Below are positions 1 to 64,000 of a stretch of DNA of 64,000 bases, piece after piece. The position numbers and the translations under genes are program-made. The first letter of the stretch is position 1. Each line of letters starts with the position of its first letter. This DNA comes from Geomonas silvestris (GTDB taxonomy: Bacteria; Desulfobacterota; Desulfuromonadia; Geobacterales; Geobacteraceae). The notes below the pieces were generated by a model, which made no database searches, had not been told where the DNA came from, and saw nothing but the letters and a program-made list of their open reading frames with translations. The DNA lies in the NCBI RefSeq assembly GCF_014193515.1, contig NZ_BLXX01000001.1, forward strand, positions 248,001 to 312,000, written 5' to 3'.

Positions 1-465
1 CTGGCGCTGAACGCCGCCATCGAGGCCGCACGCGCGGGCGAACAGGGGAGAGGTTTCGCCGTGGTCGCCGACGAGGTGCGGGCCCTGGCCGAGCGGACCA
101 CCAGGGCGACCAAGGAGATCAGCGACATGATCCGGGCCATCCAGCAGGAGACCAAGTCCGCCATGTCCTCCATGGAGGCAGGGGTAAGCGAATCGGCCCG
201 GGCGATCGAGGAGGCAAGCGAAATCGAAGAGTCGCTGCGCAGCATCCTGGAGCAGGTCGACTCCGTCACCTCCCAGGTGAACCAGATAGCGACCGCGGCC
301 GAGGAGCAGACCGCGGTGACCCACGAGATAACCGGCAACATCCAGCAGGTGACCAGCATCATCCAGCAGACCGCCCAGGAGTCCCAGGTGGTCTCGAGCA
401 CCGCCGCGCAGCTCTCCGACATGGCCGGCAACCTGCGCAGCATCGTCGGGAAGTTCAAGCTGTAG
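1..465 (+). CDS. Methyl-accepting chemotaxis protein, C-terminal part (partial)
   Basis: The reading frame is open from the first base, so the gene starts outside the window. The visible 154 residues begin with the MCP signalling hairpin: [21 protein letters not shown]-type sequence leads into [13 protein letters not shown], the conserved tip that contacts CheA/CheW. A long helical coiled coil rich in Q, T and S follows, and the protein ends in GKFKL. Such receptors sit in the inner membrane or cytoplasm and control CheA kinase activity. The ligand cannot be inferred because the sensor domain is missing. A strong hairpin terminator follows the stop, so it closes its transcript. Confidence 0.95.
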
Positions 466-490
466 TAGAAGTCCTCTTTGCCAACGTCAA

Positions 491-522
491 AGGCCCCCTG
501 GTTTTCCAGGGGGCCTTTTTTT
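491..522 (+). terminator. Rho-independent terminator of the MCP gene
   Basis: AGGCCCCCTGG and CCAGGGGGCCTT form a GC-rich stem with a TTTT loop, followed by a run of T residues. It lies 25 bases after the receptor stop codon. Confidence 0.9.
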
Positions 523-565
523 GGGTCATGGCAGCGCAAAGCAACAGGGGACAGGCACGGGGCAG

Positions 566-606
566 AATCAAATCCCCCCTGTCCCCCCTTTTTCAAAGTG
601 GGGAAC
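566..606. repeat. Dispersed GC-rich repeat, copy 1
   Basis: AAATCCCCCCTGTCCCCCCT followed by TTTTCAAAGTGGGGA. The same CAAATCCCCCCTGTCCCCCC core recurs at 9854, 39783 and, degenerate, at 43120. All copies are intergenic and can fold through the trailing G-run. Confidence 0.75.
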
Positions 607-654
607 GCGAGGTCAGCTGCAGTGTTTCATGGCGGGTACTCTGAGCTTTTGCGG

Positions 655-698
655 AGAAACCAAAACTAGCCCCTCAACGGATTGTTGTGGGGCTAGTT
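655..698 (-). terminator. Terminator of the sigma-54 activator gene
   Basis: On the minus strand AACTAGCCCC and GGGGCTAGTT form a 10-bp stem followed by TTGGTTT. It lies about 40 bases after the stop of the minus-strand activator. Confidence 0.75.
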
Positions 699-740
699 GC
701 TCATTTGCCGCGACGCTCTTTGGCCGAGAAACGATGGTGC

Positions 741-2369
741 CTAGGGACTCTCCAGCTTGAGCTTGCGGTACAGGGTCGCCAGGCTGATGCCGAGCTGCTC
801 CGCGGTGCGGGCCTTGTTGTCCCCCAGCGCATGCAGCACCGACTGGATGTACTCGCGCTCCACGGACTCCAAGGAGCGGATGCCAAAGGCGGTGGACGGC
901 CTGAAGGTGGCCTCGCGCACCTCGGGCGGCAGATCCTCGAGCTCTACCTGGTTGCCGCGGCACAAGACCACTGCGTACTCGATGGCGTTTTGCAACTCGC
1001 GGATGTTTCCGGGCCACAGGTAACCAAGGAGCTTGTCCGCCGCCTTGTGGGTGAAACCGGTGACCCTTTTGTGCATCCCCTTGGCAAGCGGCGCCAGGAT
1101 GAAGCGGGCCAGGGGGAGTATGTCCTCGGTGCGCTCGCGCAAGGGCGGAATCTTCAACTCGATCACCTTCAACCGGTAGTAGAGATCCTGCCGGAAGCTC
1201 CCCGAGGCTACCGCCTCGCTCAGCTTCCGGTTGGTCGCCGAGATGATCCGGACGTCGATCTTGCGCGAGGCGTTCTCCCCGATGCGCCGGATTTCCCTTT
1301 CCTGCAGGGTCCGCAGGAGCTTCACCTGCATGGCCGAAGAGACCTCGCCTACCTCGTCCAGGAAAAGGGTCCCGCCTGCCGCCGCCTCGAAGAGCCCCAC
1401 GCGATCCCGGTCGGCCCCGGTGAAGGCCCCTTTCACGTGACCGAAGAGCTCGCTGTCCAAGAGCGTCTCCGAAAGAGCGCCGCAGTTCACGGCCAGAAAC
1501 GGCTTCTTCGCCCGCCGCGATTGCCGGTGCACCTGCAGCGCCATCTGCTCCTTCCCCACCCCGCTCTCCCCGGTAATGAGCACCGAGGAATCGACCTCCG
1601 ATACCAGTGAGGCGAACTCGAGCACCTTCTGCATCGCCACACTTCTCGAGATGGAATAGTAGTGGCTCCCCTCGCATTCGTTGCGCAGGTAGCCCAGGTC
1701 GTGCCGGTAGTTCCTGAGACGCTTCTCGGTGCCCAGGAGCTTCCTGCGCAGGTCGTCGCAGATCGACTCCACCGGCTTCATCTGGTAGTAGGGGAGGTAC
1801 GGCTCCAGCTCCGGTCCCCACTGTTCCCGAAACTTCCCCCTGATCCTGCAGAACTCGTCCCCCTTCGCGATGCACTTGTCCTCGATGAAGTAGACCTCGC
1901 GCCCCTCAAGGTACGACACGTAGCCGCTGGCAAAGGCCGCGTGCCGCCAGCAGACCGCCTCTTTGGAGAGTCCCGAGAGCATCAGGTGCTGCTCCGCTTC
2001 GTAGGAGTCTTTCATGATGGTCTCGACCAGCGGCTCGTCGCCCAGGCCATCGGTGCGGCGCCTGCCGACGATCTCGCCGATGCCGTGCCAGGCGCTGAGC
2101 AAGGGCCCCAGTTCGCCCTGCTTGGCCTCAGCCCAGGCCTCCGGCATCTCTTTCTCGACAGTCTGGGCCAACCGCCAGCCGTGGGCGTACGAGGCCCTGG
2201 TGAAGATGATGCGAAAGGTCTCCGGCCCTAAGACCTCGAGGAGGTCCTTGCGCAACAGGCTCTGGGCCGCCGCGTCCATCAGATAGACCCGCTGGCCGAG
2301 GAACCGGATGACGCCCCCCTTGGGGTTGAAGGAGAGCAGCTCGCGGAAATCAAGATCGGACGTTTTCAT
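741..2369 (-). CDS. XylR/V4R-type sigma-54-dependent activator
   Basis: This 542-residue protein is an enhancer-binding activator with its own small-molecule sensor instead of a receiver domain. Residues about 15-120 resemble the XylR N-terminal effector domain and about 120-180 a V4R domain (KCIAKGDEFCRIRGK, two cysteines). The AAA+ domain carries Walker A GESGVGKE (267-274), the sigma-54 contact loop GAFTGA (314-319) and Walker B GGTLFLDEVGE. The end is a Fis-type helix-turn-helix (ARTAEQLGISLATLYRKLKL). Known relatives (XylR, DmpR, PoxR) bind aromatic effectors such as toluenes and phenols. The gene is divergent from the reductase-cytochrome-porin operon, so it probably controls that operon through the palindromes at 2410-2454. 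The effector is unknown. Confidence 0.93.
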   Translation of the reverse strand: MKTSDLDFRELLSFNPKGGVIRFLGQRVYLMDAAAQSLLRKDLLEVLGPETFRIIFTRASYAHGWRLAQTVEKEMPEAWAEAKQGELGPLLSAWHGIGEIVGRRRTDGLGDEPLVETIMKDSYEAEQHLMLSGLSKEAVCWRHAAFASGYVSYLEGREVYFIEDKCIAKGDEFCRIRGKFREQWGPELEPYLPYYQMKPVESICDDLRRKLLGTEKRLRNYRHDLGYLRNECEGSHYYSISRSVAMQKVLEFASLVSEVDSSVLITGESGVGKEQMALQVHRQSRRAKKPFLAVNCGALSETLLDSELFGHVKGAFTGADRDRVGLFEAAAGGTLFLDEVGEVSSAMQVKLLRTLQEREIRRIGENASRKIDVRIISATNRKLSEAVASGSFRQDLYYRLKVIELKIPPLRERTEDILPLARFILAPLAKGMHKRVTGFTHKAADKLLGYLWPGNIRELQNAIEYAVVLCRGNQVELEDLPPEVREATFRPSTAFGIRSLESVEREYIQSVLHALGDNKARTAEQLGISLATLYRKLKLESP

Positions 2370-2409
2370 CGGTTTGCACCCGTTAGCGTATACGACATCC
2401 TTGTAATAA

Positions 2410-2454
2410 CGAAAGGTTATAAGCCTTTCTTCTCAAATCTGAGAAAACCTTTCG
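2410..2454. promoter_or_regulatory. Nested palindromes, candidate upstream activating sequence
   Basis: CGAAAGGTT (2410-2418) is matched by AACCTTTCG (2446-2454), and inside it TTCTCA (2430-2435) by TGAGAA (2440-2445). Both pairs are perfect. They lie about 75-120 bp upstream of the sigma-54 promoter at 2527-2543, the expected distance for enhancer sites of a XylR-type activator. Binding by the divergent regulator is inferred. Confidence 0.6.
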
Positions 2455-2526
2455 CAAATTTAAGGCAACTCGTCAATAGGAAATTTGGAAACCACTGTAA
2501 AGACACGCACCTACAGAAACCCCGCA

Positions 2527-2543
2527 CTGGCACAGCTGCTGCT
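2527..2543 (+). promoter_or_regulatory. Sigma-54 (-24/-12) promoter of the reductase operon
   Basis: CTGGCACAGCTGCTGCT matches the sigma-54 consensus TGGCAC-N5-YTGCW, with GG (2529-2530) and GC (2541-2542) separated by exactly 10 bases. It reads toward the flavoprotein and implies a leader of roughly 230 bases. Nothing else is recognised between it and the start codon at 2781 apart from the Shine-Dalgarno GGGAGG. Confidence 0.75.
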
Positions 2544-2780
2544 ACCTCTGTTCTCAACACCCCTTGTAGGAATTTGAACCGGCGCGGGTCCGCGGCAATG
2601 CCGGTACGCGGTTCACACCGTCTCTTAACCGGGATACGGAGCTTACCGTTTTCCCAAGCCAGCCGGCGCGGCGGCAAACGGTCGCAGCCGTCGCGAGCGG
2701 GGGAGCCTCGGCCTGCAAGGGGGTCCGAGGTGGAGTAACCCGGCCAGTTTACGCGGGTCATTAATAAACGGGAGGAAAAA

Positions 2781-4469
2781 ATGGATCAAGACACTCCGCA
2801 GCATGAAAAAGAGATGGACAGCTACACCCAGGAAGTTCTTGAGCGCGGGGTTTCGCGGCGCAGCTTCCTGTCGCGCACGGCGCTCGGCGCAGCCGGCGTC
2901 GGCCTGCTTGGTGTAGCCGGCTTAGGCACGAAGAAAGCCGAGGCGGCCCAGGGGACCGAGGCATTGGAGTTCGCCAAGAGCTCCGACGGGGGGGCGACGC
3001 TCTCCTTCCTGCCCAAGCCGAACCCGATCTCGGACAAGGAGATCAAAACCACCCTGACCTTCGACGTCATCGTGGTCGGCGCGGGGGCCTCGGGGGTCCC
3101 GGCGGCCCTCTCCGCCGCGGAGAACGGCGCCAAGGTGGCGGTGATCCAGAAGCACCCGATGCCCATCTCGCAGGGGAACACCGGTTCCGGCATCGACCTC
3201 GCCACCAGCGAGAAGGCCGGCATCGAGGCGCTGGTCGCAAAACTCATGGCAGACAACAACCACCGCTGCAACCCCGCGCTGTTGCGCCAGTGGGCCTACA
3301 ACTCGGGCGAGGCGGTGCGCTGGGTCATCAACCGGGCCAAACAGGCGGGCTCTCCGGTGGTCGACCAGGGAACCGGGCCGCAGCACGGTATCGCCAAGGT
3401 GAACGGCTACACCCTGAACTACGTCACCTCGTTCTTCGGGCCGAAGCCTTACACCGCCGGCGACGGGATGCGCCACCTCGCGAAGACCGCCGAGAAGGCC
3501 GGCGTCAAGTTCTTCTTCAACATGCCGGCCCAGCAGCTGGTGCAGAGCAAAAGCGGCGAAGTCGTCGGGGTCATCGCCAAGGGGAGGGACGGCAAGTACA
3601 CCAAGTTCCTCGCCAAGAAAGGGGTGATCCTGGCGACCGGGGACTACCAGAACAACGAGGCGATGTGCAACTACTTCATCCCCGACCTGAAGCACTTCGG
3701 GCGCAAGCAGATGGACCGGACCGGCGACGGCTTCGCGATGGCGTACTGGGCGGGGGGGGTGATCGAGCCCATCGGCCACACCAAGATGCTGCACGACTTC
3801 GACGCGGGCCCCGCCTCGATGTGCGACATGCCGTTTCTGGCCGTGAACCGCGAGGGGAAGCGTTTTGTCAATGAAACCGTCGACATGTCGCTTTTCAACA
3901 ACTACCTGCGCGACGCCAAAAACGCCGGCCACTACAGCCAGATCTTCGACGCGAACTACATGACCCAGGCCGCCAAGTGGCCGGGCAAGCTGGTCCCGCC
4001 CGAAGGGCTGAAAAACTACATGCCCGACGATCCGAGCCCCAAGAAGGGGGTCTTCGATTCCCTCATCAACACCCACGTGGCAGACACCCTCGAAGAACTC
4101 GCCAGGAAACTGGAGATCGATCCCAAGAACTTCGTGGCCAGCGTGAAGCGCTACAACGAGGTGGTCGCCTCGGGCAAGGACAGCGACTTCGGCAAGCCCG
4201 CCGACCGCCTGATCCCGGTCCTTCAGGCACCGTTTTACGGCATCCACCGCAGGGTGCGCGTCTCGACCATCTGCTCCGGGATCCTCGTGAACGAAAACCA
4301 CCAGGCACTCGATGCCGACGGCAAGCCGATCAAGGGGCTGTACGCCATCGGCAACCTGGGCGGCGGCTTTTACGGCGGTGTCGACTATCCGCTCACCGTG
4401 TTCGGACTGTCGCTTGGGCGCTGCTACACCTTCGGCTACCTGACGGGAAAACACGTGGCGAAGCTGTAA
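2781..4469 (+). CDS. Tat-exported FAD-dependent periplasmic reductase (flavocytochrome c / fumarate reductase-type flavoprotein)
   Basis: 562 residues. A twin-arginine signal (SRRSFLS, residues 25-31, then a hydrophobic stretch ending near KKAEA) sends the folded flavoprotein to the periplasm. FDVIVVGAGASG opens the FAD-binding fold at about residue 93. VNREGKRFVNE (about 354-364) and the C-terminal GLYAIGNLGGGFYGG are hallmarks of the fumarate reductase flavoprotein superfamily. The NExxTR segment that holds the catalytic arginine in Shewanella fumarate reductase reads NETVDM here, so fumarate may not be the substrate. It has no haem motifs, and the tetraheme cytochrome is a separate gene 70 bp downstream, as in the methacrylate reductase/cytochrome pair known from Geobacter and Anaeromyxobacter. 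Probable role: reduction of an enoate or similar acceptor in anaerobic respiration. Confidence 0.88.
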   Translation: MDQDTPQHEKEMDSYTQEVLERGVSRRSFLSRTALGAAGVGLLGVAGLGTKKAEAAQGTEALEFAKSSDGGATLSFLPKPNPISDKEIKTTLTFDVIVVGAGASGVPAALSAAENGAKVAVIQKHPMPISQGNTGSGIDLATSEKAGIEALVAKLMADNNHRCNPALLRQWAYNSGEAVRWVINRAKQAGSPVVDQGTGPQHGIAKVNGYTLNYVTSFFGPKPYTAGDGMRHLAKTAEKAGVKFFFNMPAQQLVQSKSGEVVGVIAKGRDGKYTKFLAKKGVILATGDYQNNEAMCNYFIPDLKHFGRKQMDRTGDGFAMAYWAGGVIEPIGHTKMLHDFDAGPASMCDMPFLAVNREGKRFVNETVDMSLFNNYLRDAKNAGHYSQIFDANYMTQAAKWPGKLVPPEGLKNYMPDDPSPKKGVFDSLINTHVADTLEELARKLEIDPKNFVASVKRYNEVVASGKDSDFGKPADRLIPVLQAPFYGIHRRVRVSTICSGILVNENHQALDADGKPIKGLYAIGNLGGGFYGGVDYPLTVFGLSLGRCYTFGYLTGKHVAKL

Positions 4470-4539
4470 CGACGGGTGCCTGACCTTTGTTGAGCCATAC
4501 GTCGATTGAGCCGTCGACGACATTTAATCGGGAGGAGTA

Positions 4540-4935
4540 ATGAAGAACAACATCAAACAAAGACGGGGCTTCAGGTTTGCCCCTGCACTGGTTGCCCTGG
4601 TGATCGGTATCTGTGCTGGTGGGGTCTATGCGGCCCACGCGGCAGACGCAAAAGGCGGGGATCTGGGCAAGCTGCACGCAAGCGCCGGCGTTGCCTGCGC
4701 CATGTGCCACGTCGACGCGAAACACCCCGCGCCGGTACCGATGGAAAAATGCCTGGGCTGTCACGGCGATACCCGCAAGCTGGCCGAGAAGACGGCCAAC
4801 GTCAAGCCGCGCAACCCGCACGAAAACAGGCACTACGGCACCGAAGCCGACTGCAACATCTGCCACCACCAGCACAAGAAATCGGAGAATTTCTGTCTCC
4901 CGTGCCACCAGCCGTTCAACTTCGACGTGCCCTAG
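4540..4935 (+). CDS. Periplasmic tetraheme cytochrome c (electron donor to the flavoprotein)
   Basis: 131 residues with an N-terminal signal peptide (hydrophobic PALVALVIGICAGGVYA, cleaved near AHA-AD). Four CxxCH haem sites are visible: CAMCH, CLGCH, CNICH and CLPCH, with further histidines for bis-His ligation (HASAG, HVDAKHP, HENRHYG, HHQH). Size and haem spacing resemble the N-terminal tetraheme domain of Shewanella flavocytochrome c. The preceding gene encodes the matching flavoprotein domain, so the two proteins together correspond to a split flavocytochrome c. A Shine-Dalgarno GGGAGGAG precedes the ATG. It should pass electrons from the inner-membrane quinol oxidising system to the flavoprotein. 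Confidence 0.93.
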   Translation: MKNNIKQRRGFRFAPALVALVIGICAGGVYAAHAADAKGGDLGKLHASAGVACAMCHVDAKHPAPVPMEKCLGCHGDTRKLAEKTANVKPRNPHENRHYGTEADCNICHHQHKKSENFCLPCHQPFNFDVP

Positions 4936-5023
4936 GCAGGCGGTTTTACTGCACCGCTTCCCTCCTTGGGGACAGCGACACTTTTGCGGACACCACAACT
5001 TTATAGATACGGGAGACAGCTAG

Positions 5024-6235
5024 ATGAAAAAGAGATTTTTAAGCGCGTCGGTTATCGCAGCGGCCCTCGCCATGTCCACTCCGGCCCTGGCCCTGGAGCT
5101 CACCCCCTACGGCGCGGTCCGGGTCGGCACCTGGTACACCGCGAGCACCTACTACGCCTATCCGGCCGCCAGCGCCACGAGCCCTGCTCGCGGGACCGCG
5201 CAGCACGACGGCGACTTCACCCTCGACCTGCAGGGCGACAGCCTGGTCGGCTTCCGCGCCAAGGAAGGGGACTTCTCCGGCGTCGCGGAGATCGGGGCTT
5301 ACAACCCGAAAAACCGCAGCGCGGGACTGGAGCTGCGCCTTTTGTTCGGCGAATGGGACTTCGGTGCCGGCAAGCTGCGCGTCGGCTACGCCCCGAGCCC
5401 GTACGTCTTCCGCTCGGAGCAGACCTTCGACAGCGACGGCGGCTTCAACGGCTACGGCTCGCTGTGGGACGGGCGCTACGCACAGATCAAGGTCACTGCC
5501 AGTAACGGCCTCTACCTCACCCTGATGAAACAGGGGACCGGCAAGGCGGCAGGCGGCGGCAACGACCTCATCGTGGTTCCCGGCAGCACCGACAGCGCGG
5601 TCAACGGCAACAACTGGAACGGGACCGCCTTCACCAACACGGCGACCCAGTACGCGGCAGCCAACACGAACTACGACACCTTCGCACCGAAGACCATCGT
5701 CGGCTACGAGGGAAAATCGGGGATCGTGAGCTACGGCGGCGGTGTCGCGGGGAACTACTTCAAGGTGACCTCCTCCGCCAACGACGCCGTCGCCTACCAG
5801 GACGAGATCTACTCGTACCTCGCCTTCGCGCACTGCAAGATCGATCTGGCCCCGGTGGAGATCAAGCTCAACGCCTACAGCGGGCAGAACATCGGCAACC
5901 TGATGAGCAACCCCGGTGCGGCCAACGGCTCCCTGTACTTCAGGAACACCGCAGGCCAGACCGCCAACGCCTATACCTACGGCGGCTGGGCCCAGGTCGG
6001 CTACCTGATGAACGAGAAGGTAAAGATGTTCGCCGGTGCCTCCTACGAGTCCAACGACACCCGTCTCACCGCAGCCGACGAGCGCATGGCGGCTTTCGCG
6101 AACGTCCAGTTCGCGGTGACCAAGAACCTGAGGATCGTTCCGGAGTTCTCCTTCCTGAACGACATGACCAACCGCCTGGGCCAGCAGGAGCCGCGCATCT
6201 ATGCCGCCGGCGCCAAGTGGGAGATGACCTTCTAA
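5024..6235 (+). CDS. Outer-membrane porin of the reductase operon
   Basis: 403 residues with a clear signal peptide (MKKRFLSASVIAAALAMSTP, cleavage after ALA). The mature chain is rich in alternating aromatic and polar residues, contains repeated beta-strand-like segments and ends in WEMTF, the terminal phenylalanine expected for BAM-assembled barrels. It lies 88 bp after the cytochrome gene on the same strand and is followed by a strong terminator, so it is the last gene of the operon. It probably lets the reductase substrate into the periplasm; substrate selectivity cannot be read from the sequence. Confidence 0.8.
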   Translation: MKKRFLSASVIAAALAMSTPALALELTPYGAVRVGTWYTASTYYAYPAASATSPARGTAQHDGDFTLDLQGDSLVGFRAKEGDFSGVAEIGAYNPKNRSAGLELRLLFGEWDFGAGKLRVGYAPSPYVFRSEQTFDSDGGFNGYGSLWDGRYAQIKVTASNGLYLTLMKQGTGKAAGGGNDLIVVPGSTDSAVNGNNWNGTAFTNTATQYAAANTNYDTFAPKTIVGYEGKSGIVSYGGGVAGNYFKVTSSANDAVAYQDEIYSYLAFAHCKIDLAPVEIKLNAYSGQNIGNLMSNPGAANGSLYFRNTAGQTANAYTYGGWAQVGYLMNEKVKMFAGASYESNDTRLTAADERMAAFANVQFAVTKNLRIVPEFSFLNDMTNRLGQQEPRIYAAGAKWEMTF

Positions 6236-6275
6236 CGCGTTTCACGAAGGTTCACCCCTGGTGAGCCTCCTCGTT

Positions 6276-6305
6276 GCCGGGGGGAGCGATCCCCCCGGCC
6301 TTTTT
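6276..6305 (+). terminator. Rho-independent terminator of the reductase operon
   Basis: GCCGGGGGGA and TCCCCCCGGC form a 10-bp stem with a short GCGA loop, followed by CTTTTT. It ends the flavoprotein-cytochrome-porin transcript. Confidence 0.88.
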
Positions 6306-6384
6306 CCCCGGGCTTCAAGGGCCTTTTTTTTTCACGTGAGGGGAGAACGTCCGGCATCGGGCGGCCACCCCGGCAGGAGAGAGT

Positions 6385-8100
6385 ATGCCGCGCACCACAC
6401 TGAGGTCACTTTTCGCACTGCTGTTGGTCATGATGACGGGGGTTTCGGTCCAGGCGGGAAACATCAGCGCCGAGATCGCCAGCGACTTCGCACCGCGCTC
6501 CGGGTACCTGGTACGGGCGGCGGGGGATGGCTACCTGATCGACCTCGACGCGCGGCAGCAGGTCGCGGTCGGCGACCTCTTCGCCGTGGTAGCGCCGGGC
6601 GAGCCGATCGTGCACCCGGTGACCCAGGCGCTCGTCGGCAGCGAGGACACGGTACAAGGGCTTTTGCAGGTGACCCGCGTGAAGGCGGGCTACTCCGAGT
6701 GCCGCGCCGTGGGGACCGCGGCGGCCCTGAAAAGGGGCGCTCCCATCCGACGCTTCCAGAACATCGACGCCAGGTTCTGGGACTACACCGGTTACGGCGA
6801 GAGCCTCTTCCGCGAGCTGCAGGCCCAGGTGCCGCTGCTGCAGTGGCAGGACTACCGCGCCACCCAGGAGCGCCGCCCTCCCCTGCCGGCTGTCGCGGCG
6901 AGCGAGCAGCCCTCGCTCTATTTCATCTTAACGGGGTCGGGACTCGAGGTCCGGGCCCCCGATTTTTCCCTCATGCACCGCTACCCCTTGGCTCTTCGCG
7001 GTGACGGGGAGCCTATGATGCGTCCTGCCACGGCTGCACTACCTGCCACGGTGGCAGCGGCGGGCCTGCCGGCCCCCTCCCCTGCCGGTTCCGCAGCCGC
7101 GCAGCGCATCTGGACCGGCCCGATACTCAAGGGAACTCCGGTCGGTCTCGAGATCGGGGATTTCGACGGGGACGGGAAGCAGGAGATTGCCGTGGCCTTC
7201 GGGGACCGCGTTGAGATCTTCCGCCTGGCGGGCGAAGAGCTCCGACAGCTGGCCGTGGTGCCGTTCGAGCGCTCGCTCAGGGCGTACCACCTGGACGGGG
7301 CCGATCTCGAGAAGAGCGGCAGGATGCAGCTCTACCTCTCCGCCGTCACCGGCTCCGGCAACCCGTCGGGGCTCAGCATCGCCTGGCGGGACGGTGCCTA
7401 CCGCATCACCAGGGCCAAGATCCCCTGGCACCTGCGCCGCATTACGCTGCCGGGCGAGGGGAACGTTCTGGCCGCTCAGAAGATGGGGATCCAGGGACGG
7501 GAGTACGCCGGCCCGGTGTTCCGGGTGATTCTCGCGGAAGACCGGCTTACCGAAGGCGACCCGATCCCGGGGCCGGCGCAGGCGAACCTTTACGACTTCA
7601 CCCCGGTAACCTCGAGAGGCGGGATCTCCTTCGCGCGGTTGGTTGCCGACGGTTATCTTAAGATCGTGACGCCGGATGGGCGGGAGCTCGGGGAGACGGT
7701 GGACAAAACGGGAGGGAGCGAATCTCACCTGGAAATGGACGAAGAGGCGCAAACCGGCGGGGAGACCCGGGTCGTCTACCTACCGGCCCGGTTCGAAGCG
7801 ACGGAGCGGGGGGAGGTCCTGGTGCCGGCCAACAGCGCCGCGAGCCTGCTCTCCCGGGTGAGGAGCTTTTCCAAGTCCCAGCTGCAGGCGCTGGTCCTAA
7901 GCGGCGGCACCGTACAGGAGGCCTGGCACACCGAGCCCGAGAAAAACTACCTGGCCGACTTCCGGGTGGCGGAGGCGGCCAACGACGGAAAGCGGCGCCT
8001 GGTCACGGTGGTCGCGTTTCCCGAGGGGGGGCCCTTCTCCTTCTCGCGCAAGGCGGCGCTGCAGATCTACTCGCTGCCCGAACCGCGCGGCGCGCAGTGA
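6385..8100 (+). CDS. Secreted VCBS/FG-GAP repeat-like protein
   Basis: 571 residues starting with a signal peptide (SLFALLLVMMTGVSVQA). Residues about 30-75 (SGYLVRAAGDGYLIDLDARQ) look like a small beta-barrel module. The segment LEIGDFDGDGKQEIAVAFG at about residue 255 is a classic FG-GAP/VCBS calcium-binding propeller motif (DxDxDGxxE). The rest is predicted beta-rich with no enzyme motif that I recognise. Shine-Dalgarno GGAGAG precedes the ATG. It follows the porin operon terminator and has its own terminator, so it is probably monocistronic. Function unknown; an envelope or extracellular propeller-like protein is the best guess. Confidence 0.8.
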   Translation: MPRTTLRSLFALLLVMMTGVSVQAGNISAEIASDFAPRSGYLVRAAGDGYLIDLDARQQVAVGDLFAVVAPGEPIVHPVTQALVGSEDTVQGLLQVTRVKAGYSECRAVGTAAALKRGAPIRRFQNIDARFWDYTGYGESLFRELQAQVPLLQWQDYRATQERRPPLPAVAASEQPSLYFILTGSGLEVRAPDFSLMHRYPLALRGDGEPMMRPATAALPATVAAAGLPAPSPAGSAAAQRIWTGPILKGTPVGLEIGDFDGDGKQEIAVAFGDRVEIFRLAGEELRQLAVVPFERSLRAYHLDGADLEKSGRMQLYLSAVTGSGNPSGLSIAWRDGAYRITRAKIPWHLRRITLPGEGNVLAAQKMGIQGREYAGPVFRVILAEDRLTEGDPIPGPAQANLYDFTPVTSRGGISFARLVADGYLKIVTPDGRELGETVDKTGGSESHLEMDEEAQTGGETRVVYLPARFEATERGEVLVPANSAASLLSRVRSFSKSQLQALVLSGGTVQEAWHTEPEKNYLADFRVAEAANDGKRRLVTVVAFPEGGPFSFSRKAALQIYSLPEPRGAQ

Positions 8101-8152
8101 CAAAGGACCTTAGGTAGAAAACAGCACAGATTCGGCAGGGGAGCCCAAAAGA

Positions 8153-8188
8153 ACGAGGCGGGGATGGAGTGACATCCCCGCCTCGTTT
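8153..8188. terminator. Bidirectional terminator between convergent genes
   Basis: ACGAGGCGGGGATG and CATCCCCGCCTCGT form a 14-bp perfect stem with a 6-base loop. TTTT follows on the plus strand and an A-rich stretch precedes it, so it can serve both the VCBS-like gene and the minus-strand small gene. Confidence 0.9.
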
Positions 8189-8213
8189 TGTGTCTGCTCG
8201 TCGGGAAACAGCT

Positions 8214-8531
8214 TCAGTAATCGCCGTAGGGGGCGTTCCGTTCGAGGTACTCCTGCATCGACTGGTACAGCTTCAATTCCTTCTTCAGGTAGGTCAACTC
8301 ATCCGGGGTATAGACCTGGTTCCCCTTGGCGATCTCTTTTTGCAGCCGTTCGATCCGGTTGTCGACCGAATCCACACGGTTTGGGCAGTTGACGTTATCG
8401 AGCATCGCCACCAGCAGGCATTCGTCCTTCTGGGGAGCGGCTTGTCCCGGGTCCCCGGTCGCAGCCCAGACGGGGAGCGCCCAGATGCCAAGCGCCGTCG
8501 CTACTGAAAGTAATCTGGCAGTTCGCTTCAT
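8214..8531 (-). CDS. Small periplasmic coiled-coil protein, unknown
   Basis: 105 residues with a signal peptide (MKRTARLLSVATALGIWALP, cleavage after VWA). The mature part has two cysteines (DECLLVAMLDNVNCPNRVDS) that could form a disulfide, then a charged helical segment (VDNRIERLQKEIAKG and DELTYLKKELKLYQSMQEYL) that reads as a coiled coil. I recognise no named family. Its promoter is visible at 8604-8632 and a hairpin lies in the leader at 8552-8580. It stands alone between terminators. Confidence 0.75.
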   Translation of the reverse strand: MKRTARLLSVATALGIWALPVWAATGDPGQAAPQKDECLLVAMLDNVNCPNRVDSVDNRIERLQKEIAKGNQVYTPDELTYLKKELKLYQSMQEYLERNAPYGDY

Positions 8532-8551
8532 GATGCCTCCTTATCCAGTCA

Positions 8552-8580
8552 CGCATCGAGGGTTTCTGAGCCTCGATGCG
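8552..8580 (-). other. Leader hairpin of the small periplasmic protein gene
   Basis: CGCATCGAGG and CCTCGATGCG form a perfect 10-bp stem with a 9-base loop. It lies inside the predicted 5' leader, about 20 bases upstream of the start codon, and has no T-run. It may stabilise the mRNA or modulate translation. Confidence 0.5.
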
Positions 8581-8603
8581 CGGCTTCTTGGATTTCATAC
8601 AAA

Positions 8604-8632
8604 ATGGTAGGAGCCTCGCCGGCAGTTGTCAA
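8604..8632 (-). promoter_or_regulatory. Sigma-70 promoter of the 8214-8531 gene
   Basis: On the minus strand TTGACA is followed after 17 bases by TACCAT. Transcription would start near 8597, about 65 bases before the start codon. Confidence 0.6.
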
Positions 8633-8782
8633 GGGTGTGTGGATTAGTGCAGTGGCGCAGGGATGGAAGAGAGGGAGAGAGACAGACACGAGCAGTATGA
8701 GCCATGGAGTGCTCCCAAGATGACACAAGAGCGGGCCGGGATTCGTCTTGGGCTACGAGATGCGGGAACAGCGTACTGACAG
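8633..8782. other. Intergenic stretch with nothing recognised
   Basis: Between the promoter at 8604-8632 and the tRNA-Met terminator I see no credible coding frame, repeat or regulatory motif. Confidence 0.5.
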
Positions 8783-8827
8783 TCAAAAGCAACGAAAGCC
8801 CCGCAGCATGATCGCTGCGGGGCTTTC
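8783..8827 (-). terminator. Terminator of tRNA-Met
   Basis: GAAAGCCCCGCAGC and GCTGCGGGGCTTTC form a 14-bp stem with a 6-base loop. On the minus strand GTTGCTTTTG follows. It begins 4 bases after the tRNA 3' end. Confidence 0.85.
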
Positions 8828-8831
8828 TGTA

Positions 8832-8908
8832 TGGTGGCGGTTCAGGGACTTGAACCCCGGACACTACGGATATGAACCGTATGCTCTAACCAACTGAGCT
8901 AAACCGCC
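8832..8908 (-). tRNA. tRNA-Met (anticodon CAT), elongator type
   Basis: Full cloverleaf on the minus strand: acceptor GGCGGTT/AACCGCC, D-stem GCTC/GAGC, anticodon stem TACGG/CCGTA with loop TTCATAT, T-arm with TTCAAGT, and an encoded CCA end. The fully paired first acceptor base pair argues against the initiator. A lysidine-modified tRNA-Ile2 also reads CAT and cannot be excluded. Confidence 0.93.
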
Positions 8909-8967
8909 AAAACTTATAATGATTACCTGGCCTTCGGCGCTTCCGTCGTGCGCCTCAGGAGTTTTCC

Positions 8968-8996
8968 TTTATAGACGAGCCTGACTTTTTTGTCAA
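8968..8996 (-). promoter_or_regulatory. Sigma-70 promoter of tRNA-Met
   Basis: Minus strand TTGACA, 17-base spacer, TATAAA: near-perfect housekeeping promoter. The start point would be near 8961, leaving a leader of about 50 bases before the tRNA. Confidence 0.8.
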
Positions 8997-8999
8997 TTA

Positions 9000-9047
9000 A
9001 AAAATCTGGGTCGCCGTTTTTTTCCCGCCGGGTGGCTGGGGCGACCC
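9000..9047 (-). terminator. Terminator of the FKBP gene
   Basis: GGGTCGCC (minus-strand arm 9040-9047) pairs with GGCGACCC (9008-9015), followed by AGATTTTTTAATT. It lies just after the FKBP stop codon and just before the tRNA-Met promoter. Confidence 0.75.
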
Positions 9048-9055
9048 GGAGCGTG

Positions 9056-9730
9056 CTATTTGCTGGCCTCGAGGAGCTCGACGTCGAAGATGAGCGTGGA
9101 GTTCGCGGGTATCGCCCCGGAACCGCGCTCGCCGTAGGCAAGGTCGGGCGGGCAGACCAGTTTCGCCTTGCCGCCGGGCTTCATCATCTGCACCCCTTCG
9201 GTCCAGCACTTGATCACCTGGTTCAAACGGAACTCGACGGGCTGACCGGTCGGGTAAGAGCTGTCGAACTCCTTGCCGTCCACGAAGGTCCCGCGGTAGT
9301 TCACCTTCACCTTGTCGGTCGCCGCCGGGGAGGCCCCGTTCCCTTCCTTGACCGGCACGTAGACCATGCCGGACGCGGTCTTCACCGCCCCCTTCTCCTT
9401 GGCCGCCTGGTCGATCACCTCTTTGGCCTTGGCTGCGAGCCGGTTCCCCTGGGCATCGCGGCGCGCCACGGCGAGCTGCTGGATCTTGTTCTTGTAGGCC
9501 TCCATCTCGACGAGCGGTTTGTTCCCCATGATGCCGTCGCTGAGTCCCTGCTTCACGATGTCCAGTTCCTGCGGAGTGAGATCGAAGACGCTCAACTGGC
9601 GCGCCATGACCTGGCCTACGGCATAGAGAGTCTTCTGATCATCGGTTTGAAGCGAGTTCTGATCCTGACCGGCTGCACATACTGGCAGGGCCAGCACCGT
9701 TACGAGTGCTGCTGTGACGAGTGAACGCAT
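9056..9730 (-). CDS. FKBP-type peptidyl-prolyl cis-trans isomerase (FkpA/Mip-like), periplasmic
   Basis: 224 residues. The ATG at 9730 was chosen because GGAGA lies 9 bases upstream and a signal peptide follows at once (MRSLVTAALVTVLALPVCAA). Residues about 25-110 form the helical Mip/FkpA dimerisation domain. Residues about 115-224 are the FKBP catalytic domain: VKVNYRGTFVDGKEFDSSYP, VIKCWTEGVQMMKPGGKAKLVCP, LAYGERGSGAIPANSTLIFDVELL. The family speeds proline isomerisation in folding envelope proteins. It has its own promoter and terminator. Confidence 0.93.
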   Translation of the reverse strand: MRSLVTAALVTVLALPVCAAGQDQNSLQTDDQKTLYAVGQVMARQLSVFDLTPQELDIVKQGLSDGIMGNKPLVEMEAYKNKIQQLAVARRDAQGNRLAAKAKEVIDQAAKEKGAVKTASGMVYVPVKEGNGASPAATDKVKVNYRGTFVDGKEFDSSYPTGQPVEFRLNQVIKCWTEGVQMMKPGGKAKLVCPPDLAYGERGSGAIPANSTLIFDVELLEASK

Positions 9731-9782
9731 TGTCGTGGTCTCCAGTGTCATGAAAGTAGTTATGCCATACGCATGAGAGCGA

Positions 9783-9810
9783 AGTATAGCAAGCGGCGGC
9801 TCTGTGTAAA
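9783..9810 (-). promoter_or_regulatory. Sigma-70 promoter of the FKBP gene
   Basis: Minus strand TTTACA, 16-base spacer, TATACT. It lies about 55 bases upstream of the chosen start codon. Confidence 0.6.
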
Positions 9811-9853
9811 GGTAGCCGCGGGTTTGGGGGGGCCGGTAAAAGAATCTAAAGGC

Positions 9854-9892
9854 AAATCCCCCCTGTCCCCCCCTTCGCAAAGGGGGGGGCGC
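9854..9892. repeat. Dispersed GC-rich repeat, copy 2
   Basis: CAAATCCCCCCTGTCCCCCC followed by CTTCGCAAAGGGGGGGG. It shares the core with copies at 566 and 39783 and folds into a CCCCCC/GGGGGG hairpin. Confidence 0.8.
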
Positions 9893-9974
9893 TTCGGGCC
9901 CTGTTATCCGTTGTAGAGATGTACTTAGTGCTCCCGGCAGAATCGGAAAACACGATACGCAGCGACCCAGGCGT

Positions 9975-10000
9975 AAAAAAAGCACCCCGTGAGGTGCTCT
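9975..10000 (-). terminator. Terminator of the MucR-type gene
   Basis: On the minus strand AGCACC-TCACGG-GGTGCT forms a short stem followed by seven T residues. It lies about 27 bases after the stop codon. Confidence 0.8.
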
Positions 10001-10026
10001 TTCTTGTTCTGGTTACCAAGCTCGCG

Positions 10027-10530
10027 CTATTTCTTCGCCTTGGGGGCCTTTGCCTTGGGAGCTTTCGGGGCCTTGGCTGCGGGCTTGGCTGCCCCACCCT
10101 TCTTGGCCTCGATGTTCGCCATGCGGACCTCGCGCGCCTTGGCCAGGTTGTCGGCCAGACCGCGGTCCTGGGCCATCTTCCTTCTCGCCTCGGAGTAGCT
10201 CTTGGCGGAAAGCGCCTGCTTGCTGGAGATGCCGAACTGTTTCTTGTAGGCACCCGGCTTCATGCTGTGGGCGGTGCTCAGGTGACGGGCCAGGGTCTTG
10301 AAGCCCCCCTTGCCGCAGATGAGACAGACGACCTCATTCTTCTTGAAGGCCTCCTTGACGCTCACCGACGGCTTGGCCTCCTCGGTACCCTCAACCGGCT
10401 GTCCCGCCTCAAGACCTTTGAGTGCTGCATGTACTTTGGCGATTTCGGCGAGAAGCTCGTCGGAAGTCATCGGTGTACTGGAAGCGTGCGATGCTACGAG
10501 TTGTGCTGCGATTTCAACTAAGGTCGCCAT
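10027..10530 (-). CDS. MucR/Ros-family zinc-finger transcriptional regulator
   Basis: 167 residues. The start at 10530 has an ideal AAGGAGG. Residues about 15-60 are a variable helical region. The Ros/MucR core follows: VVCLICGKGGFKTLARHL then STAHSMKPGAYKKQFGI, giving a C-x2-C-x10-H-x4-H zinc site, and the typical YSEARRKMAQDRGLA. The C terminus is an unusually basic Ala/Pro/Lys tail (KAPKAPKAKAPKAKK), reminiscent of histone H1-like DNA-binding tails. MucR proteins are known as global regulators that bind AT-rich DNA. Its own promoter lies in an AT-rich stretch, so autoregulation is plausible but not shown. Confidence 0.9.
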   Translation of the reverse strand: MATLVEIAAQLVASHASSTPMTSDELLAEIAKVHAALKGLEAGQPVEGTEEAKPSVSVKEAFKKNEVVCLICGKGGFKTLARHLSTAHSMKPGAYKKQFGISSKQALSAKSYSEARRKMAQDRGLADNLAKAREVRMANIEAKKGGAAKPAAKAPKAPKAKAPKAKK

Positions 10531-10882
10531 CCGCTACCCTCCTTATATAGAAAATATATGAGAAAGATTATGGACAGCGACAAAACTAATGTCAATAGCT
10601 ATTTGGCAGAATAACTGTCAGAAAGGATCTGTAGAAAGAAAAAAGTTGTCTCAACGAGGTGGCAAAGAGCTGATTGAGTGTCGTGCTTATACCATGTGTG
10701 GAAGCGCTATGGTTCATTTTGATACATGACAGGATCCGAAAGCGGGTGACTCTGAGGGTCACAAGGGAAAATTTCTGACAGGGTACAAGCTGTAAAGAAT
10801 TGTTAGCCTAACGTTCTCATTCTCCATTGTCAGTTGGAAATCGACTCCTCTCAAGCTGCGGCGAACCAGATACTGTGATTGG
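10531..10882. other. Intergenic region between mucR-like gene and glk
   Basis: It holds the mucR-like promoter at 10567-10595. The remainder (10600-10882) is AT-richer than its surroundings. I see no coding frame, RNA motif or clear glk terminator in it. Confidence 0.5.
10567..10595 (-). promoter_or_regulatory. Sigma-70 promoter of the MucR-type gene
   Basis: Minus strand TTGACA, 17-base spacer, CATAAT, about 35-65 bases upstream of the start codon. Confidence 0.75.
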
Positions 10883-11857
10883 TCAGACAAGCGCAGCACA
10901 GGCAGCACCAAGGAGCGCGGTGCGGTCGTTGAGGATCACCTTGACCGGGATGGTGGCAAGCAGATCCCCCAGGCGCCCCTTGGTGCGAAAAGCATAAAGA
11001 AAGATCGGCTCCTTGAGTTTGGGAAGGATGCGCGGCGCGATGCCGCCCCCCAGGTAGACGCCGCCGGTGGCCAGAAAGCGCAGGGCGGCGTTGCCGCATT
11101 CCGCGCCATAGACGGCGACGAAGATCTCCAGGGCCCGGGCGCAGAGGGGGGAGCTGCCCGAAAGGGCCGCGCTGGTGATCACCGGGGCCGGGTCCCCCTG
11201 GCTGAGCGCCGCTGCCACGGAAGGCTCTTCGTCCGCGTACCGACGCTCGCACAGGAACCGGTAGATGTTGACCAGGCCGGGACCGGAGATGACGCGCTCG
11301 TAGCTGACCCGGCCGAACTCCCCCGTGAGGTAGTGCAACAGTTCCGCCTCCTCGTCGCTGCGCGGTGCGAAGTCGGCATGCCCCGCTTCGCTTGGGAGCG
11401 GCCGGTGCCGCTGTCCGTCCCAGTAGGCAAGCGATTCACCGAGGCCGGTGCCGGCGGAGACGACAGCGATGGTCCCCGTCGGATCGGGATTGCCGGGGTT
11501 GAGGACGAGCAGGTCCTCCTCCTTAAGCGCGGCGATGCCGTAGGTGTTGGCGGCCAGATCGTTCACGAGCAGTACCCGGGGAAGCCCGAGCTCGCGGGCG
11601 AGCAGGGCGCCGTCGATATGCCAGGGGAGGTTCGGGGTCTCAACCGTCCCCTCGAGGATGGGACCGGCGATGCCGAAGCAGGCGCGCTCCGGGGTGAGCC
11701 GGTGCTCGGCCGTGAAGCGTGCCACGATCTGGTACAGGGTTTGGTACTGGGCACTGGGGTAGTGGGACTCGGCAAGCGCCAAGAGTGCGCCGTCCTTTAC
11801 CCGGAAAAAGGCGAGGCGGGTCGAGGTTCCTCCCACATCTCCTGCGAGAATCAGCAT
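10883..11857 (-). CDS. glk: Glucokinase
   Basis: 324 residues, the usual length of bacterial Glk. The N terminus LILAGDVGGTSTRLAFF carries the phosphate-1 ATP loop, CFGIAGPI is the glucokinase signature, VLLVNDLAANTYGI holds the substrate aspartate, and VSAGTGLGESLAYW the second phosphate loop. The enzyme phosphorylates glucose with ATP to glucose 6-phosphate in the cytoplasm. GGAGG lies just before the ATG. It starts 24 bp after the GH15 glucoamylase gene on the same strand, so the two are probably co-transcribed: the amylase releases glucose and Glk traps it. Confidence 0.95.
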   Translation of the reverse strand: MLILAGDVGGTSTRLAFFRVKDGALLALAESHYPSAQYQTLYQIVARFTAEHRLTPERACFGIAGPILEGTVETPNLPWHIDGALLARELGLPRVLLVNDLAANTYGIAALKEEDLLVLNPGNPDPTGTIAVVSAGTGLGESLAYWDGQRHRPLPSEAGHADFAPRSDEEAELLHYLTGEFGRVSYERVISGPGLVNIYRFLCERRYADEEPSVAAALSQGDPAPVITSAALSGSSPLCARALEIFVAVYGAECGNAALRFLATGGVYLGGGIAPRILPKLKEPIFLYAFRTKGRLGDLLATIPVKVILNDRTALLGAACAALV

Positions 11858-11881
11858 GACTGCCTCCTTGTCCGCCCCCTT

Positions 11882-14296
11882 TTAACCGGCCTCCTCGAGC
11901 CGCACCAGGAAGTCGGTCCCCTCCCAGGTGCCGGCGTCAGGCCAGTAGAAGGTGAAGATGACCCGTTTGCCGGCGGATAGCCCGGCGGTCTCCAGGTCGG
12001 TCACCTCGAGCCCCAGACCGGTAGCGCGCGAGGCGGCGTGGCTCACCGTCTCCCAGCCGTCGCAGCTCCAGTAGATGAGGGCCGGCGCGAGGGTCTCGAT
12101 GCGCAGATCGAGGCCGGCTTTCATGGAGCGCAGCTTGTGGTTGAAACGCCAGGTCCGACGCGGTGCCCGGACGCGATCCTTCAGGTAGCGCTTGACCGGC
12201 TGCGGGGGGAGATCGAAGACCCTGCCGTCGCTTAACGAACGCACCAGCTTCAGGTACTCGGCGTGGGCCCAGACCAGCGGCTGCGCGGAGCCGGTCGGGC
12301 CCCCGAAATGGAGATCCCTTCCCGGGAGATCTTGGCCGTCCCATACCTGCTCGGGCAACAGCCCCCCCGGCGAGGCAAGCGCCTCCAGGGTTCTTCGGAG
12401 GCGGCTGGCCTCGTCGGGGCGGCCGGCTGCCAGTTCGTAGTGGGCGCGCTCTCCGGTGAGTAGCGGCCAAGGGCGGCCGCGGCCGGTGCCATCGAAGGGG
12501 GCACCGTCTTCGTGCTCGCCGTAACCGTCTCCGTTGTAGCGGTACCAGACGGGTCCCTGGTCCATCTCCAGTTTAAGGAGCGCGTCCACCAGGCGCAGGG
12601 TTGACGCGATGCGCGGGTCGTCCGGGGCGCGCAGCCCGAAGCGGACCAGAGCCAGGGCGTCGGGGCTCACCAGGTGCGCCACCGGAAGCGCCGCCTCGGC
12701 CGGGGGGCGGTTGCGCAGCGGAACGAGTTCCGGGGCGCGCTCGGACTCGACGGCGGGATCCCGAACCGCAACCCTCACGTAGTAGCCGGGGAGGTCGTAC
12801 TCGCGGCACCAGTCGCTGTCGGTCAGGTACATCCAGCGCTCCAGCGAGTCGTTCCAGACGTCGGCGGTTTCGCGCAGGTAGCGCGCCACTCCCGCCTCGC
12901 CGCAGGCCTCGGCGAGTTCGGCGCCGGCCAAAAGTGCCGCCACCTGGGCGGCCACGGTGAAGGGGGAGTAGCCGGGATCCTCCTCCCAACGGTCCTGCGG
13001 GCTCACCGGACCGACCCGCACCAGGTACCCCACGGCCTTGCGCACCATGGGCCAGAAGCGCTCCAGGGAGCCGGCATTAAGCGCCCCCTCGCGCCGGGCC
13101 AGATCGACCAGGAGCACCGGGAGCGCGGTCTCGTCGAGCTGGATGCCGCTTTGCCCGGGTGTTCCGTCCAGCCAGAGGTTTTGCACCCAGTGCCCGTCCG
13201 CCTCCTGGGTCGCCTCGAGAAAACCCAGGGCCCGAACGGCCTCCTCCTTGGCCCCCAGCGCCAGAAAGCCCCCCGCCGCCTGCACCAGGTCGCGCGGCCA
13301 GGCGAGGTGATACCCCCCCAGGTCGTTGTCCCCGCGGCTTTCCCCCCAGGGGATGGAGAGGCTCGCGATGATGCCGCCGGGGAAGTGCCCGGCCTCATGG
13401 CTGCGCAACAGCGCGGCGCTTGTCCGGTACAGGGCGGGAAGCGGAGCGTCCTTCACCTCGTCCAGGGGTAGGAGCCCCTGCTGCCACCCGCTCCAGCGCC
13501 GCAGGTATTCGTCGCGTGCCGCCGGGAACCCCTGGCACAGGGCGGCGCGGGCGCGCTGCCCCGCCTCGGCGGCCCCTTCCCCGAAGCCCAGCGCGAGGAG
13601 AAATGATCCCTGGCTGGCGGCCAGGTCCACTTCGGCGCAGAGCGCCACGTTCCCGTTGTCGGCACAGCCGTAGTACCAGAACAGCGAGCCGTGCTGCATG
13701 AGGTCTTGCCAGCCATCCGAGCTGCCGACGTACCCGACCGAGCGGGCCAGCCAGGGAACCGAGCAGGCCAGGGCAAGCGCGCTGCCGTCGCGCTCGGCGC
13801 AGAGGAGCTCCACCCCCTTGTACTCGCCGACCCGGGCGTTGTTCCCTCCCCCCCGGTTCCCCAGGTGCGGTGCCAGGAGTACGAAGAGCCGGTAGCGCTG
13901 CAGCGCCCCGTCGAGCGCCTGGAAGCGGATCTGCTGCAGGAGTACCGGGCGCCGGGGGTCGCTCAAAAGTTCCTTTTCTACGAGATAGCGCCCCTGTTTG
14001 CAGCGGGTAACGACCCGGAAGGCGGGCACACCGGGGGCGAGCCAGCTCAACTCGGCGACCGTGTCGCGCTTTTCCTCCGAGCGGAACTGCGCCCCGTCGG
14101 TGACCAGCAGCCCCAGGTCCCGCAGGCAGGCCCGGTCGATGCGCGGGTAGTAGACCTCGTTCACGATTCCGTGCCCCACCGTGAACCAGAGCGGGCTGGC
14201 ACCGCTGAGCGCGGTACCCACGCCGGATTTCGCGCTCGAGGTCCAGCGCGCCGCGACACCCGGCCACCCCGGTGCAGCTTGCCCTTGTTCTCCCAT
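11882..14296 (-). CDS. Glycoside hydrolase family 15 (glucoamylase / glucodextranase-like)
   Basis: About 804 residues from the ATG at 14296 (MGEQGQAAPGWPGVAARWTS); an in-frame ATG at 14320 and upstream codons are alternatives with weaker support. The N-terminal half is the beta-sandwich seen in prokaryotic glucoamylases (VGHGIVNEVYYPRIDRACLRD). The (alpha/alpha)6 barrel has GDNDLGGYHLAWPRDLVQAAG, the acid-containing QLDETALPVLL and the base-containing GLLPEQVWDG. A C-terminal beta domain follows. No signal peptide is seen, so it is probably cytoplasmic and acts on glycogen or maltodextrin, releasing glucose for the downstream glucokinase. Confidence 0.9.
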   Translation of the reverse strand: MGEQGQAAPGWPGVAARWTSSAKSGVGTALSGASPLWFTVGHGIVNEVYYPRIDRACLRDLGLLVTDGAQFRSEEKRDTVAELSWLAPGVPAFRVVTRCKQGRYLVEKELLSDPRRPVLLQQIRFQALDGALQRYRLFVLLAPHLGNRGGGNNARVGEYKGVELLCAERDGSALALACSVPWLARSVGYVGSSDGWQDLMQHGSLFWYYGCADNGNVALCAEVDLAASQGSFLLALGFGEGAAEAGQRARAALCQGFPAARDEYLRRWSGWQQGLLPLDEVKDAPLPALYRTSAALLRSHEAGHFPGGIIASLSIPWGESRGDNDLGGYHLAWPRDLVQAAGGFLALGAKEEAVRALGFLEATQEADGHWVQNLWLDGTPGQSGIQLDETALPVLLVDLARREGALNAGSLERFWPMVRKAVGYLVRVGPVSPQDRWEEDPGYSPFTVAAQVAALLAGAELAEACGEAGVARYLRETADVWNDSLERWMYLTDSDWCREYDLPGYYVRVAVRDPAVESERAPELVPLRNRPPAEAALPVAHLVSPDALALVRFGLRAPDDPRIASTLRLVDALLKLEMDQGPVWYRYNGDGYGEHEDGAPFDGTGRGRPWPLLTGERAHYELAAGRPDEASRLRRTLEALASPGGLLPEQVWDGQDLPGRDLHFGGPTGSAQPLVWAHAEYLKLVRSLSDGRVFDLPPQPVKRYLKDRVRAPRRTWRFNHKLRSMKAGLDLRIETLAPALIYWSCDGWETVSHAASRATGLGLEVTDLETAGLSAGKRVIFTFYWPDAGTWEGTDFLVRLEEAG

Positions 14297-14401
14297 ACGG
14301 CCCCCCCGGCAGACAATCATTAGTTTTAGCTGGACTTCGCCTTGGTTATGATAACGGCAAATAACGGCAAGGCAAGCGCCCGCCAGGTGGCGCCGGGACA
14401 G

Positions 14402-14433
14402 CAAAAAGCCGCCAAAGCGATTGCTTTGACGGC
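14402..14433 (-). terminator. Terminator of the pqi operon
   Basis: On the minus strand GCCGTCAAAGC and GCTTTGGCGGC form an 11-bp stem (one mismatch) with an AATC loop, followed by TTTTT. It lies just after the pqiC stop. Confidence 0.88.
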
Positions 14434-14461
14434 CTGGCGGGACACGCTGCGGCGGCGGGTT

Positions 14462-15142
14462 TTAAGGGGGTGGCGCAGGGGCTTTCATGATCGCATCGGC
14501 TATCTTTTGGCTCAGTGTGGAGAGGGCGCGGCTGAAGGCGGCGACCAGGGAATCGTACCCCTCCCCCGCCGTCTCGTCGAGCCGAACGCTGCCGGTGCGC
14601 GGGGTGCTCTCCGCGGCGCCGCGCAGGGTCCAGGCCACCTCCAGGGAAACCCCCTGCCCCGGTTGCGCCTCGAAGCGCTCCACATCGAGGAGCAGGCGGT
14701 AATCGGCGCTGACGCCGGCATGTTCCTGGTAGCTGAAGGCGCGTCCCGGGCCGAGCAGGCGCCCCAGATCCGCGGCGACCACCCGGGCGATCCCCCCCTT
14801 GAGCGGTTCGGCCCAGCGCTGCTGCTCGAGGATCTCCACGCGGTTGCCGGCAAGCCGCACCACGAGTTGCGGGCGGTCTACCAGTTCGGGAAGGGTCACC
14901 GGGCCGACCGCGACCCTCGGCTCGGCGCCGGACGAAACGGGGGGCGCAGCCGGCAAAGGAGCCGGCACCGGGCGCCCCGGAAGCCTCCGTGCGGGGGTCT
15001 CGGCGGCAGGCGGCGCGGCGGCGGGACGCGGGGAGGCGAGCGACGGGGCGAGCGGCTCGAGGGTGTAGAAGCTCACCTGGGGAGACCTGGAGCAGCCAAG
15101 GGAGAGGAGGGCCAGCGCCCCCGCGAAGAAGATGCGCCTCAT
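14462..15142 (-). CDS. pqiC: PqiC-type outer-membrane lipoprotein
   Basis: 226 residues beginning with a lipoprotein signal and lipobox (LALLSLGC). A proline/alanine-rich linker follows, then an ABC-type transport auxiliary domain (VAVGPVTLPELVDRPQLVVR, RWAEPLKGGIARVVAADLGRLL). In Escherichia coli PqiC binds the PqiB needle at the outer membrane as part of an intermembrane lipid transport system. The start overlaps the pqiB stop by ATGA, so translation is coupled. Last gene of the pqi operon. Confidence 0.88.
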   Translation of the reverse strand: MRRIFFAGALALLSLGCSRSPQVSFYTLEPLAPSLASPRPAAAPPAAETPARRLPGRPVPAPLPAAPPVSSGAEPRVAVGPVTLPELVDRPQLVVRLAGNRVEILEQQRWAEPLKGGIARVVAADLGRLLGPGRAFSYQEHAGVSADYRLLLDVERFEAQPGQGVSLEVAWTLRGAAESTPRTGSVRLDETAGEGYDSLVAAFSRALSTLSQKIADAIMKAPAPPP

Positions 15143-16836
15143 TTCTTGTCCTCCTGTTTGCCGCGGACCAGCGATTCGGGGTGCTGCTCCAGGTAATCGC
15201 CCAGGACCCTGAGGGACTGGGCGGCTCGGGAGACCTCGCGCAGGGTATCGCGCAGGTCGAGTTGCAGCGGAGCGTCCGGGGCGAGCACGCCGTTTGCCTG
15301 CCCCAGCGTGCCGCGCGCCTGCCCCAGGGTGCGCTTGAGCTCGTCCAGGGTGGCGCGCACGTCCTCGAGCGACTTGCGGGCCTCGACGAGCGTGGAGCGG
15401 GCCTCCGGCACCACCGCCTGGTCCACGTTCTTCAGGAGCCGGTCGGCGCTTTTCAGCGTGGAGTCGAGCGACTGCACGGTCTTGCGCGCGTCGCCCCCCA
15501 GCTCCTCGATCGGCACCTTCTCGAACTTCTGCACGATGCGCATGAGCTGTTTCTGCAGCTCGCCCATCGACCCCGGCACGGTCGGGAAGCGCGGCGGGGT
15601 GGAGCTCCAGTCGATGCCGGCCTTTTTCGTCTTCGGGAAGAAATCGAGCGAGACGTAGAGTTGGCCGGTGACCAGGCTGCCGCTTTTGATCTCGGCCCGG
15701 AAGCCGTGGGCGACCAGGGCGTCGAGGAGCGCACGGGAGGTGAGCGGTACCGCCTGGCGGTTCTTGTCGCGCCCCTGGGCCTTGAGCCGGTCCGGGTAGA
15801 GCTGTATCTCGACGGGAATCGCCACATCCGAATTGGCGGCGTTGATCGCGACGTCGATCCGGGTCACCTCGCCCACCGTCACCCCGCGCAGGTCGACCGG
15901 TGCCCCAACCGCGAGCCCGCGCACCGACTCCTGGAAGATGAGCGTGTAGCGCTCAGTCACCTCGGCGTGCTTGAAGGCCTCCTCCTTGGTGGTGTAGAGC
16001 GGGAACACGGAGTTCCCCTGGGCGGCCGGCGCGTTGAAGCGGTCGTCCGGGGTCTGGAAGGCGATCCCCCCCAAGAGGATGGAGACCACCGATTCGGTGT
16101 TCACCTTGATGCCGCTCGCGTTGAGGGTCACGTCGACACCGCTGGCGTGCCAGAAGACCGTATTGGTCTTTACGTACTGGTCGAAGGGGGCCCTGATAAA
16201 GGCCCGTACGGTTACCCCCTTGCCGTCGGGATCGAGCTCGGTGCCGATCACGTGCCCCACCTGCAGGCGCCGGAAGAAGACCGGTGCCGAGGCGTCCACG
16301 GAACCGACGTCCTCGGCGTGCAGCACGAACTGGCGCCCGGGGACCTCGAGAGAGACCGCCGGCGGAGCCTCCAGCCCCACGAACTCGTCGCGACGCTCGG
16401 TGGAGGTTCCTGCGTCCACCCCGATGTAGGAGCCGCCGATCAGGGTGCCCAGGCCGGTCACGCTGCCGCCGGAGATGCGGGCCTTCACCACGTAAAAGCG
16501 GGTGTCCTTCACCAAAAGCCCACGGGCGTCCTTGCTCATCTCGGCGGTGACCACCACGTGCGAGCGGTCCCTCGAGATGGCGAGCCCCTTCACCTCGCCG
16601 ATCTGCACGTCCTTGTACTTGATCTTGGTCTTACCCGCCTCCATCCCCTCTCCGGTCTTGAAGACGATGGTGATGGTCTCGCCGCGGTCCAGGATCGCCT
16701 TGGCGGCAATGGAGAGGCCGACCAGGGCGGCGACGATGGGGATGATCCAGACCAGCTGGATCGAGAAGCGGCGGCGCGGTTCGCTGACCGCCTCGGGGAT
16801 CTCCGGGAGTTCCGGGCTATTGGGCGTCTCGTTCAT
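15139..16836 (-). CDS. pqiB: Intermembrane lipid transport protein PqiB (MCE domains)
   Basis: 565 residues, close to the E. coli length. One N-terminal membrane helix (FSIQLVWIIPIVAALVGLSI) anchors it in the inner membrane. Three MCE/MlaD domains follow, starting near IVFKTGEGMEAGKTKIKYKDVQIGEV, near VGSVDASAPVFFRRLQVGHV and near VRGLAVGAPVDLRGVTVGEV. The C-terminal third is a long helical region (FEKVPIEELGGDARKTVQSLD onward) that forms the periplasm-spanning needle in the family. It overlaps its neighbours on both sides, confirming the operon. Confidence 0.93.
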   Translation of the reverse strand: MNETPNSPELPEIPEAVSEPRRRFSIQLVWIIPIVAALVGLSIAAKAILDRGETITIVFKTGEGMEAGKTKIKYKDVQIGEVKGLAISRDRSHVVVTAEMSKDARGLLVKDTRFYVVKARISGGSVTGLGTLIGGSYIGVDAGTSTERRDEFVGLEAPPAVSLEVPGRQFVLHAEDVGSVDASAPVFFRRLQVGHVIGTELDPDGKGVTVRAFIRAPFDQYVKTNTVFWHASGVDVTLNASGIKVNTESVVSILLGGIAFQTPDDRFNAPAAQGNSVFPLYTTKEEAFKHAEVTERYTLIFQESVRGLAVGAPVDLRGVTVGEVTRIDVAINAANSDVAIPVEIQLYPDRLKAQGRDKNRQAVPLTSRALLDALVAHGFRAEIKSGSLVTGQLYVSLDFFPKTKKAGIDWSSTPPRFPTVPGSMGELQKQLMRIVQKFEKVPIEELGGDARKTVQSLDSTLKSADRLLKNVDQAVVPEARSTLVEARKSLEDVRATLDELKRTLGQARGTLGQANGVLAPDAPLQLDLRDTLREVSRAAQSLRVLGDYLEQHPESLVRGKQEDKK

Positions 16837-17467
16837 GACCTCTCTCTTTGTACAGGGGATCCCAGATGAGCCGGGGATCGAATTTCAGGGAAGCGAACAT
16901 GGTGAGCACCACGACGGCGCCGAAGGCAACCGCGGCGGGACCCGCCTTGACCGTCGCCAGGGACCCAAGCTGCACCAGGGCGGCCAGAAGCGTCACCACG
17001 TAGATGTCCAGCATGGACCAGCGCCCCACCAGTTCCACCATCCGGTAGAGCCGGGTGCGCTGGCGCGGCTGCCAGGTGGAGCGGCGCTGCACCGAGATAA
17101 GCAACACGGTGAGCGAGATGAGCTTTAAAAGCGGGATCAGGATGCTCGCGATGAAGACCACCGCGGCGATCCCCCAGGAGCCGGTCTTCCAGAGGTGGAC
17201 CACCCCGCTCATGATGGTGTCCTTGCGGTAGCTTATCAGCGACCCGGTCTCCATCATGGTGAGCAGGTTCGCCGGAATGTAGAGGATGTAGCCGGCAATG
17301 AGAAAGGCCCAGCAACTGGTGACCGAGCCGACCTTACGCGCGTGCAGATGCGCCCCGCAGCGCGGACAGTGCGCGGCCTGCCTGGGATGGCTTACCCGCG
17401 AGACCAGGTTGCAGACGTGGCAGGCACGCAGCCCGAGGCTTGCGGCGCTTCCGGAAAGCGGGCTCAT
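16817..17467 (-). CDS. pqiA: PqiA-type membrane protein, second half-gene
   Basis: 216 residues. A zinc-ribbon-like N terminus has two CxxC pairs (CHVCNLV, CPRCGAHL), followed by four hydrophobic helices (SCWAFLIAGYILYIPANLLT, WGIAAVVFIASILIPLLKLI, LDIYVVTLLAALVQL, AVAFGAVVVLTMFAS). The HLWKTG and RWSMLDIYVV motifs are typical of PqiA. In E. coli PqiA is a single protein of about 417 residues made of two such halves; here they are two genes. The start at 17467 is set by the ATGA overlap with the upstream half. It is thought to hand lipids to or from PqiB. Confidence 0.88.
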   Translation of the reverse strand: MSPLSGSAASLGLRACHVCNLVSRVSHPRQAAHCPRCGAHLHARKVGSVTSCWAFLIAGYILYIPANLLTMMETGSLISYRKDTIMSGVVHLWKTGSWGIAAVVFIASILIPLLKLISLTVLLISVQRRSTWQPRQRTRLYRMVELVGRWSMLDIYVVTLLAALVQLGSLATVKAGPAAVAFGAVVVLTMFASLKFDPRLIWDPLYKERGHERDAQ

Positions 17468-18093
17468 GGCGCCACCTTGCGGCCGGTGATCCGGTCCACG
17501 CAGCACCAGACGTCCCGCGTGCTGAAGGAGGCGGCCGCCGCGGCAATGAGCAGGGTCAGCACGGCGAAAGACCACAGGGCAACCCCGGGGACCACCCGGA
17601 AGTTGCCGGTCAGTTTGACGAGAGAGACCAGGATCCCCAGCATGAAGACCTCCACCATCCCCCAGGGCTCGGCAAGGCGCATCAGGCGCAAGAGCTGGTT
17701 GTACCCCGAGGGGAGCATCCCCAACTGAAGCGGCAAAAGGAGGTAGACCAGGGAGAGGATCTCCAGGGCCGGTATGACGATCGCGGTTATGAAGACCACC
17801 GTGGAGACAAGCTGCATCTCCTGGTCCCACAGCGAGCGCACCGCATCCAAGAGGGTGATCCCCTTCAGCGTCCCCTGGGCCTCGATGCCGAAGATGGGAA
17901 ACCAGTTGGCGATCAAAAAGACCAGCGCGGCGCCCACCGAATAGGCGAGCGTGCGGTTGACGCTGTCGGTGGCGTTACGGTACAGGACCGCGCCGCAGCG
18001 CGGGCAGGTCGCCGCGCACCCGGGGTTGAGCGGAATCTCGCGCTGCAAGAGGTCGCAGTCGTGACAGGCTATGAGGGGTGCGTGTTCGGACAT
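17464..18093 (-). CDS. pqiA: PqiA-type membrane protein, first half-gene
   Basis: 209 residues with the same plan as its partner: two CxxC pairs (CHDCDLLQ and CPRCGAVL), four membrane helices and the PqiA signatures WFPIFGIEAQG, SLWDQEM and EPWGMVEVFMLGILVSLVKL. It is the first gene of the operon pqiA-pqiA-pqiB-pqiC. Its stop overlaps the start of the second half. The two halves presumably assemble into one PqiA-like complex. Confidence 0.88.
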   Translation of the reverse strand: MSEHAPLIACHDCDLLQREIPLNPGCAATCPRCGAVLYRNATDSVNRTLAYSVGAALVFLIANWFPIFGIEAQGTLKGITLLDAVRSLWDQEMQLVSTVVFITAIVIPALEILSLVYLLLPLQLGMLPSGYNQLLRLMRLAEPWGMVEVFMLGILVSLVKLTGNFRVVPGVALWSFAVLTLLIAAAAASFSTRDVWCCVDRITGRKVAP

Positions 18094-18513
18094 GGCTTTA
18101 CTTTGAAATCGGCGATAACCTGCCTGCTCTTAAATGATAAAGGGGCCGCAGCCTGAGCAGCAACCCCTTTTGTTACAGTGGTCGGTTTTCAGCTGCCAAA
18201 GCGAACTACGGCAGTATGAGCCACGGAAGCCACCAAGGGCACGGAGAAGACCTTGAGTAAGTGGCAGCTGGCATCATCTCCCGCACATTCGAGAGAAGCA
18301 ACAACAAACGCTTTTGAGGTTTGTCACCAAAGAGACTCAAATGGGGTGCGCACCCCTAATATGTCGCGGAGTTTTCCGCCGTGTGCTTGGTGGCTCCGTG
18401 GCAACCGCCTCAAGCTTTCCCGGTTCATCATGAGTTTCTATTACCGTATTTCCCGGTAACAGGCAAGTGGCATTTACCGGCAGCAGAAGCGATATCCCTT
18501 TCAGGTGACGGGG
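18094..18513. other. Intergenic region with inverted repeat arms
   Basis: Upstream of pqiA an AAAGGGG/CCCCTTT hairpin (18140-18170) lies in the probable leader. The rest contains the inverted-arm repeat element at 18218-18405. No coding frame is credible. Confidence 0.55.
18218..18405. repeat. Inverted-arm dispersed repeat (CCACGGAG family)
   Basis: Left arm GAGCCACGGAAGCCACCAAG (18218) and right arm CTTGGTGGCTCCGTGGC (ending about 18405) are near-perfect reverse complements around roughly 130 bp. Related arms occur at 21670, 35282, 36874/37078 and 42989/43064/43184. Confidence 0.65.
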
Positions 18514-20505
18514 TTACTCTGCGCCCGTGGAGAGCACCTCGTCCATGAGGGAGCAGGCGATCTCCCACCAGGCTGGCTCGACCCGCAGAAACGCCTCGAC
18601 CACGTCGGGGTCGAAGAGACTCCCTTTGCCGGCCACGATGATCTGCACCGCAACCTGGTGCGGTATGGGTTCCTTGTACACCCGCCGTGAAATGAGGGCG
18701 TCGTAGGTGTCGGCGATGGCCATGACGCGCCCCGCCCAGGGGATCTCCTCACCCTTGAGCCCCTGCGGATAGCCGGAGCCGTCCCAGCGCTCGTGGTGCG
18801 AATAGGCGAGATCCTTGGCAAAGGCGAGCAGCTGGTCGCCCCGCATCCCGGCACGCTCTTCGGCGCGGGCGATGGTGTCCCTCCCGTAGACGGTGTGTTT
18901 TTTCACCTGCTCGTACTCCTCTGCGGTAAAGGCGCTGCTCTTGTGCAAAAGGTGATCGGGGAGACCCACCTTGCCGATGTCGTGCAGCGGGGCGAGTTTG
19001 GCGAGGAGCTCGATGGTCTCCTGATCGAGCAGCAGCCGGTAGCGCGGGAAATTCCTGAGTTCCTGGCAAAGGACCATAAGGTAGCGCTGGGTGCGCAGGA
19101 TGTGCGCGCCGGTTTCGGTGTCCCGGATCTCGGTCAAGGCGGTGAGCGAGGTCATGATGAACTCACGGGTCGCGGCCAGGTCGCGGGTCTGGCCTAGCTC
19201 GCGGCGCTCCCCGAAGAAAAGTCTCACGGGGAGCGCGGCGCAGAGGGCGCCGGCCAGTGCGATAAGCGGGAGAACCGGGGAGAGCAGCACGCCCTGTGCC
19301 TGGAAGAGCGCCCCGGCGCCGAACCAGGCGGCCAGGCCGGCGAGTGCGGTGACCAGGGTCCCCGCCAGGATCGGGAGCCCCGCGCCGGCCAGGCTCCCCA
19401 GCGTGCCGGCACTGAGGACCGCCAGGGGGCGGAACAACCAGGGCGCACCGCGGACGAAGTCGCCGTTCAGCAGGTTCTCGACCGCAATGGCGTGCACCTG
19501 CACCCCGGCGAGCAGCGACTCCGCCTGGACTGGCGTGGTGACCGTCTCCCCCATCCCCGTCGCGGTAGCACCGACCAGGACCAGCTTCCCCCTGAGCACA
19601 TCCGGCGCGAGGGTGCCGTCGAGAAGCGCCGCGGCCGATACCGGCTGCTGCACCCCCTGCCAGCCGCGGTAGCGCAGCAAAAGGCGCCCCCGCTCGTCCA
19701 GCGGAATGATCCGTGTGCCGGCCTTGAGCTGCAGATCCCCCAACCAGGAAGCGCTCAGCACGGGTTCCGGCAGCGCCGGGTCGGATCGTAACAGCGTCGC
19801 CAGGGCGAGGCTTGGGTAGATGCGGTCCGCCTGGCGGATCAGCACCGGCATGCGGCGCAGGACCCCTTCGGGCTCGAAGGAGGCGTTCAGGAAACCGGAG
19901 CGCCTCACGCACCGGGTGAAATCGGGACGGCTGGTGAGCGCGCCGCGCGCTTCCCAGAGCCGGGAGAGCGGGTTCGCCCCGCCGGGAGCGGTGAGGGAGA
20001 CGAGGCTTAACTGCTGGGGCGGCTGCCTGACGTTGAAGCGGCGCTCTTGCGCGTCGAAGGCCATCTCGTAGCCAAGGACGAAGGGGCCGGCGCGCAGGGC
20101 GTGTTCCAGGGCGAGGTCCCCCGCCGCCCCGGCCGCATCCGGTTCGGCGAAGATGATGTCGATGCCGACACTGGCGGGATGCTGGGCGGCGATCCGCTCC
20201 AGGAGCTCCGCCACCCGGGTGCGCGGCCAGGGCCAGCGGCCGTAGCGGGCCAGGGTGGCGTCGTCCAGGGCCACCACCACGGGGAGCCGGTATCCGGCCG
20301 GCATCCGCTCCTTCTGGATCAGGTGATCCTGAAAGCGGCCGTCCAGGTTGCCGACCAGGGGGATTTTCAGCAGGGAGACCAGGGTGAGGAACAGGGTCAG
20401 GGCGAGCCCTAAGGCAAGCGCCGGCGCCCTGCCGCCGGGATAGCGGGAACGCCAGCCGGTGCTGGGGGAGTTTCCGGGGATGTCGTTGCTGGACCTGGCT
20501 GCCAC
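18514..20505 (-). CDS. CHASE2-domain membrane sensor with HD-GYP phosphodiesterase domain
   Basis: 663 residues from a GTG start at 20505 (GGAGG 8 bases upstream). One membrane helix (ALALGLALTLFLTLVSLLKI) precedes a periplasmic CHASE2 domain (VVVALDDATLARYGRWPWPR, SVGIDIIFAEPD), and three helices follow (about 345-420). The cytoplasmic end is an HD-GYP domain with HDIGK and HHERWDGSGYPQGLKG, the motifs of c-di-GMP hydrolysing enzymes. It probably lowers c-di-GMP in response to an envelope signal. It lies 15 bp after an OmpA-like gene and forms an operon with it and a FecR-domain gene. Confidence 0.93.
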   Translation of the reverse strand: MAARSSNDIPGNSPSTGWRSRYPGGRAPALALGLALTLFLTLVSLLKIPLVGNLDGRFQDHLIQKERMPAGYRLPVVVALDDATLARYGRWPWPRTRVAELLERIAAQHPASVGIDIIFAEPDAAGAAGDLALEHALRAGPFVLGYEMAFDAQERRFNVRQPPQQLSLVSLTAPGGANPLSRLWEARGALTSRPDFTRCVRRSGFLNASFEPEGVLRRMPVLIRQADRIYPSLALATLLRSDPALPEPVLSASWLGDLQLKAGTRIIPLDERGRLLLRYRGWQGVQQPVSAAALLDGTLAPDVLRGKLVLVGATATGMGETVTTPVQAESLLAGVQVHAIAVENLLNGDFVRGAPWLFRPLAVLSAGTLGSLAGAGLPILAGTLVTALAGLAAWFGAGALFQAQGVLLSPVLPLIALAGALCAALPVRLFFGERRELGQTRDLAATREFIMTSLTALTEIRDTETGAHILRTQRYLMVLCQELRNFPRYRLLLDQETIELLAKLAPLHDIGKVGLPDHLLHKSSAFTAEEYEQVKKHTVYGRDTIARAEERAGMRGDQLLAFAKDLAYSHHERWDGSGYPQGLKGEEIPWAGRVMAIADTYDALISRRVYKEPIPHQVAVQIIVAGKGSLFDPDVVEAFLRVEPAWWEIACSLMDEVLSTGAE

Positions 20506-20520
20506 CGTAAGGACCTCCGG

Positions 20521-21132
20521 CTAGCGCACGGTGACCTCGGCCCGACGGTTGCGCGGTTCGGCCGTCTCGTCGGGGGTCTTCACCTGCGGATCGTTTTTGC
20601 CACGCGATGCCGCATCAACCCGGACCGGAGCCGCCCCGAGCGCCGTGAGCTTTTCGGCTACCGTCGTAGCGCGCCTGAGGCCGAGGTTGTAGTTGAACTC
20701 GATGGTTCCCACGGTATCTGCATGCCCGACCACGGAAATCTCGGCGGGGCGGCGGGCGTTGACCACGCGGGCGATTTCGGGGAGGAGTCGTTCCGATTCC
20801 CGCAGAAGCCGCGCCGAGCCGAACTCGAAGTAGAGCTGGTAATGCACCGGGGGCTGCGGCAGGGCCTCCAGGAGGGCCCGGTACTGTTCGCGCACCGCGG
20901 CCGGGTCGAGTTGCACCGGGCGGCCGGGCTCCCGGCCTCCCCCCTCGACCGCAACCGACTCGAAAGGCCGTGTCAGGCGTTCGGCCCCCTTCTGGTTCTG
21001 GACCGTCACCTCGCCGGTGGGCCGGTTCTCTTCCGGAAGGAGGATGAACGACGCCTTGGGCCCTGCGCAGCCGCCGACCAGCGTCAGGAAAAAGAGGAAA
21101 AGGGGAAGCAGTCGGCGGGAGAGCGGGTTCAT
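20521..21132 (-). CDS. OmpA-family peptidoglycan-binding lipoprotein
   Basis: 203 residues with a lipoprotein signal (FLFFLTLVGGC). Residues about 95-203 are an OmpA/MotB C-terminal domain: YFEFGSARLLRESERLLPEI, ISVVGHADTVGTIEFNYNLGLRRATTV and the final EPRNRRAEVTV, which bind diaminopimelate in peptidoglycan. It overlaps the FecR-domain gene by ATGA and precedes the CHASE2/HD-GYP gene. It probably tethers the outer membrane to the wall or carries the wall signal for the sensor. Confidence 0.9.
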   Translation of the reverse strand: MNPLSRRLLPLFLFFLTLVGGCAGPKASFILLPEENRPTGEVTVQNQKGAERLTRPFESVAVEGGGREPGRPVQLDPAAVREQYRALLEALPQPPVHYQLYFEFGSARLLRESERLLPEIARVVNARRPAEISVVGHADTVGTIEFNYNLGLRRATTVAEKLTALGAAPVRVDAASRGKNDPQVKTPDETAEPRNRRAEVTVR

Positions 21133-21572
21133 GGATCGACTCGCGCAATGAGGTGGGTGCCGCGTATGCCCAGGGTGGCCACCGGCGTCTCGATGTGGAC
21201 CGATCCCGGCGAGAGTTTGGAGATCTTTCCAGAGAGGTACTCGATGAGGCCGCGGCTTAGGCGCAGCACCATCGCGAAGGAGCCCTGGGCGGGATCGTAG
21301 CTGAAGCGCTCGATGCTGGTACGGCTCGAGGACCCGAGGGAGAGCACGGTGTCGTCGCGCAGGATGACCCCAAGGGAGCCGTGGGCGCCGGTTGTCAGGG
21401 CATCGCCCTGCATAAGCCCCGTCCCCGGGGTCGCTCCCAACCGGTGGCCGTCGCGCACGATGAAGGCTTCGCCGGTTGCCGATTTCACCAGGCCAACCTG
21501 CTGCAGGTCGGCCGCCTGGGCGACGGCCGCACTCAAAAGAAGCGCTATCACTAGAGAAAAAGTCCTGCGCAT
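21129..21572 (-). CDS. Secreted FecR-domain protein
   Basis: 147 residues from the ATG at 21572; an upstream TTG has no better ribosome site. Signal peptide MRRTFSLVIALLLSAAVAQA. The mature chain is a FecR domain: GEAFIVRDGHRLGATPGTGL, GDALTTGAHGSLGVILRDDTVL, and IETPVATLGIRGTHLIARV at the end. Unlike sigma regulators of the FecR type it has no cytoplasmic part, so it is the periplasmic FecR module often found with CHASE2 sensors. First gene of the three-gene operon. Confidence 0.88.
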   Translation of the reverse strand: MRRTFSLVIALLLSAAVAQAADLQQVGLVKSATGEAFIVRDGHRLGATPGTGLMQGDALTTGAHGSLGVILRDDTVLSLGSSSRTSIERFSYDPAQGSFAMVLRLSRGLIEYLSGKISKLSPGSVHIETPVATLGIRGTHLIARVDP

Positions 21573-21599
21573 AGCGTTACCCGGTACTTCGGTTAGCAA

Positions 21600-21834
21600 T
21601 TCGGACTACTTTTGTCTTCAATGTAACGCTTTTGACGCGGGCAAGGCCAGCTATTTTCGGAACAGCGGGATTAGCCACGGAGACACGGAGGACACGGAGA
21701 GAGCATTTTGGAGGGAGACAAGCGGAAACAGTGGTGAACCACTTGCAGGGAAAGGCGGACCATCACTGTCTCACCTTTTCAACGGCTTGAGTGAGTGGCC
21801 TTCAGGTGACAGGTGAAAGATCGTTTGCCTTCTT
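21600..21834. repeat. Intergenic CCACGGAG-family repeat beside a gene remnant
   Basis: AGCCACGGAGACACGGAGGA at about 21673 followed by CACGGAGAGAGC belongs to the inverted-arm repeat family. The opposite arm is not clear here. The rest of the gap holds nothing recognisable. Confidence 0.55.
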
Positions 21835-22161
21835 TCAGATCAGCACACAGCGGTCAGGCCGGGACGAAGTAGACGTCGGTTGCTTTGACAAGAGGATGAT
21901 GGTCAAGGAGGCGTCGACCCGGGCCAGCTCCTCGACCGCCACCAGATAGCTCGCCAGGTCGCGCCCGCCCCCGCCCATCCGGGTCGGGAACGGGAGGCTG
22001 AAAACCCCCATGCGCTGCAGTTGCTTAACCAGCTCTTCGGGAAACTCTCCGCTCTGGTCGCGTTGCGCCGCACCGGGACGCACCTCGGCCTCGGCAGAGG
22101 TGCGCACCCGCTTTTTAAGCGCCAGCTGCTCCCCATCGAGGTCCCAGACCGTGTCAGGCAT
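21835..22161 (-). pseudogene. Acyl-CoA dehydrogenase remnant (N-terminal fragment)
   Basis: 108 residues, against about 380 in a full acyl-CoA dehydrogenase. EFPEELVKQLQRMGVFSLPF and DLASYLVAVEELARVDASLT match the N-terminal helical domain of the family. Homology stops at LTIILLS, and a non-homologous tail (KQPTSTSSRPDRCVLI) leads to a stop. The FAD-binding, catalytic glutamate and C-terminal domains are absent, so it cannot be an active enzyme. It overlaps the upstream small gene by 8 bases, which suggests that the original operon was truncated by a deletion beside the repeat at 21673. Confidence 0.8.
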
Positions 22162-22339
22162 AGTGCGGCACGCTCGCCAGGACTTCCTTCAAGGCTGAGA
22201 TGCACTTTTCCAGCTCGGCCAGGTCCGCCTCGATGAGCTGGATTTCATCTCCCATCCGCAGTTTCCGCGCCGCCTGCTGCACCATCCCGATGTGTATCCC
22301 GATAGTCTCGTTCACCCTGGAGGTCTCGAATCGTGTCAT
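22154..22339 (-). CDS. Small helical protein, unknown
   Basis: 61 residues, MTRFETSRVNETIGIHIGMV then a heptad-like helix (DEIQLIEADLAELEKCISALKE). AAGGAGAG lies about 8 bases before the ATG. Its stop overlaps the acyl-CoA dehydrogenase remnant, so it was probably co-expressed with that gene. No family recognised. Confidence 0.6.
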   Translation of the reverse strand: MTRFETSRVNETIGIHIGMVQQAARKLRMGDEIQLIEADLAELEKCISALKEVLASVPHYA

Positions 22340-22372
22340 CGCGGTCTCTCCTTGTACGGCACGACCTGCCGG

Positions 22373-22660
22373 CTACTTTTTGACTCCGCCACCCAGGGCG
22401 GAACGCACCGATTTCAGGGTATCCAGGTTCTTCTGCATGGCGCTCAGATGCTTCTCCATGTCGGTTATGGCGCCACCGAGCTTGGCCACGGTGCCGACCG
22501 TCCCGCCGCTCTCCGAGGCGCGCTTCATGACGTCGCTGCCGATTTCGCCCAACTGGGCCTCGGCGTTTTGCGGGGTCACCGACCCGCAGAGATACCCTGC
22601 GGAAAAGACGGCGCTAAGAACGGCTACGCGTATCAGGTTCCATATGGTGCAGTTGGGCAT
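22373..22660 (-). CDS. Small secreted or membrane-anchored protein, unknown
   Basis: 95 residues from the ATG at 22660, with GGAGGTG well placed. A hydrophobic N terminus (LIRVAVLSAVFSAGYLCGSV) is either a signal peptide or an anchor. The remainder is an amphipathic helix set (LGEIGSDVMKRASESGG, ITDMEKHLSAMQKNLDTLKS) ending in GGGVKK. No named domain recognised. Same strand and close to the 61-residue protein downstream. Confidence 0.6.
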   Translation of the reverse strand: MPNCTIWNLIRVAVLSAVFSAGYLCGSVTPQNAEAQLGEIGSDVMKRASESGGTVGTVAKLGGAITDMEKHLSAMQKNLDTLKSVRSALGGGVKK

Positions 22661-22882
22661 GTGACACCTCCTCTGGTTAGTTATGGCACCTTGCGGTAAG
22701 AAAACGGCCCTCCCCGGGCCGGCCAGGCTCAAAGAGCTGCGGCGGTCGCCGGCACGGGCCTGAGCGCCGCGTGTGATCTCGGCCGGCGCCGGTCGGGGGA
22801 AGCCAGGCCAGCGCCCGACTCCCCCCTTTCCAGGCACGTTTTCGGACGCCAAGACGCGGGTTTGGTTCAGGTGAGGACAGGA

Positions 22883-23287
22883 TCAGGCGGCGAAGCGGGA
22901 GATCAGCTCCTGGCACATCCTTTCGCAGTTCTGGCAGGCATTGCGGCAGATGCGGCAGTGGGCGTGCATTTCGGCGTGGTTCCCGCACTCCTCGGCGCAA
23001 ACGCGGCAAGCGATGACACAGGATTCCAGCTGGGAGCGCACCAGTTGCACATTGAACTGGGTCTGACGCCCGAGGACCCGCGCAGTGGCCTGGCAGATGT
23101 CGGCGCAGTCGAGGTTCAACCTGATGCAGCGGGTGAGTTCCTGGACCTTCCGCTCTCCGAGGCAAGCGTCGGCGCAGGAGGTGCAGACGACGGCGCAGTC
23201 CCAGAGTGCTTCGATGCATTGGGTGAGGCCGGAGATTTCCACGGGCGGGCGTTGGGGGTGGGTACTCAGCATTTCCTTGGTTTTCAT
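22883..23287 (-). CDS. DUF326 cysteine-rich four-helix bundle protein (Csp-like copper binding)
   Basis: 134 residues from the second ATG at 23287, which has AAGGAG at 8 bases; an ATG two codons earlier is possible. The chain holds about 15 cysteines in helical repeats: CIEALWDCAVVCTSCADACL, CIRLNLDCADICQ, CVIACRVCAEECGNH, HCRICRNACQNCERMCQELI. This CxxxC/CxxC pattern is that of the DUF326 and Csp copper-storage proteins, which bind many Cu(I) ions inside a four-helix bundle. No signal peptide is seen, so it should be cytoplasmic. It is divergent from the ric gene. Confidence 0.85.
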   Translation of the reverse strand: MKTKEMLSTHPQRPPVEISGLTQCIEALWDCAVVCTSCADACLGERKVQELTRCIRLNLDCADICQATARVLGRQTQFNVQLVRSQLESCVIACRVCAEECGNHAEMHAHCRICRNACQNCERMCQELISRFAA

Positions 23288-23477
23288 AGACATTTCTCCT
23301 TGCTGGGTAATGACAGGCCATTGGAGTCAGAAAACATTGGAGAATGCTAACACACACCATCGGATGCGCAATGGAGGGGTCGGTCTGCCGCTGGACACCG
23401 TGTGCTACATTTTTTTTGGCTGGCCGCAACCTCGCGCCCGCTACGTGAATCCGCATCGCACGGTCTTGTGTCATTTC

Positions 23478-23491
23478 TTGACCTGGATCAT
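23478..23491 (+). promoter_or_regulatory. Crp/Fnr-type activator site upstream of ric
   Basis: TTGACCTGGATCAT matches TTGAT-N4-ATCAA at 8 of 10 positions. Its centre lies 40-41 bases before the start point implied by the extended -10 element TGCTAGGAT (23510-23518), the class II activator position. A redox or NO-sensing Crp/Fnr regulator is inferred. Confidence 0.5.
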
Positions 23492-23509
23492 GATGTAAAA
23501 AATGAATGG

Positions 23510-23518
23510 TGCTAGGAT
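23510..23518 (+). promoter_or_regulatory. Extended -10 element of ric
   Basis: TGCTAGGAT fits TGnTATAAT with two mismatches. No good -35 hexamer is present at the right spacing, which fits an activator-dependent promoter. Confidence 0.45.
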
Positions 23519-23628
23519 GAACTCATAAGCGACAGGAGATATGGGGGGACGGCGCGCCTCGAGCCTCCTGCAGGCAGCTTGCAAAGAGACCGTTACCGGC
23601 AACAGGCCAGCGACCAAGGAGAATAGAG

Positions 23629-24345
23629 ATGACAGAATCAGCGGGTAAGGCAAAGAAAACGGTGGGCGATCTGGTAGCGCAGGATTACCGCACTGCAAAA
23701 GTGTTCGAGAAGTTCGGCATCGATTTCTGCTGCGGCGGAAACGTGGAAATCACGGAGATCTGCAGGCAGAAAGGGATCGATCAGGCACAGCTGCAGCGGG
23801 AACTTGAAGAGGTGACCTCGACGCCGGTGGACCGCAGCCAGAACTACGGCGCCTGGGAACTCCCGTTCCTTGCCGACTACATCGTCAACACGCACCACGC
23901 CTATCTGAAGGAGAACACCGCCCGCATCGTGGGATACGCCAACAAGATCGCCGAGGTACACGGCCCGCATCACCCCGAGGTGATCGAGATCGCCCGGATC
24001 TTCCGCAAGATAGCGACCGACCTGGGGGCCCACCTGCGCGAGGAGGAAAACGTCCTCTTCCCTGCCATCAGAAGGCTCAGCGAGCTTGCGAAGTCTGGCT
24101 CCGCGAAGGATGCGGAAGAGATAGGGGCATTGAAGCAATCGCTGGTCGCGCTGACCCACGAACACGACGAGATTGGCGCCGCCATCCACACCATCAGGGA
24201 CTTGGCCCGCGGGTACCAGATCCCGGACGACGTCTGCAACACCTTTGCGCTGACCTACAAGAAACTCGAGGAGTTCGAGGACGACCTGCACAAGCACGTC
24301 CACCTGGAAAACAACATCCTCTTCCCGAAAGCCGCGAAGCTCTAG
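23629..24345 (+). CDS. ric: RIC (ScdA/YtfE) di-iron iron-sulfur cluster repair protein
   Basis: 238 residues. The N-terminal ScdA_N domain has the KFGIDFCCGGN motif (about 28-38). The C-terminal hemerythrin-like bundle provides the di-iron ligands: IVNTHHAYLKENT, HGPHHPEVIEI, HLREEENVLFPAI, LTHEHDEIG and HKHVHLENNILFP. RIC proteins repair iron-sulfur clusters after nitric oxide or oxidative damage and are usually induced by NO-responsive regulators. AAGGAG lies upstream of the ATG. Monocistronic by context. Confidence 0.95.
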   Translation: MTESAGKAKKTVGDLVAQDYRTAKVFEKFGIDFCCGGNVEITEICRQKGIDQAQLQRELEEVTSTPVDRSQNYGAWELPFLADYIVNTHHAYLKENTARIVGYANKIAEVHGPHHPEVIEIARIFRKIATDLGAHLREEENVLFPAIRRLSELAKSGSAKDAEEIGALKQSLVALTHEHDEIGAAIHTIRDLARGYQIPDDVCNTFALTYKKLEEFEDDLHKHVHLENNILFPKAAKL

Positions 24346-24758
24346 AGGCGAAGGTAAGGCTCGGTGCACCTGACCTTCCTGGCATCCAGGAGGTTTCCCA
24401 CCATCTGGCAATGGTTACGACCCCGGGATGGCCCAGCCGATCAGTCTCGGTGATCCCCTCCTGCACCCGCCGGCGCGCCTACCGCATCCTCGATAGGGCG
24501 CGGGTCGGCTCGAGATACCTGCATCGTCACATCAGGAAAGGGTCCGACCTGCACAGGGGAAGGACCCTTTGCCGTTGCAGTTTCGCGCGTCAGACGTCTT
24601 CATCCGGGAGCCCCCCCGGTTTCGCGGGAACCTCACCCAGCCCTTACGGCCTTTCGCGGTGTGACCTCTGACCTCTCAATTCCCTTATCCGACAAGTACC
24701 ATCCTCACGCCAGAGAACGTCAAACTTCGTGCCCCGTCACATCTCACAGACAATAAGC
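24346..24758. other. Intergenic region after ric
   Basis: AAAGGGTCC (24537-24545) and GGACCCTTT (24562-24570) form a 9-bp stem without a clear T-run, a weak terminator candidate. Nothing else recognisable is seen. Confidence 0.45.
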
Positions 24759-24785
24759 TAATTATTTCCCGATACCAGCCGATAC
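24759..24785 (+). promoter_or_regulatory. Candidate sigma-28 (FliA) promoter of cheR
   Basis: TAAT, a 15-base spacer, then GCCGATAC, close to the flagellar consensus TAAA-N15-GCCGATAA. It lies about 90 bases upstream of a chemotaxis methyltransferase gene, which makes a motility-linked promoter plausible. Confidence 0.45.
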
Positions 24786-24875
24786 TACCAGAAAGCACGC
24801 CCGGACTCTCTCTGACACCGATTCAGTTAAATCAGTGTAACCGAGCCAGGGTTGTCGCAGTTAAAAGGAAGGGAT

Positions 24876-25703
24876 ATGGCTATCAGCGATAAAGACTTCG
24901 AGCAGCTTCGCGATTTTATCTACCGCCACTGCGGGATTTATTTCAACGCTGCCAAAAAATATTTCCTGGAGAGCAGAGTGTCGCATCGGCTCGCGGCAAC
25001 CGGCATAAAGACGGCGGCGGAATACCATGCCCTGCTCTCCTCGCCGGCCGGAGCCACTGAGCTCAAGTTCTTCATGGATGAGATCACCACCAACGAGACC
25101 TACTTCTTCAGAAATCCCGCTCAGCTTAAGGCGCTGGAACAGAAACTTTTCGCGGATATCGTGGAGAAGAAGAACAAGATCGGCTTCCGCAAGTTGAGAA
25201 TCTGGAGCGCCGCGTCTTCCTCCGGCGAGGAGGCCTATACCCTGGCGATGGTCATCCTGGAGCACCGCTCGACGCTGTTCAAGGACTGGATCATCGAGAT
25301 CGTGGGCACGGATATCAACGAGACGGTGATCGCCCAGGCCAAAGAAGGGGTCTACAACGCCTACTCGGTGCGAAACGTTCCGCCGCACCTCAAAAGCAAG
25401 TACTTCAAGGAAGACGGCGGCAAGTACATACTCTCGGCCGAAGTGAAGAAGTTCGTCACCTTCAACAAGCTGAACCTGTTCGATGACACCAAGATGATCT
25501 TTATGAAGAGCTTCGATCTCATCTTCTGCGCGAACGTGCTCATCTATTTCGACTTGGCCGCCAAGGCAAAAGTCGTGCAGCACTTTTACAACAACCTGCA
25601 GCCCTACGGTTACTTTTTCATCGGGCAATCGGAATCGCTGCACGGTGTCAACGACCTGTTCAAGCTGGTTCACTTTCCCGGAGGCTTTGCCTACTGTAAG
25701 TAG
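24876..25703 (+). CDS. cheR: CheR-type protein-glutamate O-methyltransferase
   Basis: 275 residues from the ATG at 24876 (AAGGAAGGG upstream). The N-terminal helical CheR domain (FEQLRDFIYRHCGIYF, LKFFMDEITTNETYFFRNP) binds the receptor. The SAM-binding domain follows with RIWSAASSSGEEAYTLAM (motif I region), EIVGTDINETVIAQA and FDLIFCANVLIYF. It methylates glutamates on chemoreceptors to reset signalling. No CheB or other che genes are adjacent; the next gene 23 bp on encodes an HDOD protein, so this is a stand-alone CheR unit. Confidence 0.95.
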   Translation: MAISDKDFEQLRDFIYRHCGIYFNAAKKYFLESRVSHRLAATGIKTAAEYHALLSSPAGATELKFFMDEITTNETYFFRNPAQLKALEQKLFADIVEKKNKIGFRKLRIWSAASSSGEEAYTLAMVILEHRSTLFKDWIIEIVGTDINETVIAQAKEGVYNAYSVRNVPPHLKSKYFKEDGGKYILSAEVKKFVTFNKLNLFDDTKMIFMKSFDLIFCANVLIYFDLAAKAKVVQHFYNNLQPYGYFFIGQSESLHGVNDLFKLVHFPGGFAYCK

Positions 25704-25726
25704 TAGATGCATCGAGGAGGTTGCAC

Positions 25727-26602
25727 ATGAAAGAAACGCTGATGGCCGCCAAGGCCGAGCAACTGGTCGGGGATTCCGATGCCCTGCCCACCATCCCGAC
25801 CGTCGCCACGCGGATCCTGGCACTTTTGGACCAGGGCGAGGTGAACCTCGACGAGGTGGCGGACCTGATGCTGGCGGACCAGATCCTGACAGCGCGGGCA
25901 CTCAAGATCATCAACTCGCCGGTGTTCCGTCCCAGCACCCCCATCACCTCCCTGAAAGCCGCGGTAGTCTACCTTGGTGTGGCGCACATCCGGGAAATCA
26001 TACTGACCACCTCGCTCATCGACATCTTCGACGGCGGGTCGGCCGGAGAGCTCAGTGCCTTCTGGGAACACTCCTTCGGGGTGGGGATGGTCGCCAAGGT
26101 CATCGCGGGGAAAGCCGGCTATCGTGACGTGGACAAGGCGTACATCGCCGGGGTGATCCACGACATCGGGATCGTCTTTTTGAGCAGCTACCATGGAGAC
26201 GGGATCAAGCGGGTGCAGAGCCGGTTGGACAAGGGAGCGGATCTCCTGGCGGCCGAGGTGGAGGAATTCGGGGCGAGCCACTGCGAGGTCGGGCTCTGCC
26301 TGGCCAAGCGCTGGAACTTCCCGGATGCCTACTGCGAAGTCATCGCCTGCCACCACGATCCCTACCAGGCGACCCTCGATCCCGTGCTGTGCGCGCTGGT
26401 GAACCTGGCGAACCTTTTCTGGAGCATGCACCTCCCCGATTACGGTGGCTGGGTGAGCTTCAACCTGGCCACGGAGCCGGCCTGGAAACTCTTGAAGGAG
26501 CGCTGTCCCGAGCTGAAAATGGACGAAGAGCGTTTCCGCTACGAACTCGAAGAGGCCGTGCACGAGGTGCAGCAGTTGGTGGCTTCCATCTTCACCAGCT
26601 AA
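25727..26602 (+). CDS. HDOD-domain signalling protein
   Basis: 291 residues from the ATG at 25727 (GAGGAGG upstream). LPTIPTVATRILALLDQGEV opens the HDOD domain, followed by LMLADQILTARALKIINSPVF and PITSLKAAVVYLGVAHIREI. The HD core shows DKAYIAGVIHDIGIV and CHHDPY, but the fold is usually non-catalytic. HDOD proteins act as signalling scaffolds in motility and biofilm control. It is 23 bp after cheR and ends at a strong terminator. Confidence 0.9.
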   Translation: MKETLMAAKAEQLVGDSDALPTIPTVATRILALLDQGEVNLDEVADLMLADQILTARALKIINSPVFRPSTPITSLKAAVVYLGVAHIREIILTTSLIDIFDGGSAGELSAFWEHSFGVGMVAKVIAGKAGYRDVDKAYIAGVIHDIGIVFLSSYHGDGIKRVQSRLDKGADLLAAEVEEFGASHCEVGLCLAKRWNFPDAYCEVIACHHDPYQATLDPVLCALVNLANLFWSMHLPDYGGWVSFNLATEPAWKLLKERCPELKMDEERFRYELEEAVHEVQQLVASIFTS

Positions 26603-26626
26603 ACCGCTCGCCCGCAGCCCGTACAA

Positions 26627-26668
26627 CAAAAGGGTCCGCCCCCCAGGGGAACGGACCCTTTGTTTTTT
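26627..26668. terminator. Terminator after the cheR-HDOD operon, probably bidirectional
   Basis: CAAAAGGGTCCG and CGGACCCTTTG form an 11-bp stem followed by TTTTTT. An A-rich stretch on the left lets it act also for the convergent minus-strand gene. The stem matches the weaker hairpin at 24537. Confidence 0.88.
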
Positions 26669-26775
26669 GCATCCAAGACCAGGCCTTCATGGTTTGGCTG
26701 GGAGCATGGTCATCCCCCAACGGATCCAAGACCTCTCGCCCCACTCTGTGACCCTCTGTCCTGACAATCGACCCG

Positions 26776-28260
26776 TTAACCGAAGACTTCGTACAGTGCC
26801 CCGTCGACCAGTGCGGTAATCTCCCTGGCAACGGGATAGTCACGTTGCAGCCGGCCGGCTCTGTCCCGGTAGGCGGGGAGCAGCTCCGGGCGCACCTTGT
26901 TCATCAGGCGCAGGGTTTGCGCGCAGAGCATGCGCACCGTGGCGTTGCGCGGCTGGTCCATGCAGAGACGGAAAACGCCGTCCAGGATGTCCCGCTCGCC
27001 ACGCAGCGCGGCCCCCTCCAGAAAATCGAGGTTAAGGCAAGAGAGGCTGAGCTGCTGCTCCAGGCGCATGAGATAGTCGGCCACGTGAGCTTCAATCGGC
27101 AGATGATACCAGGAAGGTGCCGATGTCATCCGCACCCCGGCCTTCGCAGCAAGCAGCTTGGTCAGTTCGGTGCACACCTGGTAGATCCAGTCCCCACCCC
27201 TTTCATCGACGGCGACAGTCTTTTCGGCCAGCCGCATGCCATCGACCGTCCGCACCAGGCGAATGGTCAAGGTCCCCCTCGGCGAGGCTTGATCGATGGT
27301 CACGCCGAGGAGGTAATCGGGGGCATCGCCCTCGCTTCCCGCCATCTTGCAGAGCACGTCGTCACTGCACGGGGTGTCGAACACCGCGAAACCCTCACCT
27401 TGTGCCCACGGGATGAGGGCGACGCCGACGGCATCGGAAGCCAGATGTATCACCTCCGCCAAAAGCAGCGGGAGCGCACGGCTCAAACGGGTGGCTCGGC
27501 CGGTCTCAACAGCCTCAGCTCCGAGCACGGTGCTGCCGAGGACCATGAAACGCGGCGCGGTGCTGCTTTTCGGCGCCAGCAGCTTCGCAAAAGGTGAACG
27601 CTGCCGCATCCACAGAGGGCCCTCAATGGTCAGTGTCGTCAACCCTGCCGCTCCGACCGGGTCGGCGGCCGCGCCCAAGGGAGCCGGTTCCTCATCGGGC
27701 TCGGGCTGCAGCTCGGGAAGTGAGGAGAATTCGTCACCCGTTTCGGAGACGAACTCCAAGTCGCAGAAGGGATCCTCCTCCGCCCGCTCCCGATCGCTCA
27801 AATGGCAGCGCACCTTGGCCAGCGCAGTCGAGACGGCGGCATCATCCCCCTCTTCTTCCAGGTACTCCTCGAGAAGCAACTGAGCGTCTACTGCCCTGTC
27901 GCTCGCCAGATACACAAGCCCCAGCAGCGTAGTCCCGCGGGCGACCAAGGGATCCGTGTTGTAGAGATGTTCGGCGTAGGGGATGAGTTCCGCGCTGAAG
28001 CCGTCGTTCAGCGCCTTGACCAGCAAGCAATGCAGCTCGTCCGGTTGATCGCGGTGCCGGTCCAGATTCGCCAGCAGCACGTTGTCGAGCCACTGGTTCT
28101 TGCCGATGAAGAACTCGCGTCCCGATTCGTCAAAGACTTTGATCCTTCCCGGGTCGTCGGCGGGAACATCGTCCCGTACACTGGCAGGAACCGAACTCGA
28201 TGCCCCATCCGGCTTAGCAGTATCTGGCTTAAAGCCAAAGAACTTACTGAAAATGCCCAT
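26776..28260 (-). CDS. Large cytoplasmic protein with TPR-like N terminus, unknown
   Basis: 494 residues, no signal peptide. Residues about 60-160 (ELHCLLVKALNDGFSAELIP, GTTLLGLVYLASDRAVDAQL, AAVSTALAKVRCHLSD) look like helical TPR-type repeats. An acidic proline-rich linker (SSLPELQPEPDEEPAPLG) follows. Residues about 225-370 are an alpha/beta region (FMVLGSTVLGAEAVETG, YLLGVTIDQASPRGTLTIRL) and the C terminus is helical. I know no family for it. Convergent with the HDOD gene; single gene by context. Confidence 0.7.
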   Translation of the reverse strand: MGIFSKFFGFKPDTAKPDGASSSVPASVRDDVPADDPGRIKVFDESGREFFIGKNQWLDNVLLANLDRHRDQPDELHCLLVKALNDGFSAELIPYAEHLYNTDPLVARGTTLLGLVYLASDRAVDAQLLLEEYLEEEGDDAAVSTALAKVRCHLSDRERAEEDPFCDLEFVSETGDEFSSLPELQPEPDEEPAPLGAAADPVGAAGLTTLTIEGPLWMRQRSPFAKLLAPKSSTAPRFMVLGSTVLGAEAVETGRATRLSRALPLLLAEVIHLASDAVGVALIPWAQGEGFAVFDTPCSDDVLCKMAGSEGDAPDYLLGVTIDQASPRGTLTIRLVRTVDGMRLAEKTVAVDERGGDWIYQVCTELTKLLAAKAGVRMTSAPSWYHLPIEAHVADYLMRLEQQLSLSCLNLDFLEGAALRGERDILDGVFRLCMDQPRNATVRMLCAQTLRLMNKVRPELLPAYRDRAGRLQRDYPVAREITALVDGALYEVFG

Positions 28261-28367
28261 CGATAGCCCTTCTAAAACGAGACGTAGTAGCGTACCAAGC
28301 GTAGACGGCGCCTGTGACTATAGGGTCTTTTGCGGGCCATTTCAATAAGAAGCTGTGCCGGCACTGA

Positions 28368-28874
28368 TTACTGTTGCCCGTGCCCCTCCTGCGGCAGCAG
28401 CAACTCCCAGTACCCCACATCGAGCCAGCGCTCGAACTTCCAGCCGATTTCGCGGAACTCGCCGGTTTTTCGGAAACCGAATTTCTCATGCAGCGCTACG
28501 CTGGCAGCGTTCGGCAACGTGATCCCCGCGATGACCGCGTGCACCGATGCGCCGCGCAGCCGGGCCAGCAGTTCCCGGTACAGAAGCGACCCGAGACCGG
28601 CCCCGGTCGCCGACGCATCGAGGTAGACGCTGCTCTCCACGGAGAACCGGAAGGCGGAGCGCCCCTTCCAGGGAGCGGCATAGGCATAACCACGGATTTT
28701 GCCGGACTCTTCGTAGACGATCCAGGGACAGCGCCGGGTGTACTCCTCGATCCGGGAGGCCATCTCCGTCTCCGAGACCGGCTGTTCCTCAAAAGTGATC
28801 ACGGTGTTACGAACATAATGGTTGTAGATGCGGCAGATGGCCGCAGCATCGGACGTCTCGGCGTTGCGGATCAC
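28368..28874 (-). CDS. GNAT acetyltransferase (phosphinothricin/methionine sulfoximine type)
   Basis: 168 residues. IRNAETSDAAAICRIYNHYV and TVITFEEQPVSETEMASRIE are typical of the PAT/MddA subgroup, and GAGLGSLLYRELL is the acetyl-CoA pyrophosphate loop, followed by NAASVALHEKFGFRKTGEFR. Members acetylate the amino group of small amino-acid analogues such as phosphinothricin and methionine sulfoximine. The exact substrate is not known from sequence. Monocistronic by context. Confidence 0.88.
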   Translation of the reverse strand: MIRNAETSDAAAICRIYNHYVRNTVITFEEQPVSETEMASRIEEYTRRCPWIVYEESGKIRGYAYAAPWKGRSAFRFSVESSVYLDASATGAGLGSLLYRELLARLRGASVHAVIAGITLPNAASVALHEKFGFRKTGEFREIGWKFERWLDVGYWELLLPQEGHGQQ

Positions 28875-29053
28875 TTGTTCCTCCGGGGGCAGCGGGGAAT
28901 TATTTAGGCACAGGGGAAAACGGCGCTGAGGGATGTGTAGAAGGGCGAATAATCACTCGCCTACATGCCACAAACCTATGCCCGGAACTCGCGGAAGGAC
29001 CTCCAAAAGGGTCGAGATCCTCTAGTGAGCCGGGGCGGTCTGCGTAGCTGCCA

Positions 29054-29097
29054 GTTGCCAAGCCGCAGCCCCGTTTGAAGGCCTGCGGCTCGGCAAC
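29054..29097 (-). terminator. Strong hairpin after metQ
   Basis: GTTGCC-A-AGCCGCAG pairs with CTGCGGCT-C-GGCAAC, 14 base pairs around a short loop. No T-run follows on the minus strand, so it may protect the 3' end rather than terminate. Confidence 0.55.
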
Positions 29098-29107
29098 CCA
29101 GTGGTGG

Positions 29108-29956
29108 CTAGAAGGCCGGGATGATGGCCTGGCCGTACTTCTCTTTCAGGAACTGTTTCAACTCGGGGCTCTGCAGGGCGGCGACCAGCTTCTTGATGTC
29201 TTCGCGCCCTTCTTCGCCTTTACGTACCACGAGGATGTTCGCGTAGGGCGACTTGGCGTCCTCGCGGAACAGGGCGCTCTGCGGGTCAATCTTGGCATCG
29301 AGGACGAAGTTGGTGTTGATAACGGCACCGTCGACGTCGGGGAGGGTGCGGGTCAACTGGGCTGCCTCAACCTCGACGAACTTGAATTTCTTCGGGTTGT
29401 CCACGATGTCTTTCGGGGTCGCCTGGAAGTTGGAAATCCCCTGCTTCAGCTTGATCAGCCCCTGTTTCTCCAAAAGTGCCAGGGCACGGTACTCGTTGGA
29501 GGGGTTGTTGGGTACCGCGATCTGGGCGCCGGGCTTCAGGTCGTTGATCGAGGTAAGCTTCTTGGAGTAGAAACCGATCGGCTCCACGTGGATGGAAGCG
29601 GCGACGGCGAACTGATAGTTCTTCTCCTTGACCACCGACTCGAGGTACGGGACGTGCTGCCAGTAATTGGCGTCGATCTGCTTCTCGGCCAGGGCCGGGT
29701 TGAGCCTGGTCTCGTCGTCGAGCGTCACCACCTCGAGGTTTACCCCCTGTTCCTTGAGCTTGGGGACCACAAACTTGAGGATGTCGGCATGCGGGACGAC
29801 TGCGGCTCCTACCCTGAGGGTAGCACCTGCTGCCGGTGCCGCGCTGCTGCCTGCCGGGGTGTTCTCTTTCTTCTTGCAACCCGCGAGCGCACCCAGTGCC
29901 AAAGAAAGGGCCAGTGCGGTGATTCCCAGGGTCTTAACGGTCAACTTCTGTTTCAT
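29108..29956 (-). CDS. metQ: Methionine ABC transporter substrate-binding lipoprotein
   Basis: 282 residues from the ATG at 29956 (GGAGGG 7 bases upstream). The lipobox LGALAGC anchors it. The NlpA/MetQ domain follows: VGAAVVPHADILKFVVPKL, IDANYWQHVPYLE, IAVPNNPSNEYRALALLEKQ, and VDGAVINTNFVLDAKIDP. It captures methionine (D or L forms in known relatives) and hands it to MetNI. It is the last gene of metN-metI-metQ. Confidence 0.93.
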   Translation of the reverse strand: MKQKLTVKTLGITALALSLALGALAGCKKKENTPAGSSAAPAAGATLRVGAAVVPHADILKFVVPKLKEQGVNLEVVTLDDETRLNPALAEKQIDANYWQHVPYLESVVKEKNYQFAVAASIHVEPIGFYSKKLTSINDLKPGAQIAVPNNPSNEYRALALLEKQGLIKLKQGISNFQATPKDIVDNPKKFKFVEVEAAQLTRTLPDVDGAVINTNFVLDAKIDPQSALFREDAKSPYANILVVRKGEEGREDIKKLVAALQSPELKQFLKEKYGQAIIPAF

Positions 29957-29975
29957 GAAACATCCCTCCATTGGG

Positions 29976-30656
29976 TTAAATCCGATCTTTGGAAGACCGG
30001 TGATGTTTGGTATCGATTCTACGGGCCAACCGGTCGCCGCCCCACTGTACTGCCTGGACAAAGATCACCAGGAGCACGACGGTTGCGAGCATGACGTCTT
30101 CGCGGTAGCGCATGTAGCCATAGCGGATGGCGAGGCTGCCGAGTCCCCCAGCACCGATGGCACCCGCAGTCGCGGTGAAGCCGGTGATGGTGATGATGGC
30201 CAGGGTGAGGCCGAGCACCAGCGAGGGGAGCGCCTCGGGGATCAGGACCTTCACCACGATCTGCAGGGTGCTGGCACCCATGGCGAGCGCGGCCTCCACC
30301 TTCCCCCATTCCACCTCTTTGAGGCTGTTTTCGATGAGCCTCCCCACAAACGGCGCGGCGGCGATGGAGAGCGGCACCACGGCGGCGGTGGCCCCCAGGG
30401 TGGTACCGACCAGGAAGCGTGAGAGCGGCAAGAGAAGCACGATCAAGATGATGAAAGGGAAAGAGCGCGCGATGTTGATGATCGTTCCGAGGGCCCGGTG
30501 CAGACGCGGGGAATCTTCCAGATGCCCAGGGGCGGTGAGCACCACCAAGACTCCGAGCGGCAGGCCGAGCACAACCGCGGCCAGCGTGGACAGTACCACC
30601 ATGTAGAGGGTTTCCGCGAAACCCGATGCGAGCATCGGGAGTAGATCTTCCTGCAT
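29976..30656 (-). CDS. metI: Methionine ABC transporter permease
   Basis: 226 residues with five or more membrane helices. The EAA loop that contacts MetN is present as VEWGKVEAALAMGASTLQIV. MQEDLLPMLASGFAETLYMVV is the typical MetI N terminus and GGLGSLAIRYGYMRY the C-terminal signature. GAGGTG precedes the ATG. It sits between metN and metQ. Confidence 0.95.
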   Translation of the reverse strand: MQEDLLPMLASGFAETLYMVVLSTLAAVVLGLPLGVLVVLTAPGHLEDSPRLHRALGTIINIARSFPFIILIVLLLPLSRFLVGTTLGATAAVVPLSIAAAPFVGRLIENSLKEVEWGKVEAALAMGASTLQIVVKVLIPEALPSLVLGLTLAIITITGFTATAGAIGAGGLGSLAIRYGYMRYREDVMLATVVLLVIFVQAVQWGGDRLARRIDTKHHRSSKDRI

Positions 30657-30743
30657 TGTTCACCTCATCGTGTAAAGTGAGACGGCACGGATGTCAAACT
30701 CCCGGGAACGACGGAGCATGAAGCGCCTGCCGGGATTTGTACA

Positions 30744-31508
30744 TCAGATGCCGGAACCGTTTACCTGCTGCGGGGCACTGTGCGTCAGAAACAGCTGCAT
30801 GGTGCTGCTTCGGGGGGCGTTGAAGACCTGCTCGACGCTGCCGGACTCCACAATGCGCCCCTGGTCCAGGACCGCGACCTTGTTGCAGATCTGGCGGATG
30901 ACCTGCATTTCATGGGTGATGAGCACGATGGTCACCCCGAGCTTGCGGTTCACATCGGCCAGAAGATCCAGGATCGAGGCGGTCGTCTGCGGATCCAGCG
31001 CCGAGGTCGCCTCGTCGCACAAAAGCAGGTCCGGGTGGTTGGCCAAGGCACGCGCGATCCCCACCCGCTGCTTTTGTCCGCCGGAAAGCTGGGACGGGTA
31101 CGATTGCTTTCGGCCATGGAGCCCGACCAGTTCGAGGATCTCGTCCACCCGCGGCCCTATCTCCCGTTTCGGGCAACCCGCCAGTTCCAGGGGAAAGGCG
31201 ACGTTGTCGAAAACGGTCCGGGAATCCAGCAGATTGAAGTGCTGAAAGATCATGCCTATCTTCTTGCGGGCCTCCCGCAAGGCCCCGCGGTCCAAGCCAA
31301 CAAGCTCGCGTCCGGCCACGACGATACTGCCGCTGTCCGGCTCTTCCAGCCGGTTCAGGCAGCGGATCAAGGTGGACTTACCGGCGCCGCTTAGCCCGAT
31401 GATGCCGAAGATGTCTCCGCTGTCCACCGTCAACTCGATGTTGCACAGAGCGTCAACCGGTCCGTGTGCGGTCCGGTACCGCTTGTTAAGCCCACTGATG
31501 GTGATCAT
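30744..31508 (-). CDS. metN: Methionine ABC transporter ATP-binding protein
   Basis: 254 residues from the ATG at 31508 (GGGAG upstream). Walker A is GLSGAGKST, the Q-loop FQHFNLL, the signature LSGGQKQR and Walker B LLLCDEATSALDP, with the switch histidine in LITHEM. At 254 residues it is shorter than E. coli MetN (343), lacking most of the C-terminal ACT/C2 domain that binds methionine for trans-inhibition, so feedback control may differ. First gene of the operon. Confidence 0.94.
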   Translation of the reverse strand: MITISGLNKRYRTAHGPVDALCNIELTVDSGDIFGIIGLSGAGKSTLIRCLNRLEEPDSGSIVVAGRELVGLDRGALREARKKIGMIFQHFNLLDSRTVFDNVAFPLELAGCPKREIGPRVDEILELVGLHGRKQSYPSQLSGGQKQRVGIARALANHPDLLLCDEATSALDPQTTASILDLLADVNRKLGVTIVLITHEMQVIRQICNKVAVLDQGRIVESGSVEQVFNAPRSSTMQLFLTHSAPQQVNGSGI

Positions 31509-31547
31509 CCCGACTCCCTGCACTGTTTTGAGCTGCCTCAGACAAGA

Positions 31548-31575
31548 GGAGGCCAAGGAGGGTTCCCCGGCCTCC
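31548..31575 (-). other. Leader hairpin of metNIQ
   Basis: GGAGGCC and GGCCTCC form a 7-bp stem around 14 bases in the predicted 5' leader. It does not resemble a known SAM riboswitch. Confidence 0.4.
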
Positions 31576-31602
31576 AGTGGTCTGGTCAGCGGCCATACTC
31601 TA

Positions 31603-31618
31603 TTACCCTATTGGGTAA
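31603..31618 (-). promoter_or_regulatory. Operator palindrome at the metN transcription start
   Basis: TTACCC-TATT-GGGTAA is a perfect inverted repeat directly downstream of the -10 element, covering the predicted start point, the place for a repressor. The regulator is unknown; an Rrf2- or other methionine/cysteine-responsive repressor is only a guess. Confidence 0.6.
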
Positions 31619-31622
31619 GTAG

Positions 31623-31651
31623 TCTATACAGCAAAGGCGGCGAAAAGTCAA
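31623..31651 (-). promoter_or_regulatory. Sigma-70 promoter of metNIQ
   Basis: Minus strand TTGACT, 17-base spacer, TATAGA. The predicted start near 31616 gives a leader of about 108 bases. Confidence 0.75.
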
Positions 31652-31779
31652 CTCATTAATCCCCCCCTGACCGCCGTCCAGTAGCCGAGTAAAAACAACT
31701 CAACTGCCAAGCACCGGCCGCTTGTCCCCGGGGGCCATCCGGCGACCATACCGTTTCGGTACGCCTGACCTCTTTCCCC

Positions 31780-31824
31780 AAAAAAAGGCCAGGCGTAGCC
31801 GTTTTAACAGCTTCTGCCTGGCCT
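31780..31824 (-). terminator. Terminator of the ETF/EMO operon
   Basis: AGGCCAGGC and GCCTGGCCT form a 9-bp stem around a loop that itself can pair (AGC...GCT), followed on the minus strand by seven T residues. Confidence 0.85.
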
Positions 31825-31928
31825 CCAGGTTGTCGGGTATCACTACGGTTACCAGGTTTTGGCAACCGCTTGCCCCTTAGCATCAGAAAGGGACTGGTCC
31901 TTTTCCAGACCGTGCGGCAAGTCCCGCT

Positions 31929-33899
31929 TTACGATGTCACCACGAGCCCACGCGCCACTACCTCGGCAACGTCCCGCACCTCGACCATGCCGCTGGCCAA
32001 CTCCTTCACCCCGTCCTCGATCATGGTCATGCAGTAGGGACAGGTAACGCAGATGGTATCGGGGTGGCTATCGAGTGCCTCCTCCACACGGTTCAGGTTG
32101 ATCCGTTCGCCCAGGTGCTCCTCCAGCCACATGCGCCCGCCACCTGCACCACAGCAAAAGGATTGTTCCTTGTTTCTGCGCATCTCGAGCGGCGCGCTCC
32201 CGGTGGCCAATTCGAGCACCGCGCGGGGAGCCTGGTAGACGCCGTTGTGGCGCCCCAGGTAGCAGGAGTCGTGGAACACCACACTCCCTGCATCGACCTC
32301 CTGAAGTTGGAGCCTCCCCTCACGCATAAGGCCTTCAATAAATTCGGCGTGCGGGATCACCTCGATATCCAGGCCGTACTGCCGGTAGTCGTTTTTAAGC
32401 GTCGTGAAGCAGTGCGGGCACTGAGTGATCACCTTGGTCACCCCTCTCTCATGGAAGGCGGCCACGTTGTCGCGGGCAAACTGGTCAAAAAGGTACTCGT
32501 TCCCCAGGCGGCGCAGGCTGTCACCACAGCACTTTTCCTCCTTGCCGAGGATGCCCCAGGATACGCCTGCGGCGTTCAGTATCTGCGCCAACGCCAGGGT
32601 CACCTGTTTGCTCCTCGGATCGAAGGAACCGGAGCAGCCGACGTAGAGCAGGTACTCGGTCCGGCCCGCCTCGAAGGTCGGCACCTGCAGGGAGCCCGAC
32701 CACTTGGTCCGCTCAGCGGGAGCGATGCCCCAAGGGTTGCTGCGCTGCTCCAGGTTCTCGAAGAGCAAGAGCAGTTCTTGGGGGAAATCGGCATGCATCT
32801 GGACCTGGTGCCGGCGCAGCTTGGTGAGCTTGGGTAACTGTTCGATGCAGACCGGGCAGGCGGCCAGGCACGCCGCACAGGAAGTACAGGACCAGATGGC
32901 ATCAGCCGCCACGCTCTGCCCCCCCTCTCCTACCAGCGGGATGGAGCGGGAGCCACCAGCCTTGATGAGCGGGCCGCTCACCAGGAGGTTTTCCTTGATG
33001 CTGTGCATGACCAGGCGCGGGTTGAGCGGCTTTCCGGTCGTGGTTGCCGGGCATTGCTGCTGGCAGCGACCACATTCGGTACAGGAGAAGGAGTCGAAGA
33101 GATCCTTCCAGGTGAAGTCATCGATTCGACCGGCACCCAACCGCCCGCCTTCAACGAATTCCTCACGTGGCGGTACCGGGATACCATCCAGCTCCTTGAG
33201 GTAGCAATTGGGGAGCGCCGCCAGGATGTGCAGGTGTTTGCTGAAGGGAAGATAGTTGAGAAAGAACAGCAGGGCTGCAGCGTGCAGCCACCAGAAGCAG
33301 GCTCCGACGAACCTCAGCTGGCTCGCGCCCAGGTGGCCGCCGAGCAGTCTCCCCGCGACCGAACTGACCGGCATGGCGGCCGCTGCGGGCTCGGTCCCTG
33401 CTGCTATTTCGGCGCCGTGCAGACCGAAGTAGGCGATCATGAGTACGCCGATCAGGGCGAGGATGCCGAAGGCCTCCAGGCTGCGCGCTTCCCGGTAGGG
33501 GGGATTGATTGCGCGGCGACAGGCGGCGACGCACACCGCAACCAAGGCGGCGAGGGATACCAGGTCGAAGACGGTCAAAAGCGGCCCGTACCATGCGGCG
33601 GGCAAGAGCGAGAAGCGGGCGGGCGGGAAGATTCCGGCCAGCAGGAATTCGCCGTTGGCCAGGGCCAGGACGAGAAAGGACCAGAAGATCAGCAGGTGGT
33701 TCAGGCCAAAGGGACGGCTCAGCACCCGCCGCTGCAATAGGGCGAGGCTGAACATCGCCTTGAGCCGCTGCCCGGGGTTGGAGAAGCGGTCCTCAGTGCC
33801 CCCCAGGGCGACCAGCCCCAGGCGGGTGTAGCAACTCCAGCAGAACAGGAGACTTGCGCAAATCAGAAGTGGTGCGAAGACAATGGGATCAGGTTGCAT
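31929..33899 (-). CDS. Membrane Fe-S oxidoreductase with CCG domains (ETF:menaquinone oxidoreductase, EMO-type)
   Basis: 656 residues. The N-terminal third has several membrane helices (PLLICASLLFCWSCYTRLG, LIFWSFLVLALANGEFLLAG, AAALLFFLNYLPF) like a respiratory gamma subunit. Two 4Fe-4S motifs follow (CTECGRCQQQCP, CTSCAACLAACPV). The C-terminal half has two HdrD-type CCG modules (EEKCCGDSLRRLGNEYL and SFCCGAGGGRMW, with HDSCYLGRHNG). This architecture is that of the membrane oxidoreductases that pass electrons from ETF to menaquinone. It is directly downstream of etfA and etfB. Confidence 0.9.
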   Translation of the reverse strand: MQPDPIVFAPLLICASLLFCWSCYTRLGLVALGGTEDRFSNPGQRLKAMFSLALLQRRVLSRPFGLNHLLIFWSFLVLALANGEFLLAGIFPPARFSLLPAAWYGPLLTVFDLVSLAALVAVCVAACRRAINPPYREARSLEAFGILALIGVLMIAYFGLHGAEIAAGTEPAAAAMPVSSVAGRLLGGHLGASQLRFVGACFWWLHAAALLFFLNYLPFSKHLHILAALPNCYLKELDGIPVPPREEFVEGGRLGAGRIDDFTWKDLFDSFSCTECGRCQQQCPATTTGKPLNPRLVMHSIKENLLVSGPLIKAGGSRSIPLVGEGGQSVAADAIWSCTSCAACLAACPVCIEQLPKLTKLRRHQVQMHADFPQELLLLFENLEQRSNPWGIAPAERTKWSGSLQVPTFEAGRTEYLLYVGCSGSFDPRSKQVTLALAQILNAAGVSWGILGKEEKCCGDSLRRLGNEYLFDQFARDNVAAFHERGVTKVITQCPHCFTTLKNDYRQYGLDIEVIPHAEFIEGLMREGRLQLQEVDAGSVVFHDSCYLGRHNGVYQAPRAVLELATGSAPLEMRRNKEQSFCCGAGGGRMWLEEHLGERINLNRVEEALDSHPDTICVTCPYCMTMIEDGVKELASGMVEVRDVAEVVARGLVVTS

Positions 33900-33939
33900 A
33901 GGGTTCCTCTTTTTCTGGGCTGAGCGACGCGGTGCAATA

Positions 33940-35256
33940 TCACCTGACGCCCTTCAGCTCCCTGAGGTAGCTGGTGATTGCCGGAACAACCTTGAACAGG
34001 TCGCCGACGATACCGTAGCCTGCTACCTCGAAGATGGGGGCCTGCGGGTCGCGGTTGATGGCGATGACCAGGTCGGAATCCTGCATGCCGACCAGGTGCT
34101 GGATGGCCCCGGAGATCCCGCAGGCGAGATAGATCTTCGGACGCACCGTCTTGCCGGTCTGCCCCACCTGGCGCTCCGCGGGCATCCACCCGGCGTCCAC
34201 CGCGCTGCGCGAGGCCGCCACAACCCCGCCAAGCTCGTCCGCCAATTCCTGCAGGATGCCGAAGTTCTCCTTGGACATCATGCCGCGTCCGCCGGAGACG
34301 ATGAACTCGGCGCCGGCGATGTCCACCTGGTTGCCCCGATTCTCCCGGATCACCTCGAGCACCTTGGTGAAGACCAGCGCCTCGTTGATGGGGAGGGTCT
34401 CGTGGACGATACTGCCGCTGGCGATCGGCCTGCGTTCAGGGAGCGTCATGACGTGTGCGCGCACGGTGGCCATCTGGGGGCGGAACCGGTCGCACATGAT
34501 GGTTGCCATGATGTTGCCGCCAAAGGCCGGGCGGGTCTGCATCAGGTTGCGGTTCTCATCGATGTCGAGACCGGTACAGTCGGCGGTGAGCCCGGTCCCG
34601 ACCCTGGTCGCCACCGCACCAGCCAGGTCGCGCCCCAGGCCGGTCGCTCCCATAAGGACGACCTCCGGGCGGTACTTCTCGATCAGGTGGCAGAGGGCGT
34701 CCAGATAGGGGTAGGTTCGGTAGTGCAGCAAGACCGGCTGGTCCACGAGGTAGACCTTGTGAGCGCCGTAGTACATAGCCTCCTGACACAAGTGCTCCAC
34801 CCGGTCGCCAAGGACCACCGCGCAGAGTTCGACGCCGAGTTTGGTCGCGAGCTCGGCACCTTTGCCGAGGAGTTCCCAAGAGACCCGGGCGGCCTCGCCG
34901 TCAGTCTGCTCGACGAAGACCCAGATACCGCGGTATTGAGCCACCAGTGCGCGACGGGCCTTCTCCTCCGGGTCCGCATCCTCCTCCGCCAGGTCCTTTT
35001 GGCCGTCCAGGGCCGCGAGAATCTCCAGTTCCTCCGGCGAATAGAAGATCTCCAGCGCACCGCCCGGACAGGCCTTTACGCACTTCAGACAGCCGATGCA
35101 CTTGGCAAGCAGGATCTCCGGCTCGCCCGCAGCGTTCATCTCGATGCCGTCTACTGGGCAGCTCCCCTGGCAGCGGGCGCCGCAGGCGATGCATTTGCCT
35201 TCCAAAAGGCGCACCTTGCCCCGTGGCTTCTTGATCTTGGTTGTGACCTCGGTCAT
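33940..35256 (-). CDS. etfA: Electron transfer flavoprotein alpha subunit with N-terminal ferredoxin domain
   Basis: 438 residues, about 120 longer than a plain EtfA. The extension holds two 4Fe-4S motifs (CIACGARCQGSCP and CIGCLKCVKACPGG). The EtfA body follows: WVFVEQTDGEAARVSWELLG, LMGATGLGRDLAGAVATRVG, and the FAD domain with VSGGRGMMSKENF, VAASRSAVDAGW, GQTGKTV and YLACGISGAIQHLVGM. ETF carries electrons from acyl-CoA dehydrogenases; the ferredoxin part may form a wire to the adjacent membrane oxidoreductase. AAGGAATCCCT precedes the ATG. Confidence 0.93.
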   Translation of the reverse strand: MTEVTTKIKKPRGKVRLLEGKCIACGARCQGSCPVDGIEMNAAGEPEILLAKCIGCLKCVKACPGGALEIFYSPEELEILAALDGQKDLAEEDADPEEKARRALVAQYRGIWVFVEQTDGEAARVSWELLGKGAELATKLGVELCAVVLGDRVEHLCQEAMYYGAHKVYLVDQPVLLHYRTYPYLDALCHLIEKYRPEVVLMGATGLGRDLAGAVATRVGTGLTADCTGLDIDENRNLMQTRPAFGGNIMATIMCDRFRPQMATVRAHVMTLPERRPIASGSIVHETLPINEALVFTKVLEVIRENRGNQVDIAGAEFIVSGGRGMMSKENFGILQELADELGGVVAASRSAVDAGWMPAERQVGQTGKTVRPKIYLACGISGAIQHLVGMQDSDLVIAINRDPQAPIFEVAGYGIVGDLFKVVPAITSYLRELKGVR

Positions 35257-35279
35257 AGGGATTCCTTCTTTACAATCTG

Positions 35280-35342
35280 TATTGCCACGGAGGCACGGAG
35301 CTCACGGAGTACGTCAACGGCAATCTCCCCCCTCCGTGGCAG
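35280..35342. repeat. CCACGGAG-family repeat between etfB and etfA
   Basis: TTGCCACGGAGGCACGGAG (left) and CCTCCGTGGCAGA (right) form a short inverted pair inside the operon spacer. Confidence 0.65.
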
Positions 35343-35351
35343 AATCGGACT

Positions 35352-36164
35352 TTAGATGGTTAAAAGGTCCCGCGACAGGAGACGCTGGACCAGGTCGCGT
35401 GCCGTGCCGGACGGGTCCTTGAGTCCGTTGCCCACGATCTCACCCTGGCTGCGTTCCGGCGAGAAGATCCGGCTCACCCAGGTCGGGGATCCCTTGAGGC
35501 CGATGCTGTTGGCATCTAGCCTCAGGACACCGTTGTCCCAAACATCGACATCGCTCTGCACGGCCTTGAGCCGCATGGGAACAGTCGGATAGCGCGGCTG
35601 GTTCAACTCCCTCACCACGGTAATCATGGCGGGAAGCTTGGCCTCGACGATCTCGTAGCGCCCCTCAAGCTTGCGGCGCACCCGAATTTTGCGGGCAAGG
35701 AAATCCAGGTGCTCGATCCGGTCCACCAGGGTGAGCTGCGAGATACCCAGCCGCACCGCGATTCCCGGCCCCACCTGTGCCGTGTCCCCGTCGATGGTCT
35801 GTTTGCCGCAAAATACCAGCCCCACTTCGTCCTGCTCGGCCAGTTTCCTGATCGCGGCGGCCAAGACGTTACTGGTAGAGAGGGTATCGGCGCCGCCGAA
35901 GGCGCGGTCGGAGAGCAGGATCGCCCGGTCCACGCCCTGCGACAGCGCTTTCCTGAGAGTGGCCTCGGCATTGGGCGGCCCCATGGAGAGAGCCACAGCT
36001 TTAAAACCGTAGCGGTCTTTCATGCGCAGGCTCTCTTCCAGAGCGTGGCTATCGTAGGGGTTGACGATGAACGGGATGCCATCGCGCACCAGGGTATTGG
36101 TGACCGGGTCGATCTGCACCTGCGTGGTGTCGGGAACCTGCTTGATACAGGCAACTACGTACAT
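35352..36164 (-). CDS. etfB: Electron transfer flavoprotein beta subunit
   Basis: 270 residues. VACIKQVPDTTQVQIDP is the EtfB N terminus; NPYDSHALEESLRMKDRYG, SQGVDRAILLSDRAFGGADT and FCGKQTIDGDTAQVGPGIA are conserved AMP/nucleotide-binding segments, and the signature region VEAKLPAMITVVRELNQPRYP follows. It pairs with the downstream EtfA to form the soluble ETF dimer. It lies 22 bp after the small ribbon-helix-helix gene. Confidence 0.94.
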   Translation of the reverse strand: MYVVACIKQVPDTTQVQIDPVTNTLVRDGIPFIVNPYDSHALEESLRMKDRYGFKAVALSMGPPNAEATLRKALSQGVDRAILLSDRAFGGADTLSTSNVLAAAIRKLAEQDEVGLVFCGKQTIDGDTAQVGPGIAVRLGISQLTLVDRIEHLDFLARKIRVRRKLEGRYEIVEAKLPAMITVVRELNQPRYPTVPMRLKAVQSDVDVWDNGVLRLDANSIGLKGSPTWVSRIFSPERSQGEIVGNGLKDPSGTARDLVQRLLSRDLLTI

Positions 36165-36186
36165 GGCTTGCCTCCTGAACGGTCGA

Positions 36187-36375
36187 TCAGTTCTCTGTCG
36201 CCGTTTCCAGGCGCCTGGAGCGCTCCCACTGTTCCTTGAAAAGCATCAAGGCTTCGCGCAGAACAGCCGATGCCTTCGTTTTCCTTGCGTTCATGATTTT
36301 CTGAAAAGCACTGAACTCCTCTTCGCTCATCCTGATCGAAACGATATTGCTCTTGATCCTGCGCTGCACTCCCAT
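36187..36375 (-). CDS. Small ribbon-helix-helix-like DNA-binding protein
   Basis: 62 residues: MGVQRRIKSNIVSIRMSEEE then FSAFQKIMNARKTKASAVLR. The basic strand with alternating residues (NIVSIRMS) followed by two helices fits a CopG/Arc ribbon-helix-helix fold. GAGGAG lies 7 bases before the ATG. Its place as the first gene ahead of etfB suggests that it regulates the ETF/EMO operon, perhaps by autoregulation; no operator was identified. Confidence 0.6.
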   Translation of the reverse strand: MGVQRRIKSNIVSIRMSEEEFSAFQKIMNARKTKASAVLREALMLFKEQWERSRRLETATEN

Positions 36376-36409
36376 GGTCCCGCTCCTCTTTTTTGATTAC
36401 GCCGTGTGG

Positions 36410-36844
36410 TCACAGCAGAATTAGTTCGTCTCCCGGCCGGATTATCCCGCCGCTCACTACCTTGGCAAAAACACCTTCCTTGGGCATCACACAGTCCCCC
36501 GCCTGGTAGTAGATGGCACAGCGGGTATGGCAGACTTTGCCGATCTGGGTGATCTCCATCTCAACGAGCCCCACGGCCAGCCGGCTTCCCACCGGAAGGG
36601 CCACCAGATCGATGCCGCTGGTGGTCAGGTTCTCGGCGAAATCCCCCGGCCCCACCGAGAGCCCCAGCTGCTGCATCTTCCGGATGCTCTCCTGCGCCAG
36701 CAGGCTCACCTGGCGGTGCCAGTCCCCGGCGTGGGCGTCGCCGATGATGCCGTAGTTCTCTCTCAGGTGCACGGCGTCCTTCGGGGTTTTCTTCTCCCCT
36801 TTCGACTCGCTGACACTTACCGCTACGATGCGTCCTTGCTGCAT
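36410..36844 (-). CDS. MOSC-domain protein
   Basis: 144 residues from the ATG at 36844 (GGAGG 5 bases upstream). IIGDAHAGDWHRQVSLLAQE, VGPGDFAENLTTSGIDL and VCHTRCAIYYQAGDCVMPKE match the stand-alone MOSC family, with the single conserved cysteine in HTRC. MOSC domains bind or transfer sulfur on pterin-molybdenum/tungsten cofactors. It is upstream of nothing but close to moaA and to the AOR genes, which supports a role in cofactor maturation. Confidence 0.88.
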   Translation of the reverse strand: MQQGRIVAVSVSESKGEKKTPKDAVHLRENYGIIGDAHAGDWHRQVSLLAQESIRKMQQLGLSVGPGDFAENLTTSGIDLVALPVGSRLAVGLVEMEITQIGKVCHTRCAIYYQAGDCVMPKEGVFAKVVSGGIIRPGDELILL

Positions 36845-36872
36845 GCGGACCTCCTGAAACGTCCAAATCTTT

Positions 36873-37100
36873 TTTTGCCACGGAGACACGGAGTAAAACC
36901 AGCTTCGGGGAAGCACTAAACCTTGGAGAGGCAAGGCGAGGTGTTCCCTTGCCTGCTATTTTCTCAGGTACTCTCCGTGGCATCGAAAGCGCCGAACGCT
37001 CTACTCGGCAAAGACCTGCAGCAGAAAGACTTTCCCCGTTTATCGCCTTTCCCCGTTTATTCGCCTTTCTCCGTGATCTCCGTGCCTCCGTGGCAAAAAA
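36873..37100. repeat. CCACGGAG-family inverted-arm element
   Basis: TTTGCCACGGAGACACGGAG (36874-36893) and CTCCGTGCCTCCGTGGCAAA (37078-37097) are 20-base inverted arms around about 185 bp. It fills the whole MOSC-moaA spacer. Confidence 0.7.
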
Positions 37101-37107
37101 AATGCCT

Positions 37108-38088
37108 CTACCCGCCGATGCGCGACATCGCGATGCTGGCCGTCTGCACGCCCTCTTCGGCCAGTCTGTGCTGCCCCGGTTTCTCGCGCACGATGCGTCG
37201 CAGCGTCTGGCGCAGCAGCCCCGAGTCACCGTAGCCAAGAAGCGCCTTCAGGTTTACCGACCGGTTGGAGAAGAGGCAGCCGCGCACCTGGCCGGAGGCG
37301 CTCATCCTGATACGGTTGCAGCTCTCGCAAAAGTGCCCGGATACCGGGGTGATGATCCCGATGGCACCGGGCGCCCCTTCGATCCTGAAATTCCGCGCCG
37401 GCCCGGCCATCTCGCCGCTCACCAGCGGCAGCAAGGGATACTGCTGTGCAATCTGCTGCAGTATCTCGGCGCCCGGCATCGACTGGACGTCCCAGTCCTC
37501 GTCCCTAAGGGTCGGCATGTACTCGATGAAGCGGACCGTACACGCCTTCTTCCTGGTGAGGGCGGCGAAATCGAGTATCTCGTGGTCGTTCACTCCGCGC
37601 ATCACCACCATGTTGATCTTTACCGGGGGGAAGCCGGCCCGCTCGGCCGCCTCGATGCCGGCGAGCACCCGGGAAAGGTCGCCGCCCCTGGTGATGCGGG
37701 AGAAGTTTTCCGGATCAAGGGAGTCCAGGCTCACGTTGAGCCGCGCCACTCCTGCCTGCCGCAGAGGAAGCGCCAACTCCTGAAGCAGGATGCCGTTGGT
37801 CGTGAGGACCAACTCGCGCAGCCCCTTTATCTCCGTCAAGCGCTTCAGGAACGGCACCAACCCCTTGCGTACCAGCGGCTCGCCACCGGTGATCCGTATC
37901 TTCCGGATGCCGCAGGCCACGCTGGCAAAGGCCATCCGGTACAGCTCCTCGTAGGAGAGCACCTCCTGGTGGTCAAGCTTGGCTACCCCGTCCGCCGGCA
38001 TGCAGTAACGGCAGCGCAGGTTGCAGCGGTCGGTAACCGAGAGTCTCAGGTAATTAATGCGTCTGCCGTAACCATCGATCATTTCCAT
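37108..38088 (-). CDS. moaA: GTP 3',8-cyclase MoaA (molybdenum cofactor step 1)
   Basis: 326 residues. The radical SAM cluster motif is CNLRCRYC in YLRLSVTDRCNLRCRYCMP; ITGGEPLVRKG and LTTNGILL follow. The C-terminal second cluster ligands are HFCESCNRIRM and GCLFSN, and the chain ends in SRIGG, the Gly-Gly tail needed for activity. It converts GTP to 3',8-cyclo-GTP with SAM and reduced Fe-S clusters. Located beside MOSC and divergent from the Fe-ADH/AOR genes that use such a cofactor. Confidence 0.97.
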   Translation of the reverse strand: MEMIDGYGRRINYLRLSVTDRCNLRCRYCMPADGVAKLDHQEVLSYEELYRMAFASVACGIRKIRITGGEPLVRKGLVPFLKRLTEIKGLRELVLTTNGILLQELALPLRQAGVARLNVSLDSLDPENFSRITRGGDLSRVLAGIEAAERAGFPPVKINMVVMRGVNDHEILDFAALTRKKACTVRFIEYMPTLRDEDWDVQSMPGAEILQQIAQQYPLLPLVSGEMAGPARNFRIEGAPGAIGIITPVSGHFCESCNRIRMSASGQVRGCLFSNRSVNLKALLGYGDSGLLRQTLRRIVREKPGQHRLAEEGVQTASIAMSRIGG

Positions 38089-38320
38089 GTCAGCACCTCC
38101 GCAGTCTCTCTCCTACCCTGCCAGACCATTCGGACCGTCGTCCGCCTGTACATGGCAATTTCGATACCAAGGTGCAGCCAAAATCCCGCGAGGGTGCCTG
38201 AGAACGGCCGGGCCAGGGCGTCCAGGTACCTTATTCAGCGCGGTTTTCGTTTTTTTTGATCCGAGGGAAGGTGGAAAGTCCGGAGGGGAAATCGGATCGG
38301 GAGCAAGGGGGAGAGCAAAC

Positions 38321-38380
38321 GTTCCACAATGTAGCAGGCGTTACGCTTTGGAGCAGCGCGAGTGTTCTATTGTGGAGCGC
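38321..38380. promoter_or_regulatory. Two-part enhancer-like motif upstream of the first Fe-ADH
   Basis: GTTCCACAATGTA ... TTACGCTTTGGAGC (38321-38354), then GTGTTCTATTGTGGAGC (38362-38378). Nearly the same arrangement occurs at 48417-48476 upstream of the other Fe-ADH gene. It lies 100-160 bp before a sigma-54 promoter, so it is probably an activator site. Confidence 0.65.
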
Positions 38381-38477
38381 CACCTTTTCGGCCACCGCCC
38401 CACCCTGCCGCCCTTGCCTCGACCTAACAACCCGACATACTGTACGTTTTTCATAAACAGTACGTCTAAACGGCATT

Positions 38478-38494
38478 CTGGTATGCGGTTTGCG
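38478..38494 (+). promoter_or_regulatory. Sigma-54-like promoter of the first Fe-ADH
   Basis: CTGGTATGCGGTTTGCG keeps GG-N10-GC (38480-38481, 38492-38493) and TTTGC at -12. The -24 box is TGGTAT instead of TGGCAC. Start point near 38505. Confidence 0.6.
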
Positions 38495-38596
38495 ATAACC
38501 TAGAAAACCGTTTTACGAAACCGTATGCACAAATCCACAGCACGCAGGACAGACACGGGTGGCGACATCCGAAACTACACGAGGGGGACAGACACA

Positions 38597-39760
38597 ATGG
38601 CATTAGGAAAACAGACGTACGGCTTTTTCATCCCGACAGTATCGCTCATGGGTATCGGTTCGGCCGAGGAAACCGGCCCGCAGGTGAAGGCGCTGGGCGC
38701 GTCCAAGGCGCTTTTGGTGACTGACAAGGGGATCAAGGCCATGGGTATGGCCGACAAGATCAAGGAGCAGGTCGAGGCGGCCGGCGTCCAGGTGGTGATC
38801 TTCGACGGTGCCGAGCCGAACCCTACTGACCTCAACGTAGCCGACGGCGTGAAGGTGTACCAGGAAACCGGCTGCGACGCCATCATCACCCTGGGCGGCG
38901 GCAGCTCCCACGACTGCGGCAAAGGCATCGGCTTGGTGATCGGCAACGGCGGCGTGATTCGCGATTTCGAAGGGGTTAACAAGAGCACCAAGCCGATGCC
39001 CCCGTTCATCGCCATCAATACCACCGCAGGCACCGCCAGCGAGATGACCCGCTTCTGCATCATCACCAACACCGACACCCACGTGAAGATGGCCATCGTC
39101 GACTGGCGCTGCACCCCGAGCGTCGCCATCAACGATCCGCTGCTCATGGTCGGCAAGCCGGCGGCGCTCACCGCGGCAACCGGCATGGACGCCCTGACCC
39201 ACGCGGTCGAGGCCTACGTCTCCACCATCGCCACCCCGATCACCGATGCCTGCGCCATCAAGGCCATCGAACTGATCGCCCAGTACCTCTCCCCGGCAGT
39301 CGCCAACGGCGACGACCTGGAGGCCCGCGACAAGATGGCCTACGCCGAGTACCTGGCTGGCATGGCCTTCAACAACGCAAGCCTTGGCTACGTACACTCC
39401 ATGGCGCACCAGCTGGGCGGCTTCTACAACCTGCCGCACGGCGTGTGCAACGCGATCCTTTTGCCGGCCGTCTCCGCGTACAACCTGATCGCCTGCCCGC
39501 AGAAGTTCGCAGACATCGCGGTCGCCCTCGGCGAGAACATCGACGGGCTCTCGGTAACCGAAGCGGCCGAGAAGGCCATCGCCAGGATCCGCAGCCTGTC
39601 CGCCTCAATCGGCATCCCGACCGGCCTGAAAGCGCTGAACGTGAAGGAAGAGGACCTGAAGGTCATGGCGGAGAACGCCAAGAAGGACGCCTGCCAGTTC
39701 ACCAACCCGCGCAAGGCAACACTCGAGCAGGTCATCGATATCTTCAAGGCGGCGATGTAG
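38597..39760 (+). CDS. Iron-containing (group III) alcohol dehydrogenase
   Basis: 387 residues from the ATG at 38597 (GAGGGGG upstream). NAD-binding is marked by ITLGGGSSHDCGKGIG and the metal site by GMDALTHAVEAYVS and HSMAHQLGGFYNLPHG. The product oxidises primary alcohols to aldehydes with NAD in known relatives. The AOR gene follows on the same strand, so the aldehyde made here can be oxidised to acid. Upstream lie a sigma-54-like promoter and a motif shared with the second Fe-ADH. Confidence 0.93.
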   Translation: MALGKQTYGFFIPTVSLMGIGSAEETGPQVKALGASKALLVTDKGIKAMGMADKIKEQVEAAGVQVVIFDGAEPNPTDLNVADGVKVYQETGCDAIITLGGGSSHDCGKGIGLVIGNGGVIRDFEGVNKSTKPMPPFIAINTTAGTASEMTRFCIITNTDTHVKMAIVDWRCTPSVAINDPLLMVGKPAALTAATGMDALTHAVEAYVSTIATPITDACAIKAIELIAQYLSPAVANGDDLEARDKMAYAEYLAGMAFNNASLGYVHSMAHQLGGFYNLPHGVCNAILLPAVSAYNLIACPQKFADIAVALGENIDGLSVTEAAEKAIARIRSLSASIGIPTGLKALNVKEEDLKVMAENAKKDACQFTNPRKATLEQVIDIFKAAM

Positions 39761-39782
39761 TTCGTCGTGCAACGGGCAAGGC

Positions 39783-39822
39783 AAATCCCCCCTGTCCCCC
39801 CTTCGCAAGGGGGGGGGGACGC
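39783..39822. repeat. Dispersed GC-rich repeat, copy 3
   Basis: CAAATCCCCCCTGTCCCCCC then TTCGCAAGGGGGGGGG, nearly identical to copy 2 at 9854. The fold-back could act as a transcription or mRNA end signal after the Fe-ADH gene. Confidence 0.8.
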
Positions 39823-39939
39823 GGGGGAGGCTGCGGTACTTCGTGGCAACACCTCGGTGACCGACGAGCTTTGAATGGCGGCACCCGCAGCACGCGGTGA
39901 GGTGCGCCGGGTACGGTGTGCGGCACCCATATCTGACAC

Positions 39940-40061
39940 ACACGGAAATCTCCGAGCCATGCTGCCTAAAAGGGACACCTCAGGGCGCCAGGCCAACGGG
40001 TTTCGCTGGAAACGGCGGAGCCTCCCTCATGGAAAGGAGTGCCCGCGCGGACGACGCGCGG
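39940..40061 (+). ncRNA. Moco/Tuco riboswitch candidate upstream of AOR
   Basis: The leader of the AOR gene contains the blocks CTCCGAGCC (39950), GGAAACGGCGGAGCCTCCC (40008) and GGAAAGGAG (40031), which I recognise from the Moco RNA motif, followed by a CCGCGCG-GACGA-CGCGCGG hairpin (40043-40061). The motif is known to precede molybdenum and tungsten cofactor genes. No T-run follows, so control would be at translation: the AOR ribosome site lies about 20 bases after it. Assigned by eye; a covariance-model search is needed. Confidence 0.7.
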
Positions 40062-40094
40062 CTATTACACATTTACCAGGGAGCTCGATCAAGC

Positions 40095-41825
40095 ATGGAC
40101 AAGATATTTCGCGTTAACATGACGGACCTCAGCACCAAGATTGAAGCGGTACCGGCAGACTGGGCGGGGCTGGGCGGCCGCGGCCTCACCTCGACTATCG
40201 TGGCGGCCGAAGTCCCCCCCACCTGCCATCCGCTCTCGGCACAGAACATCCTCTGCTTCGCACCGGGGCTTTTGACCGGCACCCCCGCGGCCAACTCCGG
40301 CCGCCTCTCCGCCGGCGCCAAGAGCCCGCTTACCGGCGGCATCAAGGAAAGTAACGCTGGCGGCACCGCGGCCCAGATGCTGGCAAAACTCGGCGTCAAG
40401 GCCATGATCATCGAGGGCGCCCCCAAAGACGGCACCTGGTACAACCTGAGCGTCGGCGTGAACGGGGTCACCATCAACGAGGAAAAGGAACTGTTGGGGC
40501 TGGGCAACTTCGCGGTCATCGACGCCGTGGAGGCGCGCCTGGGCAAGAAGACCGGCGTCCTCACCATCGGCCCGGCGGGCGAATTGAAGATGACCGCCGC
40601 CAACATCTCGGTAAAGGATCCCGATTCCAAGATCCGTAGCCACGGGCGTGGCGGTCTGGGCGCGGTCATGGGCAGCAAGCAGATCAAGTTCATCTCCATC
40701 GACGGCGAGGGCGCACCGGGCGTTAAGATCGCCGATCCGGAGAAGTTCAAGACCGCGGCGCGCGCCTTCTCGAAGGCCCTCTTGGAGCACCCGGTTTCCG
40801 GCGAAGGCCTGCCGACCTACGGCACCAACGTCCTGGTCAACATCCTGAACGAAGCCGGCGGCCTCCCCACCAAGAACTTCAGCATGGGACAGTTCGAGGC
40901 GCACGACAAGATCTCCGGCGAAACCATGAACGAGGTGATCGCCTCCCGCAGCGGCAAGGTGAAGCACGGCTGCCACGCCGGCTGCATCATCCAGTGCTCC
41001 CAGGTCTACAACGACAAGGACGGCAAGTACATCACCTCTGGCTTCGAGTACGAGACCATCTGGGGGCTGGGCGCCGACTGCTGCATCGACAACCTGGACG
41101 ACATCGCCCGCGCCGACAACCTGATGGACGACATCGGCATCGACTCCATCGAGACTGCGGTCATGTTCGGCGTCGCCATGGAGGCGGGTATCCTGAACTG
41201 GGGAGACTCTAAGGAGATGCTGCGCATGTTGCGGGAGGAGATCGGCAAGGGAACCGCGCTGGGCAGGATCCTCGGGGGCGGTGCCGCCTCGGTGGGACGC
41301 ACCTATGGTGTGACCCGGGTCCCAGTGGTGAAGAACCAGGGGATCCCGGCCTACGACCCGCGCTCCGTGAAGGGGATCGGCATCACCTACGCGACCAGCA
41401 CCATGGGCGCCGACCACACCTCGGGCTACACCATCGCCACGAACATCCTGAACGTGGGCGGTTACGTCGACCCGCTCAAGAAAGAAGGCCAGGTGGAGCT
41501 GTCCCGTAACCTGCAGATCGCCACCGCAGCGGTCGACTCGACCGGTATGTGCATCTTCGTCGCCTTCCCGGCCCTCGACATCCCGGAGTGCCTGCCGGCC
41601 CTGATCGACATGATCAACGCCCGCTTCGGCATCGCCCTTACCGGCGACGACGTCACCAACCTCGGCAAGCACATCCTGAAGCTCGAGCGCAAGTTCAACA
41701 CCGAGGCCGGTTTCACGAACGTGCACGACCGCCTGCCGGACTTCTTCAAAAACGAGCCGGTGGCCCCTCACAATGCGGTCTGGGACTTCACCGACGCCGA
41801 GATCGATGCGTTCTGGGATTTCTAA
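40095..41825 (+). CDS. Aldehyde:ferredoxin oxidoreductase (tungsten pterin enzyme)
   Basis: 576 residues from the ATG at 40095 (MDKIFRVNMTDLSTKIEAVP). PGLLTGTPAANSGRLSAGAK and IRSHGRGGLGAVMGSK are the pterin-binding domain 1 signatures. The 4Fe-4S ligands are CHAGCIIQC (about 294-302) plus the cysteine of DSTGMC (about 480-485); the first three are spaced C-x3-C-x3-C. The enzyme oxidises aldehydes to acids, usually with ferredoxin. The MoaD-like and ThiF-like genes downstream and the riboswitch upstream tie it to cofactor supply. Confidence 0.94.
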   Translation: MDKIFRVNMTDLSTKIEAVPADWAGLGGRGLTSTIVAAEVPPTCHPLSAQNILCFAPGLLTGTPAANSGRLSAGAKSPLTGGIKESNAGGTAAQMLAKLGVKAMIIEGAPKDGTWYNLSVGVNGVTINEEKELLGLGNFAVIDAVEARLGKKTGVLTIGPAGELKMTAANISVKDPDSKIRSHGRGGLGAVMGSKQIKFISIDGEGAPGVKIADPEKFKTAARAFSKALLEHPVSGEGLPTYGTNVLVNILNEAGGLPTKNFSMGQFEAHDKISGETMNEVIASRSGKVKHGCHAGCIIQCSQVYNDKDGKYITSGFEYETIWGLGADCCIDNLDDIARADNLMDDIGIDSIETAVMFGVAMEAGILNWGDSKEMLRMLREEIGKGTALGRILGGGAASVGRTYGVTRVPVVKNQGIPAYDPRSVKGIGITYATSTMGADHTSGYTIATNILNVGGYVDPLKKEGQVELSRNLQIATAAVDSTGMCIFVAFPALDIPECLPALIDMINARFGIALTGDDVTNLGKHILKLERKFNTEAGFTNVHDRLPDFFKNEPVAPHNAVWDFTDAEIDAFWDF

Positions 41826-41841
41826 AAAGCGTCGCCGCCCC

Positions 41842-41866
41842 GCCCCCTCCCGACCCGGGAGGGGGC
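41842..41866 (+). other. Intra-operon hairpin between AOR and MoaD-like gene
   Basis: GCCCCCTCCCG and CGGGAGGGGGC form a perfect 11-bp stem with an ACC loop, 16 bases after the AOR stop. Only CTACTTCTTTAAA follows, so it may lower expression of the downstream genes or protect the AOR mRNA end rather than stop transcription. Confidence 0.6.
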
Positions 41867-41890
41867 TACTTCTTTAAAGCAGGTGTAGCC

Positions 41891-42115
41891 ATGCGAGTAA
41901 CCGTCAAACTGTTCGCCACCTTCAGAAACGGCAGGTTCAAGGTCGAGGAGCGCGAACTGCCCGAGGGGACGCAGTGCCGCCAGGTGGTGGCGGACCTGAG
42001 CCTCACCGACGACGAGATAGGGATCATCATGATCAACGGCCGGCACGGGATGTTGGACCAGGAACTACAGCCGGGGGACGTGCTGTCGCTCTTCCCCCTG
42101 GTGGGCGGAGGCTGA
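41891..42115 (+). CDS. MoaD/ThiS-like sulfur carrier protein
   Basis: 74 residues. MRVTVKLFATFRNGRFKVEE is a beta-grasp ubiquitin-like start, and the chain ends in LFPLVGGG, the Gly-Gly tail that becomes a thiocarboxylate. MoaD proteins donate sulfur to molybdopterin. Its stop is one base before the ThiF-like start, and it follows the AOR gene, as in other AOR clusters. A dedicated carrier for the tungsten cofactor is inferred. Confidence 0.88.
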   Translation: MRVTVKLFATFRNGRFKVEERELPEGTQCRQVVADLSLTDDEIGIIMINGRHGMLDQELQPGDVLSLFPLVGGG

Positions 42116-42116
42116 T

Positions 42117-42965
42117 ATGAACGAAGCCCTCTCTTTTCTGGAGGAGTGGTCCCGCGAGGGGATGCTCCCCTGGACGGCACACTGCGCTGCCGTCAAGCAC
42201 TTCGGCCTGAGCCACGCAGCGGTGGAGCGGCTCGCCCTTAAAAACGGCCTCTTCCCCGCGCGCTACCAGCGCAACCGGATGATGATCGACGTCCACGAGC
42301 AGTTGCGGCTTTTTTCCAGCCGGGTGGCCGTCATTGGCTGCGGCGGCCTGGGCGGCTACGTCATCGAAGAGCTGGCGCGCCTGGGGGTGGGTCACCTGGT
42401 GGCCGTCGACCCGGATGTCTTCGAGGAACACAACCTGAACCGCCAGATCCTCGCCACCCCGAACAACCTGGGCCTGGCCAAGGTGGAAGCGGCCCGGCAG
42501 CGGGTCGAGCAGATCAATCCGGCGGTCACGGTGACGGCGGTACAGGATGCCTTCGGTCTGGCCAATGGACGCGAACTGCTGGCAGGGGTCGAGGTGGCGG
42601 TCGACGCCTTGGACAGCATCTCCTACCGCCTGGAATTGGCGGAAGTGACGGGCGCGGTAGGCATCCCCATGGTGCACGGCGCGATCGGCGGCTGGTACGG
42701 CCACGTCGCCACCCAGTTTCCCGGCGAGGAAACGGTGCAGGGGATCTACCGGCACTGGGTGGCCGGCAAGGGGATCGAGCAGCAGTTGGGCAACCCCGCC
42801 TTCACCCCCGCGATAATTGCCAGCATCGAGGCCGCCGAGGTCTGCAAGATCCTTTTGGGCAAGGGGGAGCTTTTACGCAACCGCAAGCTGTCCATCGACC
42901 TCTTGGAGATGGAGGTGCACGAGATCCCCTACGACCAGCCGGTCAAGCTGGTCCGCGCCGCTTGA
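42117..42965 (+). CDS. ThiF/MoeB-like adenylyltransferase of the AOR cluster
   Basis: 282 residues. An N-terminal extension of about 60 residues (LSFLEEWSREGMLPWTAHCA) precedes the E1-like fold: VAVIGCGGLGGYVIEELARLGVG (nucleotide loop), DPDVFEEHNLNRQIL (Asp and Arg of the adenylylation site) and AVDALDSISYRLEL. It should adenylate the C terminus of the MoaD-like protein. The two CxxC zinc pairs of MoeB and ThiF are missing, which is unusual against those relatives. Start and stop are coupled to the MoaD-like gene. Confidence 0.9.
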   Translation: MNEALSFLEEWSREGMLPWTAHCAAVKHFGLSHAAVERLALKNGLFPARYQRNRMMIDVHEQLRLFSSRVAVIGCGGLGGYVIEELARLGVGHLVAVDPDVFEEHNLNRQILATPNNLGLAKVEAARQRVEQINPAVTVTAVQDAFGLANGRELLAGVEVAVDALDSISYRLELAEVTGAVGIPMVHGAIGGWYGHVATQFPGEETVQGIYRHWVAGKGIEQQLGNPAFTPAIIASIEAAEVCKILLGKGELLRNRKLSIDLLEMEVHEIPYDQPVKLVRAA

Positions 42966-42988
42966 GGCAGCGCAGGCATAAAAAATTT

Positions 42989-43215
42989 TTGTCACGGAGG
43001 CACGGAGTACACGCAGAACAGCAAAAATCTGAGGGGGAACCTTAAGCCTCAGTCTTTGGGCTGCTCCGTGCCCTCCGTGTCTTCGTGGCAAAGCCGGCTT
43101 TACTGGTAGATCTACGAAAAATCAAATCCCCCTGCCCCCACTTTTCCAAACTCCAGATTCGGTTTACCCCCGATTCCTGGTTTCTCCGTGCCCCCCGTGT
43201 CTCAGTGGCAAAACG
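42989..43215. repeat. CCACGGAG-family repeat with a doubled right arm
   Basis: Left arm TTGTCACGGAGGCACGGAGT (42989-43008); right arms CTCCGTGCCCTCCGTGTC (43064) and CTCCGTGCCCCCCGTGTC (43184), each ending in GTGGCAAA. The degenerate CAAATCCCCCTGCCCCC repeat (43123) lies between the right arms. Confidence 0.65.
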
Positions 43216-43327
43216 GTTTTAGGTTCACGGCCCTCGGTATACTCATTTGAGCCAGATGCACCTCTTGTGGTAGGTTGAAGTTGCAGCCGTGCTTGAACCT
43301 TGTGCGCTGCGTGCAAAGGAGAGGGGT

Positions 43328-43552
43328 ATGCTACTGGAACAGCTCGTGGAGAGGGAACAGAGAAAACCGGAATACGACTGGGAATCTTACTACCAGTGGT
43401 TTTTCAGCGCGCAGGCCGGACACAACGTCAACGCCTACACCTTCTGGGAATGCAAGAAATGCCTCACCATCAACCTGCTGCTATTACCGGCACGTTACGG
43501 GAAATGCCGCTGCTGCGAGTTGATCCACCTACCCGGCACATCCCCAGCCTGA
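43328..43552 (+). CDS. Small zinc-ribbon-like protein, unknown
   Basis: 74 residues with AAGGAG before the ATG. A charged N terminus (LLEQLVEREQRKPEYDWESY) is followed by aromatic-rich sequence and two cysteine pairs, WECKKCLTIN and GKCRCCELIH, spaced like a zinc ribbon. No named family recognised. It is convergent with the NtrC-type regulator and stands alone. Confidence 0.65.
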   Translation: MLLEQLVEREQRKPEYDWESYYQWFFSAQAGHNVNAYTFWECKKCLTINLLLLPARYGKCRCCELIHLPGTSPA

Positions 43553-43634
43553 CAGGTCAGACACACCAGCCCCACGCGCCGGCTTCGAGAACCTCGCCCA
43601 AGCCGCACCCAAGGGGCCAGCCCCCTGCCCTCCC

Positions 43635-45167
43635 CTACTCGGAGAGTTCGAACTCCTTGATCTTGCGATAGAGGGTGTTGCGGGCAATCCCCAGTGCCCT
43701 GGCGGCCTCGGTGATGTTGCCGTCGCACTGGGCGAGCGCGGTGCGGATGGTGTGAGCCTCGCTGTCCTTGAGGTCGAAGAGCGGTGGCGCGATCCCTTTT
43801 CGTGCCATCACCGCCAAAAGCCCCGCCTCCGCCTCGCGCAAGCTCGCCAGGAGCCGGTCCAGCTCCACGTCCCCCATCTGTTCGAGGCAGCGTCCCTGCG
43901 CGTAGCTTTTCAGCAGCACCTCGACCCCCTTATCACCCTCAAGTAACCCATCCGGCCCGGCTGCGGCTCCCATGCCGCGCGGCGTGAAACTGGGCCCGTA
44001 CATGAAGGTTCCCCCCAGGTGCTCGGGGAGGATGCTGCCGCCGTTGCAGATGACGACCGCCCGCCGCATCACGTTGGCCAGCTCGCGGATGTTCCCCGGC
44101 CAGGCGTACTGCTGCAAGAGTTCTACTGCACCCGGGCTCAGCTTGATGCTGCGGTTTAACTGCTGCACGAAGTGCTCGGCCAAAAGCGGGATGTCCCCGG
44201 AACGGGCGCTCAAGGGCGGGATCTCCAGCCGGACCACGTTGAGCCGGTAGTAGAGGTCTTCGCGGAAGCTCTTGTCCCTGATCGCCTGTTCCAGGTCCAC
44301 GTTGGTGGCGGCAATCACCCTGACGTCGGTCTTGATGGGGCGCTCGCCCCCTACCCGCATGAACTCGCCGGTCTCCAGAACCCGCAGGAGCTTGACCTGG
44401 ATCTGCGGCGTGGCGTCGCCGATCTCGTCCAACAAGAGGGTGCCGTGGTTGGCCAGCTCGAAGATGCCGCGCCGGGTCTGGTTGGCGCCGGTGAAAGCGC
44501 CCCGTTCGTGGCCGAAGAGCTCGCTCTCCAGGAGGTTCTCCGGCAGCGCCCCGCAGTTCACCGGGATGAAGGGCTGCCCGGCGCGCTCGGAAGCGGCGTG
44601 GATGAAGCGCGCCAATACCTCTTTGCCGGTACCGGTCTTCCCCTGGATCAGCACGCTTATGTTCTTGCCGGCGACCTTGTAGGCAAGCCCCACCATCTGC
44701 CGCATCGCCTCGGTTTTCCCCACCCGGAAGCCGACCCCTTGGGCCACCTCAGCCCACTCCTCGCTGCCTCCCTCGCCCCGCGTCGGGCTGACGCCGGAAC
44801 TGGCGGCCCGTGCCACCAGCCGCTCGATCTCGGCGATGTCGTCGAAGGGCTTTTCCAGGTACTCGTAGGCTCCCATCTGCATGGCGGCGACGGCGGTCTT
44901 CACCGTGCTGTAGCCGGTCATGATGATCACCTCGCAGGCGGGCTGGCGCGCCTTCACCGCCTTCAAGAGGGTGAGGCCGTCGGTGTCGGGGAGCTTCAGG
45001 TCGACCAGTGCCACGTTGAACGGCCCCCCATCGAGCGCGGCGAGCGCTTCCGGATGGTTCGAGGCGGTCACCACCGCGTAGCCGGCCCTGGTCAGGAGCC
45101 GCTTGAAGAAGGTGCATACGTCCGATTCGTCGTCGATGATCAGGACCCGCACGGGCAACTCTGGCAT
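43635..45167 (-). CDS. NtrC-family sigma-54 response regulator
   Basis: 510 residues from the ATG at 45167 (GGGGAG upstream). The receiver domain has IIDDESD, phospho-acceptor VDLKLPDTDG (aspartate near 47) and MTGYST. The AAA+ domain has GKTGTGKE, the GAFTGA loop (ERGAFTGANQ) and GTLLLDEIGD. The C-terminal helix-turn-helix is GNITEAARALGIARNTLYRK. The gene starts 16 bp after the histidine kinase stop, so the two form a two-component system. It lies in line with one Fe-ADH and between both, which makes it the prime candidate for the shared upstream motif. Confidence 0.93.
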   Translation of the reverse strand: MPELPVRVLIIDDESDVCTFFKRLLTRAGYAVVTASNHPEALAALDGGPFNVALVDLKLPDTDGLTLLKAVKARQPACEVIIMTGYSTVKTAVAAMQMGAYEYLEKPFDDIAEIERLVARAASSGVSPTRGEGGSEEWAEVAQGVGFRVGKTEAMRQMVGLAYKVAGKNISVLIQGKTGTGKEVLARFIHAASERAGQPFIPVNCGALPENLLESELFGHERGAFTGANQTRRGIFELANHGTLLLDEIGDATPQIQVKLLRVLETGEFMRVGGERPIKTDVRVIAATNVDLEQAIRDKSFREDLYYRLNVVRLEIPPLSARSGDIPLLAEHFVQQLNRSIKLSPGAVELLQQYAWPGNIRELANVMRRAVVICNGGSILPEHLGGTFMYGPSFTPRGMGAAAGPDGLLEGDKGVEVLLKSYAQGRCLEQMGDVELDRLLASLREAEAGLLAVMARKGIAPPLFDLKDSEAHTIRTALAQCDGNITEAARALGIARNTLYRKIKEFELSE

Positions 45168-45183
45168 GCTGGCTCCCCCCCTT

Positions 45184-46851
45184 TCACGCTGCATTGTCAT
45201 TATCTACCGGCAGGACCAGGCAAAACCGGCTCCCTACCCCGAGTTTGCTGTCCACTTCAATGCGCCCGCCGTGGGATTCCGCGATCCCCAGGCTCACCGA
45301 GAGCCCCAGCCCCGTCCCCTTGCTCGACTCCTTGCTGGTGTAAAACGGGGTGAAGATCTTGGAGATATCCTCGGGCGCGATGCCGGTGCCGTTGTCCAGG
45401 ACGCTTAAGACCACCCAGCTCTTGCCCCCTTCCATCCGGACGCCGGTGGAGACCTCGATCACCTTCTCGGCGCGCGCGACATCGGACAGGGCGTCCCGGG
45501 CGTTGATCAGGAAGTTGGTCAGGACCTGCTGGATCTGCGGCCCGTTGGCGAAGACCCGCGGCAGTTCCGGGTCGAGGTGCTCGATGATCAGGATCTGGCT
45601 GCGGTTGATCTGGTACTGGATCATGCCCAATACCCGGTCGGTCTCGGCGTTCAGATCGATGGCCGCCTGCGGCGCCTGGTCCTGGCGGGAGAAGGTGAGC
45701 AGGTTCTGGATGATCCGCTTGCAGCGCAAGCCGCAGTTGATGATGTCCTCGAGCGCCTCGCTGCGCTCCGGCTGCCCCTCTTCTTGGAGCTCCCGCGCCA
45801 GCATCTGGGCCGTGCCGATGATGACGGTCATCGGGCTGTTCAGTTCGTGCGCGACCCCGGCCGCCATCACCCCGAGCGCCACCATCTTGGCGGACTGTAC
45901 CAGTTGGGCTTCCATCTTGAGCTTCTGGGTGACGTCCTTCAGGATGATGGTGACGGCGGAGAGCTGCTTCTCGTCGTTTAAGACCGGGTAGTAGGAGAGA
46001 TCCACGAAGGTGTCACCCTCGGTCTGCCAGCGCTGGAACACCGGCTTGCCGTTTTTCTTGATCTCCTCGATCGGGCAGTTCTCGCAGGGGCGCACACCGC
46101 CGCGCAGGCGGGCGAAGCACTTGTCGGAGATGGCCCGGTTCCAGGCCTCGCTCATCTGGGGCGGCAGCCGGTCGTTGTGCAAAAGGACGTTGTAGTCGGT
46201 GTCGATCAGGAAGATCGGGTCGGTTACCGCCTGGAAGGTCTCCTCCCACTCCTTTTTGGCGCGCGACACCTGCTTGTAGAGCCGGGCATTCTGCAGGCTG
46301 ATGGCCAATTGGTCGGCCAGGTGCTGCACGAAGTTCAGTTCCGCCGCGGCGTAGGCCGACTCGCGGGTAGAGCCCAAGAGCAAGAGCCCGGTCACCTCGG
46401 CCCGCTCGAAAAGCGGCGCCACGGCAAGCGAACGCAGCTGTTCCGGGTTATCCGGGTTGGCCTGGCCGAAAAAGACCGGGGCGTCCTCGGGGCGGTAACA
46501 GGTGGCGCCCAGGCCGTTCAAGGCGTCCATCAGCCGGGAATCCTCGGCAACAACAGGATTGCTGAAGAAATCACGCGGCGCCATGGCGAAGATCCTGAGC
46601 TCCCCCTTCTGCATCTTGGCCAGCCCCAAAAAATCGCAGGGAAGCGCCTTCGGAAGCTGCTTGAAGGCGCGCTCGATGATGTCCCCGATGGACATGTCGA
46701 TGTTGATGTCCCGGGTGAGCTGCTGCAGGATCTCCAGGCGGCTGTTTTGGGTCAAAACGTCCTGGTTTCTCTTTTTCAGCTCGACGTAGTAGTTGAGCTT
46801 GGAAGAGTCGACGCCGGTCAGTTGCTCGAGCAGTTTGCCGCGGTCCGTCAC
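45184..46851 (-). CDS. GAF-PAS sensor histidine kinase
   Basis: 555 residues from a GTG start. A GAF domain spans about 40-190 (SIGDIIERAFKQLPKALPCD ... QLAISLQNARLYKQV), then a PAS domain about 200-320 (FQAVTDPIFLIDTDYNVLLH) with a CARL/CENC cysteine set (DKCFARL, RPCENCPI). HisKA has VMAAGVAHELNSPM with the phospho-histidine; the ATPase has NFLINARDAL, DNGTGIAPED and GTGLGLSVSLGI. No membrane helices, so it is a cytoplasmic sensor. Partner of the adjacent sigma-54 regulator. Confidence 0.92.
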   Translation of the reverse strand: MTDRGKLLEQLTGVDSSKLNYYVELKKRNQDVLTQNSRLEILQQLTRDINIDMSIGDIIERAFKQLPKALPCDFLGLAKMQKGELRIFAMAPRDFFSNPVVAEDSRLMDALNGLGATCYRPEDAPVFFGQANPDNPEQLRSLAVAPLFERAEVTGLLLLGSTRESAYAAAELNFVQHLADQLAISLQNARLYKQVSRAKKEWEETFQAVTDPIFLIDTDYNVLLHNDRLPPQMSEAWNRAISDKCFARLRGGVRPCENCPIEEIKKNGKPVFQRWQTEGDTFVDLSYYPVLNDEKQLSAVTIILKDVTQKLKMEAQLVQSAKMVALGVMAAGVAHELNSPMTVIIGTAQMLARELQEEGQPERSEALEDIINCGLRCKRIIQNLLTFSRQDQAPQAAIDLNAETDRVLGMIQYQINRSQILIIEHLDPELPRVFANGPQIQQVLTNFLINARDALSDVARAEKVIEVSTGVRMEGGKSWVVLSVLDNGTGIAPEDISKIFTPFYTSKESSKGTGLGLSVSLGIAESHGGRIEVDSKLGVGSRFCLVLPVDNDNAA

Positions 46852-46976
46852 CTGTGTGGCCCCCCTTTGGCGCCTGCACCTCTCGGTACCTTGTCCTTCA
46901 TGATTTTCGCGGGAGCGTCTTCGGCAGCACGTGCCCGATGTGACGGCTGAAGACGCTCGTACAGGTTGCCTCTCCC

Positions 46977-48125
46977 CTAGAGAGCGGCGAGGAAGATCTG
47001 CTCGATGTCGGCACAGGTGGCGCTGCGCGGGTTGGTGACCAGGCAGGCGTCCTTGGTGGCGTTGCGGCTCAAAAGTGGGATGTACTTCTCCTCGAGCCCC
47101 AGCTGGGCCAACCCCTTGGCCAGCCCGATATCGGCGATGAGGCGCTGCACCGCCTCTATGGAGCGCTCCGCAGCCGACAGCAGGTCGAGCCCGGTCACGT
47201 CTTCACCCATGGCGATCGCGATGTCACGGAAGCGCTCGGGGCAGGCAGTGAGGTTGAAGCGCATGACGTGGGGCAGGATGGAGGCGTTGGTTTCGCCGTG
47301 GTGCTGGTCCAAAAGGCCGTCCACCTGGTGGGTCATGGCGTGGGCCGCCCCCAGGATGGCGTTGGAAAAGGCCAGCCCGGCGGTGAGGCTAGCCATGGCC
47401 ATGCTGGCATTGGCCTCCATGTCGGCGCGGTCGGCAACCGCCCTTCTCAGGTTGAGCGAGATGAGCTGGAGTGCCTTCAGGGCGTGGATGTCGGTAAGCG
47501 GCGTCGCCGCCAGCGAGACGTAGGACTCGATGCCGTGGGTCAGCGCATCGACGCCGGTAGCCGCGGCGAGCTTGGCGTCCTTGGTCCTCAAGAGCTCGGG
47601 GTCGACGATGGCGATATCGGGAATCAGGGAGCGGGAGATGATGGACATCTTGAGCTTGCGCTCGGTGTCGACGATGATGGTGAACTGGCTTACTTCGGAA
47701 CCGGCACCGGCCGTACTGGGCACGATGACCATGGGCGGCAGCGGCATGATGATCCGGTTGATCCCCTCGTAGTCGCGCAGCTGCCCACCGTTGGAAGAGA
47801 GGATGGCGATCGCCTTGGCGACATCGGTGGGACTCCCCCCCCCGACCGACACGATGCCGTCGCAGCCGGACTCCAGGTACCGCGCAGTTCCCTCGCTGAC
47901 CTCGCAATCCTTCGGGTTGGTGGTAAGCGAGGAGAAGATCACGCTGTCAAGGCCGGCCGCCTGCAGGTATTCGACCGCCCGATCCACCCACCCGGAGGAG
48001 ATCACGTCCTGGTCCGAGACCAGGAAGACCTTGGAGACGCCGATCCGCACCACGCTCTCGCCGATCTGGCTTAGGGATCCCCGGCCGAAGATGATCTCGG
48101 GAGCGACAAATTTACTGATTTCCAT
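46977..48125 (-). CDS. Second iron-containing alcohol dehydrogenase
   Basis: 382 residues with AAGGAG before the ATG. IVSVGGGSPTDVAKAIAIL is the NAD-binding glycine region; GVDALTHGIESYVS and AHAMTHQVDGLLDQHHG supply the metal ligands. It is clearly a paralogue and not a copy of the 38597 gene (different metal-site context: LLDQHHGETNA against FYNLPHGVCNA). It lies upstream of the histidine kinase on the same strand. Its promoter region carries the motif shared with the first Fe-ADH, so both may be switched on by the same alcohol-responsive system. Confidence 0.93.
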   Translation of the reverse strand: MEISKFVAPEIIFGRGSLSQIGESVVRIGVSKVFLVSDQDVISSGWVDRAVEYLQAAGLDSVIFSSLTTNPKDCEVSEGTARYLESGCDGIVSVGGGSPTDVAKAIAILSSNGGQLRDYEGINRIIMPLPPMVIVPSTAGAGSEVSQFTIIVDTERKLKMSIISRSLIPDIAIVDPELLRTKDAKLAAATGVDALTHGIESYVSLAATPLTDIHALKALQLISLNLRRAVADRADMEANASMAMASLTAGLAFSNAILGAAHAMTHQVDGLLDQHHGETNASILPHVMRFNLTACPERFRDIAIAMGEDVTGLDLLSAAERSIEAVQRLIADIGLAKGLAQLGLEEKYIPLLSRNATKDACLVTNPRSATCADIEQIFLAAL

Positions 48126-48235
48126 GGCTTCTCCTTGGCAGGCGCACTAGTGCCGCGTCTCTTGCGCAGCAGCGCGCGCATCGGACAGCGGCGCCCGTTG
48201 CATAATAAAACAGTAGACGGGAAAATGCGAGAAAT

Positions 48236-48273
48236 GATGTATACAGAACCATCTCCCCTGGCAAGATGTATAC
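48236..48273. promoter_or_regulatory. Repeated GATGTATAC boxes at the second Fe-ADH promoter
   Basis: GATGTATAC occurs at 48236-48244 and 48265-48273, 29 bp apart centre to centre. The second overlaps the -24 region of the sigma-54-like promoter. They may be operators for a repressor; the regulator is unknown. Confidence 0.4.
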
Positions 48274-48276
48274 CTA
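48260..48276 (-). promoter_or_regulatory. Sigma-54-like promoter of the second Fe-ADH
   Basis: Minus strand AGGTATACATCTTGCC keeps GG-N10-GC and TTGC at -12, with AGGTAT at -24, resembling the TGGTAT box of the first Fe-ADH promoter. Start point near 48250. Confidence 0.5.
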
Positions 48277-48416
48277 ATCGGAGCGAAGCCAGGAGCAAAG
48301 GAAACTGCGCGGTTAATAAGAAAGGACGACGGGGAAGGAGCTGTATCTGTGCGACTTTTTTCGGTGCGCTCTGTGCTGCCGGCCTCGAGGGACACCAATC
48401 CTACCGGCTCTTCAGC

Positions 48417-48476
48417 GTTCCATAGTGTAACGGCCTGTTAGCTTTTGGAGCGCCGGGTGTTCCATTTCAGGACACT
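48417..48476. promoter_or_regulatory. Two-part enhancer-like motif upstream of the second Fe-ADH
   Basis: GTTCCATAGTGTA ... GTTAGCTTTTGGAGC (48417-48452), then GTGTTCCATTTCAGGACAC (48457-48475). It mirrors the motif at 38321-38380 in sequence, order and spacing, and lies 140-200 bp upstream of a sigma-54-like promoter. GTGTTCC/AGGACAC is itself palindromic. Confidence 0.65.
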
Positions 48477-48528
48477 TCCATTGGCGGGATATCGCTGGTA
48501 GGTGGCACAGCACGGGTCTGCGGCAGGG

Positions 48529-48568
48529 GAAAAAACAAACAGCCACCCCGGCACGCTGCAGGGTGGCT
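48529..48568 (-). terminator. Second, tandem terminator after tRNA-Pro
   Basis: AGCCACCC and GGGTGGCT form an 8-bp stem, followed on the minus strand by GTTTGTTTTTT. Confidence 0.75.
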
Positions 48569-48578
48569 GTGCGGTGGC

Positions 48579-48614
48579 AAAAAAAGAGGGGTTACGAATA
48601 ACTCGTAACCCCTC
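48579..48614 (-). terminator. Terminator of tRNA-Pro and the translation operon
   Basis: GAGGGGTTACGA and TCGTAACCCCTC form a perfect 12-bp stem with an ATAAC-type loop, followed by TTTTTT on the minus strand. Confidence 0.9.
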
Positions 48615-48620
48615 GTTTAA

Positions 48621-48697
48621 TGGTCGGTGCGACTGGATTCGAACCAGCGACCACTAGACCCCCAGTCTAGTGCGCTACCAGGCTGCGCTACGCACCG
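48621..48697 (-). tRNA. tRNA-Pro (anticodon GGG)
   Basis: Acceptor CGGTGCG/CGCACCG, anticodon stem CTAGA/TCTAG with loop CTGGGGG, T-arm TTCGAAT, and encoded CCA. It starts 10 bases after the merR stop on the same strand, so it is probably processed from the operon transcript. Confidence 0.95.
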
Positions 48698-48707
48698 ATT
48701 ATGCCTG

Positions 48708-49049
48708 TTACTGTAGCAGGTCCCGCAGTTCCTTCAGTTCCCCTTTCACCTCCTGCAGCAGGGCGGCGAGTCTTTCCGGGGGCTGATCGGGCTTGTGGTA
48801 CCTCTTCCTCACCTCGAGTCGCTTGCGCGCTCCCTCGATGGTGAGTTTCTCGGCGTACAGCAGCTTTTTGATCTCTATTACTTGCTCTATGTCTTTCTTG
48901 GTGTAAAGACGCTGGCCGGTCGAGCTCTTCTTCGGCCTCAAGAAATCGAACTCCGTCTCCCAGTAACGCAGTACCGAGGCCGGAAGTCCCGTCACTTGCG
49001 AGACTTCACCGATCCTTAGGTAGTGCTTGTCCGGGATCCCGGTGTCCAT
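48708..49049 (-). CDS. MerR-family transcriptional regulator
   Basis: 113 residues. [20 protein letters not shown] is the MerR winged helix start, followed by [20 protein letters not shown] and a C-terminal dimerisation helix. There is no effector-binding domain, as in the short MerR proteins commonly found after ihfA in this operon. The start overlaps the ihfA stop by one base. Function in the operon is unknown. Confidence 0.92.
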
Positions 49050-49330
49050 TACTGCTCGGCGTTGATCGCGCTCTTCAGAACCTGGCTGGGTTTGAAGGTG
49101 AGGATCTTTCTCGCCACGATGGTGATTTCCTCCCCGGTCTGGGGATTCCTGCCGCGACGGTCCGACTTCTCTTTCACTACGAAGTTACCGAAGCCGGCGA
49201 TCTTGATCTTGTCCCCATCTTCCAGGGTGGTCTTGATCAGATCAAATACAGTTTCAACGAGCTCGGCAGATTCTTTCTTGGAAAAACCTACCTTCTCATA
49301 AATCTTCTCAACGATGTCCGCTTTGGTCAT
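49049..49330 (-). CDS. ihfA: Integration host factor alpha subunit
   Basis: 93 residues. MTKADIVEKIYEKVGFSKKE, KIKIAGFGNFVVKEKSDRRGR (beta arm) and NPQTGEEITIVARKILTFKP are the DNABII signature; the proline at the arm tip intercalates DNA. IHF bends DNA and assists sigma-54 promoters, which are common in this window. The position after pheT is the classic one. Confidence 0.94.
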   Translation of the reverse strand: MTKADIVEKIYEKVGFSKKESAELVETVFDLIKTTLEDGDKIKIAGFGNFVVKEKSDRRGRNPQTGEEITIVARKILTFKPSQVLKSAINAEQ

Positions 49331-49426
49331 AACCCCCTCAACAGGTTCAGCATTTCAATAGTTTTTCCACAATGTCAACGGCGGCTTAATCTAATACCAT
49401 AGCGTTTCCTTTTTCGCAACCCCTTT

Positions 49427-51844
49427 TTATCTAAAGGAAACATTTAATTTTTTCTGCAGGGTAGCGATCACGCGCTGGTGCAGCTTGGTCACCTCGTCGT
49501 CGGTCAAGGTGCGCTCTTTGGAGCCGTAACGGACCCTTATGGCGATGCTCTTCTCCCCCTTGGGGATGTTGCCACCGGTGTACAGGTCGAAGAGCTCGAC
49601 CCCTTCCAGCTCGTCGGCCTTGACGCTCTTCACGCTGGCCAGGATCTCGGCCGCGGGCGTGGTCTCGGGGAGCAGCATGGCGATGTCGCGGAAGGTGGAC
49701 GGGAAGCGCGAAGGTACCTGCGCCGACCCCATCTCCTTGCGGCAGGCGATCAGCTTTCCGAAGTTGAGCTCGAGGTAGTAGAGCACCTGGTCGATGCCGT
49801 AGTTCTCCTGGACGCTTGGGTGCAATTCGCCGAAGGAGCCCAGTTCGCGGTTGCCGCTTTTCACCCGGCAGGCTTTGCCCGGATGGAAGTAGGGATCGAG
49901 CTCGTCGGCCACGTAGTTGACGCCCCCGATGTTCAGCTCATCGAGGATGCTCTCGACGATCCCCTTCACGTCGAAGAAGTCGAGGTTCCCTTTGGCCTGG
50001 TTCCACCCTTCCGGATCGCGGCGCCCGGTGAAGAGCGCGGCGAGGCACATCGGCTCGTCCGGCAGCCCCAGGTCGTTGGTTTCGCTGGGGATGTAGATGC
50101 GGCGCATCTCGAAGATGCGCAGATCGAGGGTACGGAAGTTGATGTTCTTGACGGCGGTCTCCAGAAGGCCCGGCAGGAGCGTGGTGCGCATCACCGAGAG
50201 CTCGTCGGAGATCGGGTTCAAGAGGGGCACGCCTTTGCGGCGGAAGTCGTCCTCGGCAAGGAGGATCTTCTCGCAGCTGGTGGGTGCCACGAAGCTGTAG
50301 TTGATCACCTCGGAGAGCCCGTGCGAGACCAGGAGGTCCTTGATGCGGGAACCCAGGCGCAGCTGCGGCGAAGGAAGGTCGGAAAGGACCGAGGCCTGCG
50401 GCAGGGTGGCCTCAACCTTCTCGAAGCCGTTTAAGCGCACCACCTCTTCGACCAGGTCGATCTCGCGCTCGAGGTCCACCCGGAAGAGCGGCACCTGCAC
50501 CTTGAAGACGCCGGCTTCCGTCTCGGCGACCTGGAACTCGAGGCGCTCGAACATGTCCTTCACCTCAGCGGCCGTCAACGAGAGCCCGGAGACCGCGTTG
50601 ATGCGGGCAAGGCGCGCGGGAATCGTACGCGGGGCGATCGGCTCGGGGTAGACGTCGATGACGCCCTTGGCGATTCTCCCGCCGGAGAGCTCTGCGATGA
50701 GCTGGGCGGCGCGGTCCAGGGCGCGGGTCAAGCCGGCAACGTCGGTGCCGCGCTCGAAGCGGTGCGAGGACTCGGTGTGGATTCCCAGGCGCTTGGAGGT
50801 GCGGCGGATGGCGGACGGATTGAAGTAGGCGCTCTCCAGGAGCACCTCGGTGGTCGCGTCGTTGATCTCGGAGTTGCCGCCCCCCATGATACCGGCGAGC
50901 GCGACAGCCTTCTCGCCGTCGCGGATGGTGAGATCCGACGCCGACAGGGTGCGCTCCTGCCCATCCAGGGTGTGGAACTGCTCGCCCTCCCCTGCCGCGG
51001 CGACCACGATCTTGCCGCCGGAAAGGAGCTTGAAGTCGAAGGCATGCAGCGGGTGGCCGTACTCGAGGAGGACGTAGTTGGTGACGTCCACGATGTTGTT
51101 GATGGAGCGGATGCCGGCGTCGCGCAGACGGTTGGCGAGCCAGGTCGGCGACGGAGCCAGGGTGCAGCCGGTGATGTGGCGCGCGGTGTAGCGCGGGCAG
51201 AGATCCGGCGCGTCGATGGCGACCTGCGCGATACTCTCGATGGGGGCGCCGGTTTCTTTCACCTCGAGGCCCGGATAGTGCACTTTCTTGCCGAGCTTGG
51301 CGGCGATCTCGCGGGCTACGCCCGCGACGCTCAGGCAGTCGGCGCGGTTCGGGGTGAGGCCGATCTCGAAGATGACGTCTTTGGTCCCCAGCGCGTTGAA
51401 GAGCGGCACGCCCAGTTTGAAATCCTGGGGGAGGATCATGATGCCGGAGGACTCGTCGGAAAGCGCCAGCTCACGCTCGGAGCAGAGCATCCCGAAGGAC
51501 TCCTCGCCGCGGATCTTGGAGCGCTTGATCTTGAAGTCGCCGGGGAGCGTCGCGCCGATCTTCGCCAGGGCCACCTTGTCGCCGGCCTTGAAGTTCTGGG
51601 CGCCGCAGACGATGGAGAGGAGCTCTCCGCCACTGCCGTCATCCACCTTGCACAGCGAGAGCTTGTCGGCGTTGGGGTGCTGGTTTCTTTCCACCACCTG
51701 GGCGACCACCACGTCGTCCATGCCGCCGCCCACTTCTTCCATGCGCTCGACCTCGAGGCCCAGCATGGTCAAAAGGTGGGAGAGCTCGGCAGCCGGCAGA
51801 TCGCAATCGACGAATTCCTTGATCCAGTTGTAGGTAACTATCAT
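49427..51844 (-). CDS. pheT: Phenylalanyl-tRNA synthetase beta subunit
   Basis: 805 residues, normal length. The N-terminal EMAP/tRNA-binding domain (VVVAQVVERNQHPNADKLSL), B1/B5 core (DLCPRYTARHITG, ARINAVSGLSLTAAEVKDMF), and the C-terminal anticodon-binding FDX-ACB domain (PSRFPSTFRDIAMLLPET) are all present. With PheS it charges tRNA-Phe as an alpha2-beta2 enzyme. Confidence 0.97.
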   Translation of the reverse strand: MIVTYNWIKEFVDCDLPAAELSHLLTMLGLEVERMEEVGGGMDDVVVAQVVERNQHPNADKLSLCKVDDGSGGELLSIVCGAQNFKAGDKVALAKIGATLPGDFKIKRSKIRGEESFGMLCSERELALSDESSGIMILPQDFKLGVPLFNALGTKDVIFEIGLTPNRADCLSVAGVAREIAAKLGKKVHYPGLEVKETGAPIESIAQVAIDAPDLCPRYTARHITGCTLAPSPTWLANRLRDAGIRSINNIVDVTNYVLLEYGHPLHAFDFKLLSGGKIVVAAAGEGEQFHTLDGQERTLSASDLTIRDGEKAVALAGIMGGGNSEINDATTEVLLESAYFNPSAIRRTSKRLGIHTESSHRFERGTDVAGLTRALDRAAQLIAELSGGRIAKGVIDVYPEPIAPRTIPARLARINAVSGLSLTAAEVKDMFERLEFQVAETEAGVFKVQVPLFRVDLEREIDLVEEVVRLNGFEKVEATLPQASVLSDLPSPQLRLGSRIKDLLVSHGLSEVINYSFVAPTSCEKILLAEDDFRRKGVPLLNPISDELSVMRTTLLPGLLETAVKNINFRTLDLRIFEMRRIYIPSETNDLGLPDEPMCLAALFTGRRDPEGWNQAKGNLDFFDVKGIVESILDELNIGGVNYVADELDPYFHPGKACRVKSGNRELGSFGELHPSVQENYGIDQVLYYLELNFGKLIACRKEMGSAQVPSRFPSTFRDIAMLLPETTPAAEILASVKSVKADELEGVELFDLYTGGNIPKGEKSIAIRVRYGSKERTLTDDEVTKLHQRVIATLQKKLNVSFR

Positions 51845-52036
51845 GTCGAATCCCGTTCAGTTGTTGAGTCGTTGGAGAATCTAAGTCAAAACCTGGCACG
51901 CGGATTACGCGGAAACCAAGATAAAAAAACCTGATCAAAAAAAGCCTTGGGGTAAAACCAACAACAAGGTTTATCCGGCACTTTTGTCTCTGTTTCTAGA
52001 CTTTTTCGCGTGCTAGGTTTTGGGCTTATGCAGGTT

Positions 52037-53053
52037 TTAGAATTGCTTTAAAAACCGCAGGTCGTTCTCGAAGAGAAGCCGCATGTCGGCGATGCCGTAC
52101 TTGAGCATGGCGATCCTTTCGATCCCCATGCCGAAGGCGAAGCCGGTGTACTGCTCGGCGTCGTAGCCCACGTGGCGGTACACCTCGGGGTCCACCATGC
52201 CGGCACCGAGGATCTCGAGCCAGCCGGTCTCCTTGCAGACCCGGCACCCCTTGCCGCGGCAGATGACGCAGGCGATGTCGACCTCGGCACTCGGCTCGGT
52301 GAACGGGAAGAAGGAGGGACGCAGACGCACACCGATGTCGGAGCCGAAGAGCTGGCTGGTAAAGAGGGTCAGGATACCTTTCAGGTCGCCGAAGGTGATC
52401 CCTTTGTCGACCATGAGCCCTTCGACCTGATGGAACATGGGCGAGTGGGTCGCGTCGGAGTCGCAGCGGTACACGGTGCCAGGCGCGATGATGCGCACCG
52501 GCGGCGGCTGCTTCAGCATGGTGCGCACCTGGACCGGCGAGGTGTGGGTGCGCAAGAGCACGTTCTCGGCCACGAAGAAGGTGTCCTGCATGTCGCGCGC
52601 AGGGTGGTCCTTCGGGAAGTTGAGCGCCTCGAAGTTGTAGAAGTCGTGCTCGATCTCGGGGCCCTCGGCCACGCCGAAACCAAGCGCGGAGAAGATGGAG
52701 CAGATCTCCTCGGTCACCAGGGTGATCGGGTGCTTCGAGCCGGTCACGGTGCGGCGGCCCGGCAGCGTCACGTCGATGCGCTCGTTGGCCAAGCGCTCGT
52801 TTTTCACCTGCTCCCGAATCAGCGCGGCGCGGCTGTCGAAGGCCTCCTCGAGCTGTCCCTTCACGGTGTTGACCACCTGGCCGATCACCGGGCGCTCTTC
52901 GGGAGTAAGCCCCCCAAGCCCCTTCATCACGGCGGTCAGCTCGCCCTTCTTACCCAGGTACTTGACCCTAAGTTCCTGGAGCCCTGCCTCGGTGGAGGCG
53001 GCTGCCAGCTCGGCCAAGGCATCCTTCAAAAGTCCTTCGAGTTTATCCTTCAT
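52037..53053 (-). CDS. pheS: Phenylalanyl-tRNA synthetase alpha subunit
   Basis: 338 residues from the ATG at 53053 (AAGGG upstream). An N-terminal coiled coil ([20 protein letters not shown]) precedes the class II core: [13 protein letters not shown] (motif 2 region), [20 protein letters not shown] and [14 protein letters not shown] (motif 3). A four-cysteine segment [17 protein letters not shown] lies between motifs. It forms the active site for phenylalanine activation. Confidence 0.97.
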
Positions 53054-53220
53054 GATTTGACCCTTGATGCGTGGAGTTAGTTTGCTGGTGGATCTCGGGG
53101 GAGGCGGAACCACCTCCGAGCTGCCGGCTTCCCCCACCCCCCTGCCCCCTCCCGCAAGGGGCGGGGGAGAAAAAGCGCGAAAAGCTAACCCGGTGTAAAT
53201 ACACCATTGGATAAAAAAAA

Positions 53221-53248
53221 GAAATGAGATATCGCTATCTCATTTCTT
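53221..53248 (-). terminator. Hairpin after rplT
   Basis: GAAATGAGATA-TCGC-TATCTCATTTC forms an 11-bp stem followed on the minus strand by TTTTTTTTATCC. It may terminate part of the transcripts or act as an attenuator before pheS, which continues on the same strand. Confidence 0.75.
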
Positions 53249-53269
53249 TTTCGATGCCCGCGGTATGTA

Positions 53270-53623
53270 TTAGAAGCTGGCTTTGGCAGCCGCCGCGATT
53301 GCTGCGAAACCTTTCGGATCGGAGACGGCCAGGTCGGCCATCACTTTCCGGTCGATTTCCACTTTGGCCACTTTCAGGCCGTGGATCAGTTTGCTGTAGG
53401 ACAGGCCGTTGAGACGTGCCGCAGCGTTGATCCTGGTGATCCACAGCGAGCGGAAGTCCCGCTTCTTGACGCGACGGTCGCGGAACGCGTAGTTAAGTGC
53501 GCGATCCACAGCCTCGGTCGCGCTGCGGAACAATTTGCTCCTCGCGCCGCGGTAGCCCTTGGCAAGCTTCAATACCTTGTTTCTTCTCTGTCTCGCTTTA
53601 AAACCGCGCTTTACTCTTGGCAT
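53270..53623 (-). CDS. rplT: 50S ribosomal protein L20
   Basis: 117 residues. [20 protein letters not shown] then [20 protein letters not shown] is the basic N-terminal tail that threads into 23S r[23 protein letters not shown] follows. Essential for early 50S assembly; in several bacteria it represses its own operon through an mRNA structure. Confidence 0.98.
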
Positions 53624-53762
53624 ACATACTCCTTCTGGTTTTTAATTTGCCGGATCCGCAAGGGGAGACGTTTCCTCACGGTTCTCGGACTTCGTCAAAG
53701 GAACACGCACCAAAAGGTGCAAGTTCCTGGTAGTACAGTCTCCGGAACAAGAAACGCAGACA

Positions 53763-53787
53763 ACAAAAGAGAGCCCGCAGGCTCTCC
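53763..53787 (-). terminator. Hairpin in the rpmI-rplT spacer
   Basis: AGAGCC and GGCTCT form a short GC-rich stem, followed on the minus strand by CTTTTGTTGT. The 211-bp spacer between rpmI and rplT is unusually long, so this may be an attenuator or an L20-binding leader. Confidence 0.5.
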
Positions 53788-53834
53788 GAGGTTCTGTTTG
53801 TTCTAGTCCCTAGTCACTTGCCCCTAATCCCTGG

Positions 53835-54032
53835 TTACTTGTAGGGGATCAGTGCAGCGATGTTCTTGTGATCGGAAGCAGCAACGATCGCGCCCTTACG
53901 CAGGTTACGCTTGTTCTTCCTCGTCTTGCTGGTGAGGATGTGGCTGGTGAAGGCGTGATTCATCTTGATTTTGCCTGTGCCGGTCTTGCGAAAACGCTTG
54001 GCGGCGCCCCTATGGGTCTTCATTTTAGGCAT
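53835..54032 (-). CDS. rpmI: 50S ribosomal protein L35
   Basis: 65 residues. [20 protein letters not shown] and [20 protein letters not shown] are the complete L35 signature. It lies 27 bp after infC in the classic order. Confidence 0.98.
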
Positions 54033-54059
54033 TGTTACTACTCCTTTTCTTGGTGGTGT

Positions 54060-54578
54060 TTATTTTTTTACCTTGGGGGCGACGATCATAAACATGCTGC
54101 GCCCTTCCATTTTCTGGCGTACTTCCACTACGGCGATGTCGGCGAGTTCGGATGTGATCCTCTCCAGGGCGGCCATGCCGAGTTCCTGGTGGGTGATCTC
54201 GCGGCCGCGGAACACGACGGTGATCTTCGCCTTGTTCCCTTCCTCAAGGAAGCGGCGCACGTGCTTTATCTTGAACTCCAGGTCGTGCGTGTCGGTCTTG
54301 GGACGGAGCTTGACTTCCTTGAGCTCCACCTGGATCTGCTTCTTCTTGGCTTCCGCCTGTTTCTTGGCCTGCTGATATTTGAATTTGCCGTAATCCATGA
54401 TGCGGCAAACCGGAGGTACGGCTGTCGGCGAAACCTCTACCAAATCCAGTTGCTGGCTCTCGGCCAGCGCCAGGGCCTCGCGCAGCGGCAGGATACCCAA
54501 CTGCTCGCTTTCGGGACCAACCACGCGTACTTCCCTGGCCCTGATGGTCTGATTGATGTTGACTGTAGGTTTAGCTAT
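54060..54578 (-). CDS. infC: Translation initiation factor IF-3 with a rare ATA start
   Basis: 172 residues if started at ATA (54576-54578), giving AKPTVNINQTIRAREVRVVG, the conserved IF-3 N terminus. GGAGG lies 7 bases upstream of that ATA. The next standard start, a GTG at 54524, would cut off this conserved part and has no ribosome site. QLGILPLREALALAESQQLD and the C-terminal domain KIKHVRRFLEEGNKAKITV, FRGREITHQELG follow. IF-3 rejects non-standard start codons, so an AUA start provides negative autoregulation, as AUU does in E. coli. Confidence 0.95.
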   Translation of the reverse strand: MAKPTVNINQTIRAREVRVVGPESEQLGILPLREALALAESQQLDLVEVSPTAVPPVCRIMDYGKFKYQQAKKQAEAKKKQIQVELKEVKLRPKTDTHDLEFKIKHVRRFLEEGNKAKITVVFRGREITHQELGMAALERITSELADIAVVEVRQKMEGRSMFMIVAPKVKK

Positions 54579-54602
54579 GACGCCACCTCCTGTAGCAAGC
54601 TT

Positions 54603-56513
54603 TTATCTGAAGCTCTTGGTTTCTGATTCGATGAACGAGACGAACTGTTCCGGGGTCATGCCGTCGAGGTTCTTGCCGTCGCGGAAGCGCGGCGCCAGAA
54701 GGCCGCTTTCGACCTCCTTGTCCCCTACAACCAGCATGTACGGTATCTTCTGCAACTGGGCCTCGCGGATCTTGAAGCCCAACTTTTCGTTACGGAAATC
54801 TTTCTGAACGCGCACGCCCGCGGCCCTAAGCGTATTGAAAGCGGCTTCGGCGTACGGAATCTGGTTATCGGTGACCGTAAGAACGATCGCCTGAACCGGT
54901 GCGAGCCAGGTCGGGAAGTTACCTGCGAAGTGCTCGATGAGGACGCCGATGAAGCGCTCGATGGCTCCCAGGATGACGCGGTGCACCATGACTGGGCGCT
55001 TCTTTTCACCGTTCGCATCGACATACGTGAGGTCGAAACGCTCGGGCAGGGTAAAATCGCACTGGATTGTAGCACATTGCCATCTTCTGTCAAGGGCATC
55101 GCGCAGCTTGATGTCTATCTTGGGACCGTAGAAGGCGCCGTCCCCCTCGTTGATTTCGAAGGGGCGGCCGGAGTCTTTCAGCGCCGAGAGGAGCGCGCTG
55201 GTGGCAAGCTCCCAGGCATCGTCGGAGCCGATCGACTTCTCGGGACGGGTGGAAAGTTCCATCTCGTACTCGAAGCCGAAGATCCCCATGACGTCCTTGA
55301 CGAAGCCCAAGACACCCTTGATCTCTGCGTCCAGCTGGTCCGGCGTGCAGAGGATGTGGGCGTCGTCCTGGGTAAAGCCGCGCACGCGCAAAAGGCCGTG
55401 CAGAACGCCGGCGCGCTCGTGGCGGTGCACGGTGCCCAGCTCGAAGTAGCGCAGCGGCAGGTCGCGGTAGCTTCTCAAGGAGGACTTGTAGATCATCATG
55501 TGCGCCAGGCAGTTCATCGGCTTCACGCCGTAGCCCTGCTCGTCCACCGTGGTGAAGTACATGTTCTCGCGATAGTTCTCGTAGTGGCCGGAACGCTGCC
55601 AGAGCTCGGTCTTCAGGATCTGCGGACCCAGGACGATGTCGTAGCCGCGCTTTAAGTGTTCCTTGCGCTCGAAGTCCTCGAGGACGGTACGGAGCATCGC
55701 CCCTTTCGGGTGCCAGATGACCAGGCCCGCGCCGACTTCGTCGTTGAAGGAGAAGAGGTCCAGTTCGCGGCCGAGCTTCCTGTGGTCGCGCTTCTTGGCC
55801 TCTTCGATGCGCGCGAGGTACGCCTCGAGCTCTTTCTTGTCGGTGAAGGCGGTGCCGTAGACGCGCTGCAGCATGGCGCGCTTCTCGTCGCCGCGCCAGT
55901 AGGCGCCCGCAATCGAGGTCAGCTTGAAGGCCTTGCAGAAAGAGCTGCTGGGCAGATGGGGCCCGCGGCAGAGGTCGGCGAAGTCGCCCTGGCTGTAGAG
56001 CGAGACCGTCTCGGCGCCCAGGTCCTCGATGAGCTCGACCTTGTAGTCCTCGCCCATCTTCTTGAAGAGGGCGACGGCGTCGGCGCTGGACATGACCGAA
56101 CGCTCGATCTTCAGGTTCGCCTTGGCGAGTTCGGCCATCTTCGCCTCGATCTTCTCGAGGTCTTCCGGGGTAAAGGGATGATCCACGTCGAAGTCGTAGT
56201 AGAAGCCGGTCTCGATGGCGGGACCGATGGTCACCTTGGCCTGCGGGAAGAGCGCCTTCACCGCCTGGGCCATCAGGTGGGAGGTCGAGTGCCGGACGAT
56301 CTCCAGCGCCTCGGGGCTCTTCTCGGTGATGATTTCCACCTTGTTGCCGTCGGCAAGCTTGGTGTTCAGGTCGACCAGGTTGCCGTCCACCTTGCCGGCG
56401 ATGGCAGCCTTGGCGAGACCTGCGCCTATGGAAGCCGCCAGATCGTAAATCGTGGCGTCTTTCTGGAGGGATCTTTCAGAACCGTCGGGAAGCGATACCT
56501 TAATCTGATCCAT
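54603..56513 (-). CDS. thrS: Threonyl-tRNA synthetase
   Basis: 636 residues from the ATG at 56513 (AGGGG upstream). A TGS domain ([20 protein letters not shown]), the second editing domain ([16 protein letters not shown], with the SAD domain CRGPHLPS), the class II core ([35 protein letters not shown]) and the anticodon-binding domain ([18 protein letters not shown]) are all present. First protein gene of the translation operon. Confidence 0.98.
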
Positions 56514-56539
56514 GTCAAGCCCCTTTGTACAAACAGAAA

Positions 56540-56562
56540 GAGGCATCGAAACTCGATGCCTC
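56540..56562 (-). terminator. Hairpin between tRNA-Val and thrS
   Basis: GAGGCATCGA and TCGATGCCTC form a perfect 10-bp stem with a 3-base loop, followed on the minus strand by TTTCTGTTTG. It may terminate the tRNA or act as an attenuator in the thrS leader. Confidence 0.7.
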
Positions 56563-56593
56563 CGTCGAACCTCGCTATGAAGGTTTTCTTTGA

Positions 56594-56668
56594 TGGTAGG
56601 CGCGGGCGGTTTCGAACCGCCGACCCCTAGCGTGTCGAGCTAGTGCTCTACCCCTGAGCTACGCGCCT
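56594..56668 (-). tRNA. tRNA-Val (anticodon GAC)
   Basis: Acceptor AGGCGCG/CGCGCCT, D-arm GCTC-AGGGGTA-GAGC, anticodon stem CTAGC/GCTAG with loop TCGACAC, T-arm TTCGAAA, encoded CCA. Position 33 is C instead of the near-universal U, which is unusual. Its promoter is at 56694-56722. Confidence 0.93.
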
Positions 56669-56693
56669 GTTTGCTGCTTCGTGGAACTCGAAC

Positions 56694-56722
56694 TTTGTAC
56701 CAATTCGCTAATCCAAAGTCAA
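56694..56722 (-). promoter_or_regulatory. Sigma-70 promoter of tRNA-Val (and possibly thrS)
   Basis: Minus strand TTGACT, 17-base spacer, TACAAA, ending 25 bases before the tRNA 5' end. Confidence 0.65.
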
Positions 56723-57028
56723 CACTTTTTCTTACAGCGATCTTTTTTTCTCATTGGACGATGCTTGCAACGGCATCACGATTGGATCCACACGGCGGGT
56801 CCGCCTTAAAAAACTCAGGAAATTGCGGAGTTGCTTTACAAACACCTTTTCTGTCATATATTTCCTACGGCACGCTTTGCCCACCACCCTTCGGAAACGC
56901 GGAGTCGCCGCTCCCGCCCGAATCCGGATCCTGCGCCCACAGAGCTACCACTCGCTGCACCTGGTACCACCTTTCCCGGATACCCTGGGCACCTTTCATG
57001 TCATGCCCTGCACAGCAAGGAGAAGATC
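56723..57028. other. Intergenic leader of the DUF2235 operon
   Basis: Apart from the promoter candidate at 56835-56862 and the Shine-Dalgarno AAGGAG at 57017, no RNA motif or coding frame is recognised. The implied leader of about 160 bases is long. Confidence 0.45.
56835..56862 (+). promoter_or_regulatory. Sigma-70 promoter candidate of the DUF2235 operon
   Basis: TTTACA, 16-base spacer, TATATT. Confidence 0.5.
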
Positions 57029-58237
57029 ATGTCGAAGAATATAGTTTTCTGCGCGGACGGAACCTGGAACAGCCCCACCCAGGACGATAACCACGACCAG
57101 TTGCCGGATCAAACCAACGTCTACAAGCTCTTTCGGATGCTCGAAGGGGAGTTGTCCGCTCAAACGCCCGAGGGCTCCAGGGAACAGGAAAAGGTGCTCT
57201 CTGCAGGCTCCATGATCCGGCAGGTCGCCAAGTACCTGCACGGAGTCGGGGACGACACCAACGCCCTCTCCCGTATCCTTGGTGGGGCCTTCGGAGCCGG
57301 CGTCATCACCCGCATCGTGCGCGGCTACACCTTCATCTCGCGCAACTACCGTCCCGGAGACCGCATCTTCATCATCGGCTTCAGCCGCGGCGCCTATACC
57401 GCGCGTGCCCTGGCCGGCTTCATCGCGAGCCAGGGGCTTCTCGCCCCTGCCCTTGCCGCAGACAAGGAAGAGGCCTACCGCAAGGGGGCCCAGGCCTGGT
57501 ACCGCTACCGCGACACCTGTACCAGCGCCGACTTCTGCGCGCGGCTTGCGGAGGTTGCTGCCAATCTCCCCGCCTTCATCAGCCGCTCGTCACGTGCTCC
57601 CGAGGATTTCGTCCCCGTGCCGGAGATCGGCGCCGTTGCCGTCTGGGACACCGTCGGCGCCTTGGGGATCCCCTGCTTTGCCGGCGATGCCCGCATGGAC
57701 GCCTTCCGCTTCAGCGACAGGAAATTGAGCGACAAGGTCGCCTGGGGCTTCCATGCCCTCTCCCTGGACGAGCGGCGCTGCGATTTCACCCCGACGCTTT
57801 GGGATTCCCGCGAGCAGGTAAAACAGGTGCTCTTTCCTGGGGCTCATGCCGACGTGGGGGGTGGCTACCCTACCCTGAACAGCGAGAGCAACCTCTCCGA
57901 CGGTACCCTCGAGTGGATGCTGGAAGAACTTCTTGCGCTCGGTTTGATCGCAGTCGACCACGAGATCCCCGACTACTTCCCCAGCGTGGGCGGGGTGGCC
58001 CACCAGCCCTGGCGCGGCACCCTCTACAAGACCGCCGCCCGGGTGTTCCCCGAGGACCTGGTGGGGCATCATTCCCTGGCGCTGCGCGGCCGGCTTCCCG
58101 AGGTGCTTGCCGACCCGGCGGCAGCCGCAGCTCCCTATCGGCCGGAAAACCTGCCAGCCGACATCTGCACGGTCGGCCTCGACCCTGCGACACCAGAAAA
58201 CACGGGCATCTGCGCCCGCTGCGTATTGAGGGACTGA
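57029..58237 (+). CDS. DUF2235 alpha/beta hydrolase (Tle1-like), first copy
   Basis: 402 residues from the ATG at 57029 (AAGGAG upstream). KNIVFCADGTWNSP is the family N terminus. The nucleophile motif GFSRG (residues 117-121, serine 119) sits in FIIGFSRGAYTARALAGF; VAVWDTVGALGIP and FPGAHADVGGGYP (about 270-282) supply the acidic and histidine residues. The family includes type VI secretion phospholipase effectors (Tle1), but no secretion genes, VgrG or immunity gene is seen here. No signal peptide. It is followed 39 bp later by a paralogue. Confidence 0.87.
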   Translation: MSKNIVFCADGTWNSPTQDDNHDQLPDQTNVYKLFRMLEGELSAQTPEGSREQEKVLSAGSMIRQVAKYLHGVGDDTNALSRILGGAFGAGVITRIVRGYTFISRNYRPGDRIFIIGFSRGAYTARALAGFIASQGLLAPALAADKEEAYRKGAQAWYRYRDTCTSADFCARLAEVAANLPAFISRSSRAPEDFVPVPEIGAVAVWDTVGALGIPCFAGDARMDAFRFSDRKLSDKVAWGFHALSLDERRCDFTPTLWDSREQVKQVLFPGAHADVGGGYPTLNSESNLSDGTLEWMLEELLALGLIAVDHEIPDYFPSVGGVAHQPWRGTLYKTAARVFPEDLVGHHSLALRGRLPEVLADPAAAAAPYRPENLPADICTVGLDPATPENTGICARCVLRD

Positions 58238-58276
58238 CAGTCGACCAGCTACCACCAAACCACGCGAGGATCAGCC

Positions 58277-59836
58277 ATGACGAAGAACATCGTGCTGTGC
58301 TCGGACGGTACCGGCAACCAGGACATCAAGAACCGCGGCACCAACGTCTTCAAGCTGTACGAAGCGGTCGACATCCAGGGGCACAAGGCGCCTGTCGCCG
58401 CGGGGCAGACGCCCCTGACCCCGCAGGTGGCCTTTTACGACGACGGGGTCGGCACCGCCAACGCCTTCGCCCGGGTGATCGGCGGCGCCTTCGGCTGGGG
58501 CTTCTCGCACAACGTCAAAAAGCTCTACCGCGAACTGGCGAATGTCTACGAGCCGGGAGACCGGATCTACCTCTTCGGCTTCAGTCGCGGCGCCTACACG
58601 GTTCGGGCGCTGGCCGGTTTCATCCAGCACTGCGGCGTGCTCAACATCGGTTACTACGCCGTACAGCCGCGCGGGGTCCTGAACCAGAAGATCCACGACT
58701 GCTGGGAGGAGTTCACCGGGGTTGCCTTCAAATATTCCAGTGCCAAGGAGCGGCGCTCCCGCATACCGAGCCCCGCCGAGGCTTCCCAGGCCCGTTCCCG
58801 AAGCGTCCAGCGCCGGATCGCAAACCACGCGGTGGCACCAACGGAGCCCGTCGATATCGCCTTCATAGGCGTATGGGACACCGTAGGGGCGATCGGAACG
58901 CCATTCGACGGGTTGCGCGAGCTCATCGCCCGGTTCCACCCGATCTGGTTTGCCGACAACACCCTGGGGCCCGAGGTCGCCCGTGCCCGCCACGCACTGG
59001 CACTGGACGAGGAGCGGCGCACTTTCCACCCCGAACTGTGGAACGAGAAGGACGGGGAGGAACCGCGGGTGAAGCAGGTGTGGTTTGCCGGGGTGCACTC
59101 GAACGTCGGCGGGGGATATCCGAAGCAGGGGATGTCGCTGGTGACGCTGGACTGGATGATGCACGAGGCCAGGCAGGCCGGGCTGCGCTTTATCAACCAG
59201 GATCTCGAGTTCACCCGCCTGCACCAGGACGTGCACGACAAGCTCTACGATTCCCGCGCCGGCCTCGGCGTCTACTACCGCTGGTCGCCGCGCGACCTCA
59301 TGGAACTCTGCCGCGAGCACCGGATCAGGCGCCCCAAACTGCACCTGAGCCTCTTCGAGCGCATCGCCAACGGTACTTTCGCCGCCAACGGCACCGACAG
59401 CTACTCCCCGGGGAACCTCCCCTTTGACTTCGAAACGGATTATTCCGGCAGCATCGGATCCTGGCCAGACCCGGCCAAGGTTGGCCCCATCGCGGCGCTG
59501 CTCGCAGGCAACTACACCGGAAGCAATCAGGCGATGCTCGAAGACATGCGCGACACGGTGCTGTCGGGGAAGAGATCGTACTACGCCTTTTTGGCCCTGT
59601 CCCTCCTCTCGCTGGTCGCACTCATTACCATGCTGATCCTCTCCTGGTGCACCCGCGGGACCGGTGCCTGCGGCTGTTGGCTGGGGTCGGCAGGAGCGGT
59701 GATCGCCGTTTTCCTGGTGGGAAGTTCGATTATCCACCACTGGGCGGACCACGTGGACACCGCCCTTTGCAAGCACTACTCGGGCTTTTGGCATCGTTGC
59801 AGGAGCCACTTGCGCAAGATGCTGGCCGTTCCCTGA
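58277..59836 (+). CDS. DUF2235 alpha/beta hydrolase with C-terminal membrane helices, second copy
   Basis: 519 residues. TKNIVLCSDGTGNQD is the family start; GFSRG (101-105, serine 103), IGVWDTVGAIGTP and FAGVHSNVGGGYP are the catalytic blocks. Unlike its neighbour it has a C-terminal extension with two membrane helices (AFLALSLLSLVALITMLIL and GAVIAVFLVGSSII) and a Cys-rich hairpin between them. It would therefore sit on the inner membrane with the hydrolase in the cytoplasm. Related but divergent from the first copy, so an old duplication. Confidence 0.87.
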   Translation: MTKNIVLCSDGTGNQDIKNRGTNVFKLYEAVDIQGHKAPVAAGQTPLTPQVAFYDDGVGTANAFARVIGGAFGWGFSHNVKKLYRELANVYEPGDRIYLFGFSRGAYTVRALAGFIQHCGVLNIGYYAVQPRGVLNQKIHDCWEEFTGVAFKYSSAKERRSRIPSPAEASQARSRSVQRRIANHAVAPTEPVDIAFIGVWDTVGAIGTPFDGLRELIARFHPIWFADNTLGPEVARARHALALDEERRTFHPELWNEKDGEEPRVKQVWFAGVHSNVGGGYPKQGMSLVTLDWMMHEARQAGLRFINQDLEFTRLHQDVHDKLYDSRAGLGVYYRWSPRDLMELCREHRIRRPKLHLSLFERIANGTFAANGTDSYSPGNLPFDFETDYSGSIGSWPDPAKVGPIAALLAGNYTGSNQAMLEDMRDTVLSGKRSYYAFLALSLLSLVALITMLILSWCTRGTGACGCWLGSAGAVIAVFLVGSSIIHHWADHVDTALCKHYSGFWHRCRSHLRKMLAVP

Positions 59837-59928
59837 TTTGCGGTGGCACTGCGCAAAGAGTAACCGTACCCAGATGGTTATCCGTACCACAGTCAGGTAA
59901 CGGAGAGATTCGTCTTGTCACGAATCCG

Positions 59929-60030
59929 CAGTATCCCCTTCATCCCATCCATCCCTGTTCGATTGGCAGTATCCCCTTCATCCCATTCATCCCTGTTCGA
60001 ATAGCAGTATCCCTTTAATCCCTGTTGCCT
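59929..60030. repeat. 38-bp direct tandem repeat, 2.7 copies
   Basis: CAGTATCCCCTTCATCCCAT units start at 59929, 59967 and 60005; the first two are 38 bp with three mismatches and the third is partial. Intergenic, no coding role seen. Confidence 0.85.
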
Positions 60031-60099
60031 TTTAGTTTAAATAGCACTATAAGCAGGGTCAGCCAAAGGCGAAGCCGAGGTAGGTCCGGAGCGCATCCC

Positions 60100-60948
60100 A
60101 TGAAAATAGAGTGTCCCTCCTGTCATCTCACCGGAACGGTCAACGAGGTGGAACTCCCCCCCTGCGGCCGCCGGATGACGTGTCCGCGCTGCAAACACGA
60201 CTTTCACGTTGAAAAGCCCGCCGCTCCCCCGGCCGGTGCCCGACTGATGAGCACCTGCCCGGCCTGCCAGTATTCCACCTTCACCGATGAGATGTTTGCC
60301 GTCTGCCCCAAGTGCGGCACGACTGCCGAACAGCACCAGGCCCTGGCCCGCAAACAGCAGGAGCGCGAACAGGACCGCCGCAACCAGGAGGCGCTGCAGC
60401 GCTCGTACCGGAACCCGGACCTGGTGGTTGCGCCTCCGCGTGACCTGCAGCAGCCCGACGAGACGCCTCGCACCGCGAAACCCATAGAAATCACGGCCTG
60501 GATCTGCCTCGCCGCCGGCGGAGCGCTCTTTATCTACGCCGTCGCCGGCATCGTCACGTACTACAGCCGCGACTGGCAGGCGATCCTCTCCGAGCCGGTG
60601 CTCGAGCCGTTCTCCAAACTTTACGTCTTCGCCCACCTGGGACTCATCCCCTGGCTGGTGCTTCTGTTCAGCCTCTACCTTTCCGCCGCAGCGTTTCAGT
60701 TCGGGAAGCTGCGGGACGGTTCCCTGCAACGCCTGACCGAAGCCGCCTGGATCGGCATTGCCGTCGCAGCGACCCACCAGTCGGTTGCCTTCTACGACTG
60801 GGTGACCATCTCCTCGAGCAAGCCCGGATTCTCCTATTCCGCGATCGGTCTCTTCAACGCGCTCCTACTGCTGGCGCTGCTGGCCGCCCCCTGTGCCGCC
60901 CTGCTCCTCATCCTGAGAAGCGACCGCATCACCCGCGAGTTCAGCTAA
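60100..60948 (+). CDS. Zinc-ribbon membrane protein (MJ0042-like)
   Basis: 282 residues from the ATG at 60100. The N terminus has two zinc-ribbon modules: IECPSCHLTG with CPRCKHDF, and STCPACQYS with CPKCGTTA. A charged helix (ALARKQQEREQDRRNQEALQ) precedes four membrane helices (ICLAAGGALFIYAVAGIVTY, LGLIPWLVLLFSLYLSAA, WIGIAVAATHQSVAF, LFNALLLLALLAAPCAALLL). Zinc ribbons fused to membrane segments are common but poorly understood. It follows the DUF2235 pair on the same strand after a 263-bp spacer, so linkage is uncertain. Confidence 0.75.
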   Translation: MKIECPSCHLTGTVNEVELPPCGRRMTCPRCKHDFHVEKPAAPPAGARLMSTCPACQYSTFTDEMFAVCPKCGTTAEQHQALARKQQEREQDRRNQEALQRSYRNPDLVVAPPRDLQQPDETPRTAKPIEITAWICLAAGGALFIYAVAGIVTYYSRDWQAILSEPVLEPFSKLYVFAHLGLIPWLVLLFSLYLSAAAFQFGKLRDGSLQRLTEAAWIGIAVAATHQSVAFYDWVTISSSKPGFSYSAIGLFNALLLLALLAAPCAALLLILRSDRITREFS

Positions 60949-61009
60949 AGGGTCGCGTTCCTCCGGATGACAGACCACGCTACCGCTCCGCAGCATTCCC
61001 GAATAATCC

Positions 61010-61038
61010 TTGCAGAAGCAAAGACCTTCCGCTAGATT
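61010..61038 (+). promoter_or_regulatory. Sigma-70 promoter of the 61103 gene
   Basis: TTGCAG, 17-base spacer, TAGATT, about 65 bases before the start codon. Confidence 0.5.
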
Positions 61039-61102
61039 GCCAAGGCCCCTGCAGCCACCCCGGCTATCCGGATCAGGGGACCACCACACCAAAGGAGTTT
61101 CC

Positions 61103-61543
61103 ATGCTGAGAAGAGTCGTCACCGTGTGTTTGACCGTTGCCCTGTTGCTTTCGATCTCGCTGGCGCAGCATGCCCTTGCAGCCGAGAGCGGGGTCGCCAA
61201 CCTTCTCGGTTCCTGGAGCATCACCCACCGGCCGGTGAACGAAGCCGGTCAGCCCTGCCCGTATCTTCCCGAAGGGATCCAGTTCTTCAAGGATCAGACC
61301 CTGGTGATGTCCAACATGCCCGGCCGGCATTTCCCGATCAAGATCGAACTGAGTGCCGAGGAGCGCAAGGCCATCGAATCGAGATCCGAGGAATTCCAGG
61401 GGAAAAAACTTTTGCTGGTGAAACCGATGCCCAACATGCCCTGGGAGAAGACCCCGATGGCCTACGTCTACTCGGTGACCAAGGACGAGCTGACCCTGGT
61501 AGTGCTCGGCTGGGACCCGGCAACCTTCAAACGCATCAAGTAA
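61103..61543 (+). CDS. Small secreted protein, unknown
   Basis: 146 residues from the ATG at 61103 (AAAGGAG upstream). A signal peptide (VVTVCLTVALLLSISLAQHA, cleavage after ALA) is followed by a beta-rich domain: LLGSWSITHRPVNEAGQPCP, EGIQFFKDQTLVMSNMPG, YVYSVTKDELTLVVLGW. The opening LLGSWSI with later paired strands is lipocalin-like, but no family can be named. Own promoter and terminator. Confidence 0.75.
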   Translation: MLRRVVTVCLTVALLLSISLAQHALAAESGVANLLGSWSITHRPVNEAGQPCPYLPEGIQFFKDQTLVMSNMPGRHFPIKIELSAEERKAIESRSEEFQGKKLLLVKPMPNMPWEKTPMAYVYSVTKDELTLVVLGWDPATFKRIK

Positions 61544-61565
61544 TCGAACGCTCCAAAGAGAATAA

Positions 61566-61596
61566 AAAGGCCCTACCGCGAGGTAAGGCCTTTTTT
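61566..61596 (+). terminator. Terminator of the 61103 gene
   Basis: AAGGCCCTACC pairs with GGTAAGGCCTT around GCGA, followed by TTTTTT. Confidence 0.9.
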
Positions 61597-61639
61597 GCGT
61601 TATCCATCTCCCCTGCTCCCAAGCTAACTCGAGGAACCC

Positions 61640-63004
61640 ATGCTAGCGTCCCGAATCCCTGCACTCCTGTTATTGATACTGCTCACCCTGTCCGCAAGTG
61701 CCTGCTCCACGATGAAACCCTCGTTGACCGCGCAGCCACCCGCAACGGCCGCTTCACGAGCCACCCTCCCCAGAGAAGTGTCGAGCATCAGCGTCCCCAT
61801 CGAGGCCTCCGCCGAGGAGATCGGCAGGACCCTTAGCAGGGTAGTGCCGGTTCGGCTCTACCAGGGATCCACCAAGAGCGTCGGGATCACTGCGGATCTT
61901 CGCCGCAACGGTCCGATAGATGTCGCGGCACATGACAATGCCCTCTTCCTTACCCTGCCCGTCACGGTTTCGCTAAGCTATGCCGGGTTCGAGACACCCG
62001 CCCTTCCCGTCAAACTGCGCTTTCGGGCTGCGGCCAGCATCGGGTCCGACTGGAGGGTAAGCGCCGATATCCGCTACCAGGGACTAAGCGACTTGTTCGC
62101 AGAGCAGATTGGCATCGGCCCGCTCTCCATCAAGCCGCGTGCGGTGATAGAGGGCCTCACCCAACCGCTGCAACAGGTGCTTAGCAGCCAGGTGAACAAG
62201 CAACTGAACGACAGTTTCTCCCTCAAGGCGAAACTTGCCAAAGCCTGGGAGGCCGCCCAGAAACCGATCCTTGTGGACCAGAAGCTGAACGCCTGGTTAA
62301 GACTCTCGCCCCGCGAGGTCAACCTGTTCCCGCTCAGGGCGCAGAACAACCGGGTGAGCCTCGCCGTCGGCATCGTCACCTACGCCGAAGTAATCCTGGG
62401 GCAGCAGCCGCAGCATGCCGCCCCGCTACTCCCGTTGCCGCCACTTAAGCTTGTTAACAGTCTCGACAGGACTTTCCGGATCGCGGTCAATGCCGACCTC
62501 TACTACAAAGACCTCTGCACCGCAGCCGCCCCCTTCCTGCTCAACAAGGAGTTCAACTCCGAAGGGAAAAAGGTCGTGGTGAAGAGCTTCGAGTTGTACG
62601 GCAACGGCGACAAGTTCGTCATAAAGGTCGTGACAGAGGGGTCTTTGGACGGCACCTTCTATCTCACCGGTAAGCCGCGTTTTGATTCCCGCAAGAACGT
62701 CCTGTCCGTCGAAGAGGTCGATTTCGACCTGCAGACCAAGAGCCTTTTGTTGCAGTCTGCCGACTGGCTTTTGCACAGCACCATCAGGGATCGCATCCAA
62801 GAGAGGCTGAACCTCGACCTCTCAAAGCAACTGGAGGAGTCGCGGGAGTTGGCGGGCAAGGCGATTGCACAGCGCAAACTCCTGGACGAGGTGAGTCTCA
62901 AAGGGGAGATCAAGAGTTTGAAGCTGGGAGAGTTCCTGCTGGGGCCGGACAGGATTTCCCTGCAGGCCGTAGCGGAGGGAGAATCGGCGCTGGTACTCCA
63001 TTAA
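61640..63004 (+). CDS. DUF4403-family lipoprotein
   Basis: 454 residues with a lipoprotein signal (LLLILLTLSASAC, lipobox ending at the cysteine). The mature chain shows the two-fold repeated beta-rich arrangement of DUF4403: SISVPIEASAEEIGRTLSRV, RFRAAASIGSDWRVSADIRY, DFDLQTKSLLLQSADWLLHS, and the closing LKGEIKSLKLGEFLLGPDRI. This domain resembles lipid-binding tubular proteins in overall plan, but no function is established. Single gene after a terminator. Confidence 0.85.
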   Translation: MLASRIPALLLLILLTLSASACSTMKPSLTAQPPATAASRATLPREVSSISVPIEASAEEIGRTLSRVVPVRLYQGSTKSVGITADLRRNGPIDVAAHDNALFLTLPVTVSLSYAGFETPALPVKLRFRAAASIGSDWRVSADIRYQGLSDLFAEQIGIGPLSIKPRAVIEGLTQPLQQVLSSQVNKQLNDSFSLKAKLAKAWEAAQKPILVDQKLNAWLRLSPREVNLFPLRAQNNRVSLAVGIVTYAEVILGQQPQHAAPLLPLPPLKLVNSLDRTFRIAVNADLYYKDLCTAAAPFLLNKEFNSEGKKVVVKSFELYGNGDKFVIKVVTEGSLDGTFYLTGKPRFDSRKNVLSVEEVDFDLQTKSLLLQSADWLLHSTIRDRIQERLNLDLSKQLEESRELAGKAIAQRKLLDEVSLKGEIKSLKLGEFLLGPDRISLQAVAEGESALVLH

Positions 63005-63110
63005 CCGGTCGCGGATAGCGGAGACAAAAGGAAGAGGAGGGAGAGGCTAAACCGTACCGACCACCCCAGAAGCGTTGCCCCCTGGAACCCGAGGTCGCCG
63101 CTACCGGCGG
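63005..63110. other. Short spacer before the tandem repeat
   Basis: No terminator, promoter or frame is recognised here. Confidence 0.4.
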
Positions 63111-63488
63111 GTGGCCGTCTTTATTAGCGAGGTGGTGGTCTTTATTAGCGAGGTGGTGGTCGTTATTAGCGAAGGGGTGGTCGCTAATAGCGAGGGGGTG
63201 GTCGTTATTAGCGAAGGGGTGGTCGTTATTAGCGAAGGGGTGGTCGCTATTAGCGAGGGGGTGGTCGTAATTAGCGGAGGGGTAGTCGCTAATAACGAAG
63301 GGGTGGTCGTTATTAGCGAAGGGGTGGTCGCTAATTACGAAGGGCTGGTCCTTATTAGCGGAGGGGTGGTCGCTAATTACGAAGGGGTAGTCGTTATTAG
63401 CGGAGGGGTGGTCGCTAATTACGAAGGGGTAGTCGTTATTAGCGGAGGGGTGGTCCTTATTAGCGAGGGGGTGGTCGCTAATTACGGG
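63111..63488. repeat. 21-bp tandem repeat, 18 units
   Basis: Units of the form GAAGGGGTGGTCGTTATTAGC repeat 18 times without spacing changes. Two sub-types alternate in the right half: one with GTTATTAGC, one with GCTAATTAC. TTATTAGC and GCTAATAA are reverse complements, so neighbouring units can fold on each other. A plus-strand frame runs through all units (VVVISEG heptads), but it lacks a ribosome site and its tail is antisense to the glycosyltransferase, so I treat it as non-coding. Confidence 0.9.
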
Positions 63489-63589
63489 GCGTCCCCGCTA
63501 TTTGCGGCATGGCCGGCGGTAGTAGTGTGCGAGGATTTCAAAACGGGTTCCTATGGTGTCGACCATAGGACATCGAGTTTGATGCCGTT
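63489..63589. other. Spacer after the glycosyltransferase gene
   Basis: CCTATGGT and ACCATAGG (about 63550-63569) form an 8-bp stem just after the minus-strand stop; no T-run follows, so it is a weak terminator candidate. Confidence 0.45.
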
Positions 63590-64000
63590 TCAGGACAAAA
63601 GTTCCTGTGCAGCCGCGATGACCTCCGCGACGCTGATTTCCGAGAGGCAGCGGGCGCCGTCCGGGCAATGCGGTGTGGTGCCGAAGCGGGTACAGGGAGA
63701 ACAGGCGAGGTGAAGATTTACGATGCGGTGATCCAGGCCGCGGGGTCCCCATTTCGCCTCGATGCCGGGACCGAAGAGCGACACGGTGGGAATACCCAGG
63801 CCAACCGCAATATGAAGAATCCCGGAGTCTCCCGATATTAGCAGACGGCTTTGCGCGATCACAGCCGCGCTGTCGACGAGACTGGTCCGGCCGGCTAAAT
63901 TGAGGCCGCCGCAACCTGCGACGATGGTCTCCCCTTCCCCCCGATCACCAGGCCCCCCAACCACCGCAATACGGCATCCTGCCAAAGTGAGCCTCTGAGC
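63590..64000 (-). CDS. Glycosyltransferase family 9 (heptosyltransferase-like), partial
   Basis: The frame is open to the right edge, so the N-terminal part is missing. The visible 136 residues carry the GT9 C-terminal half: IAVVGGPGDRGEGETIVAG, NLAGRTSLVDSAAVIAQSRL, LISGDSGILHIAVGLGIPTV (nucleotide-sugar binding) and SLFGPGIEAKWGP, then CSPCTRFGTTPHCPDGARCL. Members add heptose or similar sugars to lipopolysaccharide core at the inner membrane. Downstream of it is the 21-bp tandem repeat. Confidence 0.9.
   Translation of the reverse strand, partial: AQRLTLAGCRIAVVGGPGDRGEGETIVAGCGGLNLAGRTSLVDSAAVIAQSRLLISGDSGILHIAVGLGIPTVSLFGPGIEAKWGPRGLDHRIVNLHLACSPCTRFGTTPHCPDGARCLSEISVAEVIAAAQELLS

Follow-up and report, generated by a model that had tools for sequence, protein, structure and literature searches.

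The window, the whole stretch of 64,000 nucleotides of Geomonas silvestris DNA that was analysed, contains a 411-bp intergenic gap that separates a regulator gene (741-2369, minus strand) from a Tat-signal flavoprotein gene (2781-4469, plus strand). The gap would be a sigma-54 control region between the regulator gene and a reductase operon. The features of the locus are as follows.

741..2369, minus strand: regulator, 542 aa (Pfam and NCBIfam scans, PDB sequence matches)
2410..2418, no strand: left outer arm of an inverted repeat, CGAAAGGTT, judged not to be a functional unit
2430..2445, no strand: candidate enhancer box 1, TTCTCAAATCTGAGAA, centre about 116 bp before the predicted start
2446..2454, no strand: right outer arm, AACCTTTCG, seen in the sequence to overlap the first bases of box 2
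2451..2465, no strand: candidate enhancer box 2, TTCGCAAATTTAAGG, repeating box 1 in degenerate form 21 bp downstream
2471..2476, minus strand: TTGACG just beyond box 2, possible -35 of a regulator promoter, a lead only
2528..2543, plus strand: predicted sigma-54 (-24/-12) promoter, TGGCACAGCTGCTGCT, strict score 6/7, predicted start about 2554
2781..4469, plus strand: Tat-signal FAD reductase of the flavocytochrome c / fumarate reductase group, 562 aa (FAD_binding_2)
4540..4935, plus strand: tetraheme cytochrome c, 131 aa (Cytochrom_c3_2; four CxxCH counted)
5024..6235, plus strand: probable outer-membrane porin, 403 aa (AlphaFold model, BLAST relatives)
6385..8100, plus strand: FG-GAP-repeat protein (PF13517 at 26.1 bits, just below the cut-off of 26.9)

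The regulator and the genes it faces

The probable products of the operon are a Tat-exported flavoprotein reductase, a tetraheme cytochrome and, with the porin itself only a probable assignment, an outer-membrane porin. The reductase has a Tat-like RRSFL motif. Its PDB sequence matches are flavocytochrome c and urocanate reductase, the TIGR01813 and vinyl phenol reductase models match it below cut-off in the NCBIfam scan, and residues 376-432 stayed unaligned against fumarate reductase. The porin has no family match in the Pfam or NCBIfam scans. Its AlphaFold model, of low confidence (mean pLDDT 40), has a signal-like helix followed by mostly beta strands. Geomonas limicola has a BLAST relative of it, as do 9 of the 29 further loci examined, one of which (L133) is without the reductase. 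From gene order and strand, the FG-GAP gene is possibly the last of the operon.

Between the promoter and the first gene (2559-2720) lies a G+C-rich leader of about 130 bp that is missing in G. limicola; this extra segment is single copy in the genome. The sole RNA element match in the leader, to SAM-III, scored 16.5 bits (E 0.9), where the gathering score is 45, and was set down to chance. A GTATAC hexamer, at 2388-2393 here, is kept in all twelve Geomonas-type intergenic regions (L002-L012 and this one), on a side relative to the boxes that differs among them.

The regulator consists of a XylR_N sensor, a V4R domain, an AAA+ domain and a Fis-type HTH, and GAFTGA can be read in its sequence. 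The V4R domain scored 30.5 bits (cut-off 31) in one scan and 34.9, above the cut-off, in another. PDB sequence matches are to DmpR/CapR (6iy8), PoxR and MopR, and by its sequence the protein is classed as a sigma-54 activator of the XylR/DmpR kind. Its sensor domain is 95% identical to that of G. limicola Red745. The only other V4R match in the genome (G000:C1:820611-820787) is within a 193-aa open frame, possibly for a V4R protein that stands on its own.

Searching 277 genomes of the class with a sensor-domain profile gave 39 matches below E 1e-70, and the match after these stood at 1.4e-39. Four loci, from a betaproteobacterial MAG, a Myxococcales MAG, Desulfosediminicola and Desulfopila, were added to make a clade of 43; they were drawn from 21, the rest being nine duplicates of counted genomes and eight (L074-L081, 25-36% identity) that lay outside the clade and were dropped. 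One genome of the same order (G252) has eight copies of the regulator subfamily; one of these, L133, can be read for only 398 aa and is possibly defective.

The zinc site of the window's regulator is intact, with three Cys and one Glu (C140, E163, C166 and C174, aligned with MopR). These ligands, for which a zinc role in the sensor domain is described in PMC7264223, are kept in 43 of the 43 clade loci. The same source places His100 and Trp128 of DmpR on either side of the phenol hydroxyl. Both residues are replaced in the window's regulator, by Ser92 and Met119. Across the clade the His is kept in 39 of the 43 loci and the Trp in 38, both being lost from the window (L001), L002, L062 and L112, and the Trp alone from L121; L002, L062 and L112 are the three nearest branch members of the window's regulator. 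Because the pocket His and Trp are replaced, the ligand here is probably not a simple phenol. Perhaps, as a guess, it is the unsaturated acid reduced by the periplasmic reductase of the operon. A strict link between ligand and reductase substrate is disfavoured because related enzymes (L072, L127, L134 and L135) go with regulators that have the His and Trp.

The predicted sigma-54 promoter

At 2527-2543, CTGGCACAGCTGCTGCT has GG at 2529-2530, then ten bases, then GC at 2541-2542. It has one mismatch to TGGCACNNNNNTTGCW, and its surroundings agree with TGGCAC-N5-TTGCW. Of 2000 shuffled versions of the 411-bp gap, 8 had an equally good site. In a scan of the 64 kb, no other match among those listed (200 of 231) has as few as one mismatch, and looser matches are not enriched (231 found against 252 expected). 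The published consensus for RpoN promoters of Geobacter sulfurreducens is TTGGCACGGTTTTTGCT (PMC2725144), for comparison with CTGGCACAGCTGCTGCT here; flavocytochrome and XylR are absent from the main text of that paper. The genome has rpoN (PF04552 at G000:C16).

The strong evidence for the predicted site is comparative. A strict site, with a score of at least 6/7 and GG and GC required, is present within 400 nt upstream of the regulator gene, pointing away from it, at 35 of the 43 loci; shuffles of the same 43 regions had a mean of 0.52 and a maximum of 3 such sites, and the opposite strand had 0. The site in G. limicola is TGGCACAGCTGGTGCT. Among the eight loci without a strict site, L073, L121 and L122 score 5 and L134 and L135 have GT for GC at -12. 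Nothing convincing as a sigma-54 site was found at L113, L114 and L118, where no reductase or cytochrome match lies alongside. The original prediction had placed a sigma-54 promoter here facing the operon; the letters are where it put them, and the relatives bear it out.

Paired boxes upstream of the promoter

For the comparison of upstream regions, the 38 loci with a site score of at least 5 were reduced by twelve near-duplicates to 26 representatives. In a motif-free self-comparison of these regions over lags of 10-50, lag 21 reached z 7.3 and lag 20 reached z 6.2, followed by lag 39 at z 2.8. A repeat run gave z 6.8 and 5.4, with the next at 3.1, and with the window and G. limicola left out lags 21 and 20 still gave z 6.2 and 5.5. 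An unconstrained search, made with no symmetric model, showed that at many loci one copy, or each of the two, is palindromic. On this comparison the conserved unit is a tandem of two palindromic boxes 20-21 bp apart, which is two turns of DNA.

A pair model, symmetric by construction and with its lags restricted to 20-22 after the free-lag result was seen, gives the box as nTATCAAATTGATAn. Its best solution was reached from one chosen seed and two of the twelve random seeds, the ten other random seeds ending lower-scoring. Pairs score at least 15 in 35 of 41 cases, those below being the window (L001), L113, L120, L121, L122 and L123. No convincing box pair is present at L120-L122, though L120 has a strict promoter. 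Among the 23 representatives that score, box 2 is centred 60-63 bp before the GG of the -24 element in 8 and 71-73 bp before it in 14, with none at 64-70 bp and one at 167 bp (L062). Linkers of equal length (39 pairs) have a median identity of 0.35, against 0.26 for shuffled linkers, and 18% of the pairs exceed 0.5. Since the linkers have diverged, the spacing seems to be kept by selection, with shared descent adding to the clustering, and the spacing classes may be partly inherited. The 10-bp step in the distances from box to promoter fits the helix-face requirement described for looping by sigma-54 activators (PMC3900584).

In the window the pair found by the model is TTCTCAAATCTGAGA (2430) and TTCGCAAATTTAAGG (2451), at lag 21, with box 2 centred 71 bp upstream of the GG in the -24 element. 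Counted from the predicted start, the box centres are at about -116 and -96, where palindromic UASs of XylR/DmpR-type control regions lie some 100-200 bp upstream, and their two-turn spacing is unlike that of the paralogues. The pair is weak, its 11.7 bits falling short of the threshold of 15 applied in the distance count, though 71 is a distance that fits. Box 1 has its best self-match at lag 21 in both the window and G. limicola (11/16 each), and box 2 closely matches a box of L112, TTCGCAAAATTAAAG. With the window and G. limicola held out of the model, the window pair ranks 1, with 14 of 1000 shuffles as good, and so does the G. limicola pair, with 2 of 1000 as good; holding out L112 and L062 as well raises these counts to 49 and 4 of 1000. 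Taken singly, each of the two boxes is outscored by another stretch of the region, TTGTAATAACGAAAG (2401-2415).

The exact box occurs once in the genome. The next best matches, C8:4053 (one mismatch) and C12:67603 (two mismatches), have no good sigma-54 site within 200 bp (best 3/7), and no wider regulon was found through box matches of two mismatches or fewer in the genome. The former (G000:C8:4053-4068, TTCCCAAATTTGAGAA) is between a peptidyl-prolyl isomerase-like gene, identified by eye, and a long open frame. Most branches other than that of G. limicola have TATCA-type half-sites. A recognition-helix code, pairing Ser in GISLATLYRK with TCTCA/TCGCA half-sites and Gly with TATCA, stands as no more than a weak lead: the window branch and L124 agree with it, L132 and L123 (Ser) do not, and a TCTCA is present once at L119 (Gly).

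As a control, the search was repeated identically on paralogues in genomes of this family, whose sensor identity is 26-31%. The 22 loci scanned had 17 sigma-54 sites in 16 of them; the lag test used 16 sites in 15 loci, the near-duplicate L025 being dropped and L108, without a site, left out. The domain order is identical in all seven paralogues scanned with Pfam, and the NCBIfam MobR model scores 553-607 bits for all ten paralogues scanned, against 352 for the window's regulator. Their 16 sites have lags of 42 (z 7.1) and 41 (z 4.3), with nothing at 20 and 21 (z -1.2 and 1.1). A recognisable pair, for example TTCATCAAATGATGAA, can be seen by eye in about 12 of the 16, at 132-169 bp from the promoter, and four are without one. 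The half-site core, ATCAA facing TTGAT, is common to the window's subfamily and the paralogues. As the paralogues show 41-42 and not 20-21, the two-turn layout marks the window's subfamily and not V4R regulators generally.

The original prediction had instead drawn a nested palindromic enhancer here, and both of its inverted repeats are perfect and in place: CGAAAGGTT at 2410-2418 with AACCTTTCG at 2446-2454, and TTCTCA at 2430-2435 with TGAGAA at 2440-2445. Neither, taken alone, exceeds chance. When the 411-bp intergenic region was dinucleotide-shuffled 1000 times, a perfect repeat with 9-bp arms and a gap of up to 40 arose 64 times, and a palindrome with 6-bp arms and a gap of up to 6 arose 498 times. 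In G. limicola, 6 of the 9 outer pairs are kept and 3 lost, none compensated; the inner arms are identical, and the 16-mer there is a perfect palindrome, TTCTCAAATTTGAGAA. The inner palindrome of that prediction is, as judged from these alignments, box 1, and the left outer arm is without support; box 2 is absent from that prediction. With three of its nine pairs lost in G. limicola and a 6% chance rate in shuffles, the outer palindrome was rejected as a component of the enhancer. The check set by the original prediction itself, conservation next to orthologous regulators, was borne out for the promoter, and for the enhancer as an architecture, and failed for the outer arms; the inner palindrome is kept in G. 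limicola, and the letters of the box are closely kept only there. The further claim, that the nested repeats give the binding site of the V4R regulator directly, holds for the place, a likely site being present about 70-100 bp upstream of the promoter, and not for the nested repeats as its form.

Alternatives, a possible exchange of modules and related systems

It is quite unlikely that the repeats at 2410-2454 form one symmetrical enhancer whose outer arms are contacted like the inner ones. Their perfection in the window speaks for such a site; the 6/9 outer pairing in G. limicola, uncompensated while the inner palindrome improves there, the tandem pattern that other loci conserve and the chance rate of 64 in 1000 all speak against it. 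Still less likely is that the conserved boxes are an operator through which the regulator represses itself, with control of the operon secondary or exerted by another protein. The boxes could cover a regulator promoter, since TTGACA-like hexamers adjoin box 2: within 10 offsets beyond it such hexamers average 4.64/6 over 25 representatives, compared with 3.42 (maximum 3.84) for shuffled linkers. However, the boxes hold a helical distance to the sigma-54 site that an operator alone would not need, and -10 partners are poor in the window, where no convincing -10 for a regulator promoter was found. The hexamer, TGTCAA-like past box 2 and thus TTGACA on the regulator strand, is present at many loci, and may be a regulator -35 or a third half-site, in keeping with the minor peak at lag 39.

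An accidental sigma-54 match, with the operon read from a housekeeping promoter, is the least probable of these readings and may be regarded as extremely unlikely. A -35/-10 promoter has been proposed for the related methacrylate operon of G. sulfurreducens AM-1 (PMC4427408), and loose sigma-54 matches are not enriched in the window. Against this, shuffles average 0.5 sites where 35 of the 43 loci have one, and a generic scan of 2340-2800 found no sigma-70 promoter.

The preferred reading is therefore a two-box enhancer for a XylR/DmpR-like regulator that drives the sigma-54 promoter of the reductase operon, to which a probability of about 0.85 is given. In this class of activators, the protein on the boxes, once it has bound ligand, brings its AAA+ domains together and opens sigma-54 polymerase by DNA looping (PMC7264223, PMC3040749). 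The promoter, the box pair with its spacing rules, the domains of the regulator and its divergent linkage to reductase operons are there in the sequences, and binding, activation and the start site are predicted from them. Two regulator dimers would sit on the boxes at 2430-2445 (clear) and 2451-2465 (degenerate), along the same side of the helix with two turns between them. Ligand bound by the sensor domain would lead the AAA+ ring to assemble on the boxes, and a short loop of about 70 bp would then allow it to open the polymerase held at 2528-2543, with transcription running from about 2554 through the reductase, cytochrome and porin genes. Repression of the regulator's own gene from box 2 is a guess.

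The neighbouring genes were examined beside 31 loci, 29 of them in addition to the window and G. limicola, and at L009 over 1500 nt only. The regulator faces a flavoprotein and a small multiheme cytochrome related to those of the window in 21 of these; L121 has the cytochrome alone beside the regulator, and the remaining nine have other genes. At L115, L117, L119 and L133, in genomes from the level of the order, the same promoter layout is seen with the reductase replaced by a small CDGSH-like protein together with molybdenum-cofactor-like genes (MobB- and MoaA-like, by eye). The regulator subfamily may control other genes too.

The window-like enzymes, with 76-96% identity (G. limicola, L072, L127, L134 and L135), form one clade. 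The regulators of these loci belong to several branches, and a single clade for them is rejected (AU p 2.6e-5). In other bacteria, related enzymes that are 76-86% identical have different regulators and different boxes, as at L127, where the enzyme is 86% identical to that of the window and the boxes are CGATCAAATTGATCT and CTATCATAGTGATCG. Box type thus appears to follow the regulator, because similar enzymes with different regulators have different boxes, and this would be expected if the boxes bind the regulator.

A bolder reading is offered tentatively, at clearly less than even odds. It joins two proposals: a separate V4R subfamily with its own geometry, in which two-turn boxes and one short phased loop take the place of the distant four-turn boxes of the MobR type, and a branch, that of the window, with a changed pocket and changed box letters, a non-phenolic ligand (probably an unsaturated acid electron acceptor) and a regulator and enhancer that were exchanged together upstream of an older reductase operon. 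The locus would then exemplify the swapping of a regulator with its enhancer, as one module, upstream of a conserved enzyme. What began as a guess about a palindrome becomes a rule predicting binding sites for the whole regulator subfamily. It also provides a natural comparison of how enhancer-site spacing relates to the assembly of sigma-54 activators (two turns here, four in the paralogues of related genomes), and a pointer to the regulation of periplasmic flavoprotein/cytochrome reductases in Geobacter-like bacteria.

A literature search covering few subscription journals found no earlier report of the regulator, its UAS spacing or the operon. The control region is of an ordinary kind; the two-turn layout as the mark of a subfamily was not found described. 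The reductase and cytochrome resemble the Mrd/Mcc methacrylate system of G. sulfurreducens AM-1, in which a heme-free Tat FAD flavoprotein is encoded next to a separate c-type cytochrome gene (PMC4427408). They differ in that the cytochrome here has 131 aa and Mcc has 231, and in that the promoter suggested for the AM-1 genes is of the -35/-10 type, with no V4R regulator named in the available sections of that paper. Solved members of the flavocytochrome c group (urocanate and fumarate reductases) have only a distant sequence likeness to this reductase.

The regulator shares its XylR_N, V4R, AAA+ and Fis HTH domains and its zinc ligands with the activators XylR, DmpR, MopR, PoxR and MobR. Systems of this type also have a palindromic UAS and a -24/-12 promoter, and the divergent gene order is that of mphR (PMC7264223, PMC3063778, PMC3040749). 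Unlike DmpR, the window branch is without the His and Trp that hold the phenol hydroxyl. The UAS spacing is about 30 bp for Pu, Po and HbpR. In the DmpR/MobR-type paralogues the boxes are 41-42 bp apart and 132-169 bp from the promoter, whereas in the subfamily of the window they have a spacing of 20-21 bp and, for the most part, a distance of 60-73 bp to the -24 element.
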